DNA of 64,000 nt from Rhodobacter xanthinilyticus (GTDB taxonomy: Bacteria > Pseudomonadota > Alphaproteobacteria > Rhodobacterales > Rhodobacteraceae), in contig NZ_CP017781.1 in assembly GCF_001856665.1 (NCBI RefSeq), positions 1,521,501 through 1,585,500 of the forward strand, written 5' to 3'. Below are positions 1 through 64,000 of this stretch, in pieces (the first letter of the stretch is position 1; each line of letters starts with the position of its first letter). Position numbers and translations under genes: made by a program. The notes under the pieces were generated by a model. The model saw nothing but the letters and a program-made list of their open reading frames with translations. It searched no databases and was not told where the DNA came from.

Positions 1-48
1 AAGCGCCAGCGCGGAGGCCGCGATCAGGCTGCGGGTAAACGGTTTCAT
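1..48 (-). CDS. Start of an exported protein, cut by the window edge
   Basis: Only the first 16 codons lie in the window. They begin MKPFTRSLIAASALAL, a typical signal-peptide start with basic residues followed by a hydrophobic run. An AAAGGA ribosome binding site lies about 6 bases upstream of the ATG on the minus strand. The gene lies downstream of the hydroxyproline catabolic genes on the same strand, so a periplasmic binding protein of an uptake system is a reasonable guess. The visible part does not show this. Confidence 0.6.
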   Translation of the reverse strand, partial: MKPFTRSLIAASALAL

Positions 49-208
49 GGAAGTCCTTTCTCGCTGTTGGGCGGTTGGGGCCGGCTTGTCGGCCGGTCTC
101 GTTCCGGGGGGCGGGCAGGGTGGCCCGGCCCCGGTCTCGATTGGCGCGATTTTTTGACCGCGCGTTCGAAATCGCAAGGGGTAATTTTCAGCAACCCCCG
201 ACGCGACG
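49..208. other. Intergenic region downstream of the M24 peptidase gene
   Basis: This 160-base gap separates the stop of the peptidase gene from the start of the exported protein at the left edge, both on the minus strand. It presumably carries the upstream signals of the left-edge gene. I see its Shine-Dalgarno sequence but no convincing terminator or promoter. Confidence 0.4.
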
Positions 209-1414
209 TCATCGCGCCGCCTGCGGGGCGGGCGCAAAGGGGGCGGCGGGGTCGGTCGCGGGCGGGCAGAACCAGCGCGCGCCGGCCTCGGTCATATAGG
301 CGATATCCTCCAGCCGCACGCCGCATTCGCCATAAACACAAAGCATTGGCTCGATCGAGAACACCATCCCGGGCGCCAAGGGCGTCATGTTGCCGCGGAC
401 CATGAACGGCGCCTCGTGGATATCGAGACCGAGCCCGTGGCCGGTGCGATGGGGCAGGCCGGGCACCGCATAGCCCGGGCCGAATCCCTCCGATTCGAGG
501 CTGGCGCGGGCGGCCAGATCGACCGACTCACAGGGCGCGCCGAGTCGCGCGGCGGCGAAAGCGGCGCCCTGCGCGCGCGCCTCCGCCCCCCAGAGCGCCA
601 CCTGCCGCGGGCTCGGCGTGCCGAAGGGGTAGGTGCGGGTGATGTCGGAGCGATAGCCCTCGAGGATGCCGCCCAGATCGACGAGCACCATATCGCCCTC
701 GGTCAGGGTCTGCGGATAGGGCACGCCATGCGGATAGGCGGTCGCCTCGCCAAACTGCACCGCCACGAAGAGCGGCGCGAGCCCCTGCGCGCGATGCGCG
801 GCATCGACGAATTGCGCGACCTCGGTGGTGCTGACGCCTGCGCGCAGCCCCGCATGAACCGCCTTTTGCACCGCAAAGGAGGCATCCATCGCGGTCTGGA
901 TGATCGCGATCTCGGCGGGCGATTTGATCTGGCGCTGCGCCGCGATCAGCGCCTCGGCCGAGCACACGCGCCCCTCCATCGCCGCGGTGAGGCGGCTGGC
1001 GAAGGCAAAGGGCGTCGCCGGATCGAGCGCGAGCGCGCCCCCCGCCGCGCCCCCCCGCGCGCCCGCGACCAGCGCCCCGATCATCGCGCAGGGGTCTTCA
1101 TGTTCCTCCCAGGCCAGCACCGCGCCGGGGATGCGCAGCATGGTTTCGAGCTTGGGCACCTCGAAGGCCGGCGAGACATAGGTGATCGGCCCCGTGGCCG
1201 GCACGATCGCGCCATGCACCCGCTCCGAGAGCCCGATCGAGAGCCCGGTGTAATAGCGCAGCGAGGAGGAGGCGTCGAGCCAGGCCGCAGCCAGCCCATG
1301 CGCGGCGAGCGCGCTTTGCAAGCCCTTGATGCGGCTGAGAAGTTCGGCGTCGGTGATCGGCGTGGCGGAGGTTTTCGCAAACCCGTTGAGGAGGGTGTCG
1401 AAATTGGCGGTCAT
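209..1414 (-). CDS. M24 family Xaa-Pro peptidase / creatinase-like protein
   Basis: The product has 401 residues with the two-domain layout of M24 metallopeptidases: an N-terminal creatinase-like domain (about 20-155) and a C-terminal pita-bread domain. All five dimetal ligands of the family are visible: D246 and D257 (in VDLGG...SDITRTYPFG), H326 (in HRTGHGLG), E355 (in SIEP) and E369 (in RLED). A Xaa-Pro peptidase or a related amidohydrolase is therefore likely, acting in the cytoplasm. It is the last gene of the hydroxyproline cluster, where it could free proline or hydroxyproline from peptides. An ectoine-hydrolase-like role is the main alternative. A 115-base gap with two hairpins separates it from the epimerase gene. 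Confidence 0.8.
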   Translation of the reverse strand: MTANFDTLLNGFAKTSATPITDAELLSRIKGLQSALAAHGLAAAWLDASSSLRYYTGLSIGLSERVHGAIVPATGPITYVSPAFEVPKLETMLRIPGAVLAWEEHEDPCAMIGALVAGARGGAAGGALALDPATPFAFASRLTAAMEGRVCSAEALIAAQRQIKSPAEIAIIQTAMDASFAVQKAVHAGLRAGVSTTEVAQFVDAAHRAQGLAPLFVAVQFGEATAYPHGVPYPQTLTEGDMVLVDLGGILEGYRSDITRTYPFGTPSPRQVALWGAEARAQGAAFAAARLGAPCESVDLAARASLESEGFGPGYAVPGLPHRTGHGLGLDIHEAPFMVRGNMTPLAPGMVFSIEPMLCVYGECGVRLEDIAYMTEAGARWFCPPATDPAAPFAPAPQAAR

Positions 1415-1465
1415 GGCGAGGTCTTTCCTGAAACGGCCCGGGAAGGGCGGCGGCGGGGGGCGGGG

Positions 1466-1522
1466 CCGGGGGCGGGGGCCGCCCCCGGCGCGAAGGGGGG
1501 GCCGGGGGCGTGCCGCCCCCGG
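1466..1522. repeat. Two tandem hairpins with identical 9-bp arms
   Basis: Two stem-loops stand side by side at 1466-1488 and 1502-1522. Both use the same arms, CCGGGGGCG and CGCCCCCGG, with loops of 5 and 3 bases. They sit between the epimerase and peptidase genes, on the transcript of both. They may slow decay or partly end transcription after the epimerase gene. Neither is followed by a T run, so classical intrinsic termination is not supported. Confidence 0.6.
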
Positions 1523-1529
1523 CGGGCGG

Positions 1530-2531
1530 TCACTTCACGACAAAGCCATGCGCGAAAGGGTCGCGCTCGTCGATGAAGATCGTGTTGTAGCCTGTGGTGC
1601 GCGCCCAACCCGCGATCGAGGGGATGATCGCGGGCCGCCCCGCGACCTCGGCCGCGGCCTCGACCCGGCCATGGAAGAGTGAGCCGATGATCGATTCATG
1701 GACGAAGGCGTCGCCTGGGGCGAGCTTGCCCTTGGCGGCGAGCTGGGCCATGCGCGCGGAGGTGCCGGTGCCGCAGGGCGAGCGGTCGATCGCCTTGTCG
1801 CCGTAGAAGACCGCGTTGCGGGCCTGCGCTGCGGGGTCGCGCGGCGCGCCCGTCCATTGGATATGGCTCAGCCCGGCGATCTGCGGATGTTCGGGGTGGA
1901 TGAACTCGTATTTCGCGTTGAGCGCCGCGCGCAGCCGCGGCGAGAAGCCGATCAGCTCGCCGGCCGAGAAATCCGCCATGTCGCGGAAATTCTTCTGCGG
2001 CTCGACGATCGCGTAGAAATTGCCGCCATAGGCCACATCGACGACGATCTCGCCCAGACCCTCGACCTCGGCCGTCAGCCCCTCGGCGTAAAGGAAGGAG
2101 GCGACATTGGTCAGCCGCACCTCTTCGACGAACCGGCCCTCCTGGCGATATTCGATCTCGACCCGCCCCGCCGGCGCCTCGATCGCAAGCCGCCCCGGCG
2201 TGCGCGGCCGGATCAGCCCGTGCTCGATCGCCATGGTGATCGTGCCGATCGTGCCATGCCCGCACATCGGCAAGCAGCCCGAGGTCTCGATGAAGAGCAC
2301 CGCGACGTCACAATCCTCCCGCGTCGGCGGGTAGAGGATCGAGCCCGACATCATGTCATGGCCGCGCGGCTCGAACATGAGCCCCGTGCGGATCCAGTCA
2401 TATTCGGCCAGAAAATGCGCCCGCCGCTCGAGCATGTTGGCGCCCTTGAGGAACGGCGCGCCGCCGGTCACCAGCCGCACCGGGTTGCCGCAGGTATGGC
2501 CGTCGATGCAGGGGAAGATATGTTGGGTCAT
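1530..2531 (-). CDS. 4-hydroxyproline 2-epimerase (proline racemase family)
   Basis: The product has 333 residues, usual for the proline racemase family. Both catalytic cysteines are present, Cys90 in PMCGHGTIG and Cys253 in DRSPCGTGTS. This fits an epimerase or racemase rather than the Thr-containing dehydratase branch. It would convert trans-4-hydroxy-L-proline to cis-4-hydroxy-D-proline. I chose the start at MTQHIFPCID, because the reading frame upstream lies inside the oxidase gene. The start codon overlaps the oxidase stop as ATGA, which implies translational coupling. Neighbours for the D-hydroxyproline oxidase, deaminase and semialdehyde dehydrogenase steps support hydroxyproline over proline as substrate. 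Confidence 0.88.
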   Translation of the reverse strand: MTQHIFPCIDGHTCGNPVRLVTGGAPFLKGANMLERRAHFLAEYDWIRTGLMFEPRGHDMMSGSILYPPTREDCDVAVLFIETSGCLPMCGHGTIGTITMAIEHGLIRPRTPGRLAIEAPAGRVEIEYRQEGRFVEEVRLTNVASFLYAEGLTAEVEGLGEIVVDVAYGGNFYAIVEPQKNFRDMADFSAGELIGFSPRLRAALNAKYEFIHPEHPQIAGLSHIQWTGAPRDPAAQARNAVFYGDKAIDRSPCGTGTSARMAQLAAKGKLAPGDAFVHESIIGSLFHGRVEAAAEVAGRPAIIPSIAGWARTTGYNTIFIDERDPFAHGFVVK

Positions 2532-3793
2532 GCGTGTCTCGCGAAGCGGGAGGGGGAGAAGGGGGTGAGATCGAAGCCGGGCGCGCGCCCGGTGAGCAGA
2601 TCGGCCACGATCTCGGCGGTGCCCATGGATTGGGTGAGCCCGAGATGGCCGTGGCCGAAGGCGCAGATCACCTCGGCGCGCCCGGGCAGGGCCCCGATCG
2701 CGGGCAGGCTGTCGGGCAGCGAGGGGCGGAAGCCCATCCATTGCACGCCGCCCGAGGTCTCGAGCCCCGGCAGGAAGGCCGCGGCTTTCGTCAGCATCGC
2801 CTCGGCGCGGGCGAAATTGGGCGCGCGCTCGAGCCCGCCGAGCTCCACCGCGCCGCCCACTCGCAGGCCCGTCGAGAGCCGCGTGACGACGAACCCATGG
2901 CCGCCGAAGGTCACCTGCGTGCGCAGATCGAAGGCATTGGCGGGCAGGGTGGTGTTATAGCCGCGCTCGGTCTCGAGCGGGATCTTCACCCCCGCGCTGC
3001 GCGCCAGATGATGCGAGAAGGCCCCCGCCGCGAGAACGATTTTCCCCGCTTTCATAAGGCCTTGCGAGGTCTCGACGCCGCCCCCGGTGAGCGCGCGCGC
3101 CTCCGCCACGACAATCTCGACGCCTTTCTCGCGCAGCACATCGGCGAGCGCGAGCGTGTAGAGCTTCGGGTCCGAGACCGAATACCACCCCGGCGTGAAG
3201 GTCGCATGGGTGAAGCGCGCCGCCAGACCCGGCTGAACCTGCGCGATCGCCTCGGGGGTGGTCAGATGCTCGAACGCGATTCCCTCCGCCGCCCGCGCCT
3301 CCCAGCCCGGCAGGCTCGCCTGAAACTCGCGCGCGCCCTCGTAAACCTGCAACTGGCCCTCGTTGCGCAGATAGCCCAGAAGCCCGTTGCCGATCAGGAA
3401 GGGCCGCATCGCCGCCTCCGAGACCCGCATCATCGCGGTCTGCGCCACCGTCGAGGCGCGCACGCGGGCGGGCGAGGAGGCGCGCCAGAACCGCCACAGC
3501 CAGGGCGCGAGGCGCGGCGCATAGGCCGGCGGCACCGAGAGCGGCCCGAGCGGGTCGAGCAGCCATTTGGGCGCCTGCGCGATGATTTTCGGCGAGGCGA
3601 GCGGGAAGATATCGCTGAAGGCGAGCGCGCCGGCGTTGCCCGCCGAGGCGCCCGCGGCCGGGCCCTCGCGGTCGATCACGCGCACCGAGAGCCCGCGCGC
3701 GCGCGCCGCCAGCGCCGCCGAGAGGCCAATGACCCCCGCGCCGATGATCAGCACGTCGGGGTCGGGACGGGGGGAGGAGGGCGAGCGAGTCAT
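2528..3793 (-). CDS. FAD-dependent D-hydroxyproline / D-amino acid dehydrogenase
   Basis: The product has 421 residues. An N-terminal FAD-binding fold is visible as VLIIGAGVIGLSAA with the following acidic strand end (VIDRE). The overall layout matches DadA-type D-amino acid dehydrogenases of the DAO family. In this operon it should oxidise cis-4-hydroxy-D-proline to 1-pyrroline-4-hydroxy-2-carboxylate. It overlaps the downstream epimerase start by four bases. A 115-base gap separates it from the aldehyde dehydrogenase gene upstream, so a second promoter there is possible. A general D-amino acid substrate cannot be excluded from sequence alone. Confidence 0.82.
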   Translation of the reverse strand: MTRSPSSPRPDPDVLIIGAGVIGLSAALAARARGLSVRVIDREGPAAGASAGNAGALAFSDIFPLASPKIIAQAPKWLLDPLGPLSVPPAYAPRLAPWLWRFWRASSPARVRASTVAQTAMMRVSEAAMRPFLIGNGLLGYLRNEGQLQVYEGAREFQASLPGWEARAAEGIAFEHLTTPEAIAQVQPGLAARFTHATFTPGWYSVSDPKLYTLALADVLREKGVEIVVAEARALTGGGVETSQGLMKAGKIVLAAGAFSHHLARSAGVKIPLETERGYNTTLPANAFDLRTQVTFGGHGFVVTRLSTGLRVGGAVELGGLERAPNFARAEAMLTKAAAFLPGLETSGGVQWMGFRPSLPDSLPAIGALPGRAEVICAFGHGHLGLTQSMGTAEIVADLLTGRAPGFDLTPFSPSRFARHA

Positions 3794-3879
3794 GGGGCGC
3801 AGTCAGTCAATCTGAGGGGGATGATGAGCCCGGGCGGCCCCGGATTCAACCGAAATATGTTCTGTATGCAAGGGCGGGG

Positions 3880-3902
3880 CGGGGCGGCGCGGAGGCCGCC
3901 CC
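3880..3902. other. GC-rich inverted repeat after the aldehyde dehydrogenase gene
   Basis: An inverted repeat of the form GGGGCGGC ... GCCGCCCC follows the stop of the aldehyde dehydrogenase gene on the minus strand. It lacks a T tract, so it is better seen as a transcript-stabilising or weak termination stem than as a proven terminator. It lies in the 115-base gap before the oxidase gene. Confidence 0.4.
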
Positions 3903-3908
3903 AAGCGC

Positions 3909-5426
3909 TCAGAGCCCGCGCAGATCCTCGGGCAGGAGCGCCTCGGGGAGGTTTTGATAGCACACCGGCCGCAAGAACCGCCGGATCGCCATCGTGCCGA
4001 CCGAGGTCGCGCCGAAATTGGTCGAGGCGGGGTAGGGCCCGCCATGGACCATCGCGTCACAGACCTCGACGCCGGTCGGAAAGCCATTGGCCAGAACGCG
4101 CCCCGCCATCCGCTCGAGCACCGGCATGAGCCGCCCGGCAAGTGCGGTATCCTCGGCCTCCAGATGCAGCGTCGCGGTCAGCTGCCCCGCAAAACTCTTC
4201 GCGATTTCAACCATTTCCGCATCGCTCTCGACGGTGATCAGAAGCGCGAGCGGGCCAAAGACCTCATGCCCGAGATCGGCATTCGCCCGCCAATCGGCCC
4301 CGGAAACCACGAAGAGATTGGGGCTGCCCTCGCGCGCCTGGCACATCGAGCTGAGCGCCGCGCGCACGCCCGGGGCCGCCGCGATCCGGTCGCGCCCGGC
4401 GCGATAGGCCGCCGCGATCCCCTCGGTCAGCATCACCTGCGCGCCGACCTTGGCCAACGCCTCGGTCGCCCCGGCCAGCACGGGCCCCGCCAGATCGGCG
4501 CGGATCACCGCGATGCCGGGGTTGGTGCAGAACTGCCCCACCCCCATCGTCAGCGAGCCCGCCCAGGCCGCGCCGAGCGCCGCCCCCCGCGTGGCCGCCG
4601 CGCCGGGCAGGAAGAACATCGGGTTGACCGCGCCCAGCTCGCCAAAGAACGGGATCGGCTCGGGCCGCGCCGCGCAGAGGTCAAAAAGCGCCCGCCCGCC
4701 GCCGAGCGAGCCGGTGAATCCCACCGCCTTGATCGCCGGATGCTGCACGAGCGCCGCGCCGACCTCATGCGCGCCGCCATGCACCATCGAGAACACGCCC
4801 GCATCGAGCCCGAGCCGCGCCCGCGCCGCATCGATCGCGCCCGCGACGATTTCCGAGGTCGCCGGATGGGCCTCATGGGCCTTCACCACCACCGGGCAGC
4901 CGGCGGCGAGCGCCGAGGCGGTATCGCCCCCCGCCACCGAAAACGCGAGCGGGAAGTTCGACGCGCCGAAGATCGCAACCGGGCCGACGGGGCGCTGCAT
5001 CAGGCGGATCTCGGGGCGCGGCAGCGGCGCGCGCTCGGGCAGCGCCGGGTCAAGCCGCCGGTCGAGATAATCGCCGGCGCGGATATGCGCCGCGAAGAGC
5101 CGCAGCTGGCCGGTGGTGCGGCCGCGCTCACCCTCGAGCCGCGCCGCCGGCAGGCCGGTCTCGGCGCCCGCGGTCTCGGTCAGCGCGGGCCCGCGCGCCT
5201 CGATCTCCTCGGCGATCGCCTCGAGAAAGGCCGCGCGCGTCTCGCGCGGCGCAAAGCCATAGGACCAGACCGCAGCCTCGGCAGCCTCGGCCGCGGCGGC
5301 GACGAGCGCCGCCGAGCCTTGGGCGAAAACGCTGGGCGCGCCGGTCGCGGGGCGGCTCTCGAAGGTGGCGGCGCCCGCCACCCACTCGCCCGCGATCAGA
5401 TGCCGCCCATGGGGTTCATAGCTCAT
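3909..5426 (-). CDS. Alpha-ketoglutaric semialdehyde (2,5-dioxovalerate) dehydrogenase
   Basis: The product has 505 residues and belongs to the aldehyde dehydrogenase superfamily. Catalytic residues are visible: Asn157 in FGASNFP, Glu263 in FFGELGAVNP and the nucleophile Cys300 in VGQFCTNPG. The VGQFCTNPG form and the late-cluster position fit the 2,5-dioxopentanoate dehydrogenase group, which makes 2-oxoglutarate from the semialdehyde in hydroxyproline breakdown. The start MSYEPHGRHLIAGEW was chosen because it begins the conserved N-terminal region and lies 10 bases after the deaminase stop. The longer upstream frame is only overlap with that gene. Confidence 0.88.
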   Translation of the reverse strand: MSYEPHGRHLIAGEWVAGAATFESRPATGAPSVFAQGSAALVAAAAEAAEAAVWSYGFAPRETRAAFLEAIAEEIEARGPALTETAGAETGLPAARLEGERGRTTGQLRLFAAHIRAGDYLDRRLDPALPERAPLPRPEIRLMQRPVGPVAIFGASNFPLAFSVAGGDTASALAAGCPVVVKAHEAHPATSEIVAGAIDAARARLGLDAGVFSMVHGGAHEVGAALVQHPAIKAVGFTGSLGGGRALFDLCAARPEPIPFFGELGAVNPMFFLPGAAATRGAALGAAWAGSLTMGVGQFCTNPGIAVIRADLAGPVLAGATEALAKVGAQVMLTEGIAAAYRAGRDRIAAAPGVRAALSSMCQAREGSPNLFVVSGADWRANADLGHEVFGPLALLITVESDAEMVEIAKSFAGQLTATLHLEAEDTALAGRLMPVLERMAGRVLANGFPTGVEVCDAMVHGGPYPASTNFGATSVGTMAIRRFLRPVCYQNLPEALLPEDLRGL

Positions 5427-5436
5427 CGCCGCCCCC

Positions 5437-6387
5437 TCAGAGCGCCGCCGACCAGGCCGCATACCAGGCCCGGAACAGCTTGAACTGCGCCTCGACATAG
5501 CCCTTCTGGCTCGGCGAAAGTTCGTCCGAGGCATTGAAATGCAAGGTATATTCCGGGTTTCCGGTCAGCACCATCATATGCTTGTAATAGAGCACGAGAT
5601 CGGGGCCCTCGTCGAAGCTCGACAGCACCCCAAGCGCCGCCTCGAGCTCGAGCGCGCGCCCCCGCGCCACCGCATCGCCCGCCGCCGCCGCCTCGGACAG
5701 CGCCACGAGATGCAGCACCTCCTTGGGCAGGACGTTGCCGATCCCGGTGATCGCGCCCGACGCGCCGCAGTTCACATAGCCATGGAACACCGCCGTATCG
5801 ACCCCCACCATCAGCGCCACCGCATCATCGCGCGAGGTGATGTTCTCGGCCGCATAGCGCATGTCCGCCGGGCCGCCGAATTCCTTGAAGCCGACGAGGT
5901 TCGGATGCTCCTCGCGCAGCGCGAAGAAGAGGTCGGCCCGCGTCGCGAAGCCGTAATAGGGGCTGTTGTAGATCACCGCCGGCAGCTCCGGCGCGGCCGC
6001 GAGGATCGCCTTGAAATGGGCGCGCTGCGCGGTGAGCGAGGGCCCGCGCGAGAGCACCCGCGGGATCACCATCAACCCCTTGGCGCCGGCGCGCGCGGCG
6101 TGCGCTGCATGTTCGGCCGCGATCTTGGTGTTGACCGCGCCGGTGCCGACGATCACCGGGATCCCCGCCGCGCAGAGCCGCGCGACACCTTCCATCCGCT
6201 CGGCATCCGTCAGGAGCGGCCAATCGCCCATCGACCCGCAATAGACCACCGCCGACATCCCCGCCGCGATCAGCTCGGCCCCCTTGCGCACCAGCGCGTC
6301 GAAATCGGGCGTGCGGTCGGCCTTGCAGGGCGTCATCAGCGCGGGGATGCAGCCGGAGAAGATGGCGGGGGAGATCGGGGCGATCAT
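5437..6387 (-). CDS. DapA-family 1-pyrroline-4-hydroxy-2-carboxylate deaminase
   Basis: The product has 316 residues with the DapA/N-acetylneuraminate lyase TIM-barrel pattern. The Schiff-base lysine is Lys168 in VGFKEFGG and the conserved tyrosine is Tyr140 in VIYNSPYY. In hydroxyproline pathways a member of this family deaminates 1-pyrroline-4-hydroxy-2-carboxylate to alpha-ketoglutaric semialdehyde. It is the first gene of the minus-strand operon and is followed after 10 bases by the dehydrogenase that uses its product. The assignment to this reaction rests mainly on context; family membership is clear. Confidence 0.85.
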   Translation of the reverse strand: MIAPISPAIFSGCIPALMTPCKADRTPDFDALVRKGAELIAAGMSAVVYCGSMGDWPLLTDAERMEGVARLCAAGIPVIVGTGAVNTKIAAEHAAHAARAGAKGLMVIPRVLSRGPSLTAQRAHFKAILAAAPELPAVIYNSPYYGFATRADLFFALREEHPNLVGFKEFGGPADMRYAAENITSRDDAVALMVGVDTAVFHGYVNCGASGAITGIGNVLPKEVLHLVALSEAAAAGDAVARGRALELEAALGVLSSFDEGPDLVLYYKHMMVLTGNPEYTLHFNASDELSPSQKGYVEAQFKLFRAWYAAWSAAL

Positions 6388-6448
6388 GGCGAGGTTCCTT
6401 GCAGCTGAGCCGGTGAGTCTCGCCGGGATGAAGGGATCGTGCCACGTT

Positions 6449-6466
6449 GTATTTTATTTGTCGACA
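6449..6466 (+). promoter_or_regulatory. Candidate GntR operator before the hydroxyproline operon
   Basis: The 18-base site GTATTTTATTTGTCGACA contains the perfect palindrome TGTCGACA (6459-6466). It lies about 60 bases upstream of the deaminase start in an A+T-rich patch that is rare in this window. The same 18 bases, with one mismatch and in opposite orientation, recur at 7356-7373 before the regulator gene. GntR/FCD regulators commonly bind palindromes of this type. Binding is inferred. Confidence 0.65.
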
Positions 6467-6497
6467 TAAAAATCGAGCGCGATAGGCCAAGCCGGAA

Positions 6498-6628
6498 GGG
6501 GCGCTGCCCCCACGCGCCTGACGGCGCGCCCGCCGGGATATTTGGGCATCATTGAAGAGACCCGACTGCGCTTCAACGATGCGGAAATATCCCGGGGGTG
6601 AGGGCGGAGCCCGAGGGGGCAGCGCCCC
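6498..6628. repeat. Long inverted repeat made of two CCGGGATATTT elements
   Basis: Two copies of one element face each other. The left copy runs from GGGGCGCTGCCCC (6498-6510) through CCGGGATATTT to TTGAAG (ending 6557). The right copy runs from CTTCAA (6571) through AAATATCCCGG to GGGGGCAGCGCCCC (ending 6628). The inner arms pair over GGGATATTT/AAATATCCC, CATC/GATG and TTGAAG/CTTCAA around a 13-base loop. It lies between the start of the hydroxyproline operon and the end of the regulator gene. Related single copies occur at 21572, 36168 and 38673. Confidence 0.75.
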
Positions 6629-6648
6629 CTGTCGGTGCGGGTGGGGGC

Positions 6649-7347
6649 TCAGAGCGCCGGATGCTGGCGCCGGTCGCGCGCGATCAGCGCCCGGATCTGG
6701 CGCACGATCTGATCGGCATGCGCGCTCGCCAGCCGGTCGCAGCGCTCGATGTCGCGCGCCGCGATTGCCTCGATCATATCCTCATGTTCGACGACATATT
6801 CCTGCGGCAGCCGGTCGTCGAAGCTGTGGTAATAGAGCCGCAAGATCCGCCGCCCCTCATCGAGGAGCCGCAAGAAAAGCGATGTATAATAGGGGTTTCG
6901 CCCGGCTTCTGCGATGGCGGCATGGAACTCGCGGTTGCTTGCGATCATCGCTTTGGCGTCCTGGGCGGTCACCGCGCGCTCAAAGTCGAGCTGGCGCGCG
7001 CGGATCGTCTCGAGATCCTCGGCGCGGTGATGTTCGGCCGCGAGCCGCGTCGTCACCCGATACATCAGCGTCAGCGCGTCGAAAAACGCCGGCAGGTTGA
7101 GGAAGTCGATCGGCGCGACCACCGTCGAGCGGTTGGGCAGCGTCACGACCAGTCCCTCGCCCGCCAGCCGCACCAGCGCCTCGCGCACCGGCGTGCGCGA
7201 CATTTCGAGCCGCTCGGAGATCTGCACCTCGTCGATCGGGCTGCCCGGCGGCAGGGCGAGGCTCAGGATCTCGTCGCGCAGCACATCATAGACAAACCGC
7301 GCGCCGGAGCCGCGTTTGCGTTCGGGGAGGGGGGTGTCGGTCATCAT
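6649..7347 (-). CDS. GntR family transcriptional regulator, FCD subfamily
   Basis: The product has about 231-232 residues. An N-terminal winged helix (about 12-75) contains the family signature MSRTPVREALVRLAGEGLV, followed by an all-helical FCD ligand-binding domain. Two adjacent ATG codons (7347 and 7344) are possible starts; an AAGAGG ribosome site sits 3 to 6 bases before them. The regulator lies upstream of the hydroxyproline genes on the same strand but is separated by a 261-base region with its own operator-like site. It is probably a repressor released by hydroxyproline or an intermediate, and the twin sites suggest autoregulation. Confidence 0.88.
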   Translation of the reverse strand: MMTDTPLPERKRGSGARFVYDVLRDEILSLALPPGSPIDEVQISERLEMSRTPVREALVRLAGEGLVVTLPNRSTVVAPIDFLNLPAFFDALTLMYRVTTRLAAEHHRAEDLETIRARQLDFERAVTAQDAKAMIASNREFHAAIAEAGRNPYYTSLFLRLLDEGRRILRLYYHSFDDRLPQEYVVEHEDMIEAIAARDIERCDRLASAHADQIVRQIRALIARDRRQHPAL

Positions 7348-7355
7348 GTGCCTCT

Positions 7356-7373
7356 TGTCGACAGATAAAATAC
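7356..7373 (-). promoter_or_regulatory. Candidate autoregulatory GntR operator
   Basis: On the minus strand this reads GTATTTTATCTGTCGACA, 17 of 18 identical to the site at 6449-6466. It lies directly upstream of the regulator's ribosome binding site, so a bound protein would block its own transcription. The TGTCGACA core occupies 7356-7363. Confidence 0.65.
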
Positions 7374-7498
7374 CCGCAAGGCGGCGCAAAATCAATCACT
7401 TGCCGCGCATCTGTCACCTTGCTGTCGCGCGGCTCTGGCAAGGCGTTGACTTTCGGCGCGGCTGCGCCAGCATGAGCGGCAGGAAAAGGGGGCGCCAA

Positions 7499-9052
7499 AT
7501 GGATGATCCGGTTGATCTTTTCATCATCGGCGGCGGGGTGAACGGCGCCGGGATCGCGCGCGATGCGGCGGGGCGGGGGCTCTCGGTGCGGCTGGCCGAG
7601 CAGGGCGATCTGGCGCAGGCGACCTCTTCGGCCTCGACCAAGCTCTTCCACGGCGGGCTGCGCTATCTCGAATATCTCGAGCTGCGGCTGGTGCGCGAGG
7701 CGCTCTCCGAGCGCGAGGTGCTGCTCGCGATGATGCCGCATATCTCCTGGCCGATGCGCTTCGTGCTGCCCTATGACCCGGCGATGCGCTTTGACGCGAC
7801 CTCACCGGTCTCGCGCCTTGTCGGCCTCGCGATGCCCTGGCTGCGCGGCCGCCGTCCGGCCTGGCAGATCCGCGCGGGGCTCTTCCTCTATGACCATCTG
7901 GGCGGGCGCAAACTCCTGCCCGGCACCCGCCGGGTCGATCTGAGCCGGGGCCCGCTCGCCCAGCCGCTCGACCCGCGCTTCCGCTTCGGCTGGGAATATT
8001 CCGATTGCTGGGTGCAGGATGCGCGGCTTGTCGTGCTCAACGCGCGCGATGCCGCCGCCCGCGGCGCGGTGATCGAGACGCGCACCCGCGTCACCCGCGC
8101 GGCCCGGGTGGAGGGGCTTTGGCAGATCGAGACCGAGGGCCCCGCCGGCCCCGCGACGCATCGCGCCCGCGCGCTCGTCAATGCCGCGGGCCCCTGGGTC
8201 GAGGCGGTGCTGCGCGAGGCCGTGGGCGCCGAGCCGCCCGCCCGCATCCGCCTCGTGCGCGGCTCCCATATCGTCACCCGCCGTCTTTACGACCATGACC
8301 GGTGCTATTTCTTCCAGGGCGCCGATGGCCGGATCACCTTCTCGATCCCCTTCGAGGAGGAATTCACCCTGATCGGCACCACCGATCAGGAACACGACGG
8401 CCCCCCCGGCGCGGCGATCTGCTCGCCGGACGAGGTGGCCTATCTCTGCGCCGCCGCCTCGCGCTATTTCCGCAAGCCCGTGACCCCCGAAGATGTCGTC
8501 TGGACCTATTCCGGCGTGCGCCCGCTCTATGATGACGGCGCCTCCTCGGCCACTGCCGCCACCCGCGATTATGTCCTCAAACTCGAGGGCGAGACCGCCC
8601 CGATCCTCGATATTTTCGGTGGCAAGATAACCACTTACCGGCGTTTGGCCGAGCATGCGCTGGAAAAACTCGCGCCGTTCTTCCCGCAGATGCGCGGCCC
8701 CTGGACGGCGGGCTCGACCCTGCCGGGGGGCGGCTTTGCGCCCGCCGAGGCGCCGCGCCTCGCCGAGGATCTCGTGCGCGATTATCCCTTCCTCACCGGG
8801 CCTTGGGCGCGGCGGCTGATCCGCGCCTATGGGCTCGAGGCGCGCGAGATCCTGGGCGCGGCGCGCCGCCCCGAAGACCTCGGCGAGGCCTTTGGCGCGA
8901 CGCTCCATGCCGCCGAGGTCAACTGGCTGATCGCGCGCGAATGGGCCCGCGCGCCTGAGGATATCTTGTGGCGGCGCGGCAAGTTCGGCCTGCATCTGAC
9001 CCCCGATCAGGTCGCCCGCCTCGCCGCCCATATCGCCGCGCACGCCCCTTGA
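7499..9052 (+). CDS. glpD: Aerobic glycerol-3-phosphate dehydrogenase (FAD)
   Basis: The product has 517 residues, the usual length of GlpD. The N-terminal FAD motif IIGGGVNGAGIARDAAGRG is clear, and the family strings SSASTKLFHGGLRYLE and GGKITTYRRLAEHALE are present. It oxidises sn-glycerol 3-phosphate to dihydroxyacetone phosphate at the membrane and feeds electrons to quinone. I chose the start MDDPVDLFII because an AAAAGGGGG ribosome site ends 6 bases before it; an upstream ATG at 7472 is less likely. The next gene is a broken glycerol kinase, so this copy may now serve glycerophosphate from lipid or other sources. Confidence 0.93.
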   Translation: MDDPVDLFIIGGGVNGAGIARDAAGRGLSVRLAEQGDLAQATSSASTKLFHGGLRYLEYLELRLVREALSEREVLLAMMPHISWPMRFVLPYDPAMRFDATSPVSRLVGLAMPWLRGRRPAWQIRAGLFLYDHLGGRKLLPGTRRVDLSRGPLAQPLDPRFRFGWEYSDCWVQDARLVVLNARDAAARGAVIETRTRVTRAARVEGLWQIETEGPAGPATHRARALVNAAGPWVEAVLREAVGAEPPARIRLVRGSHIVTRRLYDHDRCYFFQGADGRITFSIPFEEEFTLIGTTDQEHDGPPGAAICSPDEVAYLCAAASRYFRKPVTPEDVVWTYSGVRPLYDDGASSATAATRDYVLKLEGETAPILDIFGGKITTYRRLAEHALEKLAPFFPQMRGPWTAGSTLPGGGFAPAEAPRLAEDLVRDYPFLTGPWARRLIRAYGLEAREILGAARRPEDLGEAFGATLHAAEVNWLIAREWARAPEDILWRRGKFGLHLTPDQVARLAAHIAAHAP

Positions 9053-9094
9053 CGGGGCCGCCCCCGCGCGCTTCCATCGGCGCCGGAGGCCCCC

Positions 9095-10295
9095 ATGACC
9101 ATTCTCGCCATCGACCAGGGCACGACCTCGGCGCGCGCCATCCTCTTCGACGCCGCCCTGCGCCCGATCGAGCAGGCGGGGCAGGAGTTCCCCCAGATCT
9201 TCCCGCGCCCGGGCTGGGTCGAGCATGACCCGGCCGAGATCTGGGCCTCGGTCGCGGCCTCGGTGCAGGGCGTGCTCGCCCGCGCGGGCAAGACCGCCGC
9301 CGAGATCACCGCGATCGGCATCACCAACCAGCGCGAGACCACCGTGATCTGGGAGCGCGCGACGGGTCGGCCGATCCATAACGCGCTCGTCTGGCAAGAC
9401 CGCCGCACCGCCGAGACCTGCGCGCGCCTCACCGCCGAGGGCCATGAGGGCCGCGTGCGCGCGCACCGGGCTCGTGCTCGCCCCCTATTTCTCCGCCACG
9501 AAAATCGCCTGGATCCTCGATCATGTGCCGGGCGCGCGGGCGCGTGCCGAGGCGGGCGATCTGGCGTTTGGCACGGTTGACAGCTGGCTGATCTGGCATC
9601 TCACCGGCGGGCGCGTGCATGCGACCGATGCCACCACCGTCGCGCTTCAGCTCGGCGGAACAAGGACTTACACGATCGAGGGCGCGATCTTCATCGCCGG
9701 CGCGGTGATGCAATGGCTGCGCGACGGGCTCAAGGTGATCGAGGCCGCGCCGCAGGTGCAGGCGCTCGCCGAAGCCGCCGATCCGGGGGCGGGGGTGGTC
9801 TTCGTGCCCGCCTTCACCGGGCTGGGCGCGCCCTATTGGGCGCCCGAATGCCGCGGCGCGATCCTGGGGCTGAGCCGCGGCGCGGGCCGCGCCGAGATCG
9901 CGCGGGCGGCGCTCGAAAGCGTCGGCCAGCAGACCGCGGATCTCTGGGAGGCGATGCGCGCCGATTGGGCCGAGGGCGCGCGCGGCGCGGGGGGCGCGGG
10001 CGCGCAGGTGCGGCTGCGCGTCGATGGCGGCATGGCGGCCTCGGATTGGACGATGCAGGCGCTCGCCGATCTTCTGGGCGCCGAGGTTGACCGGCCCGCC
10101 GTGCTCGAGACCACCGCGCTCGGCGCGGCCTGGCTCGCGGCGCGGGGCGCGCGCATCGGCCCGAGCCGGGCCGAATTTTCCGCCGCCTGGGCGCTTGAGC
10201 GCCGCTTTAGCCCCGCGATGGCAGCGCCTGCGCGCGCGGCGGCACGCGCGCGATGGGCGCGCGCGGTGCAGGCGGTGCTCGACTTCGGCGGCTGA
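9095..10295 (+). pseudogene. glpK: Glycerol kinase, frameshifted and missing its central segment
   Basis: The N-terminal part is a clear glycerol kinase ([26 protein letters not shown]). At about 9450-9457, in a GC dinucleotide run, the frame breaks; two bases appear to be missing. The other frame resumes with [21 protein letters not shown]. At about 9632-9640 the protein then jumps from HATDAT directly to [16 protein letters not shown]. About 90 residues are absent, including the GDQQAA segment with the catalytic Asp and the TYGTGCF phosphate-binding segment. The C-terminal half continues normally ([30 protein letters not shown]). Enzyme activity is not expected even if the frameshift were a read error. 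Confidence 0.9.
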
Positions 10296-10417
10296 GCCGC
10301 CCCCGCGCGACGCCATGCCGCGCCCAAACCCGCGCCGAATTTGACCCATCTCAAAGCGCCTCCCCCCGCCCGCGCCCGAAGATCAGAGGGTGAGCACCCC
10401 TGGAGGAGGGGGGCGAG

Positions 10418-11131
10418 ATGCGAAGACTTCGGACAATTGCCCTGATCGGCGGGCGGCTCGTTCCGGCCGCGCTGGTGATCGGCGCGCTGGCGCTTTGGCC
10501 ACGGATCGGCGCGGGCGGGGCGGCGGCGGGGCTTGGCCTTGCGGCGCTCCTCTATGGGCTGAGCGCGCGCGGGCGCGCCGGGCTCGAGGCGCGCGCGGGC
10601 TGGGCGGGAAGCTACCGTTACGGCGCGGTTTCGGCGGTGATCTTGCCCGATTGGATGGGGTTTCTCTGGGGCGGCGTGCTGATCGCGCTGCCGTTCTGGG
10701 CGGGGCGCGCGGGCGCGGGGCTGCACCCCTCGGCCGTGCTCACCTGGCCCGTGGGCGGCGCGTTTCTGGCGCTGAGCATGATCGCGGCGCGCCGCGCGGG
10801 GGTGAGTTTGCGCCTCACGCCGGAGGGGCTCGAGAGCCTCACGCTGCTCGGCGGCTGGCGGATCGATTTTGACGAGATCGCCGAGATCCGGCCCTGGCGG
10901 CGCGATCTGCCGGGCTGGGTGCGCGCGCTCGGGGCGGCCGCGGGCGCGCTCGGCAACCCGACGGCGGCGGGCGCGGTGATGCTCGCGCGGCCCTCCTCGG
11001 GGCTCGAGATCGGGCTGAAATCCGGCGCGCGGCGGGTGATCCCGGGGGATGCTTTCGAGGCGGCGACGGGGGCGATCTTGCGCGCGGCGGCGGCGCGGGG
11101 GGTGGCGCTCGCGCCCGGGCTTGCGCCCTGA
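10418..11131 (+). CDS. Membrane protein of unknown function
   Basis: The product has 237 residues and I do not recognise a named family. The first 125 residues hold about four hydrophobic segments (near 8-28, 33-50, 72-95 and 105-124). The rest (about 128-225) looks like a small soluble beta-rich domain, with SLRLTPEGLESLTLLGGWRIDFDEI resembling bacterial PH-like modules. A strong GGAGGAGGGGG ribosome site precedes the ATG. It is the first of five closely spaced genes for exported or membrane proteins that lead up to hupT. Confidence 0.7.
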   Translation: MRRLRTIALIGGRLVPAALVIGALALWPRIGAGGAAAGLGLAALLYGLSARGRAGLEARAGWAGSYRYGAVSAVILPDWMGFLWGGVLIALPFWAGRAGAGLHPSAVLTWPVGGAFLALSMIAARRAGVSLRLTPEGLESLTLLGGWRIDFDEIAEIRPWRRDLPGWVRALGAAAGALGNPTAAGAVMLARPSSGLEIGLKSGARRVIPGDAFEAATGAILRAAAARGVALAPGLAP

Positions 11132-11144
11132 GATGGAGGGGAAG

Positions 11145-12029
11145 ATGCGTGTTATCTTGCGGAATTTATTTGCAATTCTGATCGCGGCTCTGGCGCTTGG
11201 TGCGCCCGCGCGGGCCGAGGAGTGGCGCAGCTACAGCTTGGGCGCCTACGGCTTTGGCGCCCCGGCCGACTGGGCCGTGACCGCGCGGCGCGCCGATGAG
11301 ATCGACCTGGCGAGCCCCGACGGGCGCTATCAGCTCTGGGCGCGGCTCTGGCTGCCTGATGAGCCGCTTCTGGGCTATGACGATATCGTCGCGCATGGGC
11401 CGCTGACCATCGCGGGGCAGGGCGCGCTTTTCATCCATACCGAGGGGCCCACCGAGCGCTTTCTCCAATATGCGTTCGATCGCAAGGATGCCAAGGGGCG
11501 GCAGTTTCTCTTCCAGCTGATCGGGCAGGGCGCGCCGCTCGCCGAACATCAGGCGCTCTTCCAGCGGCTCGGCGCCGAACTCGTGGTGGATGGCGTGCGC
11601 GCCGTGCCCGCGGCGGCCACGCCCGCGCCCGCCGCCGACCCCTGGGCCGCCGAAGACGCCCAGCATACCGAGCTCGACGACTGGATCGCGATCGCCAACA
11701 TGCGCTACGGCGCGGGCGATTGTCAGCCGCTCGATCTGGCGAGCTGGAGCCACCCGACCCGCGCCGTGATGGAGGCGCGCGGCATCGCGATCCGCTTCGT
11801 CGCGCTCTGCCGCGGCCGCACCTTCCCGGTCTTCGGGGTCGAGCTGCCCTATGACGCCCATCTCGCGGGCAACGACAGCTTCTTCCTGCCCTTCTACGAC
11901 GCGATGTTCCGCGCCAATGGCAAATGGGATTTCGCGCTCTTCTCCACCCCCGATTGGCTTTTCATCGACGTGCGCGGGCGCGGCCGCCCGAGCCTCGAGA
12001 TCGAGCTTTACGACGTCCCCGGCGATTGA
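11145..12029 (+). CDS. Exported protein of unknown function
   Basis: The product has 294 residues. A signal peptide is clear (MRVILRNLFAILIAALALGA, cleavage after APARA). The mature N-terminal part (EEWRSYSLGAYGFGAPADW...) reads like small beta-sheet domains that sense or bind in the periplasm, similar in feel to PsbP/DcrB-like folds; this is an impression, not a match. The C-terminal half contains two cysteines (about residues 192 and 226) and several aromatic-rich strands. The start was chosen for its GGAGGGG ribosome site and signal peptide. It lies 13 bases after the previous gene. Confidence 0.7.
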   Translation: MRVILRNLFAILIAALALGAPARAEEWRSYSLGAYGFGAPADWAVTARRADEIDLASPDGRYQLWARLWLPDEPLLGYDDIVAHGPLTIAGQGALFIHTEGPTERFLQYAFDRKDAKGRQFLFQLIGQGAPLAEHQALFQRLGAELVVDGVRAVPAAATPAPAADPWAAEDAQHTELDDWIAIANMRYGAGDCQPLDLASWSHPTRAVMEARGIAIRFVALCRGRTFPVFGVELPYDAHLAGNDSFFLPFYDAMFRANGKWDFALFSTPDWLFIDVRGRGRPSLEIELYDVPGD

Positions 12030-12041
12030 GGAGGCCCCCCG

Positions 12042-15000
12042 ATGCGTGCCCTGCTGACCCGTCTCGCGCTTGGCGCCCTGCTCTGGCTTGCGGCACTCGG
12101 GGCCGCGCAGGCCGCCGAAGACCCCGAGGAAAAGGTCTACAAACAGGCCTATTCCGAGGTGAAATCAGCCTTCGACGACACGCGCGCCAAATTCGACGCC
12201 GTTTATGGCCCGATCAAGGAGGCCCAAGCCGCGATCACCGAATGGCGCGGCGCGGTGCGGCGGGCGCAATCGAAGGCGGCGATCGAGAAGATCGAGGGCA
12301 TGCTGGCCAGCGGAACGACGCTCGCGCGCGACGAAATGGTCCGCCAGATGCTCGGCGAGGACGCCCTCAAGGCCTTGCAAAAGCTCGACAAAATCACGGG
12401 CAAGACGATCGGCCTGCCGGAGCCCAAGCGGATGCTCGACCTGATCCGCGACCCCGATGATTTCGCCAAGCGCTACGGCTATATGTACAACCTCTCGATC
12501 TATGAGCGCGCCTTCCGCGACAGCTCCGCCGCCAAGGCGCTCGCCCAGGCCGAGGCGATTTTCGAGAAAGGCGGGAAATATCTCGACAAGGCCGGCCAGC
12601 TCGTTGATTTCGTGGCGCTTTTTGACCCGAACAACAATGCCGCCGACGGCCCCGTGGGGCGGCTCAAATCGCTCTCGGCGGTGCTCACCTATATGCAGGA
12701 CATCACCGGCCCGATCCCCGGGCTCGACGACCTCGTGGGCTTTTACGCCGAGGCCGCGACCGCCTTTGCCGGCGCGCTCGACCGGCTCGACATGAAGCTC
12801 AAGGAGGCCCGCGCGGGGTCGCTTTGCGGCCAGCTCGGCCAGTTGCAGGCCGAACTCGCCGCCCTCGATCAGCATATCAAGGGCGGCTCCTGCGCGCTCT
12901 ATCTCACCGACTATGGCGCCGAGGCGACCCTCAAGCCGTTGAAAGTGTGGGAACATTTCGAATATGGCGAAACCTTCTACTGGCGGCCCGCAGATGGCGC
13001 CTCGGCCTATCTCTCCCGCGCCGATGCGGCCACGCTTCTGGGTGCCTTCCGCGCGCTGCGCGCCTCGGAGGAGCCGCAAAACGCCGCCCGCGCCACGCCC
13101 GACACGTTCCTCTCGCGCGCCATGGTCACCACCCGCGCCGGCCGGATCATCGCCGAGCGCGAGTGCCGCGCGGGCGCCGATCTGATCGCCTCCGACCGCT
13201 TCCGCGCGACGCTTCTGGCGCTCGGCGTGATCGATTATGGCGATGCGATCGCGGCGCCGAGCGGCACCCGGCTGCGCCCCGGCCGCACCCCCGCGGCCGA
13301 GCTTCTGGGCCTGTGTCTCTTCGACCCCTCCGCGCGCAACCTCATCTTCGATCTCGTCGCGCGCTACCGCGATATCGCGCCGATCCGCCTCGCGCTCGTC
13401 TCGGCCGATTGGCGCCGCCCCGAGGCCCCGCGCGCCCCGGTGATCACCGTGAACGGCACGCGCCTTGTCGATGGCAAGGCCGGCACCCGGTTCGACCCGC
13501 CCGCCGCGCGGATCTTTGGCGCGCGCACGCTGGCCGATCTCGGCGCGCCGGTGGTGGTCGAGATCCGCGCCAAGGGGTTCTTGCCGAAAACCGTCGAATT
13601 GCCGCTCAGCCCCGCGCAAAATTACGCCAAGATCGGCCTGACGCCCGAGCCCGAGGAGGAGGACGCGGCCGAGAAAGCCAAGGCCGAGGCCGAGGCCCGC
13701 GCGGCGGCCGCCGAACAGGCGCTCAAGGAGGCCCGCGCCGCCGAGGCCCAGGCCCGCGAGGAGGCCAAGGCCCGCGAAGAGGCCGCGCGCGTGCAAGAGG
13801 CCCGCGCCGAAGAGCTCGCCCAGGCCGCCGCCGAAGCCGCGGCGCAAGCCGCCGCCGAGGCCGCCAAGACCGGCAAGGCCCCGACCCCGGTCGCCCCGAC
13901 CCCGATCCCGCCCGCCCCCGACCCGGTCTGGGTCGCGACCGGCCAGCCCGCGCCCACCGACGCGGCGCCGTCAACGACCGGCGAGGCCACAAGCTCGGCC
14001 GGGCAGGGCGCCGAGACCCCCGAGCCCGAGACCGCCCCCGAGCCCGAGATCCCGCAAACCCTCCCCCCCGACCCGCAGGTCGCGATCGGCACCGGCCCGG
14101 GCGACAGCGCGCCGCTCGGCACCGCGCCGCAGCCGGGCGCGGAGGAGCAACCCGCCCCCGAAAGCACCGCCCCGCCCCCCGATAGCGAGGCCGCCGCCAT
14201 CGCCGCCGTCGGCGAGGCCGCGCCGGGGCTCGGCACCCAGGTGCCGCTCGCGGGCCTGCCCGGTCAGGTCATGCTCGGCGATCAGGTCGTGGTCTCCGTC
14301 AACTGGACCGAGCCCGCGCCGACGGCTGCGAGCCCCGGCACCTGTGCCCCGGGCACCCCCTTCACCGAATGCGAGGTCGAGATCGGCAACACCGCCGCGA
14401 GCGTCACCGTCCACGCCGCCGACGACACCGAAGACCTCGTCGATCCCGGCCCCGCGCCCGCGGCGCTGACCTTCATCTGGCAAGGCTCCGAGGGCGTGCG
14501 CTTCGACCCGCCGAGCTCGAGCCTGCCGCAAACCACCGTCCGCTTCGAGCGCCCGGGCGAGGCGAAGATCTGGGCGCAGATCCTGCGCGAGGGCACTACC
14601 ATCGCCGAGGGCAGCCAGCAGATCGTGACCGTGGGCCTGCCCTCGCTCGCGCTCGCCTTCGACCCGCCCGGCGGCGCCAAACCCGGCGCCGAGATCAGCG
14701 CGCGGATCGTCACCACCCCGCCGCTCGCCGAGGATCTCTTCACCGTCACCTGGGCCGAGCCGCCGAGCTCGAACCGGCTCGAGCTCGACGGGCCGGGCGC
14801 CACGATCCGCTTCACCGGCGCCGCCGAGGAGGTGATCGCGCTCGAGGCGCGCCTCACGACGCCGTTCTGGGGCGATGAGATCGGCACGATCAAGGGCTCC
14901 TACAGTCTCGCGGGCGGCGCGATCGAGGTCACCGCCGAGGCCAAGGGCCCCGCGCCGCAGGTCTGGGACCCGGTCGCGGGCGGGCTCGTCGCGGCGCCCG

Positions 15001-16565
15001 CGGGCAGCTGGGTCACCGGCCAGGAGATCACCCTCACCGCCACCTTCCCCGAGAGCCCCGCCAAGGCGCCGAACTGGGATTGGACGGTCAACCCGGGCAC
15101 GACCCTCTCGAACCCGATCTCGCAAACGCCGACCGTGAGCCGCGCCGAACCGGGCGCGATCGAGGCCGAGGTGGTGGCCCATGACGCCGACGGGCGCGAG
15201 CTTGGCCGCGGGGCGATCACGCTCTCGGTCGCGCCGCAGATCGCCGCGATGGTGGCGCCCGATGCGGGGGGCGAGGTGCCGATCCTGAGCCTGCCCGAGA
15301 CCAAGGCGGGCCCGGAGGCGGCGGCGAAATCCTCCGCGCCCGCGCCCGAAGCGGCGCCGGCTGCGGCGGCCTGCGCGCCCGGCCAGCCCGCCGCCGCGAC
15401 GGCCGCAAGCCTTTGGAAAAAGGGGCTTTCCGCGGTTTCGGCGGGGCAGGGCGCGGAGGGGCTCGCGGCCCTTGAGGCCTCGCTCGATCTGTGCCCCGAT
15501 GCGACCCGCGCGGCGCAGGTCGCGGCGCTGAAATCGCATCTGAGCGCCACGGCGGCGCCGAATGCCGCGCCGGGCACCGCGCCGGGCACCGCGTCGGGCA
15601 CCGCGTCGGGCGCCACCGCAGGCGCGGCCTCGGGCGCGGCGGGCGCCGCCTGTGCGCCCGGCGGCGCCGATTATGCCCGCGCGGCCGAGCATTGGCGCGC
15701 GGGGCTCGCCGCGGTGAGCGGCGGCGCGCCCGAGGCGGGGCTGGCTGAGCTCGATGCGGCGCTGGCACTTTGCCCCGACCCGACCCGCGCGGCGCAACTG
15801 GCCGCGCTCAAGACCCGTCTCGCGGCCCCCGCGCCCGCGACCGCGCCCGAGACCGCGCCCACCCGCGCGCCCTCCGCGCTCGAGGCCGCCGCCGCCGCCG
15901 CGCAGGCCGCCTGCGCCCCCGGCGGCGCGCGCCAAGAGGCCGCGCAAGCCGCGCTTGGCCGGGCCAGCCGCGCGCTCGATGACAGCGATCTGGCCACCGC
16001 CCTCGGCGCGCTCGAAGAGGCGCAAAGCCTCTGCCCGGATGGCGAAAAAGCCTCTCTGATCAAGGAGCTGCAAAGCGTGATCACAGAGGTCGAGGAAAGC
16101 CGCCCCGCCCCCGAGGAGGGCGCCGCGCCCGAAACCGCGAGCCCGGGCGTGCTCTTCCCCGGCGGCGCCGCGCCCACGCCCGTGCCTGTGCCCGCGCCCG
16201 TGCCGACGCCGGCCCCCACCCCCACCCCGGCCCCGGCCGCGGGCGTCGAGGGCGGCTATTCCGGCACGATCACCGGCGCGCCCGGCGCGATGATCTCGCT
16301 CACGATCTCGGGCGGGCGGGTCGAGGGCTGGGTCCGCGGCAGCTTCGAGGGCGACAAGATCTCGCTCGCCTTCTCCGGCCCCGCGCCGGGCGGCGCCTTC
16401 GATGTGCCGATCACCGGCAAGATCACCGACAGCAGCTACCAGATGGATTGGACGATCGGCGGGCGGATCACGGGCGAGGCCCGGGGCGACCGGGTGAGCG
16501 GCCGCTGGACCGTGGGCAGCGATAGCGAGAGCCGCTCCGGCAGCTACCAGGCCAACCGCGAATAG
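12042..16565 (+). CDS. Large exported multidomain protein with Cys-bracketed TPR-like repeats
   Basis: The product has 1507 residues. A signal peptide ends at about 24 (AQAAED). Residues 25-310 are mainly helical. An Ala/Glu-rich coiled coil covers about 540-610, then a Pro-rich linker runs to about 720. Residues 740-1075 form several Ig/PKD-like beta domains. Three repeats of about 60 residues follow, starting near 1110, 1204 and 1291. Each begins CAPG, has two TPR-like helices and carries a second cysteine in LCPD. A Pro/Ala linker leads to a C-terminal beta domain (about 1400-1507) rich in Gly and Ser. It is periplasmic or surface exposed, and I cannot assign a function. It ends 6 bases before the next exported-protein gene. 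Confidence 0.75.
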   Translation: MRALLTRLALGALLWLAALGAAQAAEDPEEKVYKQAYSEVKSAFDDTRAKFDAVYGPIKEAQAAITEWRGAVRRAQSKAAIEKIEGMLASGTTLARDEMVRQMLGEDALKALQKLDKITGKTIGLPEPKRMLDLIRDPDDFAKRYGYMYNLSIYERAFRDSSAAKALAQAEAIFEKGGKYLDKAGQLVDFVALFDPNNNAADGPVGRLKSLSAVLTYMQDITGPIPGLDDLVGFYAEAATAFAGALDRLDMKLKEARAGSLCGQLGQLQAELAALDQHIKGGSCALYLTDYGAEATLKPLKVWEHFEYGETFYWRPADGASAYLSRADAATLLGAFRALRASEEPQNAARATPDTFLSRAMVTTRAGRIIAERECRAGADLIASDRFRATLLALGVIDYGDAIAAPSGTRLRPGRTPAAELLGLCLFDPSARNLIFDLVARYRDIAPIRLALVSADWRRPEAPRAPVITVNGTRLVDGKAGTRFDPPAARIFGARTLADLGAPVVVEIRAKGFLPKTVELPLSPAQNYAKIGLTPEPEEEDAAEKAKAEAEARAAAAEQALKEARAAEAQAREEAKAREEAARVQEARAEELAQAAAEAAAQAAAEAAKTGKAPTPVAPTPIPPAPDPVWVATGQPAPTDAAPSTTGEATSSAGQGAETPEPETAPEPEIPQTLPPDPQVAIGTGPGDSAPLGTAPQPGAEEQPAPESTAPPPDSEAAAIAAVGEAAPGLGTQVPLAGLPGQVMLGDQVVVSVNWTEPAPTAASPGTCAPGTPFTECEVEIGNTAASVTVHAADDTEDLVDPGPAPAALTFIWQGSEGVRFDPPSSSLPQTTVRFERPGEAKIWAQILREGTTIAEGSQQIVTVGLPSLALAFDPPGGAKPGAEISARIVTTPPLAEDLFTVTWAEPPSSNRLELDGPGATIRFTGAAEEVIALEARLTTPFWGDEIGTIKGSYSLAGGAIEVTAEAKGPAPQVWDPVAGGLVAAPAGSWVTGQEITLTATFPESPAKAPNWDWTVNPGTTLSNPISQTPTVSRAEPGAIEAEVVAHDADGRELGRGAITLSVAPQIAAMVAPDAGGEVPILSLPETKAGPEAAAKSSAPAPEAAPAAAACAPGQPAAATAASLWKKGLSAVSAGQGAEGLAALEASLDLCPDATRAAQVAALKSHLSATAAPNAAPGTAPGTASGTASGATAGAASGAAGAACAPGGADYARAAEHWRAGLAAVSGGAPEAGLAELDAALALCPDPTRAAQLAALKTRLAAPAPATAPETAPTRAPSALEAAAAAAQAACAPGGARQEAAQAALGRASRALDDSDLATALGALEEAQSLCPDGEKASLIKELQSVITEVEESRPAPEEGAAPETASPGVLFPGGAAPTPVPVPAPVPTPAPTPTPAPAAGVEGGYSGTITGAPGAMISLTISGGRVEGWVRGSFEGDKISLAFSGPAPGGAFDVPITGKITDSSYQMDWTIGGRITGEARGDRVSGRWTVGSDSESRSGSYQANRE
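15567..15614 (+). repeat. 12-bp tandem repeat inside the large exported protein gene
   Basis: Four units of 12 bases follow each other: GCGCCGGGCACC twice, GCGTCGGGCACC once, and GCGTCGGGCGCC. They encode an Ala/Gly/Thr/Ser/Pro linker between the first and second TPR-like repeats. The array may vary in copy number between strains without changing the frame. Confidence 0.8.
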
Positions 16566-16571
16566 GGGGAT

Positions 16572-17231
16572 ATGATGCGATATAAATCAATCATTTGCGC
16601 GGCGATCTTGATGTGCCTTGCGGGGCCCGGCGCGGCGCTGGATCTCGGCCGGTCGGGCATCGCGCTCAACCCGCCCGCGCGCGGCTGGAAGCTCGAGGAG
16701 CACCGCGACGCGGCGATCGCGGTCTGGCATCTGCGCGCCGAGAGCTGGGATCCGCCGCCGGCCTCGGGGCTGATCGCGGTGACGGTCTCGATGCTCGACG
16801 GCGACCCTTGGCCCGACCCGGGCGCGCTGCGCGATGCGGCGGGGCGGGCGATGCGGGCGGGGCTGATCCGCGATCTGGCGGCCGATGCGCCCTTCGATCT
16901 CGCCGCCGGGCGGTTCCAGATCGCGGGCGAGGATTTCACCGGCGCGATCGGCCTTGGCGATGCGCCCGCGCGCCCCGCGATGGCGCGGGTTCTGGCGATC
17001 CGCACCGGCGACGGGGCGCTCCTGATCTCGGCCTTTTCGATCAAGGGCCCGGGCGAGGGGGCCTTTGACGGGCTCTTCGGGCCGGGGGGGATCCTGACCG
17101 CGATGGGCCCGGGCGCCGAGGCGCTCAACGGCGCCGCCGCCGCCCCCGCCACCGCCCCGCCCGCCGCAGACCCCGCGCTCGAAGAGCTCCTGCAGCAGAT
17201 GCAGGGCGGATTTTCCACGGGAGACCAATGA
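16572..17231 (+). CDS. Exported protein of unknown function
   Basis: The product has 219 residues with a signal peptide (about 1-22, MMRYKSIICAAILMCLAGPG). The mature part has alternating hydrophobic strands and a short Ala/Pro-rich tail that ends in LEELLQQMQGGF. Its layout (beta domain after the signal, then a low-complexity tail) recalls the exported protein at 11145-12029, but I see no clear common motif. It starts 6 bases after the 1507-residue protein and ends one base before the SH3-domain gene, so the three are surely co-expressed. Confidence 0.7.
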   Translation: MMRYKSIICAAILMCLAGPGAALDLGRSGIALNPPARGWKLEEHRDAAIAVWHLRAESWDPPPASGLIAVTVSMLDGDPWPDPGALRDAAGRAMRAGLIRDLAADAPFDLAAGRFQIAGEDFTGAIGLGDAPARPAMARVLAIRTGDGALLISAFSIKGPGEGAFDGLFGPGGILTAMGPGAEALNGAAAAPATAPPAADPALEELLQQMQGGFSTGDQ

Positions 17232-17232
17232 C

Positions 17233-17640
17233 ATGCGTGCATTTCTTCTGGCCGCCTGCCTGCTCGCCGCGCTGCCCGCCGGCGCCGAAGTGGTGGGTAA
17301 CCTCAGCCCCACCGGCGACAATTACCTGACGCTGCGCGCGGGCCCCAGCACCAAGGCCGAGGCGCTCAGCCGGATGGGCCCGGGCACCCGCCTTGTCGTC
17401 TTCGAGACGCAGGGCGATTGGCGCTATGTCGCGACCGAGGATGGCCGCGAGGGCTGGGCCTTTGGCAAATATATCCTGCCCGACCCGGTCGGCGCGGTGC
17501 TCGCGCCCCTTGGCGCGGTCGCGCCCGAGGCGGCGGGCGTGCTCGCGCCCGCGGCGGGGCCGGCGGTCTCCTATGACCCGTTCGACTGGGTCGAGGGCCA
17601 TATGGCGCAGTTCCACGACCCGCTGAAATACTACCCATGA
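17233..17640 (+). CDS. Exported bacterial SH3-domain protein
   Basis: The product has 135 residues with a signal peptide (MRAFLLAACLLAALPAGA). Residues 22-80 form a bacterial SH3 domain of the SH3_3 type: LTLRAGPSTKAEALSRMGPG, followed by GDWRYVATEDGREGWAFGKYI. Such domains usually bind cell-wall or protein ligands in the periplasm. The C-terminal 50 residues are Ala/Pro-rich with an aromatic end. It is the last gene of the unknown exported-protein cluster. Its stop codon overlaps an in-frame ATG that could extend HupT. Confidence 0.82.
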   Translation: MRAFLLAACLLAALPAGAEVVGNLSPTGDNYLTLRAGPSTKAEALSRMGPGTRLVVFETQGDWRYVATEDGREGWAFGKYILPDPVGAVLAPLGAVAPEAAGVLAPAAGPAVSYDPFDWVEGHMAQFHDPLKYYP

Positions 17641-17671
17641 GCGGCCGGGCGGCGGCGGGCACAAATCGCGG

Positions 17672-17700
17672 TGGAAATCGCCCGCCCGCGCCGCTAGGCT
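17672..17700 (+). promoter_or_regulatory. Possible promoter of hupT
   Basis: A TGGAAA box at 17672-17677 and a TAGGCT box at 17695-17700 are 17 bases apart and lie 35 bases before the preferred hupT start. Each box fits the sigma-70 consensus only in part. Transcription of hupT from the upstream exported-protein operon is equally possible. Confidence 0.35.
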
Positions 17701-17735
17701 CGGGGCCCGACCTTGGCCCAAAGCGCTTCCTCGCC

Positions 17736-19121
17736 ATGACCCCGCCCGACCTCACCCCCCCCTCGCTGCGCGGACCGGCCTTTGCCGGCGCCCAGCCGCG
17801 CCGCGCCGGCATCGAGGGCCTCGGCGAGGGCGATGATGTCTGGATCGACGTGCTCTCGGCGGTCGACCGCACCTATGCCGAGCTCGTCGATTATCAGGAG
17901 CGGCTCGAGCGGCAAAACCGCGAGCTCGAGGATCTGCGCTCCTTTCTCGGCTCGATCCTGGCCTCGGTCTCGGATGCGCTGATCGTCGCCTCGCGCGGCG
18001 GGGCGGTGCTTGAAACCTCGGCCTCGGTCACCGCGCTCACGGGCCGCGCGCGGGCCGATTGGCTCGGACAGCCGGTCGCGAACCTCTTCGTGCCCGAAGA
18101 TCACCCCGCGCTCGACGGGGCGCTTGCGCGCGCCGCCAACAGCCGCCACCCGGTCGATCTCGAGGTGGCGCTGGCCACCGCCGCGGGCCCCGCGCCGCTC
18201 GCGCTCTCGGTCGGGCCGCGGATGGATGAGCGCGGCCGCGTCGCGGGCTATGTGCTCTCGGGCCGCCCGGTGGGCGAGCTGCGCCAGGCCTATTCGGCGC
18301 TCGCCCGCAGCCATGAGGAGCTCAAGGCCACCCAGGCCCAGCTCGTGCGCAACGAAAAGCTCGCCTCCCTCGGCCGGCTGCTCGCGGGCGTCGCGCATGA
18401 GCTCAACAACCCGATCTCCTTTGTCTACGCAAACGCCCATGCGCTCGAGCGGTATGCGGGCAAATTCGAGAGCTATTTCAAAGAGGTGCAGGATGGCGCC
18501 AGCCGCGAGAAGCTGATCCGGCTCCGCGAGGATCTCAAGCTCGACCGCGAGCTGCGCAACCTGCGCACGGCGGTCGCGGGGGCGCGCGAGGGCGCCGAGC
18601 GGGTGCGCGATATCGTCGAGGATCTGCGCCGCCTTTCGGCCGATGGCTCGGGCCAGATGGCGCCTTTCGATCTCGCCCAGACCGCGCAGATCGCCGTCGA
18701 CTGGGTCCGCCGCGGGGCGCGCGCCGATGTCGGGCTGCGCTTCTCCGGCCCGGCGAGCCTGATGGCGGTGGGCCGTCAGGGCCATATCCAGCAGGTGCTG
18801 ATGAACCTCGTGCAAAACGCCTATGACGCGCTCGAGGGGCGCGAGGGCGGCGCGATCGAGATCACCCTCGCCGCCGTCGGCGGGCGCGCCGAGCTGAAGG
18901 TGCAAGACAACGGCCCCGGCGTCCCCGAAGACCTGCTCGCGGCGATTTTCGACCCGTTTTTCACCACCAAGCCGGTGGGCCGCGGCACCGGGCTCGGCCT
19001 CTCGATCAGCCACAAGATCATCGAGGAACATGGCGGGCGGCTGCGGCTTTGCGCAAGCGAGATCGCGCAGGGCGGGGCCTGTTTCTGTTTCGATCTGGCC
19101 TTGGCGGAGGGCGCGGCATGA
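17736..19121 (+). CDS. hupT: Sensor histidine kinase HupT
   Basis: The product has 461 residues. A PAS-like domain covers about 70-180. The dimerisation and phosphoacceptor segment is [16 protein letters not shown] with His221, close to His217 described for the R. capsulatus protein. The N box ([12 protein letters not shown]) and G boxes ([18 protein letters not shown]) are complete. No membrane segment is seen, so it is a soluble kinase. In R. capsulatus HupT works with the H2 sensor HupUV and phosphorylates HupR, and the inactive phosphorylated HupR leaves the hydrogenase genes off. I prefer the ATG at 17736 for length; an in-frame ATG at 17637 would add 33 low-complexity residues. It overlaps hupU as ATGA. 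Confidence 0.92.
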
Positions 19122-20116
19122 AGGTTCTCTGGCTTCAGGCTGCGGGCTGCGGGGGCTGCACGATGTCGCTCCTGTGCGCCGAAAACCCCAATGTTTTCCA
19201 GCTCCTGGAAGATGCGGGGGTGGGGTTTCTCTGGCATCCCTCGTTCAGCCTCGAGACCGGGGCGGAGGTGGCGGCGTTGCTTGCGCGTATCGAGGCGGGC
19301 GAGGTGGCGCTCGATGTGCTCGCCGTCGAGGGCGCGGTGGCGCGGGGCCCGCGCGGCACCGGGCGGTTCCAGATGCTCGGCGGCACCGGGCGCTCGATGC
19401 TCGATTGGGTCGAGCGGCTCGCGCCTTTGGCGGGCGATGTGGTGGCGGTGGGCTCCTGCGCGGCCTTTGGCGGGGTGACCTCGGCGGGCGGCAACCCTTC
19501 GGATGCGGTGGGCCTGGGCTATGAGGGCACTTTGCGCGGCGGGATCCTCGCGCCCGAGTTCCGCGCGCGCTCGGGGCGCCCGGTGATCAATATCGCCGGT
19601 TGCCCGACCCATCCCGATTGGGTGACCGAGACGCTCTTGCTGCTCAAGGCCGGCGCGCTCGGGGCCGAGGCGCTCGACGCGCTCGGCCGGCCGCTTTTTT
19701 ACGCGCAACATCTTGTGCATCACGGCTGCCCGAAAAACGAATTCTATGAATACAAGGCCAGCGCCGTCGCCTTCTCCGATCAGGGCTGCATGATGGAGCA
19801 TCTGGGCTGCATCGGCACGCAGGCGGTCGGCGATTGCAATATCCGGCCCTGGAACGGCGAGGGCTCGTGTACGCGGGGCGGCTATCCCTGCATCAATTGC
19901 ACCGCGCCCGAGTTCGAGGAGCCGCGCCACGCTTTCACCGAGACGCCGAAGATCGCCGGGATCCCGGTGGGCCTGCCGACCGATATGCCCAAGGCCTGGT
20001 TCATGGCGCTCGCCTCGCTCTCGAAGGCCGCGACGCCCGAGCGGATCGCGAAGAATGCGGTCGCGGATCGGGTGGTGGTGCCGCCCTCGATCCGGCGGCC
20101 GAAGGGGGGGAAATGA
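19118..20116 (+). CDS. hupU: H2-sensing regulatory hydrogenase, small subunit
   Basis: The product has 332 residues and belongs to the [NiFe]-hydrogenase small subunits. The proximal cluster start [10 protein letters not shown] is visible, and further cysteines ([25 protein letters not shown]) match the iron-sulfur ligands. It lacks a Tat signal peptide, as expected for a cytoplasmic sensor and unlike HupS. With HupV it forms the H2 receptor that controls HupT. The start [11 protein letters not shown] was chosen because it overlaps the hupT stop (ATGA) and begins the conserved region. The hupV start likewise overlaps its end. Confidence 0.95.
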
Positions 20117-21549
20117 GCGAAACGAGGCTGGTCGTCGGGCCGTTCAACCGCGTCGAGGGCGATCTCGAGGTGCATCTCGAGCTCTCCGAGGGGGCGGTGG
20201 CTTCGGCGCGGGTGAACGCGCCGCTCTATCGCGGCTTCGAGCGGATGCTCGAGGGCAAGGACCCGCGCGATGCGCTCACCATCACCCCGCGGATCTGCGG
20301 GATTTGCTCGATTTCCCAATCGGTTGCGGCGGCCTTTGCGCTTGGCGAGGCGATCGGGCTGCGCCCCGCGCCGCAAGGGGCGCTGGTCGCGGCGCTGATC
20401 CATGCGGTCGAGAATGCGGCAGACCATCTGACCCATTTCAACCTGTTCTTCATGCCCGATTTCTGTCGCCCGGCCTATGAGGGGCGGCCTTGGGCGGCGC
20501 AGGCGGTCGCGCGTTTTGCGCCGGGCGCGGGGGGGGCGGCGCGCGCGGCCGTCGAGGCGCGGGCGGAGCTGATGCATATCCTTGGCATGCTCGCCGGCAA
20601 ATGGCCCCATACGCTTGCGGTGCAGCCCGGCGGCGTGACGCGCGCGCCGGGCCCGCGCGAGGTGGTGCGGATCGGGGCGCATCTGCGCGCGTTTCGCCGC
20701 TATCTCGAAACCGTGGTGTTCGGCGCGCCGCTCGAGGCGTTTGTCGCGCTCGAAACCGCTGAGGCCGCTGCGGCCTGGGGGGCGGGCGATGCCGGGGTGT
20801 TCTTTGAGATCGCGGCCGATCTCGGCCTCGCCGATCTCGGCCGCGGCGCCGGGCGTTACTTGAGCTTTGGCGCCTATCCGCTTGAAGAGGGGCATGTTTT
20901 TGCCTCTGGGCTTTGGGAGGGGGGCGCGCGGGAGTTCGACGCGAGTGCGATTTCCGAAGACCTGAGCCATGCCTGGATGCTCGGGCCCGCGCGCCATCCG
21001 TTCGAGGGCGAGACCCGCCCCGATGAGGAGATGCGCGCGGCGGCCTATAGCTGGTGCAAGGCGCCGCGGCTGGGGGGCGCGCCGGTCGAGGTGGGGGCGC
21101 TGGCGCGGCAGGTGGTCGACGGCCATCCGCTCGCCCGCGCGCTGGTGGCGGGGGCGGGCGGCGGCGTGATGGCGCGGGTCGCGGCGCGGCTTTTGGAGCT
21201 CGCGCGGTTGCAGATCGAGATGGAGCGGATCGTGGCGCGGCTCGAGCCCTCGGCGCGGTTCATGCTGCGCGGCGGCGGGGTGCCGGAGGCGGGGCGCGGG
21301 GCGGGGCTCGTCGAGGCGGCGCGCGGGGCGCTCGGGCATTGGCTGCGGATCGAGCGCGGGAAGATCGCGTCCTATCAGATCATCGCGCCGACGACCTGGA
21401 ATTTCAGCCCGCGCGATGCGCGAGGGGGGCCCGGGCCGCTCGAGGCGGCGCTCGTCGGGGTGTCGGTGGCCCCGGGTGAGGCGGTGCCGGTGGCGGTGCA
21501 GCATGTGGTGCGCAGCTTTGATCCCTGCATGGTCTGCACGGTGCATTGA
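20113..21549 (+). CDS. hupV: H2-sensing regulatory hydrogenase, large subunit
   Basis: The product has 478 residues. Nickel ligands are Cys62/Cys65 (RICGICSIS) and Cys472/Cys475 (DPCMVC). The protein ends exactly at His478 (CTVH), without the cleavable C-terminal tail found in HupL. This absence is a hallmark of regulatory hydrogenases, which need no HupD-type protease. It pairs with HupU to sense H2 in the cytoplasm. The start overlaps the hupU stop by four bases. The next gene, hypF, follows after a 61-base gap that holds a dispersed repeat element. Confidence 0.95.
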
Positions 21550-21571
21550 GGGCGCGGGTGGTCAGGGCAGA

Positions 21572-21617
21572 CCGGGGCGCTGCCCCGGACCCCGGGATAT
21601 TTGAGGCAAGATGAAAG
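21572..21617 (+). repeat. Dispersed CCCCGGGATATTT element before hypF
   Basis: The element begins with a stem, CCGGGGCGCTGCCCCGG, followed by ACCCCGGGATATTT and GAGGCAAGATGAAAG. The same order of parts occurs at 36168-36214 and 38673-38717, and facing degenerate copies lie at 6498-6628. Here its final ATG is the best start codon for hypF, and GAGG supplies the ribosome site. Confidence 0.8.
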
Positions 21618-23869
21618 AGCAGGGCGTTCGGATCCGGGTGCGGGGGCAGGTGCAGGGGGTGGGGTTTCGCCCCTTCGTCTGGCGGCTGGCGCGCGAGCGG
21701 GGGCTGAGGGGGCAGGTCTGGAACGACCCGGAGGGGGTCGGGGTGGAGCTCTTCGGCGAGATCGGCGATTTTCTGGCCGCGTTGCGGGCCGAGGCGCCGC
21801 CGCTGGCGCGGATCGATGCGGTGGAGGCGGCGCCTTTCGAGGGCGCGGCGCCGGCGGGGTTCACGATCACGCCCTCGCGCGGGCATGGGGCTCAGACGCG
21901 GGTGGCGCCCGATGCGGCGAGCTGCCCGGACTGTGTGGCCGAGAGCCTCGGGCGGGGGGGCTATGCGGGCGGGCGGCGGGCCGGTTATGCCTTCACCAAT
22001 TGCACCCATTGCGGGCCGCGGTTTTCGATCCTGCGGGGCTTGCCCTATGACCGGGGCGAGACGACGATGGCGGGGTTTGCGATGTGCCCCGCGTGTCGGG
22101 CGGAGTATGAAAACCCCGCCGACCGGCGCTTTCATGCGCAGCCGATCGCCTGCCCGGTTTGTGGGCCGCGGGTCTGGTATGAGGAAGGCGGCGCGGAGGT
22201 TGCGGGGGACGCCGTGGCGGAGGCGGCGGTGGCGCTGCGGGCGGGAAAGATCATCGCGATCAAGGGGATAGGTGGGTTTCATCTGGCCTGTGATGCGCGC
22301 GACCCCGGCGCGCTCACCGCGCTGCGCGTGCGCAAGCGCCGGCCGGCGAAGCCCTTTGCGCTGATGGCGCGGGAGGGCGATCTGGGGGCGATTGTCGCGC
22401 TTTCGGAGCCCGCGCGCGCGGCGCTGCGGGCGGCGGCGGCGCCGGTCGTGCTTTGCCCGGCGCTGGCGGGGGCGCTGCCGGAGGCTGTGGCGCCCGGGAT
22501 GGTCGAATATGGCGTCATGCTGCCCTATACGCCGCTGCATCACCTCCTCCTCGAGGCTTTTGGCGGGGTCTTGGTGATGACCTCGGGCAACCTCTCGGGC
22601 GAGCCGCAAGTCATTGAAAACGCTGAGGCGCGGGAGAAGCTCGCGGGCTTTGTCGACGGCTTTTTGATGCATGACCGGCCGATCGCGCGGCGGCTCGATG
22701 ATTCCGTCCTGCGCGCCGAGCCCGCGCAGGTCTTGCGCCATGCGCGCGGCCGGGTGCCGGATGTCATCGCGCTGCCCGAGGGGTTTGGCGGGGCCGAGAT
22801 TGTCGCGCTTGGCGGGCAGATGAAGGGGGCGATCTGTCTGATCAAGAACGGACAGGCGCTCCTTGGCCATCACTTGGGCGATCTCGACGGGGCGCTGTGT
22901 TTTGACGAATTCGAGAAGGCGGTGGCGGATTATCGCGCGCTCTTCGAGCACCGCCCGGAGCGGGTCGCGGTCGATGCCCACCCGGGGTATCGGGCCACCC
23001 AGGCGGGTCAGGCGATGGGCCTGCCGGTGGCGGAGGTCTGGCATCATCACGCCCATCTGGCGGCCTGTCTGGGCGAAAATCTCTGGCCTCTGGCGGGGGG
23101 CCAGGTGGCGGCGATCGTGCTCGATGGCACCGGGCTCGGCCCCGATGGCACGCTCTGGGGTGGTGAGGTATTGCTGGGCGATTACAAGGGCTTCTCGCGC
23201 GAAGCTCATCTGCGGCCGGCGCCGCTTCCGGGCGGGGATCGGGCCGCGCGCGAACCTTGGCGCAACGCGGTGATGCGGCTCGATCAGGCGGGGCTCGGGG
23301 GCGCGGCGGAGGCCGAGTTCGCGGGGCTCGCGGTTGCGCCGTTGCGGGCGGCGGCGCGGGCGGGGGTGAATGCGCCGCTCTCCTCCTCGGCGGGGCGGCT
23401 CTTCGATGCGGTGGCGGCGCTCTTGGGGATCTGCCCGGTGGGGATGAGTTTCGAGGGCGAGGCGGCGATGCGGCTCGAGGCCTTGGCCCGGGCGGGCGAG
23501 GGGCGGGCAGAACTCGTGCTGCCCACCGCGCCGGCGGGGCCGGTGATCGACCCCGCGCCGATGATCGCCGCGCTGATGGCCGCGCGGGCCGCGGCCGCGC
23601 CCGAGGCGCTGGCCTTCGCCTTCCACCGCTGGCTCGCGGAGGCTTTCGCGGCGCGGGCGCGCGCGCTGGTCGAGGCCGGCCGGGCGCGGGCGGTCGTGCT
23701 CTCGGGCGGGGTCTATCAGAACGCGCTCCTGCATCGGCTCAGCCTCGCCGCGCTCGAAGGGTTGCCGGTTCTGACCCATGCCAAGGTGCCCGCCAATGAC
23801 GGCGGGCTCGCGCTCGGTCAGGCGCTGATCGCTGCGGCGCAGCTTTCCCCGGGGCCGGAAAGCACCTGA
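21611..23869 (+). CDS. hypF: Hydrogenase maturation carbamoyltransferase HypF
   Basis: The product has 752 residues, normal for HypF. Domains in order: acylphosphatase-like (about 5-90, VQGVGFRPF), two zinc-finger motifs from about 105 (CPDC, CTHCG, CPAC, CPVCG), a YrdC-like domain (about 200-380, KRRPAKPFALM) and the C-terminal Kae1-like carbamoyl-transfer domain (VAVDAHPGY near 455, HHHAHLAA near 478). It makes the cyanide ligands of the NiFe centre from carbamoyl phosphate and hands them to HypE. The ATG at 21611 lies inside the dispersed repeat element; no better start is visible. Confidence 0.93.
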   Translation: MKEQGVRIRVRGQVQGVGFRPFVWRLARERGLRGQVWNDPEGVGVELFGEIGDFLAALRAEAPPLARIDAVEAAPFEGAAPAGFTITPSRGHGAQTRVAPDAASCPDCVAESLGRGGYAGGRRAGYAFTNCTHCGPRFSILRGLPYDRGETTMAGFAMCPACRAEYENPADRRFHAQPIACPVCGPRVWYEEGGAEVAGDAVAEAAVALRAGKIIAIKGIGGFHLACDARDPGALTALRVRKRRPAKPFALMAREGDLGAIVALSEPARAALRAAAAPVVLCPALAGALPEAVAPGMVEYGVMLPYTPLHHLLLEAFGGVLVMTSGNLSGEPQVIENAEAREKLAGFVDGFLMHDRPIARRLDDSVLRAEPAQVLRHARGRVPDVIALPEGFGGAEIVALGGQMKGAICLIKNGQALLGHHLGDLDGALCFDEFEKAVADYRALFEHRPERVAVDAHPGYRATQAGQAMGLPVAEVWHHHAHLAACLGENLWPLAGGQVAAIVLDGTGLGPDGTLWGGEVLLGDYKGFSREAHLRPAPLPGGDRAAREPWRNAVMRLDQAGLGGAAEAEFAGLAVAPLRAAARAGVNAPLSSSAGRLFDAVAALLGICPVGMSFEGEAAMRLEALARAGEGRAELVLPTAPAGPVIDPAPMIAALMAARAAAAPEALAFAFHRWLAEAFAARARALVEAGRARAVVLSGGVYQNALLHRLSLAALEGLPVLTHAKVPANDGGLALGQALIAAAQLSPGPEST

Positions 23870-23887
23870 CCGAAAGGGCGCGCCCAC

Positions 23888-23902
23888 GGCAAGGAACTTG
23901 CC
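23888..23902. promoter_or_regulatory. Inverted repeat upstream of hupS, possible HupR site
   Basis: The perfect inverted repeat GGCAAG-GAA-CTTGCC lies about 190 bases before the hupS start, in the only 222-base gap before the hydrogenase structural genes. It contains CAA-N5-TTG. As I recall the HupR enhancer of R. capsulatus is written TTG-N5-CAA at a similar distance, so this is not an exact match and the link is tentative. An A+T-rich tract (about 23938-23972) between it and hupS could serve IHF bending, though no full IHF consensus is seen. Confidence 0.35.
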
Positions 23903-24091
23903 GGTGCGACCGGCTGTCGCAGATGAACTTCGCGCCGTAATGCCTTAAAAACTCGCAATAAAAACATCTTTCCCCGGGGTGACGAAACTCTTTGTCCGCC
24001 GCCCTCTTCTCCCGGCATACCGATGGATACCACGGCGCCACCGGGCCACCCGCCCGCGCCGATCAAAGACATGAGGCACGGGAGGGAGACC

Positions 24092-25168
24092 TTGTCGAAG
24101 ATCGAAACCTTTTATGACGTGATGCGTCGCCAGGGGATCACCCGGCGCAGCTTCATGAAATATTGCTCGCTGACGGCGGCGGCGCTCGGGCTCGGGCCCG
24201 CCTTCGTGCCGAAGATCGCGCATGCGATGGAGACCAAGCCGCGCACGCCGGTGATCTGGGTCCACGGGCTCGAATGTACCTGCTGTTCGGAGAGCTTCAT
24301 CCGCGCCGCGCATCCGCTGGCCAAAGATGTCGTGCTCTCGATGATCTCGCTCGATTACGACGACACGCTGATGGCCGCCGCGGGCCATCAGGCCGAGGCC
24401 GCGCTCGCCGATACGATCGAGAAATACAAGGGCAACTATATCCTCGCCGTCGAGGGCAACCCGCCGCTCAACGAAGACGGGATGTTCTGCATCGTCGGCG
24501 GCAAGCCCTTCGTCGAGCAGCTGCGCGAGGCCGCCAAACACGCGAAAGCGATCATCAGCTGGGGCGCCTGCGCCTCATATGGCTGCGTGCAGGCCGCCGC
24601 GCCGAACCCGACGCGCGCCACGCCCGTGCACAAGGTGATCACCGACAAGCCGATCATCAAGGTGCCCGGCTGCCCGCCGATCGCCGAGGTGATGACCGGC
24701 GTGATCACCTATATGCTGACCTTCGACCGGCTGCCCGAGCTCGACCGTCAGGGCCGCCCGGCGATGTTCTACAGCCAGCGCATCCACGACAAATGCTACC
24801 GCCGCCCGCATTTCGACGCCGGCCAGTTCGTCGAGACCTGGGACGACGAGAACGCGCGCAAGGGCTATTGCCTCTACAAGATGGGCTGCAAGGGCCCGAC
24901 CACCTACAACGCCTGCTCGACCGTGCGCTGGAACGAGGGGGTGAGCTTCCCGATCCAGTCGGGCCACGGCTGTATCGGCTGCTCGGAAGACGGGTTCTGG
25001 GATCAGGGCTCGTTCTATGACCGGGTGACCAACATCAAGCAATTCGGCATCGAGGCCAATGCCGACAAGATCGGCCTGACCGCCTCGGCCGCCGTCGGTG
25101 GCGCGGTGGCGGTCCATGCCGCTGTCTCCGCGCTCAAACGCGCCCAGAAGAAAAACGAAGAGGTGTAA
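24092..25168 (+). CDS. hupS: Uptake [NiFe]-hydrogenase small subunit
   Basis: The product has 358 residues. A Tat signal peptide is evident: [18 protein letters not shown], cleavage near AHA. The cluster ligands start with ECTCCSES, and the distal and medial cluster region is [13 protein letters not shown]-terminal hydrophobic helix ([18 protein letters not shown]) anchors it to the membrane next to HupC. I prefer the TTG start at 24092, because GGAGGG lies 5 bases before it and [13 protein letters not shown] is the usual N-terminus; an in-frame ATG at 24023 lacks such a site. It transfers electrons from the HupL active site to the cytochrome b. Confidence 0.95.
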
Positions 25169-25171
25169 GCC

Positions 25172-26965
<1,794 letters not shown>

Positions 26966-27028
26966 GGGGGGCGGGGAGGATGACCACGTTCCTGTCAACC
27001 GCACCGCAGCACCGGGGAGGGTGAGGCC

Positions 27029-27805
27029 ATGTCGGAGAAGATTTTCCAACCCGCGCGCGAGAGCCACGAGATCTTCGAGGCCTCGCGGCTCACCGGCGAC
27101 GCGACGCTCGAGGATCTCGAATCGATCCGCCGCCGCACCTCGGTCTATGTCTACGAGGCGCCGGTGCGGCTGTGGCATTGGGTGAACGCGCTCGCGATCA
27201 CGATCCTGTGCGTCACCGGCTATCTGATCGGCCGGCCGCTGCCCACGATGCAGATCGCCGAGGCCACGGATCAATTCGTGATGGGCTATATCCGCTTTGC
27301 CCATTTCGCCGCGGCGATGATCCTCACGGTCGGGTTCTTCGGGCGCATCTACTGGGCCTTCGTGGGCAATACCCATGCCCGGCAGATGTTCTATGTGCCT
27401 GTTTTCAATAGACGTTTCTGGAAGGAAATGATCTTCGAGCTGCGCTGGTATGCGTTTCTTGAGGAAAACCCGAAGAAATATGTCGGCCATAACCCGCTCG
27501 CGCATGTGGCGATGTTCACCTTCATCACGCTGGGGCTGACCTTCATGCTGGTGACCGGCTGGGCGCTTTATGCCGAGGGCGCGGGGCAGGGCTCGCTGCC
27601 CGATACCGCGATGGGCTGGGTGCTCGGGCTCGTGCAGAACAGCCAGCGACTGCACACGCTGCACCATCTGGGCATGTGGGCGATCGTGATCTTCATGATC
27701 ATCCACATCTACGCCGCGATCCGTGAGGACATCATGTCGCGGCAATCCATGGTCTCGACCATGATATCCGGGCATCGGACGTTCAAGGACGACCGCATCG
27801 AATAA
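27029..27805 (+). CDS. hupC: Cytochrome b subunit of uptake hydrogenase
   Basis: The product has 258 residues with four membrane segments. Heme-ligand histidines are in VRLWHWVNAL near 48, in IRFAHFAAAM, and in a C-terminal pair (LHTLHHLGMW, IIHIYAA). It accepts electrons from HupS and reduces quinone. A 63-base gap after hupL carries a strong GGGGAGGG site. Its stop codon overlaps the ATG of a 93-codon open frame (TAATG). Confidence 0.95.
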   Translation: MSEKIFQPARESHEIFEASRLTGDATLEDLESIRRRTSVYVYEAPVRLWHWVNALAITILCVTGYLIGRPLPTMQIAEATDQFVMGYIRFAHFAAAMILTVGFFGRIYWAFVGNTHARQMFYVPVFNRRFWKEMIFELRWYAFLEENPKKYVGHNPLAHVAMFTFITLGLTFMLVTGWALYAEGAGQGSLPDTAMGWVLGLVQNSQRLHTLHHLGMWAIVIFMIIHIYAAIREDIMSRQSMVSTMISGHRTFKDDRIE

Positions 27806-28086
27806 TGAGTGACCGGCCCTTGGCCGATTGCGAGTGGCGGGCGCGAGGGGCAACTCTCGCGCCTGTTTGCTGTCTGGCTTCCGGTTTTGCGCAAAACTGG
27901 CAAGATACTTTCCGGTATTTTCCGGCTTTTTCTCGTCAAATCTCAAGTTATCTGAGCGATTTCAATCGCTTGCGCGTCCTGTCGCGGGCCGTGCTTTTTC
28001 TCGCGCGCAAAGCGCCGGAAAGCCTATGTTCGGATTCGATCCGAGGCGCAAAGCCTCTTGCCAGCATCCGGTCAGGGAGGACCTAA
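27805..28086 (+). other. Doubtful 93-codon open frame between hupC and hupD
   Basis: This frame starts on the last base of the hupC stop (TAATG) and ends on the first base of the hupD start (TAATG). That is the spacing of a real operon gene. Its codon use, however, is unlike the neighbours: many third positions are A or T (TTT, CAA, AGT, TTA-like codons), and the protein has no recognisable domain. The region also carries a stem-loop. I do not claim it is translated. Confidence 0.25.
27840..27863. other. Stem-loop between hupSLC and hupD
   Basis: A perfect 8-bp stem (GGCGCGAG/CTCGCGCC) with an 8-base loop lies 35 bases after hupC. A short T-rich stretch follows at some distance. It may stabilise the hupSLC message or reduce read-through into the accessory genes, as is common after hydrogenase structural genes. 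Confidence 0.5.
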
Positions 28087-28736
28087 TGCAAGCTGATCTT
28101 CGGGCCGATCCGCGGGCGCCCTTGCCCGAAACCGTGTTGATTCTGGGCATCGGCAATGTGCTCTGGGCCGATGAGGGCTTCGGGGTGCGCTGCGTCGAGG
28201 AGCTTGCCGAGACCGTCGCGCTGCCCGCCCATGTGCGGCTCCTCGATGGCGGCACCCAAGGGCTCTACCTGCTGCCTTTCCTCGAAGAGGCGCAGGCGAT
28301 GATCATCTTCGACGCGATCGATTTCGGCCTCGCGCCGGGCACGCTGAAGGTCTTGCGCGACGGCGAGGTGCCCGCCTTCATGGGCGCCAAGAAGATGAGC
28401 CTGCACCAGACCGGCTTTCAGGATGTGATCGCCACCGCCGAGCTTCTGGGCCGCGCGCCGGAGCGGATGGTGCTGATCGGCTGCCAGCCGGTCGAGCTCG
28501 AGGATTACGGCGGCAGCCTGCGTCCCGCGGTCGCGGCGCAGATCGCCCCCGCGCTCGAGGCCGCGCGCGCGCAGCTCGGCCTGTGGGGGGTCGAGACCCG
28601 CCCGGGCACCACCCCTTGCGAGGGCCGCGCCGATCCCTCGCTCACCCGCGCCGCCTATGAGGCGGGCCGCCCCTCGGCCGATGAGGCCTGCCGCGCGGGC
28701 GATGCGCGGTTTTTCCCCGATCAGGAGGGGCTCTGA
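28086..28736 (+). CDS. hupD: Hydrogenase maturation protease HupD
   Basis: The product has 216 residues and belongs to the HyaD/HupD endopeptidases. The family starts are clear: [20 protein letters not shown], with the nickel-binding acidic residue in DEGFG and further ligands in IFDAIDFG and LHQTGFQDV. It removes the 15-residue tail of HupL once the NiFe centre is built. GGGAGG lies 6 bases before the chosen ATG. Its stop overlaps the hupF start (TGATG). Confidence 0.94.
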
Positions 28737-29056
28737 TGTGTCTCGGGATTCCGGTTCTCTTGACCGCCGTTGACGGCATTCGCGGCGAGGTGCTCGAAGA
28801 CGGCCGCCCCGGCCTCGTCGATCTCTCGCTCACCCCCGAGGCGCGCCCGGGCGATTGGGTTCTGGCCTTTCTCGGCGCCGCCCGCGGCATCCTGACCGAG
28901 ACCGAGGCCCGCCAGATCACCGCCGCGCTCGCCGGCCTCAGATCGCTGATGGAAGGCGGCGATCTGGGCGATGCCTTCGCCGATCTCGAGGGCCGCGAGC
29001 CGACCCTTCCCCCCCATCTTCAGGCCGCCGTCGACGCGGGCCGTTCCAGAGGCTGA
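28736..29056 (+). CDS. hupF: HypC/HupF family chaperone
   Basis: The product has 106 residues and starts MCLGIPV, the hallmark of HypC-type chaperones with functional Cys2. The C-terminal half is longer and more acidic than in HypC (encoded at 34728). In hydrogenase systems with both, HupF protects HupL during maturation under oxygen. Its stop is 3 bases before the hupG start. Confidence 0.93.
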
Positions 29057-29059
29057 GAC

Positions 29060-29472
29060 ATGCACGATATTGCCCCCCCTCGGCGCCCGCCTCCGGCGCG
29101 CCCCATCCCCTCGTCACCCGGCTGATCGCCGAATTCGACTACCCGCTGCTCGATGATTTCGAGGCCCTGCGCGCCTTTACCGAGGCGCCCGGCGCGCATT
29201 GCCTGTTCATCCCGGGCGACGGCGCGCGCAACCTCGAGACGCCCGATGCCGCGGTGATCCTGCCCGAGCTGCGCATCGCCTTCCAGCGCGCCTTCGATTG
29301 CGCCGTCGTCGGCAATTCGATCGAGACCAGGCTGCGCGAGGCCACGCGCGCGCTCAAGACCCCGGCCTTCCTCTTTTACCGCGACGGCGTCTATCTCGGC
29401 GCGATCGAGAAGATCCGCGACTGGGACGATTACCTCGCCCGCATCCCCCATCTTCTGGCGCAGAAAGGCTGA
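29060..29472 (+). CDS. hupG: HupG (HyaE family), frameshifted near its start
   Basis: The start MHDIAP is well placed, 3 bases after hupF with an AGAGG site. This frame stops after 21 codons. The conserved body (APHPLVTRLIAEFDYPLLDD ... FYRDGVYLGAIEKIRDWDDYL) lies in another frame. The switch falls in a run of seven C at 29073-29079; eight C would join both parts into one protein of about 137 residues. HupG is a thioredoxin-fold protein that assists Tat-dependent assembly of the hydrogenase small subunit. Because the rest is intact and ends 3 bases before hupH, a read error or slippage site is more likely than decay. Confidence 0.8.
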
Positions 29473-29475
29473 GCC

Positions 29476-30303
29476 ATGGTGTCGAATTTTCACTTGCCGC
29501 CCATGGGCTTCGGCCCCGGCTCGCAGCCCGAGGAGGGCGAGCTCGATTATCTGCAACTGCCGTCGGGGATGCGCACCTATAGCGCGCATCACCCGCAGGT
29601 CGACGACCCGAGCGCGGTGACGCCGGCGCTGAAGACGCTGGCCGATCTGGCGAAGGCCGCCGAGGCCTGCGCGATGGGCGGCATGGCGAGCTTTGATCTC
29701 TCCCATCTCGATGCGCAAAACCGCGCGCTGATCGCCGAGACGATGGGGCAGGGCGAGGTCGCGATGAAGATCCGCGGGATCCCGGCCCTGATGGTGCAGG
29801 AAAGCGTCTTCGCGGGCGTGTGGCAGATCGCGGGGGCGGGCGTCGACCGGATCGAGATCGGCCCGGTGCCGGCGGCGGCGCTCTCGCGCGCCTTTGAGCC
29901 CGCCCGCGCGGCCCAAGGCCTCGAGGCGCCGCGCCCGGCGGGCGTCGTGAACGCCCCCGCGCTTGCGGCAGAACTCCTTGATAAATCGGCCTCTTTCCGC
30001 GCGGGCGGGGAGCCGCATGTGATCAACCTCACGCTTTTGCCCCATACCGAGGCCGATCTCGACTGGCTGGGCCAGGTGCTCGGCGAGGGCGCGGTCACGA
30101 TCTTGTCGCGCGGCTATGGCAATTGCCGGATCACCGCCACCGCCACCCCTTTCGTCTGGCGCGTGCAGTTTTTCAACTCGATGGATGTGCTCATTCTCGA
30201 CACGTTCGAGGTCACCCCGATGCCCGAGGTCGCGATCGCCGCGCCCGAGGATCTGAGCGATTCGGGCGCGCGCATCACCGAGGTTCTGGAGGCGATCCGA
30301 TGA
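29476..30303 (+). CDS. hupH: Hydrogenase assembly protein HupH
   Basis: The product has 275 residues and is like HupH/HyaF. The N-terminal half contains YLQLPSGMRTY, and the C-terminal half contains GYGNCRITATATPFVWRVQFFN, both typical for the family. It acts in late assembly of the uptake hydrogenase. The exact reaction is unknown. It overlaps hupJ (ATGA) and follows hupG after 3 bases. Confidence 0.92.
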   Translation: MVSNFHLPPMGFGPGSQPEEGELDYLQLPSGMRTYSAHHPQVDDPSAVTPALKTLADLAKAAEACAMGGMASFDLSHLDAQNRALIAETMGQGEVAMKIRGIPALMVQESVFAGVWQIAGAGVDRIEIGPVPAAALSRAFEPARAAQGLEAPRPAGVVNAPALAAELLDKSASFRAGGEPHVINLTLLPHTEADLDWLGQVLGEGAVTILSRGYGNCRITATATPFVWRVQFFNSMDVLILDTFEVTPMPEVAIAAPEDLSDSGARITEVLEAIR

Positions 30304-31136
30304 GCGGTTTTGCCGGGTTCGAGGGCAGCTATCTGGGCGCCAATGACCGCATTTCCGCGGCCGCGGTGATGGAATGCAAGATCTGCTGGACGCCCTACGA
30401 CCCCGCCGAGGGCGATGAGTTCCGTCAGGTTCTGCCCGGCACCGCCTTCACCGCGCTGCCCGAGGATTGGTCCTGCCCGAATTGCGGCGCGCCGAAGGAA
30501 CAGTTCATGGTCCGCGAAGACCCGGGCGCGCCCGCGATCCTCGAGGCGCGGCGGATCGAGGCCGAGGTGCAAAAGCTCACCGCCGATTTCCGCGAAGTGT
30601 GGCATGCGAAAATGCGCGAGGTGCCCTTGGTCAACAAGGCGCTCTCGGTCGAGGCGGTGGGGTTTGAAAACCGCGAGGGCCGCGTCGTGGGGGTGCTGGT
30701 CAGCCCGTGGTTCATGAACCTGATCTTGCTGCCCGGCCCGGGCGAGGATTGGTCGGGTCTCACGGCGGGCGCCAAGGAAGAGATCGAGTTCCCCTCGGGG
30801 CGCTATGAATTTCTCCATAATGTCAGGGAGATGGTCGGCGGCTACAAGGCGTGCTCGCTGTTCTCGCCGATGGCCGATTTCCAGACCCAGATGCAGGCGG
30901 TCGATGTCGCGCGGGCGGTGATGGCCGAGCTTTACCGCGCCGAGAACCGCGCCGAGACCGACCGCGCGGGCGAGATCCGCGCGGCGCGCGAGGCCGAGAT
31001 CGCCGCCGCCGAAGCGGCCTTGGCCGCGCCCGCCCCGGAGGCCGAGGCGCCCCTCGACCCGGCGCCGACGCGCCGCCAGATCCTTACCGGCGGGCTGGCC
31101 GAGGCGCCTCAGGACGGAGGCTCCGCACAGGCATGA
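30300..31136 (+). CDS. hupJ: HupJ with fused rubredoxin domain
   Basis: The product has 278 residues. Residues 20-70 are a rubredoxin with Cys26/Cys29 (CKIC) and Cys59/Cys62 (CPNC). The remainder (about 85-220) is the HupJ domain. In rhizobia these are two proteins, HupI and HupJ; the fused form is known from R. capsulatus. It assists hydrogenase maturation, probably in redox protection of the small subunit. The last 60 residues are a charged Ala-rich tail. Overlaps on both sides show coupling with hupH and hupK. Confidence 0.9.
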   Translation: MSGFAGFEGSYLGANDRISAAAVMECKICWTPYDPAEGDEFRQVLPGTAFTALPEDWSCPNCGAPKEQFMVREDPGAPAILEARRIEAEVQKLTADFREVWHAKMREVPLVNKALSVEAVGFENREGRVVGVLVSPWFMNLILLPGPGEDWSGLTAGAKEEIEFPSGRYEFLHNVREMVGGYKACSLFSPMADFQTQMQAVDVARAVMAELYRAENRAETDRAGEIRAAREAEIAAAEAALAAPAPEAEAPLDPAPTRRQILTGGLAEAPQDGGSAQA

Positions 31137-32014
31137 GCGGCGGTCTGCACATCACGCTTGGCGTTGCGGGGGCTGATCTGCGCCCCGTCGTGACGCAGGC
31201 CCCGGCTTTGCCGGTGGCGCGGCTGATGTGTGGCCGTGCGCCCGAGGATGTGGCCCGGCTTGCCCGGAGCCTGTTCAACCTGTGCGGTGAAGCGCAGGAT
31301 CTTGCGGTTCGTCTCGCGCTCGACCTCCCCCGAGCCGAGGCCGATCTGGGCCGTGAGATCCTGCGCGATCACCTTTTCAAACTGATGATCGCCTGGCCGG
31401 GGCTATTGGGGCTTGCGCCGCGGGCGCTGCCGCTCGGCTGGGAGGCGGGCGGGCCGCGGCTCGTTTCGGCGGTCTGGGGCGGGGCGGCGCCCGCGCATCT
31501 GGCCGAATGGCTCGCCGCCGGGCGCGGCGTGGCGCCCGCGCTCGCCGCGCTGGCCGAGGCCTTTGCGCCGGGCGAGGCGGTGGCCGAACTCGCGCCGCTG
31601 ACCGACCCGTTCGGCACCGCGCCGCAGGAAAATTCCCCCGCCGGGCGGCGCGCGGGCCATCCGCTGATGGCCGAGGCCGAGGCCGCCTTCGGGCGCGGCC
31701 CGCTGTGGCGCGCGCTTGGCCGCCTCCTTGATCTCGCGGCCTTCGCCGAGACCCCGCCGCGCGGCGAAACGCCCGCGCCCGGGCGCGCGCTCGTGCCTGC
31801 CGCGCGCGGCACCTATGCGCTCGAAGCCCGCGCCGAGGGTGGCGTCGTGACCGAATTCCTGCGCCGCACGCCGACCGATCATCTCCTCGCCCCGGGCGGC
31901 GCGCTCGAGGCCGCGCTCGGCGCGCTGCCCGCGGCAAAGGCCTCGCGCGCGGGGCTCGTTGTCGATATCCTCGACCCCTGCGTTGCGGTGGTGATGGAGG
32001 GGTGCCATGCATGA
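31133..32014 (+). CDS. hupK: Hydrogenase maturation scaffold HupK
   Basis: The product has 293 residues and resembles a reduced hydrogenase large subunit. Remnants are [14 protein letters not shown] near the N-terminus and [14 protein letters not shown] at the C-terminus, where HupL has DPCLAC. The last Cys of the ligand pair is thus shifted or lost. HupK is thought to act as a scaffold on which the Fe(CN)2CO unit is placed before transfer to HupL. It overlaps hypA by 8 bases. Confidence 0.9.
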
Positions 32015-32348
32015 AATGTCGATCGCCGAGGGCATCCGAACCGTCCTCGAGGATGCCGCAAAGGCCAATGATTTCAGCAAGATCACCCGCGTGCGGCTGG
32101 AGATTGGCGCCTTCGCCGGGGTTGAGCGCGCCGCGCTCGACTTTGCCTTCGAGGTGGTGATGCGCGGCTCGGTCGCCGAAGGCGCGGCGCTCGAGATCCT
32201 CGATCTGCCGGGGCGGGCGCTGTGTTACGATTGCGCGGTGGAGGTCGAGATCACCGACCGCCTCGCGCCTTGCCCGCACTGTGGTGGCGGGCGGCTGCTC
32301 GTGCAGGGCGGCGATGAGATGCGGATCAAGGATTTGGAGGTGCTGTGA
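32007..32348 (+). CDS. hypA: Nickel insertion protein HypA
   Basis: The product has 113 residues. The N-terminal MHEMSIAEG carries the nickel ligand His2. The zinc site is formed by the CYDC and CPHC pairs. It delivers nickel to HupL together with HypB, whose gene starts in the HypA stop codon (TGATG). Confidence 0.95.
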
Positions 32349-33250
32349 TGTGTACGGTTTGCGGCTGCGGCGGCCATAGCGTGGAGGACCAGTTCCGCGC
32401 CCATCTCGCCAAACAGGGGCAGGCGCCGGCGGCGCCGCTGGCGGTGCTCGCGCCCCATCCCGCGCCGAAGCCCACTGCGCCGAAAACGCCCGCGCCCGCG
32501 CCTGCGCCGGTCGATGGCAGCCACGCCGCCTGCACCCATGATCTGCATTTCGGCCAGGGCCCCGCGGGCACCGAGGTGCCGGGCATGACCCAGGCGCGGC
32601 TGATCGAGATCGAGACCGATATCCTGAGCAAGAACAACAGCTTCGCCGCGCGCAACCGGGCGGCGCTGGCGGCGCTCAAGGCGTTTTCGGTCAACCTCGT
32701 TTCCTCGCCCGGCTCGGGCAAGACCACGCTTTTGTGCGCCACGATCCGCGCGCTCGGCGCCCAGCCGCTCGCGGTGATCGAGGGCGATCAGCAGACCTCG
32801 AACGACGCCGACCGGATCCGCGAAACCGGCGCCGCGGCGGTGCAGGTCAACACCGGCAAGGGCTGCCATCTCGACGGCAACATGGTCGAACAGGCGCTTG
32901 CGCGGCTCGATCTGGGGGCCGGCGCGCTGCTCTTCATCGAGAATGTCGGCAACCTCGTCTGCCCCGCGGCCTTCGATCTCGGCGAGGATGCCAAGGTCGC
33001 GATCCTGTCGGTGACCGAGGGCGAGGACAAGCCGCTCAAATACCCCGACATGTTCGCAGCCTCGCGCCTCGCGATCCTCAACAAGATCGACCTCGCGCCG
33101 TTTTGTGACGTGAATCTGGATACTTACGAGGCGAACTTGAAGCGCGTGAACCCGGAGATCGAGGTGATCCGCGTCTCGGCGCGCACCGGCGAGGGGATGG
33201 AGCTCTGGCTCGATTGGCTCCGGCGCGGCCTTGCCGCGAAGGCGGCGTGA
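32348..33250 (+). CDS. hypB: Hydrogenase nickel GTPase HypB
   Basis: The product has 300 residues. MCTVCGCGG is the high-affinity nickel motif. The Walker A is SSPGSGKTT (119-127), and later G motifs ([21 protein letters not shown]) are complete. The N-terminal linker (about 20-80) is Ala/Pro-rich with only six His in the first 80 residues. Many related HypB proteins, including that of R. capsulatus, have a His-rich nickel-storing stretch there. It inserts nickel with HypA under GTP hydrolysis. Confidence 0.95.
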
Positions 33251-34728
33251 TGGCTGCCTCGCGCCCGGTGATCCTGCTCGTCGATGACGAGCCGCATTCG
33301 CTCTCGGCGATGACGATGGCGCTCGAGGATGAGTTCGACATCCTCACCGCCTCGGGCGCCGAAGCCGCGCTCGGGGTGCTGGCGGAAAACTGGGTGCAGG
33401 TGATCTTCTCCGATCAGCGCATGCCCGGCCGTTCGGGCGTCGATTTCCTCGCCGAGGTGCGCGAGCGCTGGCCCGAGACGGTGCGGATCGTGATCACCGG
33501 GTATACCGATGCGCAGGCGATGGTCGCGGCGATCAACGAGGCGGGCGTGCATCAGTTCCTGACCAAGCCCTGGCACCCCGAACAGCTCCTCGCCGCCGCC
33601 CGCAACGGCGCGCGGATGTTCCAGCTCGCGCGCGACAATGAGCGCCTCGCGCTCGAGATGCGGTTCCTGAACTCGACCTCCGAGAGCCGGCTCGAGAAAC
33701 GCCGCCGGGCGCTGCGCGAGGGGATGGGCTTCGAGACGATCCTGCGCGCGCCGCAATCGGCGATGAACACCGCCGTGACGCTCGCGCGCCAATATGCGAG
33801 CTTCGACGTGCCGGTCTTGCTCACCGGCGAGGCGGGCACCGGCAAGGCGCAGCTCGCGCGGGCCATGCATTATGGCTCGTTGCGCTCGGATAAGCCCTTC
33901 TATGAGCTCAATATTTCGGGCCTGCCCGAGGATCTCGCGCTGATCGAGCTGTTTGGCGCGAAGCGCGGCGTGCTGCCCGGCGGTGTCGCGAAGATCGGGC
34001 TCGCGCAGAAGGCCGATCGCGGCACGCTCTATCTTTCGGGGATCGAGAGCGCCTCGGCCGCGCTGCAGCTCGCGCTGATGCGGATGCTGGGCGAGGGCGC
34101 CTTCACGCCGCTGGGCGGGCAGGAGACGGTGACGACGAACCTGCGGCTGATCGCGGGGGCGGGGGTCGATCTGCGCGCGGCGGTGGCCGAGGGGCGGTTC
34201 CGCGCCGATCTCTATTATGCGCTGGCGGTGGGCGAGATCGGGCTCTTGCCGTTGCGTGCGCGGCGCGGCGATGTGGCGATGCTGGCGCAGCACATCTTGG
34301 GCGAGGCGGCGGCTGAACATGGCAAGCCCGTGATGGGGTTCGACGCGGCCGCGCTCGAATTTCTGGAGAATTACGATTGGCCCGGCAACCTGCGCGAGCT
34401 TGCCAACGAGGTCACGCGGATGCTGATTTTCGCGCAGGATAACGTCTTGGGCGCCGAGCTGATCTCGCGCCACATCCTGCAGGCGCCGCCCTCGGCCGAG
34501 GGCGCCGACCGCGCGGCGGAGGGGGTGTTGACCGCCGAGGGCACGCTCAAGGACCGCGTCGAGCTCGTCGAGATGCGGATCCTGCGCGAGACCTTGACGC
34601 GGCTGCGCTGGAACAAGAGCCGCGCGGCGGCGGAGCTGGGGCTGTCGCGCGTGGGGCTGCGCGCGAAACTCGACCGATATGGTATCACCGACCCCTCGGG
34701 CCGGGTGAGCGAGGAGGAGGAAGCGTAA
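33250..34728 (+). CDS. hupR: NtrC-family response regulator HupR
   Basis: The product has 492 residues. A receiver domain (1-125) has the acidic pocket DDE and the phosphorylated Asp55 in FSDQRMPG. The central AAA domain keeps a Walker A-like GEAGTGKA. It lacks the GAFTGA loop ([12 protein letters not shown] stands there), and its Walker B reads LYLSGIES. It therefore should not drive sigma-54 polymerase. This fits R. capsulatus HupR, which activates hupS with the housekeeping polymerase in its unphosphorylated form. A Fis-type helix-turn-helix ends the protein ([20 protein letters not shown]). It overlaps hypB and hypC by one base each. Confidence 0.94.
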
Positions 34729-35027
34729 TGTGTCTGGGGATTCCGGGGCAGATCGTGGCGATCACGGCGCCCGAGCGGATGATGGCGATGGCCGAGGTTT
34801 CGGGGGTGCGGCGCGAGGTCAATGTGGCTTGCGTGGCGGGGGCGGAGCTTGGCGATCTCATCGGGCAATGGGCGCTGATCCATGTGGGTTTCGCGATGAG
34901 CCTGATCGACGAGGAGGAGGCCGCCAAGACGCTTGAGGCGCTGCATGATCTGGGCGAGGCGCAGGAGACGCTCGCGCAGATGGCCGAGGGCGACGCGGCG
35001 CTGGCCGGGCCCGGCGAAGGGGTGTGA
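34728..35027 (+). CDS. hypC: Hydrogenase chaperone HypC
   Basis: The product has 99 residues starting MCLGIPGQI, with the functional Cys2. It carries the Fe(CN)2CO group with HypD and delivers it to the large subunit. It overlaps the hupR stop by one base and precedes hypD by 3 bases. The paralogue HupF is encoded at 28736. Confidence 0.94.
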   Translation: MCLGIPGQIVAITAPERMMAMAEVSGVRREVNVACVAGAELGDLIGQWALIHVGFAMSLIDEEEAAKTLEALHDLGEAQETLAQMAEGDAALAGPGEGV

Positions 35028-35030
35028 GCG

Positions 35031-36164
35031 ATGAAATTTGCCTCTGAATTCCGCGACCCGAAGGCCGCGAAGGCGCTTTTGGCGGAGATTGCGCGGGTCG
35101 CCGACGGCCTCGGCGCGAGCCGCAAGAACCCTGTTCATATCATGGAGATCTGCGGCGGGCATACCCATTCGATCTTCCGCTATGGGCTCGACAAGCTCGT
35201 CCATGAGGGGATCGAATTCATCCATGGGCCGGGTTGCCCGGTCTGTGTTCTGCCGCGCGCGCGGGTCGATGAATGTATCGAGATCGCCGAGAAGGAGGGG
35301 GTGATTTTCACCACCTTTGGCGATGCGATGCGGGTGCCGGGGTCGAAAAAATCGCTTCTGCAGGCGAAGGCCGCGGGGGCCGATGTCCGCATGGTCTACA
35401 GCCCGCTCGACGCGCTCGAGCTTGCGCGGCGCAACCCCGGGCGCGAGGTGGTGTTCTTTGGCCTCGGCTTCGAGACGACGACGCCCTCGACCGCGCTCGC
35501 GATCCAGCAGGCCGCGCGCGAGGGGCTTGCGAATTTCTCGGTGTTTTGCAACCACATCACCGTGCCCGAGCCGATCAAGGCGCTGCTCGACGACCCGCAT
35601 ATGGTGCTCGACGGCTTTATCGGGCCGGGTCATGTGAGCATGGTGATCGGGGTGCATCCCTATGATTTCATTGCGCAAGATTATCACAAGCCGATCGTAG
35701 TGGCGGGCTTTGAGCCGACGGATCTCTTGCAATCGGTGCTGATGGTGCTGCGCCAGATCGCGGCGGGCGAGGCGCGGGTCGAGAACCAATATGCCCGCGT
35801 CGTGCCCGAGAACGGCAACCCGGTGAGCCTTGCAGCGATCGCCGATGTCTATGAAAAGCGCCCCTCCTTCGAGTGGCGGGGGCTGGGAGAGATCGACGCC
35901 TCGGGGCTCAGGATCCGGCCGGCCTATGCCGCTTTCGACGCCGAGGAGAAATTCGGCGTGGGCTATGCGGGGGTGCGCACCGAGCTCGAGGAGCCCGAGG
36001 GATGCGCCTGCGGGGCGGTGATGACGGGGCGGATGAAGCCCGTGCACTGCGCGCAATTTGGCCGCGGGTGCACGCCCGAGATGCCGTTGGGGGCGTTGAT
36101 GGTGAGTTCGGAGGGGGCCTGTGCGGCCTATTGGCAATATGGCGGGGCGCGCGCGGCTCAATGA
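35031..36164 (+). CDS. hypD: Hydrogenase maturation protein HypD
   Basis: The product has 377 residues. Conserved cysteine motifs are visible: EICGGHTHSIFRYG (near 38), GPGCPVCVLPR (near 66), and the C-terminal four-Cys iron-sulfur region (CACG, HCAQFGRGC). HypD binds iron and builds the Fe(CN)2CO unit with HypC and HypE. It follows hypC after 3 bases. Confidence 0.96.
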   Translation: MKFASEFRDPKAAKALLAEIARVADGLGASRKNPVHIMEICGGHTHSIFRYGLDKLVHEGIEFIHGPGCPVCVLPRARVDECIEIAEKEGVIFTTFGDAMRVPGSKKSLLQAKAAGADVRMVYSPLDALELARRNPGREVVFFGLGFETTTPSTALAIQQAAREGLANFSVFCNHITVPEPIKALLDDPHMVLDGFIGPGHVSMVIGVHPYDFIAQDYHKPIVVAGFEPTDLLQSVLMVLRQIAAGEARVENQYARVVPENGNPVSLAAIADVYEKRPSFEWRGLGEIDASGLRIRPAYAAFDAEEKFGVGYAGVRTELEEPEGCACGAVMTGRMKPVHCAQFGRGCTPEMPLGALMVSSEGACAAYWQYGGARAAQ

Positions 36165-36167
36165 GCG

Positions 36168-36214
36168 CCGGGGCTCTGCCCCGGACCCCGGGATATTTGC
36201 GGCAAGATGAAAGG
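36168..36214 (+). repeat. Dispersed CCCCGGGATATTT element before hypE
   Basis: A second near-identical copy of the element at 21572-21617: stem CCGGGG-CTCT-GCCCCGG, then ACCCCGGGATATTT, then GCGGCAAGATGAAAG. It starts 3 bases after hypD. Its last part, AAAGGGGAG, supplies the ribosome site of hypE, so it may affect hypE expression. Confidence 0.8.
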
Positions 36215-36222
36215 GGAGCGGG

Positions 36223-37245
36223 ATGGCGCTTCGCGATGACAAGGTGACGCTGTCGCATGGTGGCGGCGGCAAGGCGATGCGGGATCTGATCGAGGAGGTG
36301 TTCACCGCCGTGTTCGAGCCGCCCGGGATGGAGGATCAGGCGGTGCTGGAGGCGGCGGCTTTGGCTGAGCCGGGCGCGCGGCTTGCCTTCACCACCGACA
36401 GTTTCGTGGTGACGCCGATCGAATTTCCCGGCGGCGATATCGGCAAGATCGCGGTCTGTGGCACGGTCAACGATCTTGCGGTGGGGGGGGCGGTGCCGCT
36501 GTGGCTCTCGGCGGCCTTCATCATCGAGGAGGGGACCGAGATTGCGCTCTTGCGCCGGGTGGTGGCGAGCATGGCGCGCGAGGCGGCGGCGGCGGGGGTG
36601 CGGATCGTCACGGGCGATACCAAGGTGGTCGGGCGCGGGGCTTGCGACACGCTGTTTGTCACGACCTCCGGGGTGGGGGTGATCCCGCCCGGGCGGGCGA
36701 TGGGGGCGGCGCGGGTGCGGCCGGGCGATGTGGCGATCGTGAACGGGGTGTTGGGCGATCATGGTGCGGCGATCTTGGCGGCGCGCGGCGATCTGGCGCT
36801 CTCGACCGATCTGCAGAGCGATTGTGCGGCGCTCGGGCATCTGATGGCGGATGTTCTGGCGGCAGCGCCCGGGGCGAAGGCGGCGCGCGATCTGACGCGC
36901 GGGGGCTTGGCTTCGGCGCTCAACGAGATTGCCGAAACCGCGGGCTGCGGGATCGAGATTGCCGAGGAGGATTTGCCGTTGCGGGCCGAGGTGGTGGGGG
37001 TGTGCGAGATCCTCGGGCTCGACCCGCTTTACCTCGCCAATGAGGGGCGGCTTGTCGTCTTCGTGCCCGAGGCGGAGGCGGCGGCGGCGCTGAGCGCGAT
37101 GCGCGCGCGGGCCGAGGGCGCGGGGGCGGCGGTGATCGGGCGCGCGGTCGAGGGGCATGTGGGCCAGGTACGGATGCGCACGGCCTTTGGCGGGGCGCGG
37201 ATCGTCGACATGTTGGTGGGCGAGCAATTGCCGCGGATCTGCTGA
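36223..37245 (+). CDS. hypE: Hydrogenase maturation protein HypE
   Basis: The product has 340 residues of the AIR-synthase/PurM-like fold. The N-terminal LSHGGGGKAMRDLI and the C-terminal PRIC end are characteristic; the terminal Cys is carbamoylated by HypF and dehydrated to thiocyanate. It donates cyanide to HypCD. The start follows the repeat element by 8 bases. It closes the hydrogenase cluster. Confidence 0.96.
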   Translation: MALRDDKVTLSHGGGGKAMRDLIEEVFTAVFEPPGMEDQAVLEAAALAEPGARLAFTTDSFVVTPIEFPGGDIGKIAVCGTVNDLAVGGAVPLWLSAAFIIEEGTEIALLRRVVASMAREAAAAGVRIVTGDTKVVGRGACDTLFVTTSGVGVIPPGRAMGAARVRPGDVAIVNGVLGDHGAAILAARGDLALSTDLQSDCAALGHLMADVLAAAPGAKAARDLTRGGLASALNEIAETAGCGIEIAEEDLPLRAEVVGVCEILGLDPLYLANEGRLVVFVPEAEAAAALSAMRARAEGAGAAVIGRAVEGHVGQVRMRTAFGGARIVDMLVGEQLPRIC

Positions 37246-37248
37246 GGC

Positions 37249-37277
37249 TTGACGGCGGGCGGCTCTGTGCCAGATAG
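37249..37277 (+). promoter_or_regulatory. Possible promoter of the MATE gene
   Basis: TTGACG at 37249-37254 and AGATAG at 37272-37277 are 17 bases apart, 20 bases before the MATE start. The -35 box is good and the -10 box is weak. It overlaps the end of the 5-base gap after hypE, and the gene could also be read from the hyp transcript. Confidence 0.4.
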
Positions 37278-37296
37278 GCAGGGAAACGGAGGCCCG

Positions 37297-38669
37297 ATGA
37301 GACCCACGCCGAAACTGACCCGGGGGCCGATCGCGACGACGCTTCTGATGTTCGCGCTGCCGACGCTTGGCTCCTCGATGCTGCAATCGGCCAATGGCTC
37401 GATCGATGCGGTCTGGATCGGGCGGCTCTTGGGCGAGACCGCCCTGGCCGCCACGACGAACGGCAACATCTTGATGTTTTTGCTCACCTCTTTCGTCTTC
37501 GGCTTTGGCATGGCGGCGACGATCCTGATCGGGCAGGCGATCGGGCGGGGCGATCTGACGGGGGCGCGCGAGGTGGTGGGCACGGTGATCGGCACCTTTG
37601 TGCCGCTCGCGGTGTTGATCTCGGCGGGGGGGTGGCTCTTGGCGCCGCATCTTCTGGGGCTGCTCGGCACGCCTGCGGAAAGCCTTGATTTCGCGCGGGA
37701 TTTTCTGCGGGTGATCTTTCTTGCGATGCCGGCGCTTCTGATGCAGACGCTCCTGATGATGGCGCTGCGGGGGGCGGGGGATGCGCTCACGCCGCTGGTC
37801 TTCATGGCGCTGGCGGTGGCGCTCGATGTGGTGCTGAACCCGGTTTTCATTCTGGGCCTCGGCCCGGCGCCCGAGATGGGGATTGCGGGCTCGGCCTTTG
37901 CGACGGCGGTGGCCAATTACGCGAGCCTCGGCGCGATGCTCCTTTATATCTACGGGCGCGATTTGCCGTTGCGGCTGCGCGGGGCGGAATGGGCTTACTT
38001 GCGCCCGCGCGCGTCGGTGTTGCGGCTGATCTTTGCCAAGGGCACGCCGATGGGGGTGCAGATGATCGTGGTCTCCTCGGCGGCGCTGACGATGCTCAGC
38101 CTTGTGAACCGCGAGGGGGTCGATACGACCGCGGCCTTTGGCGCGACCCAGCAGCTTTGGACCTATATCCAGATGCCGGCGATGGCGCTTGGGGCGGCGG
38201 TGAGCGCGATGGCGGCGCAGAATATCGGCGCGGGGAACTGGGCGCGGGTCGGGCGGATCACGGGCTGGGGGGTGGTGTTCAACCTCGTGATGACCGGGGG
38301 CTGGTTGCGGCGGTGACGGTGCTCGATGCGCAGGCGATGGCGCTGTTTTTGGGCGAGGGCAGCCCGGCTATCGAGATCGGGCAGCATATTCAACGGGTTG
38401 CGAGCTGGGGTTTTGTGGCCTTCGGGGTCACGATGGTGCTCTTTGGCACGGTGCGGGCGAATGGGCAGGTGATTGCGCCGCTTCTGATCCTGATCGTGTC
38501 GATGTATCCGGTGCGGCTCGGGGTGGCTTTGGGGATGCGGGAGTGGCTCGGCGTCGATGCGCTTTGGTTGAGTTTCCCGGCCTCGATGTGTTTCACCCTT
38601 CTGGCGGCGGGGGCGCTTTATCTTCAGGGTGGCTGGCGGCGCGGGCCGGCGTTGCGGGTGGAGGCGTGA
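37297..38669 (+). CDS. MATE family efflux transporter, frameshifted
   Basis: The protein is a MATE transporter of about 457 residues with some twelve membrane segments (LMFALPTLGSSMLQSANGSI near the start). The frame breaks in a run of five G at 38296-38300: the first part ends NLVMTGG, and the rest continues in another frame with AAVTVLDAQAMALFLGEGS. Six G would join them without loss. The family exports cationic drugs or metabolites with Na+ or H+ antiport. A GGAGG-type ribosome site precedes the ATG. Both halves look functional, so a sequence error is likely. Confidence 0.85.
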
Positions 38670-38672
38670 GGA

Positions 38673-38720
38673 CCGGGGCGCCGCCCCGGACCCCGGGATA
38701 TTTTCGGCAAGATGAAAGGG
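38673..38720 (+). repeat. Dispersed CCCCGGGATATTT element between converging genes
   Basis: A third copy of the element seen at 21572 and 36168: stem CCGGGG-CGCC-GCCCCGG, ACCCCGGGATATTT, TCGGCAAGATGAAAG. It fills the whole gap between the converging MATE and ABC permease genes. Here it could act as a transcription barrier in both directions; its ATG starts no gene. Confidence 0.8.
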
Positions 38721-39842
38721 TCAGCTCAGGACCTTGCGGAAGCGCGCGACCACCACGGTGAGGGCCACGCCCGCCATCGCCGCCATCGCGCCGATCTCGG
38801 GGGCGAGCACCGAGGCGCCGGCGCCGCGGTAGAGCACGCCCTGCGCGAAGGCCACGAAATGGGGGGCGGGGGAGATCAGTTTCATCAGGGTCTGGAGCCA
38901 GTCGGGCATCGATTCCATCGGCGTCATGCCGCCCGAGAGCAGGATCATCACGATGATCACCGGGATGATGAGGAGCCCGAACTGGCCCATCGTATGGGTG
39001 AAGCTCGCCAGCATCAGCCCGAGCGCCGCCACCGCCACCACATAGACCGCCGTGCCGAGGACGAAGAGCCAAAGCGAGCCGCCGATCGGCACGCCGATGA
39101 TCCATTCGACCACCACCACCAGCGAAAACACCGAGGCCGCGAGGATCACCGCGCCATTGGCCGCGATCTTCGAGAGCACGATCTCATGGGGGCGCACCGG
39201 CATCACCAGCACATGTTCGATCGTGCCATGTTCGCGTTCGCGGATCAGCGAGGCGCCGGCGAGGATCAGCGTCAGGATGGTGATCGAATTCATCAGCTCC
39301 ATCACCGAGGTGAACCATTTCGAGGTCAGGTTCGGGTTGAAGAGGTTGCGAAACACCACCGAGACGAGGCTTGTCGTGTTGGCGCCCGAGGGCGCGGCCC
39401 AGGCCGAAAGCTCGGCCGCGAGGAGCTGTTGGAGGAAGGTCGCGCCATTGCCGGCCTGCGCGATGGCGGTGGTATCGGCGTCGATCTTGATCGTGGTGGC
39501 GCGGCCCGCGCGCAGGTCGCGCTCCATCTCGGGGGGGAAGCTGACGACGAGCACATAGCCGCCGACCTTGAGCGCGGCCTCGGCCTGATCGGGGGTCAGG
39601 CTGTCGGGGGTCTTGAACATCGGCGCGCGGATCGCATCGGTCAGATGCTGGCTGAGCGGGCTTTGATCTTCGTCGACGACGGCGACGGCGAGGTCGTTGA
39701 TCTCGGTCGAGATCGCGTCGGCGACCATATAGGTCGCCACCGTGAAGACGTAGAAGATCAAGACCAGCATGACCTTGTCGGCGCGGATGGCGCGCAGCTC
39801 CTTGAGCGTCAGGCGGGCCGTATTCTTCAGGCTTTGCAGCAT
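38721..39842 (-). CDS. yhhJ: ABC-2 type permease, YhhJ-like
   Basis: The product has 373 residues. One N-terminal membrane segment (about 25-45) is followed by a large periplasmic domain and five or six C-terminal membrane segments, the ABC-2 exporter layout. It starts one base after the stop of the RbbA-like gene. The order HlyD-RbbA-YhhJ equals the E. coli yhiI-rbbA-yhhJ locus, so it should be a subunit of that exporter. The start MLQSLKNTARLTLKELRAIR was chosen because the longer upstream frame lies in the preceding gene. Confidence 0.85.
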   Translation of the reverse strand: MLQSLKNTARLTLKELRAIRADKVMLVLIFYVFTVATYMVADAISTEINDLAVAVVDEDQSPLSQHLTDAIRAPMFKTPDSLTPDQAEAALKVGGYVLVVSFPPEMERDLRAGRATTIKIDADTTAIAQAGNGATFLQQLLAAELSAWAAPSGANTTSLVSVVFRNLFNPNLTSKWFTSVMELMNSITILTLILAGASLIREREHGTIEHVLVMPVRPHEIVLSKIAANGAVILAASVFSLVVVVEWIIGVPIGGSLWLFVLGTAVYVVAVAALGLMLASFTHTMGQFGLLIIPVIIVMILLSGGMTPMESMPDWLQTLMKLISPAPHFVAFAQGVLYRGAGASVLAPEIGAMAAMAGVALTVVVARFRKVLS

Positions 39843-39843
39843 G

Positions 39844-42554
39844 TTACGGCTCCTGTTTGCGCAAGATCGCGACCGCGGCGGCGAGGTAGAGCGCGGCAAA
39901 GCCCGCGATGGCGGCGGCCGAAGTGCCGATATCGGCCCAGCCGAAGCCCTTGAGGAAGGTGCCAAGCGCGCCGGTCTGGAACCAGGCGCCGGGGAAGGCG
40001 AGCCCGGTGAGCCGCCCCGCCGTCTCGAGCGAGGAGACCGGCACGATCAGCCCGGAGAAATTCACCGTCGGGATGATCGAGATCACCGCCACCGCGAAAA
40101 CCGCCGAGACCTGGGTTTTCGTGAAGGTCGAGATCAGCTGGCCAAGCCCGGTGGTGGCGCAGACATAAAGGAGCGCGAGCGCGGTGAGCGCGCCGAGCGA
40201 GCCGGTGAAGGGCACCTGAAAGAGCCCCTGGCCGAGCGCGAAGAGCGCCGCGAAAGCGAGCGCCGAGAGCGCGATATAGGGGATCTGCTTGCCGAGCAGG
40301 AACTCGACCCGCCGCACCGGCGTCGAGCGGAAATTCGCGATCGTGCCGGTCTCGACCTCGCGCACGACCCCGATCGCCGACATCACCGCCGGGATCAGGA
40401 TCAGGATCAGCATGATCACCGAGGGCAGCATGGCGTTGGCGCTGCGGAAGGCCTGGTTGAAGCGAAAGCGCGTCTCGAGGGTGACGGGGCTCGGGGTGGC
40501 GGTGCCGCTCTCCTCGGCGAGGATCGCCGCAAAGCGGGTCAGCGCGCCGAGCGCATAGCCGCGCGCGGTCTCGGCGCGAAACGGCATCGAGCCATCGACC
40601 CAGAGCGAGACCTCGGGCACCTTGCCCTGATGCAGCATCCGCCCCGCGCCCTCGGGGATCTCGAGCGCGACGGTGAGCGCGCCGGCCTTCATCCGCGCCT
40701 CGAGCGCGTCGAGGCTCTCGACCGGGGCGGTCTCGGCAAATTGCGCGATCGCGGTGAATTGCTCGGCAAGGCGGCGGCTCTCGGGGGTCTGGTCTTGGTC
40801 GAAGACCGCGAAGCTGAGCTCGTCGACATCGAAAGAGATCCCGTAACCAACGGTAATCATGAGGATAATCGGCCCGGCCAGGGCGAAGAAGAGGCGGATC
40901 GGATCGCGCAGGAGCTCGAGGCTCTCGCGCCAGGTATAGGCCCAGAGCCGGGTGAGCGCAGCCGCGCGGGCGGGGGGGCGCGGGGTGGCGGGGCGGCGGG
41001 CGGGGCGGGCGCCGCCGGCGGGGCCTCGGCGCTGATTTCCGCCTCCAGATAGCGGATGAACGCCTCCTCGAGATCGCTCACGCCCTGGCGCGCGGCGAGC
41101 TCGGCGGGGGTGCCCACCGCCAGCACCCGCCCCGCATGCATCAGCGAGATCCGGTCGCAGCGCGCCGCCTCGTTCATGAAATGCGTCGAGATGAAGATCG
41201 TCACGCCGTGCTCGCGCGAGAGCGAGATCAGCTTGCGCCAGAAGGCATCGCGCGCCACCGGGTCGACGCCGGAGGTCGGCTCGTCGAGGATCAGGATCCG
41301 CGGCTCATGGATCGTCGCGACCGCGAGTTGCAGCCGCTGGCGGATCCCGAGCGGCAGGCTCTCGGGCTTCTCGCCCGCGACATCGGCGAGGTCGAATTCG
41401 GCCAGAACCTCGGCCACGCGGGGCGCGCGCCGCGCCGGGGCGATACCGTAGAGATCGGCGTGGAGCGCGAGGTTTTGCGCCACCGTCAGCTCGCCATAGA
41501 GCGAAAAGCTCTGCGACATATAGCCGATGCGCAGCCGCGCGGCCATGTCCGAGGCGGCAAGTGCTGTGCCGAAGAGCCGCGTCTCGCCCGAGCTTGGCGC
41601 CAAGAGCCCGGTCATCATCTTCATCGTCGTGGTCTTGCCGCAGCCATTCGAGCCGAGAAAGCCGAAAATCTCGCCCTCGGGGATCTCGAAACTGACATCC
41701 TCGACCGCGGTGAACGGGCCAAAGCGCTTGGTAAGATGCCGCGCCTCGATCGCGGGGGGGCCGTCCTTCGCCACCCGCGGGGTGATCTCGACGGGCTTGT
41801 GCGCGGCGCGCTCGGCCTCGGGCAAAAGCGCGATGAAGGCCTCCTCGAGATGCGCGGCGCCGACGCGCGCGCGCAGCTCGGCGGGGCTGCCCGCGGCAAT
41901 CACCCGCCCGCCATCCATCGCCGCGAGCCAGTCGAAGCGCTCGGCCTCCTCCATATAGGCGGTGGCGACGATCACGCTCATCCCCGGCATCTGGGCGCGC
42001 AACCGCTCGATCAGCTCCCAAAATTGCCGCCGCGAGAGCGGGTCGACGCCGGTCGTGGGCTCATCAAGGATCAGAAGCTCCGGGTCGTGGATCAGCGCGC
42101 AACAGAGGCTGAGCTTTTGCTTCATGCCCCCCGAGAGCTTGCCCGCCGGGCGGTCGGGGAAGGGCGCAAGGCCGGTCGCCTCGAGGAGCATCGCGATCCG
42201 CGCCGCGCGCTCGGCCGCGCCCTGGCCAAACAGCCGGCCAAAGAAATCGAGGTTCTCGCGCACGCTCAGCGTCGGGTAGAGGTTGCGCCCGAGGCCCTGC
42301 GGCATATAGGCGACCCGCGGCGCGACGGCGGCGCGCGCGGCCGGCGTGGCGAGATCGGCGCCGAGCGCCTCGACGCGCCCGGTCTGGCGCCGGCGCACGC
42401 CCGCGATGAGCGCCAAGAGCGTCGATTTGCCGACCCCGTCGGGCCCGATCAGCCCCGCCATCACCCCCGCGGGGATCGCCAGATCCACCCCCTCGAGCGC
42501 CACGGCCCGGCCGTAGCGATGGCTCACCCCCTCCAGACGCGCGGCGTAGCCCAT
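39844..42554 (-). CDS. rbbA: RbbA-like ABC protein (two ATPases and permease), frameshifted
   Basis: Together the parts give about 903 residues, like E. coli RbbA (911). Two ABC ATPase domains come first: Walker [10 protein letters not shown] near 37 and GSNGCGKTT near 298, each with an LSGGM- or LGIRQ-type signature. A Pro/Ala-rich linker leads to an ABC-2 permease domain from about residue 535. The frame changes in a run of seven G at 40972-40978 (C on the coding strand). Eight would continue [20 protein letters not shown] into [10 protein letters not shown]. The permease has no good start of its own. RbbA in E. coli is ribosome-associated; here an export role with the HlyD protein is likely. 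Confidence 0.82.
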
Positions 42555-42558
42555 GGCG

Positions 42559-43590
42559 TCACGGCAGTTTCACGGCGAGATCGGCGGGCCAGTCGGCGGC
42601 CGGATCGGTGCGCACAAAGCCGATGCCGCGCACGCCGACCTTCACCCGATCCTCGAATTTCTCGAGCAAATCCCGTGGGATGGTGAGTTTGACGCGGAAC
42701 ACGAGCTTGGCGCGCTCCTCCGAGGTCTCGACGCTTTTGGGCGTGAACTGCGCCTCGGGGGCGATGAAGGTGATCCGCGCGGGCACGACATAATCGGGCG
42801 CGGGGTCAAGCACGATCCGCGCCTCGTCGCCCATCGCGAGCACGCCCACTGTCTCGGCGGGCAGATAAAGGCTCATGTAGACATCGGTGAGGTCGAGCAG
42901 CGTCGCGACCGGCGTGCCCGCCGCGATCACCTCGCCCGGCTCATGCAGCCGGTAGAGCACGCGCCCCCGGATCGGCGCGCGGATAGTCAGATCCTCGAGC
43001 GCGACATTGAGCTCCTCGAGCGCGGCATTGGCCGCCGCGATCAGCGCCTCGCCGTTCGAGACCTGCGCCCGCGCCGCCGCGCGCGAGGCCTGCGCCGTTT
43101 TCAGCGCGTTCGTGGCGTCATCGAGCACGCTTTGCGCGGCATGGCCCTCGCGGTTGAGCACGACGACCCGGTCATAGGAGGTCTGCGCGACGGCCAGCGC
43201 GCTTTCGGCCTGCATCACCGCGGCCTGAGCCTGCTCCTTGGCGGCCTCGGCCTGCAAGAGCGAGGCCTTGGCGCCGAGGATCCGCGCCTGAACATCGCGG
43301 TCGTCGAGCCTCGCGATCACCGCGCCGGCCTCGACGAGATCGCCCTCGCGGGCCGTGATCTCGGTCAGCCGGCCTGCGTATTTCCCCGCGACATCAAGGC
43401 TTTGCGCCTCGATCCGGCCGTTCGAGGAGGCCACCTTGTCAGTCTCGGCGCGCTGCGTGAAGCGCGCCACCAGCGCCTCGAAACTGGTCTCGGCCCGCGC
43501 CCCGGCGGGCGCGGCGAGCGCGCCCATCGCCAGCGCCGAGACGACGAGGAGCGCGCCAAGCGGGCGGCAAAGGGGCGGGGAGGTGAGCAT
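42559..43590 (-). CDS. HlyD-family membrane fusion protein
   Basis: The product has 343 residues. A signal or anchor segment covers about 8-28. A lipoyl-like half ([17 protein letters not shown]) and its partner ([20 protein letters not shown]) flank a long alpha-hairpin coiled coil (about 90-190). This is the periplasmic adaptor of the exporter encoded downstream; it precedes the RbbA-like gene by 4 bases. The ATG at 43590 has an AAGGAG site; an upstream ATG at 43638 is less likely. Confidence 0.88.
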
Positions 43591-43646
43591 CGCGGGGCTC
43601 CTTGGCTGGGTCGGGCGGCGCCAGACCGAACGGTTCACTTTTGCGC

Positions 43647-43675
43647 AGGGTGGACCCGCGCGCCGCCGCTGTCAA
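43647..43675 (-). promoter_or_regulatory. Possible promoter of the HlyD-RbbA-YhhJ operon
   Basis: On the minus strand TTGACA (43675-43670) and CACCCT (43652-43647) are 17 bases apart and about 57 bases upstream of the HlyD start. The -35 box is perfect and the -10 box is poor, which is common in G+C-rich alphaproteobacteria. Confidence 0.45.
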
Positions 43676-43691
43676 CGCCCTGCCGCGGCCG

Positions 43692-44381
43692 TTACGCAGC
43701 GATCCGGCGCGCGCGCATCCGCAGGATCTGGGCCGCGGCCTCGCGCGGGGGGATGGTGCGGAAAATATCGCCCATCATCTTCGCATCGGCCACGAGCCCC
43801 GCGCGCCAGCCGCGCTTTTCATGCTTCATCGGGCTCTCGACGCCCGGCCAGCGCACCACCGCGATCCGCGCCGCCTCGGCCAGCCAGATCCGGTTGAGAA
43901 ACACCTCGAGGCCGAAGCGCGGCAGCGCCTCGAGCTCGGCGATCCGGTCCGCCAGCTGGGCGCGCGGCAAGACCCGCTCGCCCGAGATGTAATCGAGCCC
44001 GAGCGCGCGCCAGCTCGCCGGGGCATTGGCGCGCAGCGAGAGCGAGACATCGGCCGCCCCCGCATCGACCGGCGCGATCAGCCGCGAGACCGCGCCCCGG
44101 TCGAGCCCGCGCAGATCGGCGTCGAGAAGGAGCAGATGCGAGCCCCGCGCCGCCGCGATCCCGCGCGCGACCGCCCGGCTCTTGCCGCCGTTTTGCGGCT
44201 GCGCCAGCAGCCGGACGCCCGAAAACCCCGCCACCACCTCGGCCGTGCCATCGCGCGAGCCGTCATCGACGACGATCACCTCCTCGAGCGCCGGATGCCC
44301 CGCCACCGCGCCCAGCACCGCCCCGATCCGCGGCGCTTCGTTATAGGCCGCGATCACGCAGGAGATGGAAATCTCGCTCAT
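43692..44381 (-). CDS. Family 2 glycosyltransferase
   Basis: The product has 229 residues. The GT2 pattern is clear: CVIAAYNEAPRIG, VVDDGSRDGT and the DxD metal site in LLLLDADLRG. No membrane segment is seen. It is the last gene of a four-gene operon in which each start overlaps the previous stop. It would transfer a sugar from a nucleotide or polyprenyl donor, with a target shared with the GT21-like enzyme encoded two genes upstream. The acceptor is unknown. Confidence 0.85.
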   Translation of the reverse strand: MSEISISCVIAAYNEAPRIGAVLGAVAGHPALEEVIVVDDGSRDGTAEVVAGFSGVRLLAQPQNGGKSRAVARGIAAARGSHLLLLDADLRGLDRGAVSRLIAPVDAGAADVSLSLRANAPASWRALGLDYISGERVLPRAQLADRIAELEALPRFGLEVFLNRIWLAEAARIAVVRWPGVESPMKHEKRGWRAGLVADAKMMGDIFRTIPPREAAAQILRMRARRIAA

Positions 44382-44962
44382 GCCGCCGCCCTCCGCTTGC
44401 CGCAATTCTTCGCTGCAAAGCCGAGCCCGATCGCCACGATCAGGCCGAGCGCAAGCGCCGAGCCCTTGAAGATCCAGCCGTCGATCTGGCCATAGGCCGC
44501 GCCGAAGCCATAGCCAATGGCTACGAAAATCAACACCTTGGGCACCGAGATCAGCGAGTTGACCCAGAAGAACCGCCAGGCCGGCATCCGCGCCGCGCCC
44601 GCCGCGACAAGGACCGCGAGCCCCGCCGAATGGGTCCACTTGCCAAACATCAAGATCTTGGCGCCGCGGCTGCGAAACTGCGCCGAGAGCGCGGCGAGGC
44701 GGGCGCGCCGCAGCCCGAGCCGGCGCCGCCAGCGCTCGGGCATCGGCCCGAGCCCCCAGCGCCCGACCCCATACCAGATCATGTCGCCCACCATATCGGC
44801 GACCAGCACGACCACCGTCACGCTCCAGAGATCAAAGAGCTGCCGGCTCGCGAGCCAGGCCGCGATCACCGTCACGATCGGCCCCTCGACCACCGCCATC
44901 GGCGCCAGAAGCGTCAGCCCGTGCTTGGTGATCAGCGCCACCACCGTCTCGAGGCCGATCAT
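44378..44962 (-). CDS. DedA family membrane protein
   Basis: The product has 194 residues with about four membrane segments. DedA-type residues occur in EGPIVTVIAAWLAS and in the re-entrant region (GDMIWYGVGRWG; GKWTHSAG). Proteins of this family flip or transport lipids, including undecaprenyl phosphate and phosphatidylethanolamine. Its place between two glycosyltransferases suggests moving a lipid carrier or glycolipid. The start overlaps the upstream gene's stop. Confidence 0.82.
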   Translation of the reverse strand: MIGLETVVALITKHGLTLLAPMAVVEGPIVTVIAAWLASRQLFDLWSVTVVVLVADMVGDMIWYGVGRWGLGPMPERWRRRLGLRRARLAALSAQFRSRGAKILMFGKWTHSAGLAVLVAAGAARMPAWRFFWVNSLISVPKVLIFVAIGYGFGAAYGQIDGWIFKGSALALGLIVAIGLGFAAKNCGKRRAAA

Positions 44963-46092
44963 CCGCGCGGCGCCTCCGCCAGCGCGCCCGCATGGGTCAT
45001 CGCCGTGCCGCGCCAGGTGAAATCGCGCGTCCGCCAGGTCACCGCCCAAAGCGCGGGCAGCCAGAGGTCGCGCACCACCGCCGCGGCGAGATCGCGCGGC
45101 CCCGCGGGCCAGCCGGCAAGCCGCGCGAGCCCGAGCTCGGCACCATACCACGCCACCGGCAGCGCCACGAGCGCCGCCCCCGGCGCCGCCCCCGCCGCCA
45201 CCAGCCCGATCAGCGCCGCCGCCGCAAGCCAGGGGCCCTGCAAGATCTCCGCCGCGAAGAGCCCGACAAAGCCGTCGCGGCGCACCTTCGACCAGCGCAA
45301 TTGCCGGTCCCAGACCGCGCGGGCGGCGCGCGCCCCGATCGGCTGGGCAAAGAGCTGGCGCGGCAGGCGCACGCGAAGCCCTTGTTCGCGCACCATTTTC
45401 GTCGCGGCGACATCCTCGGCCATGTTGCGCCCGAGCCCCGCGAGCCCGCCCCCCGCCGCCAGAATATCGCGCCGCCAGAACAGCGTCTTGCCCTGCGCAA
45501 AGCCAAGCCCCACCGCATCGGCCGCGAGCTGCCAGCGCGCCTGATTGCCGTTGAGGAAGGCACATTCGACCGCGCCCCAGAAATTCTCGGCCCGCACTCC
45601 CACCGGCGGGCCCGAGACGAGCCCCGTCGCGGGCCCCCAGGCCGCCATCAGCGCGCGCAGATAATCGCGCGGCAACAAGAGGTTGCTGTCGGTCATCGCG
45701 AGATAGGCGCCGCGCGCGGCCGGGATCGCCTTTTGCAGGTTGTTGAGCTTGGGGTTGGCGGAAATCGGCGTCTCGCCGATCAGCAGCTGCGCGCGCTGGC
45801 CCGGATGGGCGGCGATCAGCGCCCGCACCAGCGGCACCACCGGATCGGCCGGGTCGGCCACGCAAAAGATCACCTCGTAATCGGGGTAATCGAGCCCGAA
45901 GGAGGAGCCCAGCGTCTCGGCATCGAACGGGTCGAGCCCGCAGACCGGGCGGATCAGCGAGATGAAGGGCAGCGCCTCGGGCGCGGGCGCGGGGGCAGGG
46001 CGGCGCGGCAGATAGCGCGCGGCCGAGAGCCCGGCGGAGAGCAGGTGGAGCCCCAACGGCAGAGCGAAAAGGGCCCAGAGCAGGTAGATCAT
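44959..46092 (-). CDS. GT21-like (ceramide glucosyltransferase type) glycosyltransferase
   Basis: The product has 377 residues. An N-terminal membrane helix (about 1-24) precedes a GT-A domain with D1 (CVADPADP), D2 (AMTDSN), D3 (NMAEDVAAT) and the RQLRW motif, the set known for ceramide glucosyltransferases and HpnI. C-terminal membrane segments follow. It likely adds a sugar to a membrane lipid. It overlaps the phosphoesterase gene upstream and the DedA gene downstream, by four bases each. Confidence 0.8.
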   Translation of the reverse strand: MIYLLWALFALPLGLHLLSAGLSAARYLPRRPAPAPAPEALPFISLIRPVCGLDPFDAETLGSSFGLDYPDYEVIFCVADPADPVVPLVRALIAAHPGQRAQLLIGETPISANPKLNNLQKAIPAARGAYLAMTDSNLLLPRDYLRALMAAWGPATGLVSGPPVGVRAENFWGAVECAFLNGNQARWQLAADAVGLGFAQGKTLFWRRDILAAGGGLAGLGRNMAEDVAATKMVREQGLRVRLPRQLFAQPIGARAARAVWDRQLRWSKVRRDGFVGLFAAEILQGPWLAAAALIGLVAAGAAPGAALVALPVAWYGAELGLARLAGWPAGPRDLAAAVVRDLWLPALWAVTWRTRDFTWRGTAMTHAGALAEAPRG

Positions 46093-46901
46093 GCGAGCGT
46101 TTCCTTGAGCGCGCCCTGCGGCGCGGCGATGCGGGCGGCCTCGGGCGCCCATTGCAGAAGATGCAGCCGCCCGTCGGCGTGTTCGACCAGCGCGGTCAGG
46201 CTGTCGACCCAATCGCCGCAATTGGCGTAGATCCGCCCGGCGACATCGCGCAGCGCGGGTTTGTGGGAATGGCCGCAGATGATGCCCTCGCGCCCGGCGG
46301 TCTCGGCGATCAGCGCCAGCCGCCGCTCGAACCCGTCGCCCATCGCGAGCAGCGTGTTGACCCCGGCCAGCACCGCCTGAATGAGCGAGCGTTCGCCCTC
46401 CGAGAGGCCGCGATGGCGGCGCAGGGCCTGATCGAGCCGGCGCAAGAGCGCATCGGCGCGCGAGCCGATCCGCGTCATCCAGTGCCAGCGCAGGAGCCGC
46501 CCGTCGGCCTGATCGCCATGCAAGACCAGATAGCGCCGCCCGTCGGCCGCCTCATGGGTGACCCGCTCGGCCACCCGCACCGCGGGCATCGGGCGCGGGA
46601 AATCGACCGCCATCTCGCGGTCATGGTTGCCGTAGAGGTAGATCACCTCGCGCCCGGCGGTGACCTGCGCGCCGATCCAGTCGACAATGGCGTCATGGGT
46701 GGCGCTCCAATGCACCGCGGCGGGGTGCCAGATATCGAGGATATCGCCGACGAGATAGATCCGCTCGGCCTCGATCTGGCGCAGGAAGCTCAAGATCTCG
46801 GTTGCGCGGCAGCCGCGGGCCCCAAGATGCAGGTCGGAGAGAAAGAGGCTGCGCACGGCGAGCGCGGGCCCGGGGAGCGGAGCGGAGGGGCAGTGCGGCA
46901 T
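46089..46901 (-). CDS. Metallophosphoesterase of the LpxH-like type
   Basis: The product has 270 residues. The calcineurin-fold motifs are complete: LFLSDLHLGARG, GDILDIWH, YGNHD, and GHSHKP near the end. It matches UDP-2,3-diacylglucosamine pyrophosphatase-like proteins. In this operon with two glycosyltransferases and a DedA protein a role in lipid head-group processing is more likely than housekeeping lipid A synthesis. The start MPHCPSAPLPG is tentative; an upstream ATG at 46994 is less likely. Confidence 0.8.
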   Translation of the reverse strand: MPHCPSAPLPGPALAVRSLFLSDLHLGARGCRATEILSFLRQIEAERIYLVGDILDIWHPAAVHWSATHDAIVDWIGAQVTAGREVIYLYGNHDREMAVDFPRPMPAVRVAERVTHEAADGRRYLVLHGDQADGRLLRWHWMTRIGSRADALLRRLDQALRRHRGLSEGERSLIQAVLAGVNTLLAMGDGFERRLALIAETAGREGIICGHSHKPALRDVAGRIYANCGDWVDSLTALVEHADGRLHLLQWAPEAARIAAPQGALKETLA

Positions 46902-46980
46902 GGCGAGACTCCCGTCTGATTCCTGAAGAGTTCTCGCAACTGCAGGTTTCGGGAATATGACGGCCACGCGCGGCCCTCGG

Positions 46981-47008
46981 GCTGAGGCAGGCAAAACTCC
47001 CCCTCAGC
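46981..47008. other. Stem-loop between the oxidase and phosphoesterase genes
   Basis: A 7-bp stem (GCTGAGG/CCTCAGC) with a 14-base loop follows the stop of the PuuB-like gene on the minus strand. No T tract follows, so its role as terminator is uncertain. A TTGCAC box lies just upstream of it. Confidence 0.35.
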
Positions 47009-47041
47009 ATGCCGCAGCGCAGCAAAAGTGCAACCCTTCTG

Positions 47042-48376
47042 TTACAGCGCGTCGATCACTTTGAAGTAAGGATAGGCCAGGCTCAGCGCGAGGCGCCGCG
47101 CGGGCCCGAGCTCAAAGCGCTTCGGCTCGGCCTGGTAAAAGCGCGGGATCGCCGGGGCGCGGCCAAGCGCCAGATCGGCCATCGCGCGCCCGCCAAACGT
47201 GCCCATCGCAACGCCGTTGCCATGCCAGGCGAAGGCCGCATAGGCGCGCGCCATGCCCGGCACCGCGCCCACGAAGGGGGTGAGGTTGCGCGCGAGATTG
47301 GCCAGCCCCGACCAGAAATAGGGTGTCTCGACCCCGCCCCAGGCCGGGAACATCGCCTCGAAATCGGCGCGGATCGCGCGGTGGATCTCGGCATGGGCGC
47401 GGGGCGTCCAGCGCACCCCGCCGCGCATCCCGAAGAGCATCCGCCGATCCGGCATCAGGCGGAAATAATGCAGCAAATTCCGAGTGTCATAGGCCATGAG
47501 ATCCGAGCTCCAGCCCTGTTCGGCGATCTCGTCCTCGGTCAGCGGGCGGGTCACGATCACCGAGCTTTGCACCGGCAAGAAGCGCGCGCGCATCCAGCCG
47601 GGCAGGTTCTCGGCCGAATAGCCGTTCGTCGCGATCAGGAGGTGGCGCGCGGTGAGCGTGCCGCCCGGCGTGGCGATGCGGTAGCCCTCGGGCGCGGGCG
47701 TGATCGCCTCGGCGGGGGAATTGGCGTGGATGCGCACGCCCAGATCCTGCGCCCCATGGGCAAGCCCGAGCGCGAGCGCGCGCGGGTTGAGCCCGAAGCC
47801 GAGCCCCAGATGCAGCCCGCCATGAAAGCCGCGCCCGGCAAGGCCTTGGGTGGCGAGCTCTTCGGGCGCGATGAGCTGCGCCGCGACCCCATAGGCGCGC
47901 GCCATCTCGGGCGCCTCTTCGCGCAAGGCCGCATAGGCGCGCGGGCTATGGGCGAGCTGCACCTCGCCATCCGAATGGCGTTGAAGATCAATGGCGTAGC
48001 GCTCGGCGAGCTCTTCGACGAGGGCGATCGCGGCTTTTTCGGCGGCGCGATGGGCGGCGAGCTCACCCGCGCCATGGCGGCGCGCGATCGTCGCGCCCGA
48101 GGCTTTCGCGCCGCCGATGCAGCAAAAGCCGCCGTTGCGCCCCGAGGCGCCCCAGCCCGGCGCATGCAGATCGAGCACCGCGACATCGGCGCCGGCCTCA
48201 GCCAGCCGCAGCGCCGCCGAGAGCCCGGCAAAGCCCGCGCCGATCACCGCGAACTCGGCCCGCGCCGCGCCCGAAAGCGGCGCGTAATCGCGGCCATCGG
48301 GCAGGGTCTCGGCCCAGAAGCAGCCCGAAAGCGAGGCGGCGGAATAGGCCGCCGGTTCATAGAGACGTTTGAGCAT
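47042..48376 (-). CDS. puuB: FAD-dependent oxidase, gamma-glutamylputrescine oxidase-like
   Basis: The product has 444 residues of the DAO family. The FAD motif FAVIGAGFAGLSAALRL starts near 42, and the segment GASGRNGGFCCIGG is typical for PuuB-like proteins. FAWHGNGVAMGTFGG near the C-terminus closes the FAD site. It lies 52 bases after the last potFGHI gene on the same strand, so oxidation of putrescine or its gamma-glutamyl form is plausible. No puuA-type ligase is in the window, so the true substrate is open. Confidence 0.78.
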   Translation of the reverse strand: MLKRLYEPAAYSAASLSGCFWAETLPDGRDYAPLSGAARAEFAVIGAGFAGLSAALRLAEAGADVAVLDLHAPGWGASGRNGGFCCIGGAKASGATIARRHGAGELAAHRAAEKAAIALVEELAERYAIDLQRHSDGEVQLAHSPRAYAALREEAPEMARAYGVAAQLIAPEELATQGLAGRGFHGGLHLGLGFGLNPRALALGLAHGAQDLGVRIHANSPAEAITPAPEGYRIATPGGTLTARHLLIATNGYSAENLPGWMRARFLPVQSSVIVTRPLTEDEIAEQGWSSDLMAYDTRNLLHYFRLMPDRRMLFGMRGGVRWTPRAHAEIHRAIRADFEAMFPAWGGVETPYFWSGLANLARNLTPFVGAVPGMARAYAAFAWHGNGVAMGTFGGRAMADLALGRAPAIPRFYQAEPKRFELGPARRLALSLAYPYFKVIDAL

Positions 48377-48405
48377 GACAGGCGCCGGAGCAGGGGGGGA
48401 GGGCA

Positions 48406-48419
48406 GGGCCCGCGGGCCC
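48406..48419. other. Palindrome between potI and the oxidase gene
   Basis: The perfect palindrome GGGCCCGCGGGCCC lies in the 52-base gap between the two genes. It may form a stem in the transcript and lower expression of the promoter-distal gene puuB relative to the transporter. Confidence 0.4.
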
Positions 48420-48428
48420 CGCCAGAGC

Positions 48429-49247
48429 TTATTGGCTCGCCGCGGCCTGTTCTTCCTCGCGCTGGCGGCGGATCGCGTTTTTCGAGATCAGCGAGGTGGT
48501 GATCACGCCCACCGTCACGATCGAGATCATGATCGTCGAGAGCGCGTTGATCTCCGGGTTCACGCCGAGCCGCACCGCCGAGAAGATCTTGATCGGCAGG
48601 GTGGTCGAGGAGGGCCCCGAGGCGAAGGAGGCGATCACCAGATCATCGAGCGAGAGGGTGAAGGCCAGAAGCCAGCCCGAGATCACCGCCGGGAAGATGA
48701 TCGGCAGCGTCACCGAGCGGAACGCGTCGAAGGCCGAACAGCCGAGGTCGAGCGCCGCCTCCTCGAGCGATCGGTCGAAGGTCATCAGCCGCGAGCTGAC
48801 CACCACCGAGACATAGCACATCGCGAAGGTGGTATGGGCGAGCACGATGGTGAAGATGCCCCGGTCGATGCCGATCGCGATGAAGAGGAGCAGCAGCGAC
48901 AGGCCCGTGATCACCTCGGGCATGACGAGCGGCGCATAGATCATCCCCGAAAACACCGTCCGCCCGGTGAAGCGGCCGCCGCGCACCAGAACATAGGCCG
49001 CCATCGTGCCGAGCACGGTCGCAAGCGTCGAGGACATGACGCCGACCCTGAGCGTCACCCAGGCCGCATCGAGGAATTGCTGGTCGTGGAAGAGCGCCAC
49101 ATACCAGCGCGTCGAGAACCCCGCCCAGACCGTGACCAGCTTCGAGGCGTTGAAGCTGTAGAAGATCAAGATCACCATCGGCAGGTAGAGAAAGGCAAAG
49201 CCCAGCGTCAGCGAGGTGACGTTGAACCAGCTCAGCTTGCGGTTCAT
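48429..49247 (-). CDS. potI: Polyamine ABC transporter permease, PotI/PotC-like
   Basis: The product has 272 residues with six membrane segments. The permease coupling motif is present (EEAALDLGCSAFDAFRSVTLP). It is the second channel subunit of a polyamine importer. The start MNRKLSWFNVTSL overlaps the stop of the other permease gene. Confidence 0.88.
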   Translation of the reverse strand: MNRKLSWFNVTSLTLGFAFLYLPMVILIFYSFNASKLVTVWAGFSTRWYVALFHDQQFLDAAWVTLRVGVMSSTLATVLGTMAAYVLVRGGRFTGRTVFSGMIYAPLVMPEVITGLSLLLLFIAIGIDRGIFTIVLAHTTFAMCYVSVVVSSRLMTFDRSLEEAALDLGCSAFDAFRSVTLPIIFPAVISGWLLAFTLSLDDLVIASFASGPSSTTLPIKIFSAVRLGVNPEINALSTIMISIVTVGVITTSLISKNAIRRQREEEQAAASQ

Positions 49248-50140
49248 CGGCCGGCCTCCTCTTGTTTTTGCTGGTTGCGCTGGAAGAGGATGATCGGGAT
49301 CACGAGGATCGCGAGCAGCACCACCGCCACCGCCGAAGCCACCGGCCAATCGCGGTTGGAGAAGAATTCCTCCCACAGCACCTTGCCGATCATCAGCGTC
49401 TGCGAGCCGCCCAGAAGCGAGGGGATCACGAATTCGCCGAGCGCCGGGATGAAGACGAGAAAGCACCCCGCCACCATGCCCGGCCGCGAGAGCGGCAGCG
49501 TCACGAGCCAGAAGGCCTGCCCGCGCGAGCAGCCCAGATCCACCGCCGCCTCGGTCAGCGAGGTATCCATCTTCTCGAGCGCGGAGTAGATCGGCAAGAT
49601 CATGAACGGCAGGTAGGTATAGACGATACCGAGATAGACGGCCGTCGGCGTGTTCATGATCTGCAGCGGCGTCGAGATCAGCCCGCTGGCCATCAGCATA
49701 TGGTTCAAAAGCCCCTCGTTGCCGATGATGCCGACCCAGGAATAGACGCGGATCAGGAACGAGGTCCAGAACGGCAAGATGACGAGCATCATCAGCGTCG
49801 GGCGCCATTCGTCCGCCGCCTGCGCCATCGCATAGGCGATCGGATAGCCGACGATCAGCGTCAGAACCGTCGAGATCGTGGCGATCTTGAGCGAGCCGAG
49901 ATAGGCCTTCCAGTAGAGATCATCCTCGGTCAGGAAGGTGAAATTCTCGAAATCGAGCCCCGAGAAGAACGCCTTCAGCCCCGCCCAGCCCGCCGCCGGG
50001 TCGAAGACCGGCTCATAGGGCGGGATCGCGATCGCCGTATCGGAGAGCGCGATCTTCAAGACGATCAGGAACGGCACGAGAAAGAAGATCAGGAGCCACA
50101 GATAGGGCACCGAGATCAGCGAAAAGCGACGGAAATTCAT
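49244..50140 (-). CDS. potH: Polyamine ABC transporter permease, PotH/PotB-like
   Basis: The product has 298 residues with six membrane segments and the coupling motif TEAAVDLGCSRGQAFWLVTLP. It pairs with the downstream permease. It lies 3 bases after the ATPase gene. Confidence 0.88.
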   Translation of the reverse strand: MNFRRFSLISVPYLWLLIFFLVPFLIVLKIALSDTAIAIPPYEPVFDPAAGWAGLKAFFSGLDFENFTFLTEDDLYWKAYLGSLKIATISTVLTLIVGYPIAYAMAQAADEWRPTLMMLVILPFWTSFLIRVYSWVGIIGNEGLLNHMLMASGLISTPLQIMNTPTAVYLGIVYTYLPFMILPIYSALEKMDTSLTEAAVDLGCSRGQAFWLVTLPLSRPGMVAGCFLVFIPALGEFVIPSLLGGSQTLMIGKVLWEEFFSNRDWPVASAVAVVLLAILVIPIILFQRNQQKQEEAGR

Positions 50141-50143
50141 GGC

Positions 50144-51283
<1,140 letters not shown>

Positions 51284-51328
51284 TGGGGCCCTCGACTGGC
51301 TACGGCGTTGGGGAGGAGATCACAAAGG

Positions 51329-51361
51329 AAAACCGCGCCCGGGCCGGAGCCTCGGGCGCGG
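51329..51361 (-). terminator. Terminator-like hairpin after potF
   Basis: On the minus strand a 9-bp stem CCGCGCCCG/CGGGCGCGG with an 11-base loop is followed by TTTT. It stands 13 bases after the potF stop and before potG. A leaky terminator here would give more binding protein than transporter, a common arrangement in ABC importers. Confidence 0.7.
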
Positions 51362-51373
51362 CGCGGGCCCCGA

Positions 51374-52456
51374 TCAGGTGCCCGATTTCACTTTCGTCCA
51401 CAGGCGCGTCACGGTGCGGTTGAGCTTGGGATCATAGGCCGTGACCGTGTAGAGGTTCTTCAGCGTCTCCTCATCGGGGTAGATCGCCGGATCGCCGATC
51501 ACGTCCTCGTTGAGGAACTCCTGGCTCGCCTTGTTGCCGTTGGCGTAATAGACGTAGTTCGAGGCGGCGGCCATGTTCTTGGCATCCATGATGAAGTTGA
51601 GGAACTTCATCGCGCCTTCCGGGTTCGGCGCATCGGCCGGGATCGCCATCTGGTCGAACCACATCAGCGCGCCTTCCTTGGGCGCATGATATTCGATCTC
51701 GACGCCGTTGTTGGCCTCGGCCGCGCGGTCACGCGCCTGCAGAATATCGCCCGACCAGCCAAACGCCATGCAGATCTCGCCGTTCGCCAGCGCGTTGATA
51801 TATTCCGAGCTGTTGAACTTCGAGACATAGGGCTGGATCGCCATCAGCACCGGCTCGGTCTTGGCGATCACGTCGGGGTCTTTCGAATTCGGGTCCTCGC
51901 CGATGTATTTCAGCGCGGCCGGGATGATCTCGGTCGGCGCGTCGAGGAACATCACGCCGCATTTCGAGAGCTTTTCCATATATTTCGGGTTGAAGACCAG
52001 CTCGAGCGAATTGACCGGCGCGTCATCGCCGAGCACTTCCTTGATCTTGGGCATGTTGGCGCCGATGCCGGTGGTGCCCCACATGTAGTTGATCGAATAT
52101 TGGTTGCCCGGGTCATATTGTGCGGTGCGGTCCTTGATCAGATCCCACAGGTTCGCGGAATTGGGCATCTTGTCGTAATCGAGCTTGCGGAACACGCCGG
52201 CCTGGATCTGGCGCTCGAGGAAGGAGCCGGTCGGCACCACCACGTCATAGCCCGACGAGCCCGCCAGCAGCTTCGTTTCCAGCACTTCGTTGCTGTCGAA
52301 AACGTCATAGATCAGGTTGATGCCGGTCTCGTCCTCGAACTGCTTGAGCAGCGCTTCGTCGATATAGTCCGACCAGTTGTAGACGCGAACGTCCTCTGCG
52401 AGCGCCGAGCCCCCCGCGAGGGTCAAGGCAGCGAGAGGAAGCCAGAGGTGTTTCAT
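51374..52456 (-). CDS. potF: Periplasmic putrescine/polyamine-binding protein
   Basis: The product has 360 residues with a signal peptide (MKHLWLPLAALTLAGGSALA). The mature start EDVRVYNWSDYIDEALL and the segment SGYDVVVPTGSFLERQ are typical of PotF/PotD proteins. It captures putrescine or related polyamines for PotGHI. It is transcribed away from the GntR gene at 52603; the 146-base gap carries a TTTGATCAAA site. Confidence 0.92.
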   Translation of the reverse strand: MKHLWLPLAALTLAGGSALAEDVRVYNWSDYIDEALLKQFEDETGINLIYDVFDSNEVLETKLLAGSSGYDVVVPTGSFLERQIQAGVFRKLDYDKMPNSANLWDLIKDRTAQYDPGNQYSINYMWGTTGIGANMPKIKEVLGDDAPVNSLELVFNPKYMEKLSKCGVMFLDAPTEIIPAALKYIGEDPNSKDPDVIAKTEPVLMAIQPYVSKFNSSEYINALANGEICMAFGWSGDILQARDRAAEANNGVEIEYHAPKEGALMWFDQMAIPADAPNPEGAMKFLNFIMDAKNMAAASNYVYYANGNKASQEFLNEDVIGDPAIYPDEETLKNLYTVTAYDPKLNRTVTRLWTKVKSGT

Positions 52457-52502
52457 GACAGATTTCCCTATTGGTTTTCGGTTCGGGTTGTTGTTTTCTT
52501 TA

Positions 52503-52512
52503 TTTGATCAAA
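52503..52512. promoter_or_regulatory. Candidate GntR operator upstream of potF
   Basis: The perfect palindrome TTTGATCAAA lies about 50 bases upstream of the potF start and about 90 bases upstream of the gntR start. Related palindromes recur twice before the aminotransferase gene. It is a likely operator for the GntR regulator encoded next door. Confidence 0.6.
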
Positions 52513-52602
52513 ACACGCGCGATGGCGCAACGCCGAAGTTGCCCCCCGCAATAGGGTTAAGCCAAGGCCATCCGCGCGCGAACGTCAAGGAGTAATCGAG
52601 CG

Positions 52603-53265
52603 GTGAACGTCGAGCTGCAGAAACAGCCTGCCCATGAATCGGTCTATCAGGGCCTGCGCCAGATGATCCTCGGCGGCGATTTCGCGCCGGGGCAGGCGGT
52701 GACGATCCAGGGGCTGGTCGAGCTTCTGGGCGCGGGCATGACGCCGGTGCGCGAGGCGATCCGGCGGCTGATCTCGGAGGGGGCGTTGCAGTTTCAGGGC
52801 AACCGCCGGGTCTCGGTGCCCGAGCTCAGCCTCGCGCAGATCGACGAGCTGACCTTCGCGCGCTGCGCGCTCGAGCCCGAGCTCGCCCGCCGCGCGACGC
52901 GAAAAATCAAGCCAGATCAGATATATGCGCTGCGCACCATTGATGAGGCGCTCAACGCCGCGATCGCCCGGGGCGATGTGAAGGGGTATCTGTTGCAAAA
53001 CTACCGCTTCCATATGGCGCTTTACGGCGCGGCGGGCTCGGAGGTGGTTCTGCCGCTCGTGCAGGCGCTGTGGCTGCGCTCGGCGCCGAGCCTGCGGGTG
53101 ATGTGCGGCCGCTTCGGCACCCAGAACCTGCCCGACATGCATGTCGAGGCGCTCGCGGGGCTGCGGGCGGGCGATGGCGAGGCGGTGGCGCAGGCCATTC
53201 GCCTCGATATCGTGCAGGGGCTGGAGAATATCCGCGCGGTTCTGGAGGGGCGCGGCGAGGGCTGA
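52603..53265 (+). CDS. GntR family transcriptional regulator, FCD subfamily
   Basis: The product has 220 residues. The winged helix (about 8-75) carries MTPVREAIRRLISEGALQ; the FCD domain follows. A GTG start at 52603 is preceded by AAGGAG at a distance of 10 bases. It lies between potF (divergent) and the putrescine aminotransferase gene (same strand), and palindromic sites flank it on both sides. It is probably a repressor of polyamine uptake and use. Confidence 0.87.
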   Translation: MNVELQKQPAHESVYQGLRQMILGGDFAPGQAVTIQGLVELLGAGMTPVREAIRRLISEGALQFQGNRRVSVPELSLAQIDELTFARCALEPELARRATRKIKPDQIYALRTIDEALNAAIARGDVKGYLLQNYRFHMALYGAAGSEVVLPLVQALWLRSAPSLRVMCGRFGTQNLPDMHVEALAGLRAGDGEAVAQAIRLDIVQGLENIRAVLEGRGEG

Positions 53266-53310
53266 CGCGGGGGCAGGGGCGGCGGGGCGCGACTCTGCGC
53301 CGCCGCCTTA

Positions 53311-53352
53311 ATATGATCAAATCCCCTTGACGGCCTAACTTTTGATCATATT
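53311..53352. promoter_or_regulatory. Two facing GntR operator candidates before the aminotransferase gene
   Basis: ATATGATCAAAT (53311-53322) and TTTTGATCATATT (53340-53352) are inverted copies of one another; 11 bases (ATATGATCAAA) match exactly. Their centres are 29 bases apart. The first precedes and the second overlaps the boxes of the promoter between them, an arrangement suited to repression. The core matches TTTGATCAAA at 52503. Confidence 0.65.
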
Positions 53353-53354
53353 CT
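53327..53354 (+). promoter_or_regulatory. Promoter of the putrescine aminotransferase gene
   Basis: TTGACG at 53327-53332 and TATTCT at 53349-53354 are 16 bases apart, about 77 bases before the start codon. The second operator candidate overlaps the -10 box. Confidence 0.55.
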
Positions 53355-53430
53355 GAATCCATCCCGCGCGCCCCTTGCGGCGAATCGCGGCCCGGCCCCC
53401 GAGGGGGGCGCCCTTTCCGAGAGATGAGCC

Positions 53431-54828
53431 ATGATCGACAACCACCTGCCCACCGCTGAGCTTCAGGCGCTCGACGCCGCCCACCACATGCACCCGTTCA
53501 CCGACGGCAATGCGCTGGCCAAGAAGGGCGCGCGCGTCATCACCCGCGCCTCGGGCGTGTGGCTGACCGATTCCGAGGGCTGCGAGATCCTCGACGGGAT
53601 GGCGGGGCTTTGGTGTGTGAACGTGGGCTATGGCCGCGAGGAGCTGGCCGAGGTCGCCGCGCGCCAGATCAAGCAACTGCCCTTCTACAACACCTTCTTC
53701 CAGACCACCCATATCCCCGCGATCCAGCTCGCCAAGAAGCTCGCCGAGCTCGCCCCCGGCGATCTCAACCATGTCTTCTTCAACGGCTCGGGCTCGGATT
53801 CGAACGACACCAACATCCGCATGGTGCGCCAATACTGGTCGGCCAAGGGCGAGCCCGAGCGCAAGGTGATCATCTCGCGCTGGAACGGCTACCACGGCTC
53901 GACGATGGGCGCGGCGAGCCTCGGCGGCATGAAGGGGATGCATAAACAGGGCGGCCTGCCGATCCCCGATATCGTCCATATCGACCAGCCCGACTGGTGG
54001 AGCGAGGGCGGCGATATGAGCCCCGAGGCGTTCGGCCTCGCCCGCGCGCAGGAGCTCGAGGCGAAGATCCTCGAGATCGGGCCCGAGAAGGTCGCGGCCT
54101 TCATCGGCGAGCCGATCCAGGGCGCGGGCGGCGTGATCATCGCGCCCGAGACCTACTGGCCCGAGATCCAGCGGATCGTGAAGAAATACGGCATCCTGCT
54201 GATCGCCGACGAGGTGATCTGTGGCTTTGGCCGCACCGGCAACTGGTTTGGCTGCCAGACGCTCGGCATCACCCCCGATATCATGACCGTCGCGAAGGGG
54301 CTGACCTCGGGCTATATCCCGATGGGCGCCTCGATCGTCTCCGATGAGGTGGCCGCGGTGATCAACGGCGCCGATGAATTCGCCCATGGCTATACCTATT
54401 CGGGCCATCCGGTGGCGGCCGCCGTCGCGCTCGAGAACCTGCGCATCCTCGAGGATGAGAAGGTGATCGAGACCGTGCGCGAGGTCACCGGGCCTTACCT
54501 GAAGGCGAAATGGGAGGCGCTTGCCGCCCATCCGATGGTCGGCGAGGCGAAGATCGTCGGCATGATGGCCTCGATCGCGCTGACGCCGAACAAGGACAAG
54601 CGCGCGAAATTTGCCGCCAAGGAGGGCACGGTCGGCTATATCACCCGCGAGCGCTGCTTTGCCAACAACCTGGTGATGCGCCATGTCGGCGACCGGATGA
54701 TCATCTCGCCGCCCCTCGTCATCACCAAGGCCGAGATCGACGAGCTGATCGCGCGGGCGACGAAATCGCTCGACGAGGCCTATGAGCGGGTCAAGGCCGA
54801 GGGGCTCTGGGTCGAAAAAGACGCCTGA
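53431..54828 (+). CDS. spuC: Putrescine (polyamine):pyruvate aminotransferase
   Basis: The product has 465 residues of class III PLP-dependent aminotransferases. The PLP lysine is Lys289 (TVAKGLTSGY), and the aspartate is in LIADEVICGFGR. The N-terminal signature HHMHPFTD and the GLWCVNVGYGRE segment are typical of the SpuC group that acts on putrescine and similar diamines. The gene lies behind the GntR-controlled promoter and near PotFGHI. Other omega-amino substrates are possible. Confidence 0.86.
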   Translation: MIDNHLPTAELQALDAAHHMHPFTDGNALAKKGARVITRASGVWLTDSEGCEILDGMAGLWCVNVGYGREELAEVAARQIKQLPFYNTFFQTTHIPAIQLAKKLAELAPGDLNHVFFNGSGSDSNDTNIRMVRQYWSAKGEPERKVIISRWNGYHGSTMGAASLGGMKGMHKQGGLPIPDIVHIDQPDWWSEGGDMSPEAFGLARAQELEAKILEIGPEKVAAFIGEPIQGAGGVIIAPETYWPEIQRIVKKYGILLIADEVICGFGRTGNWFGCQTLGITPDIMTVAKGLTSGYIPMGASIVSDEVAAVINGADEFAHGYTYSGHPVAAAVALENLRILEDEKVIETVREVTGPYLKAKWEALAAHPMVGEAKIVGMMASIALTPNKDKRAKFAAKEGTVGYITRERCFANNLVMRHVGDRMIISPPLVITKAEIDELIARATKSLDEAYERVKAEGLWVEKDA

Positions 54829-54846
54829 GGGCGGTTGACAGTCGCG

Positions 54847-54878
54847 CCTCCGGGGGCCTGATCGGGCCAACCCGGAGG
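54847..54878. promoter_or_regulatory. Hairpin that covers the pepT ribosome binding site
   Basis: An 8-bp stem CCTCCGGG/CCCGGAGG encloses a smaller GGCC-type stem. The 3' arm contains GGAGGG, the ribosome binding site of pepT, 4 bases before its ATG. Folding would hide the site. The hairpin may also end the upstream transcript, although no T tract follows. A TTGACA box lies just before it at 54835-54840. Confidence 0.45.
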
Positions 54879-54883
54879 GCGAA

Positions 54884-56140
54884 ATGACCGAACGAACCCA
54901 ATATGATGCCGCGCTCGAGGCGCGCCTTTGCCGTTATGCGGCGGTGGATACGCAGGCTTGCGAGACCTCCGCGAGCCAGCCTTCGAGCGCGATCCAGCTC
55001 GATCTGGCGCGGATGCTGCTGGCCGAGCTCGAGGCGATGGGCCATGCGGCGCGGATCACCGACTATGGCGCGGTGATCGCGAAGATCCCGGGCACGGCGC
55101 CCGGGCCGAAGATCGCGCTTTTGGCGCATATGGATACCGCGCCCGCCTATAACGCGACGGGGGTGAAGCCGCGGGTGATCCGCGCCTATCCGGGAGGCGA
55201 GATCCGCTACCCCGATGCCCCGGATCTCGTGCTCTCGCCGACTAACGCCCCGTATCTGAACGAGAAAATCGGCCTCGATCTGATCACCGCCTCGGGCGCG
55301 ACGCTTCTGGGCGCCGATGACAAGGCCGGCGTCGCGATCGCGATGGAGCTTGCCGCGACCCTGGCCGCCGCCCCCGATCTGCCGCGCCCCGATCTGACGC
55401 TCGCCTTCACCTGCGACGAGGAGATCGGCCGCGGGGTCGATCCGCGTCTGCCCGCCGATCTCGGCGTCGATTTCGCCTATACGCTCGATGGCGCCTGCCT
55501 TGGCGAGATCGAATATGAGAGCTTCTCGGCCGATGGCGCCAAGGTGAAGATCACCGGCGTCTCGACCCATACCGGCACCGCCAAGGGCAAGATGGTCAAT
55601 GCGCTGCACCTCGCCGCGCGGCTGATCTCGGCGCTGCCGCAGGCGACCGACACCCCCGAGGTCACCGAGGGGCGCGAGGGGTTTTGGCATATCTACGCGC
55701 TCACCGGCACCGCCGCCGAGGCCGAGCTCTCGATCATCTTGCGCGATTTCGAGCTCGAGGGGCTCGCGCGGCGCGGCGAGATGCTGCGCGGCCTGTGCGC
55801 CGCGCTCGCCGCCACCGAGCCGCGCGCGCGCATCGCTTGCGAGATCTTCCCGCAATATCGCAACATGCGCTATTGGCTCGAGCAGGACATGACCCCCGTC
55901 GAGCTCGCCCGCGCGGCCTGCGCGGAGGAGGGGATCACGCCGATCTCCGTGCCGATCCGCGGCGGCACCGATGGCTCGCGGCTGACCGAGATGGGCGTGC
56001 CGTGCCCCAATCTCTTCACCGGCATGCAAGAGATCCACGGGCCGCTCGAATGGGTCTGCGTGCAGGATATGGCGGCCGCGCTCAAGGTTTGCCTCGCGCT
56101 TCTCGCGCGCGCGGCGGGCGGGGCGGGCGCGAAAAAGTGA
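54884..56140 (+). CDS. pepT: Peptidase T (tripeptide aminopeptidase)
   Basis: The product has 418 residues of the M20 family. Zinc-site motifs are LLAHMDTAP (near 85), GADDKAGVAIAMEL (near 144) and FTCDEEIGRG (near 177). The C-terminal segments PIRGGTDGSRLTEMG and PNLFTGMQEIHGPLEW match PepT. It cuts the N-terminal residue from tripeptides in the cytoplasm. Its link to the neighbours is not clear. Confidence 0.92.
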   Translation: MTERTQYDAALEARLCRYAAVDTQACETSASQPSSAIQLDLARMLLAELEAMGHAARITDYGAVIAKIPGTAPGPKIALLAHMDTAPAYNATGVKPRVIRAYPGGEIRYPDAPDLVLSPTNAPYLNEKIGLDLITASGATLLGADDKAGVAIAMELAATLAAAPDLPRPDLTLAFTCDEEIGRGVDPRLPADLGVDFAYTLDGACLGEIEYESFSADGAKVKITGVSTHTGTAKGKMVNALHLAARLISALPQATDTPEVTEGREGFWHIYALTGTAAEAELSIILRDFELEGLARRGEMLRGLCAALAATEPRARIACEIFPQYRNMRYWLEQDMTPVELARAACAEEGITPISVPIRGGTDGSRLTEMGVPCPNLFTGMQEIHGPLEWVCVQDMAAALKVCLALLARAAGGAGAKK

Positions 56141-56162
56141 CGGCGCGCCCGGGGTTTGCGCC

Positions 56163-56192
56163 TTGCACGGGCGCGCCCCCCGGGTCTAGTCT
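56163..56192 (+). promoter_or_regulatory. Promoter candidate of the N-ATPase operon
   Basis: TTGCAC at 56163-56168 and TAGTCT at 56187-56192 are 18 bases apart, about 31 bases before the atpD start. Both boxes are close to sigma-70 forms common in Rhodobacter relatives. Confidence 0.5.
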
Positions 56193-56202
56193 GACGCCGT
56201 GA

Positions 56203-58090
<1,888 letters not shown>

Positions 58091-58094
<4 letters not shown>

Positions 58095-58375
58095 GCGAAA
58101 ATCGCAAGCCAGATCAAAGCCTTGAACGCGCCGCGGCGGCGGCGCGCGCGCGCGCCGAAGCGGGCCGCGCCGACCCCGAGCCCTCGCTCGCCCGCCGCCT
58201 CGGCCAGATCGGCGTGCTCGGCTGGGTGATCGTCGGACCGACGCTCGCGGGGCTCTTTGCCGGGCGCTTTTGCGATGGCCTCGCGGGCACCGGCATCACC
58301 TTTTCCGCCGCGGGGCTGATGCTCGGCGCGGGGCTCGGGCTCTGGCTCGCCTTTCGATGGATGCATGGGCAATGA
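58091..58375 (+). CDS. atpQ: N-ATPase accessory membrane protein AtpQ
   Basis: The product has 94 residues with two membrane helices (about 40-60 and 68-90) joined by a GRFCDGLAGTGI loop, the AtpI/ATPase_gene1-like pattern. It is probably an assembly factor of the c ring, as AtpI is for standard ATP synthases. Overlaps with atpC and atpR are four bases each. Confidence 0.82.
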
Positions 58376-58650
58376 GTGATCTCGCCCCCTATGCCCTTGC
58401 TCTCGCGGCCCTTTTCGCCGGAACGGCGGCGGGCTGGGCGCATTTTCGCGCGCTCGAGACGATCGCCGCGCGCCTCGCCGCGGGCGAGCGGCGGGTGATC
58501 TTGTGGCAGGCGCTGCGCCTCATCGCGCTCGGGCTCTTTCTCTTCCTCTGCGCCAAGGGCGGCGCGCTCACGCTTCTCGCCGCCGCCGGGGGCGTGTTCC
58601 TTGGCCGCGCGCTCGTGATGCGCGGCGCGCGCAAGGGGGCCGCGCCATGA
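58372..58650 (+). CDS. atpR: N-ATPase accessory membrane protein AtpR
   Basis: The product has 92 residues and about three hydrophobic segments. It occupies the position of atpR, a gene found only in N-ATPase operons. FRALETIAARLAAGERR forms a polar loop between the first two helices. AtpR has been proposed to contact the c ring; its role is not proven. Confidence 0.8.
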   Translation: MSDLAPYALALAALFAGTAAGWAHFRALETIAARLAAGERRVILWQALRLIALGLFLFLCAKGGALTLLAAAGGVFLGRALVMRGARKGAAP

Positions 58651-59354
58651 GCACCAACCCGCTCGATCTGCCGATCGCCTTCCACCTCGGCCCGCTCGCG
58701 ATCTCGACCCCGGTCGCGACCACCTGGGGCATCCTCGCCGCGCTTGGCCTGGGCTCCTGGGCGATCACGCGGCGCCTCGCGCTTGCCCCCTCGCGCGCGC
58801 AATCGGTGCTCGAGCTCATCATCACCACGCTCGACGCGCAGATCACCTCCGTCGTCGCGGGCGACCCGGGGCGGCTGCGCGGGCTGATCGGCACGCTGAT
58901 GATCTTCATCCTCACCGCGAACTGGATCTCGCTGATCCCCGGGCTCGAACCGCCCACCGCCCATCTCGAGACCGACGCCGCACTCGCGCTGATCGTCTTC
59001 GTCGCGACCGTCGCGGCGGGGGTGCGCGCCAACGGCCTCTGGGGCTATCTGCGCGGCTTTGCCAACCCGACCTGGGTGATGATCCCGATCAACCTCGTCG
59101 AGCAGATCACCCGCGCGTTCTCGCTGATGGTGCGGCTCTTTGGCAATGTGATGAGCGGGGTCTTCGTGATCTCGATCCTGCTCTCGCTCGCGGGGCTTCT
59201 GGTGCCGATCCCGCTGATGGCGCTCGATCTGCTGACCGGCGCCGTGCAGGCCTATATCTTCGCCATCCTCGCGCTCGTCTTCATCGGCTCGGCCATCGAG
59301 GAAGGCGCCCCGCAACCGCATGATAGCAAACAGAAAACGGAGAAACCCCGATGA
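58647..59354 (+). CDS. atpB: N-ATPase Fo subunit a
   Basis: The product has 235 residues and five to six membrane helices. The essential stator arginine is Arg163 in MVRLFGNVMSG. It forms the ion half-channels against the c ring. It overlaps atpR and atpE by four bases each. Confidence 0.92.
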   Translation: MSTNPLDLPIAFHLGPLAISTPVATTWGILAALGLGSWAITRRLALAPSRAQSVLELIITTLDAQITSVVAGDPGRLRGLIGTLMIFILTANWISLIPGLEPPTAHLETDAALALIVFVATVAAGVRANGLWGYLRGFANPTWVMIPINLVEQITRAFSLMVRLFGNVMSGVFVISILLSLAGLLVPIPLMALDLLTGAVQAYIFAILALVFIGSAIEEGAPQPHDSKQKTEKPR

Positions 59355-59602
59355 CCGCAGTCGATTGGATCAAACTGGTGAGCGTGTTCTCGGCGGCGAT
59401 GGCCGTCTCCTTCGGCGCGATCGGCCCGGCGCTTGGCGAGGGCCGCGCGGTGGCCGCGGCGATGGATGCGATCGCGCGCCAGCCCGATGCCGCGGGCACC
59501 GTCTCGCGCACCCTCTTCGTCGGCCTCGCGATGATCGAGACGATGGCGATCTACTGCCTCGTCATCGCGCTTTTGCTCTTGTTCGCCAACCCCTTCCTGT
59601 AA
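59351..59602 (+). CDS. atpE: N-ATPase Fo subunit c
   Basis: The product has 83 residues forming two helices. The ion-binding carboxylate is Glu63, followed by Thr64 and by Tyr68 (MIETMAIY), positions that coordinate Na+ in sodium-type rings. Helix 1 carries a second carboxylate, Glu30 (PALGEG). Such double-carboxylate c subunits are typical of N-ATPases; whether Na+ or H+ is carried cannot be told from sequence alone. The loop RQPDAAG is standard. Confidence 0.93.
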   Translation: MTAVDWIKLVSVFSAAMAVSFGAIGPALGEGRAVAAAMDAIARQPDAAGTVSRTLFVGLAMIETMAIYCLVIALLLLFANPFL

Positions 59603-59611
59603 GGCGCCGCG

Positions 59612-60349
59612 ATGGGCTTTGATCTCACCACCTTCGCGCTGCAACTGGTCAACGTGCTGGTTTTGCTCGCGATTTTGAAACATTTCCTGTTCCGCCCGGT
59701 GGTGGAGATCATCGCGCGCCGCCAGGCCGAGACCGAGGCCGCGCTCAAGGGCGCCGAGAGCGCCCGCGCCGCCGCCGAGGCCGCGACCGAGGCCGCGGCC
59801 GCCGAGGCCGAAGCCACCCGCGCCGCCCGCGCCGAGCTGATCGCGCGCGCCCAGACCGAGGCCGAGGCCGAGCGCGCCCGCCTCAAAGCCGCCGCCGAGG
59901 CCGAGGCGCAACAGATCGCCGCCGCAGCCCGCGCCGCCGCCGCCGAGACCCGCGCCGCGGCCGAGGCGGGGCTGGTCGAGGAAACCCGCGACCTCGCCAC
60001 GGCGATCGCGGCGCGCGCGCTCGCCGCCCAGCCCCAGCCCGCTACCGCCGCCGCCTATGCCGCGCGCCTTGCCCCCGCGCTCGCCGCGATGGCGCCCGAG
60101 GCGCGCGCGAGCCTTCTCGCCGCCCCCGGCCTCACCCTCGTCGCGGCCCGCGCGCCGGGGCGCAAGGATCTCGCCGCCGCGCGCGCCGCACTCCCCGATC
60201 TGCCGCCCGACACGCCCCTGACCCTCGATCCCGCGCTTCTGGCCGGGCTGGAGCTGCGCTCGGGCGCGGGCGTCGTGCACAATTCCCTCGCCCATGACCT
60301 CGACCAGATCGCAAAGGCGCTCCGCCATGCCGACGCTCCCCGGGCTTGA
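59612..60349 (+). CDS. atpF: N-ATPase Fo subunit b with a delta-like C-terminus
   Basis: The product has 245 residues, much longer than a usual b subunit (about 160). An N-terminal membrane helix (about 8-28) and a long Ala/Glu/Arg-rich coiled coil (30-150) form the stator stalk. The end ([20 protein letters not shown]) resembles the C-terminal strand region of subunit delta. No separate delta gene exists in the operon. The end of the gene overlaps the atpA start by 23 bases. Confidence 0.88.
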
Positions 60350-61835
60350 CGCCCTCCACGCCCGGATCGACACCGCCGCGCTTGGCCCGCAAGCCGAGGA
60401 GACCGGCCGCATCGAGGAGCTTGCCGACGGGCTCGCCCATGTATCGGGCCTGCCGGGCGCGGCGCTCAATGAAATCGTCACCTTCGCGACCGGCGCGCAG
60501 GGCTTCGTTCTCAGCCTCGCCGAAGACCTCATTCAGGTGGCCTTTCTCGACCCGATGGAGGGCGCCGAGGCGGGGCAAAGCGTGACGCGCACCGGCGCGC
60601 TTCTCTCGGTGCCGGTGGGCGAGGGGCTCCTTGGCCGCGTCATCGACCCGCTCGGCCGCCCGCTCGACGGGCTCGGGCCGGTCAAGGCCACCGAGCGGCT
60701 CGAGGCCGAGCGCCCCGCGCCCGAGATCATCGAGCGCGATTACGTCACCGAGCCGGTCGCGACCGGGGTTCTGGTCATCGACGCGCTCTTCGCGGTCGGG
60801 CGCGGCCAGCGCGAGCTGATCATCGGCGAGCGTGGCACGGGCAAGACGGCGCTCGCGGTCGATGCCATCATCAACCAGAAAAACACTGATATCATAAGCG
60901 TTTACGTCTCGATCGGCCAGCGCGCCACCGCCGTCGCCCGGGTCATCGAGGCGGTGCGCGAGAAGGGCGATCTCGCCCGCACGATCTTCGTCGTGGCGCC
61001 CGCCGCGGCCGAGCCGGGGCTGCGCTGGCTCGCGCCCTTTGCCGCGACGTCGGTCGCCGAATGGCTGCGCGACCGGGGCGGGCATGCGCTGATCGTCTAT
61101 GACGACCTGACCAAACACGCCGCCGTGCACCGCGAGCTGGCGCTGCTCGCGCGCCAGCCGCCCGGGCGCGAGGCCTATCCGGGCGATATTTTCTACCTCC
61201 ATGCCCGGCTTCTCGAACGCTCGGCGAAACTCTCCGCGGCGCGGGGGGGCGGCTCGCTCACCGCGCTGCCGATCGCCGAGATCGAGGCGGGCAACCTCTC
61301 GGCCTATATCCCCACCAACCTGATCTCGATCGCCGATGGCCAGATCGTGACCTCGGCCGCGCTCTTTGCCGCCAACCAGCGCCCGGCGGTCGATATTGGC
61401 CTCTCGGTGAGCCGGGTGGGCGGCAAGGCGCAGGCGGGGGGCTTGCGCAAAGCCTCCGGCGGGATCCGGCTCGATTACGCGCAATATCTTGAAATGAAGA
61501 TGTTTTCGCGCTTTGGCGGGTTTGCCGACGGGGCGATGAAGGCGCGGCTTGCGCGGGGCGAACGGATCTCGGCGCTGCTCAGCCAGCCGCGCTTCGAGCC
61601 GGTCTCGACGCTGGCGCAGATCGGGCTTCTGGTGGCGCTTGGCGAGGGGCTGCTCGATGCGCTGCCGGTGGAACAAATCGCCGATCTGCGCCGCGCGGCG
61701 GGGCCGGCGCTGGCGGCCGAGCCCGCGCTCTCCGCCTTCGCCGCCGCGCCCGACCGGCTCGATGCGCCCACCCGCGCGGCGCTTCTCGAGACGATGCGCG
61801 GCGTGATCGCGCGGCTGGGCGCGCCCGCGCCATGA
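60327..61835 (+). CDS. atpA: N-ATPase F1 alpha subunit
   Basis: The product has 502 residues. The nucleotide-binding P-loop is GERGTGKT (167-174), and the arginine finger lies in [20 protein letters not shown] is the Walker B region. I chose the ATG at 60327 ([15 protein letters not shown]) because an AAAGG site precedes it. It overlaps atpG by four bases. Confidence 0.93.
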
Positions 61836-62671
61836 GCGACGCCGCCGCCCGCCCCGACGACATCAAGGCCCATCTCGCCAATGTCCAGCAGATCGCCGCG
61901 ATCGTGGGCGCGTTGCGCGCGCTCGCGGCTGCGCATCAGCGCGAGGCGCGCGGCCATCTTGCGGCGGTGCGCGCCCATGGCGCGAGCCTGGGCGCGGCGC
62001 TTTCGACCGCGCTCGGCGCGGGCGGGGTCTGGCCGGAGGCGGGCGCGGCGCAGGGGCGGCTCTCGATCCTGATCGGCGCCGCGCAGGGCTTTTGCGGCTC
62101 CCATGCCGACCGGCTGGCCGAGGCCGCGCGCGCCGAGGCGGCGGCGGGCGCCGATCTGATCGTGCTCGGCTCGCGCAGCTGCGCGGCGCTCGCCGAGATC
62201 CGCGCGCCGCTCTGGCAGGCCGAGATGGCCACCCATGCCGCCCAGGTGCCCGAGCTCGCCAGCCGCCTCGCCGATGCGCTGTTCGAGGCGCTCGCCGCGC
62301 GCCCGGGGCTGCGGGTGCGGCTGGTTTACATCGACCCGGGCGCGGGGGGCGCGGGGCCTGCGCTCCTCACCCCGAGCCTCTGGCCGCTCGAGCCCTCGCG
62401 CTTTCCGCCCGCGCGGGGGCCGGGGCCGCTCCTGAGCCTGCCGCTCCCTGAACTCATCGCCGATCTCATTGAAGAATATGTGTTTTCCGCGCTTTGCGAG
62501 GCGCTGATGCTCGGCTTTGCGAGCGAAAACGCCGCCCGGGCCGAGGCGATGGCCGGGGCGCAGGCCAATATCAAGCGCATCGCGGCCGATCTGCGCGCGG
62601 GCTGGCAGCGCGCCCGTCAGGAGCAGATGACGACCGAGCTCATCGAGCTTGCGAGCGGGGCGGCGCGATGA
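61832..62671 (+). CDS. atpG: N-ATPase F1 gamma subunit
   Basis: The product has 279 residues. The N- and C-terminal helices that form the rotor shaft are recognisable: [22 protein letters not shown], and [20 protein letters not shown]. The middle carries the usual Rossmann-like part with [14 protein letters not shown]. It ends the ATPase genes; its stop overlaps the start of a DNA methyltransferase gene (ATGA). Confidence 0.9.
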
Positions 62672-64000
62672 CCTTTGACGCGCCGGACAGCCCCGAGGCC
62701 GCCTATCTCGCCCGCGCGCCGAAGGCCCATCGGCGCCGCTTTGCGCAGGTGTTCACGCCGCCCGATTGCGCCGCGCTGATGGCCGATTGGGTGGCGGGCG
62801 CGCGCCCCGCGACGCTGCTCGATCCGGCCTTCGGCACCGGGGTTCTGGCGCGCGCGGTGGCGGCGCTTGTGCCGGGCGTGGCGGTGACGGGCTATGAGAT
62901 CGACCCGCAGATCGCCGCCGCCGGGCGCGCGGCCTGGGGGGGCGAGGGGGCGCTCGATCTGCGGGTGGCGAGCTTTTTCACCGCGCCCGAGACCCGCTTC
63001 GAGGCGGTGATCGCCAACCCGCCGTTTTTGCGCCCCGGCGCGGGGACCGAGCTGCGCGCGCAGGTCGGCGCCACCGCCGCGCGGATCGGCCGGCCGCTCT
63101 CGGGGCTGACCAATGTTTATCAGCTCTTCGTTTTCGAGGCGCTCATGCGGCTCGCGCCGGGGGGCGGGCGGCGATCTTGCTGCCGGCGGAATGGGGCAAT
63201 GCCAATAGCTCGGCGCCGCTCAAGGATTGGCTCGTAAGCGGCGGATATCTCAGGGAAATCATCACCTATTGCGCGCATCGCCCGGTGTTTGGCGCGACGC
63301 TGACCACCGCGTCGGTGGTGCTCCTCGAGGCGCCGCGCGGGGGCGCGCTGGCGCGCCCGATCCGGGCGCGCTTCGTGGCCGCGGGCGCCGATCCGGCCGC
63401 GGTGGCGGTGCGCGAGATCGCGCCCGAGCGCCTCGCGGCGGCGGCGAAATGGGCGCCGCTGCTCGGCGCCGCGGCGGCGCCTCACAGCGCGGCGCTGCCG
63501 CCCGGTTTCGTGGCGCTTGGCGCGCTCGCCACCACCCGGCGCGGCATCGCCACCGGCGCGAACGGCTTTTTCCACCTGACCGAGGCCGAGGCCGCCCGGC
63601 GCGGCCTGCGCCCGAGCCAATGCCTGCCCTGCATCGCCAAGGCCGGCGATGCCGATGGCCTTGTTTTCACACGCGAAAAATTCAAGGCCCTCGAGGGGGC
63701 CGGCCGGCCCACGCGGTTCTTCGCGCCCCGCCGCCCGCTCTCGCCCGCCGAGGCCGCCTATGTCGCCGAAGGCGCCGCCCTCGGCCTCGATCAGCGGTTT
63801 TTGACCCGCAACCGCCACCCCTGGTATGCGCCCGAGCGGCTCTACCGCGCGCCGATCTGGGCCACGACCTTCGGCCGCGACCAGATGCGTTTCATCCTGA
63901 ACGCCGCGGAAGTCTGGCAGTTGACCGCGTTTCACGGCATCTTTCCGCGCATCGAGGGGCGGGCCTTCGCGCGCGCGCTGGTGGCCGCTCTGAACGCCGA
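62668..64000 (+). CDS. N6-adenine DNA methyltransferase, frameshifted and cut by the window edge
   Basis: The N-terminal part has the adenine methyltransferase order FAQVFTPPDCAALMADW (motif X), LLDPAFGTGVLARA (motif I) and VIANPPFLRPG (motif IV, near 115). The frame breaks in a run of six G at 63159-63164; seven G would continue LAPGG as RAAILLPAEWGNANSSAPL. The other frame stays open to the window end, with segments typical of target recognition (FFHLTEAEAARRG; LTRNRHPWYAPERLYRAPIW). It may be a solitary methylase or part of a restriction-modification system; the right part is not visible. It starts in the atpG stop codon. Confidence 0.85.

Follow-up and report, generated by a model that had tools for sequence, protein, structure and literature searches.

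A patchily distributed gene cluster for exported proteins in Rhodobacter xanthinilyticus, with a conserved core, varying partners and a possible role at the cell envelope

Small exported alpha/beta domains of the Mog1p/PsbP-like group, which includes DcrB, LpqN and PA1624, are the described proteins to which the locus reported here bears the closest suspected likeness. According to PMC7716261, PA1624 is periplasmic, has two domains and is without a known function, and proteins of the Mog1p/PsbP family are possibly associated with membrane-anchored complexes. Other described systems that invite comparison are the T7SS-associated Rv3446c domain (TIGR03931), bacterial SH3_3 proteins (PF08239 and TIGR04211) and the PAAR/PoNe-PoNi loci of type VI secretion.

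The stretch of DNA analysed, hereafter the window, comprises 64,000 nucleotides of the Rhodobacter xanthinilyticus genome. An ORF check of the window confirmed the cluster as real: it holds five co-directional open reading frames, genes A to E, with a third-position GC of 0.84-0.90 in each. Taking 11145 as the start of gene B, the gaps between successive genes are 13, 12, 6 and 1 bases, in line with the tight packing (1 to 14 bases) given in a preliminary description of this DNA. The cluster and its parts, with identities to the homologues in Maritimibacter, are as follows.

10418..11131, + strand: gene A, 237 aa, with a soluble C-terminal part after four hydrophobic segments
11145..12029, + strand: gene B, exported two-domain protein (N- and C-domain) of 294 aa, 60% identical to its Maritimibacter counterpart
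11217..11594, + strand: N-domain of B (residues 25-150), family-defining, motif SPDGxYxLWxxWxFPDEPLLGxDDIV, 11-row alignment A9
11682..12020, + strand: C-domain of B (residues 180-292), two cysteines (193, 222)
12042..16565, + strand: gene C, exported mosaic protein of 1507 aa; Maritimibacter homologue of 1608 aa
12117..13652, + strand: N-terminal region of C (residues 26-537), 69% identical
14055..15224, + strand: middle region of C (residues 672-1061), 57% identical, Ig-like by eye
15372..16034, + strand: three spaced segments of C, each delimited by a cysteine pair of the form CAPG...LCPD
16248..16559, + strand: C-terminal domain of C (residues 1403-1506), 49% identical
16572..17231, + strand: gene D, 219 aa, exported, no family, 63% identity
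17233..17640, + strand: gene E, exported protein of 135 aa with an SH3_3 domain and a conserved tail
17326..17475, + strand: SH3_3 domain of E (residues 32-81), PF08239
17572..17637, + strand: tail of E, YDPFDWVEGHMAQFHDPLKYYP, 77% identity across 22 residues

The hydrophobic segments of gene A lie at residues 7-25, 30-48, 71-89 and 106-124, in agreement with the earlier view of the first gene as a membrane protein, and alignments of its relatives reveal a conserved PWRRDLPxWxRAL...AGAxxLAR in the C-terminal part. The membrane segments and small C-terminal domain had suggested, by eye, a bacterial PH domain (bPH_2); this candidate was rejected, as no bPH_2 was found at the A genes at E <= 10 in the seven A-carrying genomes searched. 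A profile comparison of A with bPH_2 gave no match, but neither did the control pair, and this comparison carries no weight. Read by eye, B, C, D and E each begin with an N-terminal hydrophobic segment followed by a plausible signal-peptidase site, as expected from the preliminary description, which placed signal peptides on all genes except the first. Genes A, B, C and D returned no match above cut-off in Pfam and NCBIfam (E <= 1) and none in PADLOC and PHROGs (E <= 0.01); B, C and D are indeed, as had been claimed, exported proteins without a recognised family, and the five genes do not each fall into an unrelated known family, an outcome that had been entertained beforehand. PDB sequence searches produced weak matches only, to unrelated-looking chains (best E 0.0099, the D profile against a DNA ligase), and among the literature matches listed no description of the cluster was found in titles and abstract openings.

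Gene E is the only member of the cluster to match a known family, and its assignment as an SH3-domain protein was upheld: a good SH3_3 domain lies behind the signal peptide (44.1 bits against a cut-off of 27 for PF08239; E 2.4e-11). Unlike described SH3_3 proteins, however, E has a conserved tail of its own, and against TIGR04211 it scores 33.8 bits where the cut-off is 65, covering only positions 7-65 of 198. A borderline second hydrophobic segment lies at residues 86-104. In the Maritimibacter E, an SH3 domain is not evident; that the tail is kept where the domain is not seen is as expected of a docking tail.

Gene C appears to be built of several distinct parts. The N-terminal region is mostly helical in a low-confidence model (mean pLDDT 51.5) and showed no profile match to the H and Cys proteins of other module loci. 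Within and just beyond the Ig-like middle region, residues 987-1072 gave a single, non-significant match to contactin 2 (E 0.64). The cysteine pairs that follow (1111/1151, 1204/1244 and 1291/1331) are each spaced by exactly 40 residues, and the C-terminal domain, judged by eye, is likely a small beta barrel. Gene D was suspected by eye to be a second PsbP-like protein; this is not claimed here, because its profile matched neither B nor M, and comparison with the other module proteins likewise uncovered no profile kinship.

Maritimibacter sp. HL-12 has B-C-D-E in the same order, the proteins being 44-69% identical. Comparison of the two genomes gave dN/dS values (NG86) of 0.18 in the 47-codon tail of E and 0.31-0.45 in B, C and D, which shows purifying selection. 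The B N-domain was found in 11 loci, including that of the window; eight of them have gene A next to it or one gene off, and in the other three A was not found. The genes thus occur together elsewhere, as was to be expected if the preliminary description was right, and the cluster is a conserved gene unit, not a set of chance neighbours. Five loci had been retrieved with only the B profile; a search of these with the A of the window picked up A in four (E 1.8e-24 to 1.9e-15). When 41 genomes were searched with both A and B, A was found in three and B in the same three; a further B hit of 60 residues in G023 (E 9.3e-4) was discounted, since a long ParC-like ORF covers its position. The A-B neighbourhood is kept down to less than 40% identity of A, and identities of A and of the B domain are correlated over eight loci (Mantel r 0.60, p 0.003), a correlation that may in part reflect species kinship; the A and B trees, both weakly supported, do not agree fork by fork. 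The distribution is patchy: an earlier six-row profile (A2) detected the B domain in six of 295 family genomes, the source genome included, while limited searches found C and D in two of the 11 module loci and, among the same 295 genomes, in the source genome only.

Outside the window and Maritimibacter, B mostly occurs as one portion of a far longer protein. In seven of these nine loci it takes the form of a fused B of about 1000-1190 residues, and the same seven carry other proteins in place of C-D-E. The five-gene unit of the preliminary description stands as a conserved unit and is, for this reason, more varied than could be seen from the window. Shared domains link the different partner sets. 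The C-domain of B recurs in fused B of L014, L030, L031 and, as a weak match, L034, and the fused B of L015 contains a part with 50% identity to Maritimibacter C over 113 residues (E 1e-29). Since A accompanies the B domain in eight of 11 loci and a fused B without C-D-E is found in seven of nine, the module can be described as A plus the B domain, a core accompanied by exported partners that can be exchanged. Several families without a Pfam or NCBIfam model above cut-off are now shown to co-occur in this way, as a core with swapped partners.

With respect to known folds, the B domain gave neither a Pfam match above cut-off nor a significant PDB sequence match. The B N-domain is suspected to adopt a PsbP/LpqN-like alpha/beta fold, and the same is suspected of the second domain of fused B. 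The motif SPDGxY...FPDEPLLG sets B apart from Mog1p/PsbP-like proteins as a separate family. TIGR03931, taken as a family model of the Mog1p/PsbP-like group, weakly matched the first or second domain in five of the seven fused B proteins (E 1.2e-5 to 0.076), always below the cut-off of the model; the other two did not match, and neither did the window's own B, even at E 10.

The best explanation, for which we put the chances a little short of even, is an accessory envelope module in which the conserved core and whichever exported partners go with it assemble as a complex. Gene A, as a putative inner-membrane protein, would serve as the membrane anchor, and B would contribute the suspected PsbP/LpqN-like domain that marks the module together with its second, two-cysteine domain. 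As a long exported protein, C may span the periplasm or reach the surface, its putative parts being a helical head, a charged and proline-rich stalk, Ig-like domains, the three cysteine-bounded segments and a C-terminal barrel. The SH3 domain of E could tie the assembly to peptidoglycan while the conserved C-terminal tail docks to C or D, and D would be a further exported partner. Such a module may serve to recognise or bind some target at the cell envelope. Should the core prove to assemble a complex, a common bacterial order would possess a hitherto unrecognised envelope structure, and the A signature, the B motif and the tail of E offer handles for finding and testing the module.

A bolder version, possible though doubtful, pictures a modular envelope machine of an undescribed class, mostly of Rhodobacterales, whose core of A and a PsbP-like adaptor, the B domain, is joined by swappable large partners and is itself reshuffled from genome to genome by mobile DNA. 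The partners in such a machine would be C-D-E here and, elsewhere, proteins with suspected LamG-like repeats, Cys-motif proteins, and multi-domain M or H-type proteins; swapping them would alter what the cell binds or senses outside.

An alternative scenario is that the five genes encode separate exported proteins that are co-transcribed and answer the same condition, with no shared complex. The variation of partner genes from locus to locus, the finding of C and D in only two of the 11 loci and the failure to find A in three fit this scenario; however, it accounts less well for an A-B neighbourhood that persists below 40% identity of A, for domains common to different partners and for an E tail kept where no SH3 domain is visible. 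We regard it as unlikely, though still a serious contender to the accessory envelope module.

Some copies of the module adjoin integrase, transposase or conjugation genes. The Maritimibacter copy is accompanied by an integrase with a duplicated 3' end around it, and a transposase and conjugation genes lie alongside the module in L034. These neighbours, together with the patchy spread, would suit a surface-exclusion or anti-phage envelope system carried on mobile DNA. However, no remnant of the Maritimibacter integrase was found near the window's copy, none of nine proteins matched the PADLOC anti-phage models at E <= 0.01, and no match was obtained in plasmid records (three queries) or viral contigs (two queries), so that such a system seems improbable. 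No long direct repeat was found around the window's copy either, and the best flank-to-flank match (23 bases, 91%, inverted) is taken as chance in GC-rich DNA.

Equally improbable is a system for interbacterial competition that would secrete toxins or effectors, perhaps by the type VI route, and hold the immunity proteins in the membrane. It draws on the patchy distribution, on the mosaic exported proteins and on one relative locus, L017, where a PAAR gene, adjoined by a PoNe-immunity (PoNi) gene, is found some 1.5 kb away from the module. Against it, the N-termini of B to E are of Sec type by eye, no toxin family was matched, and the association with PAAR/PoNe-PoNi loci is not consistent: the type VI sheath gene (PF05591) was detected in two of eight genomes with the module versus three of 18 without it. 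A type VI link, followed up from L017, was rejected for the window's genome (G000), in which PF05591 gave no match.

Downstream, gene E directly adjoins hupT on the same strand. The preliminary description rightly saw no clear terminator here, as no terminator-like site was found between the two genes and the 121-base stretch between them folds no better than its shuffles (z -0.14). A tie between the cluster and the H2 sensor was not borne out. That the cluster serves a hydrogenase or H2 sensor and is co-expressed with hupT, as the shared strand and missing terminator-like site might suggest, is highly improbable, given that the DNA preceding hupT, read in 11 relatives, holds no cluster gene, that no match to hupT, hupU or hupV lies in the DNA examined at the 10 other module loci, that A and B are present in G008, where hupT gives no match at E <= 1e-90, and that the hupT overlap is probably a start-codon artefact. 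The link was rejected on gene order; the module has no special tie to hydrogen sensing, its adjacency here is happenstance, and a false lead towards hydrogen sensing is removed. In addition, A and B of G002 lie on a different contig from hupT. The 4-base overlap between E and the hupT ORF hinges on Met1 as the start of that ORF. In 14 other genomes hupT gave a match, and similarity begins at or past residue 34 in nine and earlier (residues 12-28) in five, two of which pass through a stop codon. Judged from these alignments, the likelier start of hupT is Met34 (17736), 95 bases past E, rather than Met1.

As the preliminary description had it, the five genes of the cluster are tightly packed, spanning 10418-17640 in one shared direction with gaps of 13, 12, 6, and 1 bases, and they have the codon-position composition expected of real genes.

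Genes of the cluster (window positions, one shared direction) and their Maritimibacter counterparts (positions in locus L013)
10418-11131: gene A, four hydrophobic segments
11145-12029: gene B, exported protein; L013 10001-10888
12042-16565: gene C, long exported protein; L013 10902-15728
16572-17231: gene D, exported protein; L013 15741-16430
17233-17640: gene E, exported SH3 protein; L013 16427-16831

Signal peptides had been proposed for all but the first product, and B, C, D, and E each display, as judged by eye, a single N-terminal hydrophobic segment with a plausible cleavage site. The expectation of one SH3 protein among products lacking a family also held, since E matched SH3_3 (PF08239, E 2.4e-11) and is the sole member with a family, while A-D had no Pfam or NCBIfam match above cut-off and nothing in PADLOC or PHROGs at E <= 0.01. 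C contains three segments, in each of which the bounding cysteines lie 40 residues apart. Upstream of the cluster, a glycerol kinase gene (9095-10295, + strand) is broken into pieces in two frames (FGGY_N 2-121 versus FGGY_N 121-175 plus FGGY_C 35-197), with its middle portion absent.

Conservation of gene order had been put forward as a check, and the genes do recur together: homologues of B-C-D-E, in the same order, are present in Maritimibacter sp. HL-12 (L013; Rhodobacterales). Between the two sets, B is 60% identical, D 63%, and E 44%; C reaches 69% over its N-terminal 516 residues and 58% over its whole length. The NG86 dN/dS ratio is 0.31 for B, 0.45 for D, and 0.18 over 47 codons of the E tail, and for C it is 0.32 over residues 1-540 and 0.43 over the entire protein; these values indicate that B, C, D, and the E tail are under purifying selection. 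The SH3 domain was not seen in Maritimibacter E, which retains the tail YDPFxWVExHxxxFHDPLKYYP. Neither an A homologue nor a hupTUV match was found in the 20.9-kb L013 locus.

The N-terminal domain of B (motif SPDGxYxLWxxWxFPDEPLLGxDDIV) occurs in 11 loci including the window, namely three named records (Maritimibacter L013, Pelagimonas varians L014, and a Phyllobacteriaceae MAG, L015), two loci from the window's genus (L017 in genome G002 and L018 in G008), and five from further genomes of its family (L030-L034). In L014, L015, L017, L018, L030, L031, and L034 it opens a fused protein of ~1000-1190 residues, and in L032 and L033 it is internal to a multi-domain protein, M. The C-terminal domain of window B also lies within the fused proteins of L014, L030, L031, and, weakly, L034, so that window B resembles a shortened fused protein. 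Five of the seven fused proteins matched TIGR03931 (T7SS-associated Rv3446c domain), which we take to be LpqN/PsbP-like, all under the model cut-off (E 1.2e-5 in L031, 5.8e-5 in L018, 7.6e-4 in L034, 0.014 in L030, and 0.076 in L017); those of L014 and L015 gave no match, and the M protein of L032 scored E 0.39. Neither window B nor Maritimibacter B matched the model at E 10.

Gene A accompanies the B domain in 8 of the 11 loci, adjoining it in the window, L015, L017, L018, L030, L031, and L034 and separated from it by one gene in L032; it was not found within the stretches examined of L013, L014, and L033. Among L030-L034, which were retrieved by the B profile alone, window A as query detected A in four of five. 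In five loci (the window, L015, L030, L031, and L034) the two genes overlap or lie <= 16 bases apart; those of L017 and L018 are divergently oriented. When both queries were run against 41 genomes, A turned up in the window's own genome, G002, and G008, and so did B. One further B match (G023; 60 residues, E 9.3e-4) was discounted, as it falls inside the stretch spanned by a long ParC-like ORF. Over the eight loci, identities between pairs of A sequences correlate with those between the corresponding B domains (Mantel r 0.60, p 0.003), but the two trees are weakly supported and do not coincide at every fork.

The partners of this core appear exchangeable. Among the 11 loci, C and D were detected in the window and Maritimibacter alone, and elsewhere the core is accompanied by a Cys-motif protein (seven loci), the M protein (five), or an H protein (two). 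Residues 206-317 of the L015 fused protein match Maritimibacter C 1374-1486 (50% identity, E 1.4e-29), and this common domain ties the window-type and fused-type partner sets together. Directly upstream of the H gene, L033 encodes a 1037-residue RTX-repeat protein (13358-16471) with a weak lipase-domain match.

The simplest picture would be an envelope complex anchored at the inner membrane and the wall, built from multi-pass A, the SH3 domain of E, and C as a long, exported, stalk-like protein with three cysteine-bounded segments. By eye, C and the fused B proteins seem to include Ig-like, LamG-like, and barrel parts; the structure predicted for the N-terminal region of C is of poor quality (mean pLDDT 51.5). 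Type VI secretion was rejected as an explanation, because the sheath gene was not found in the window's genome and occurs in 2 of 8 module-carrying genomes versus 3 of 18 that lack the module. In L017 (23.7-kb contig), genes for a PoNi immunity protein and a PAAR protein (1238-2334) lie ~1.5 kb from the module.

The module is patchily distributed. The B profile matched 6 of 295 family genomes, drawn at about one per genus and including the window's own, and 1 of 385 class genomes, few of which belong to the window's family; that one is again its own, as it is for the four-row A profile. C (one-sequence query) and D (two-row profile) matched only the window's genome among the 295. No plasmid record matched B, the L018 fused protein, or the N-terminal region of C, and no viral contig was matched in pattern-led scans with D and B; the genome-contig collection was searched with B as the sole query. 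The Maritimibacter copy is flanked by a tyrosine integrase (PF00589, L013 8787-9692) and a partial copy of its 3' end (~17100-17190; 89 bases, 83% identical), an arrangement that looks like insertion at the integrase's own end. No remnant of this integrase was detected close to the window's copy. In L034, the region upstream of A (11548-17000 of a 26.6-kb contig) contains a DDE transposase and, at a greater distance, conjugation genes (TrbL and secretion ATPase), suggesting that this copy may sit on a mobile element.

A tie to the H2 sensor was not upheld. hupT occurs in 15 of the 41 genomes at E <= 1e-90, the window's own included. For 11 of the remaining 14 (all except G006, G013, and G014), the DNA upstream of hupT was read over ~6-8 kb; no cluster gene preceded it in any of the 11 at E <= 1e-10. 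G008 has A and B and no hupT match at E <= 1e-90, in G002 A and B lie on a different contig from hupT, and the module loci outside the window, 10 in all, gave no match to hupT, hupU, or hupV. Judged from these gene neighborhoods, the cluster is not part of the hydrogen sensor. It does run toward hupT without a clear terminator, as described, and because the interval from E to hupT yielded no terminator-like site, read-through is possible. The apparent overlap of E with hupT hinges on the first ATG of the hupT ORF (17637). Since similarity among the 14 relatives mostly begins at or past residue 34 (nine relatives, versus five with an earlier onset, two of them through a stop), the true start is probably Met34, at 17736, and annotating hupT from 17637 would yield a false overlap with gene E.
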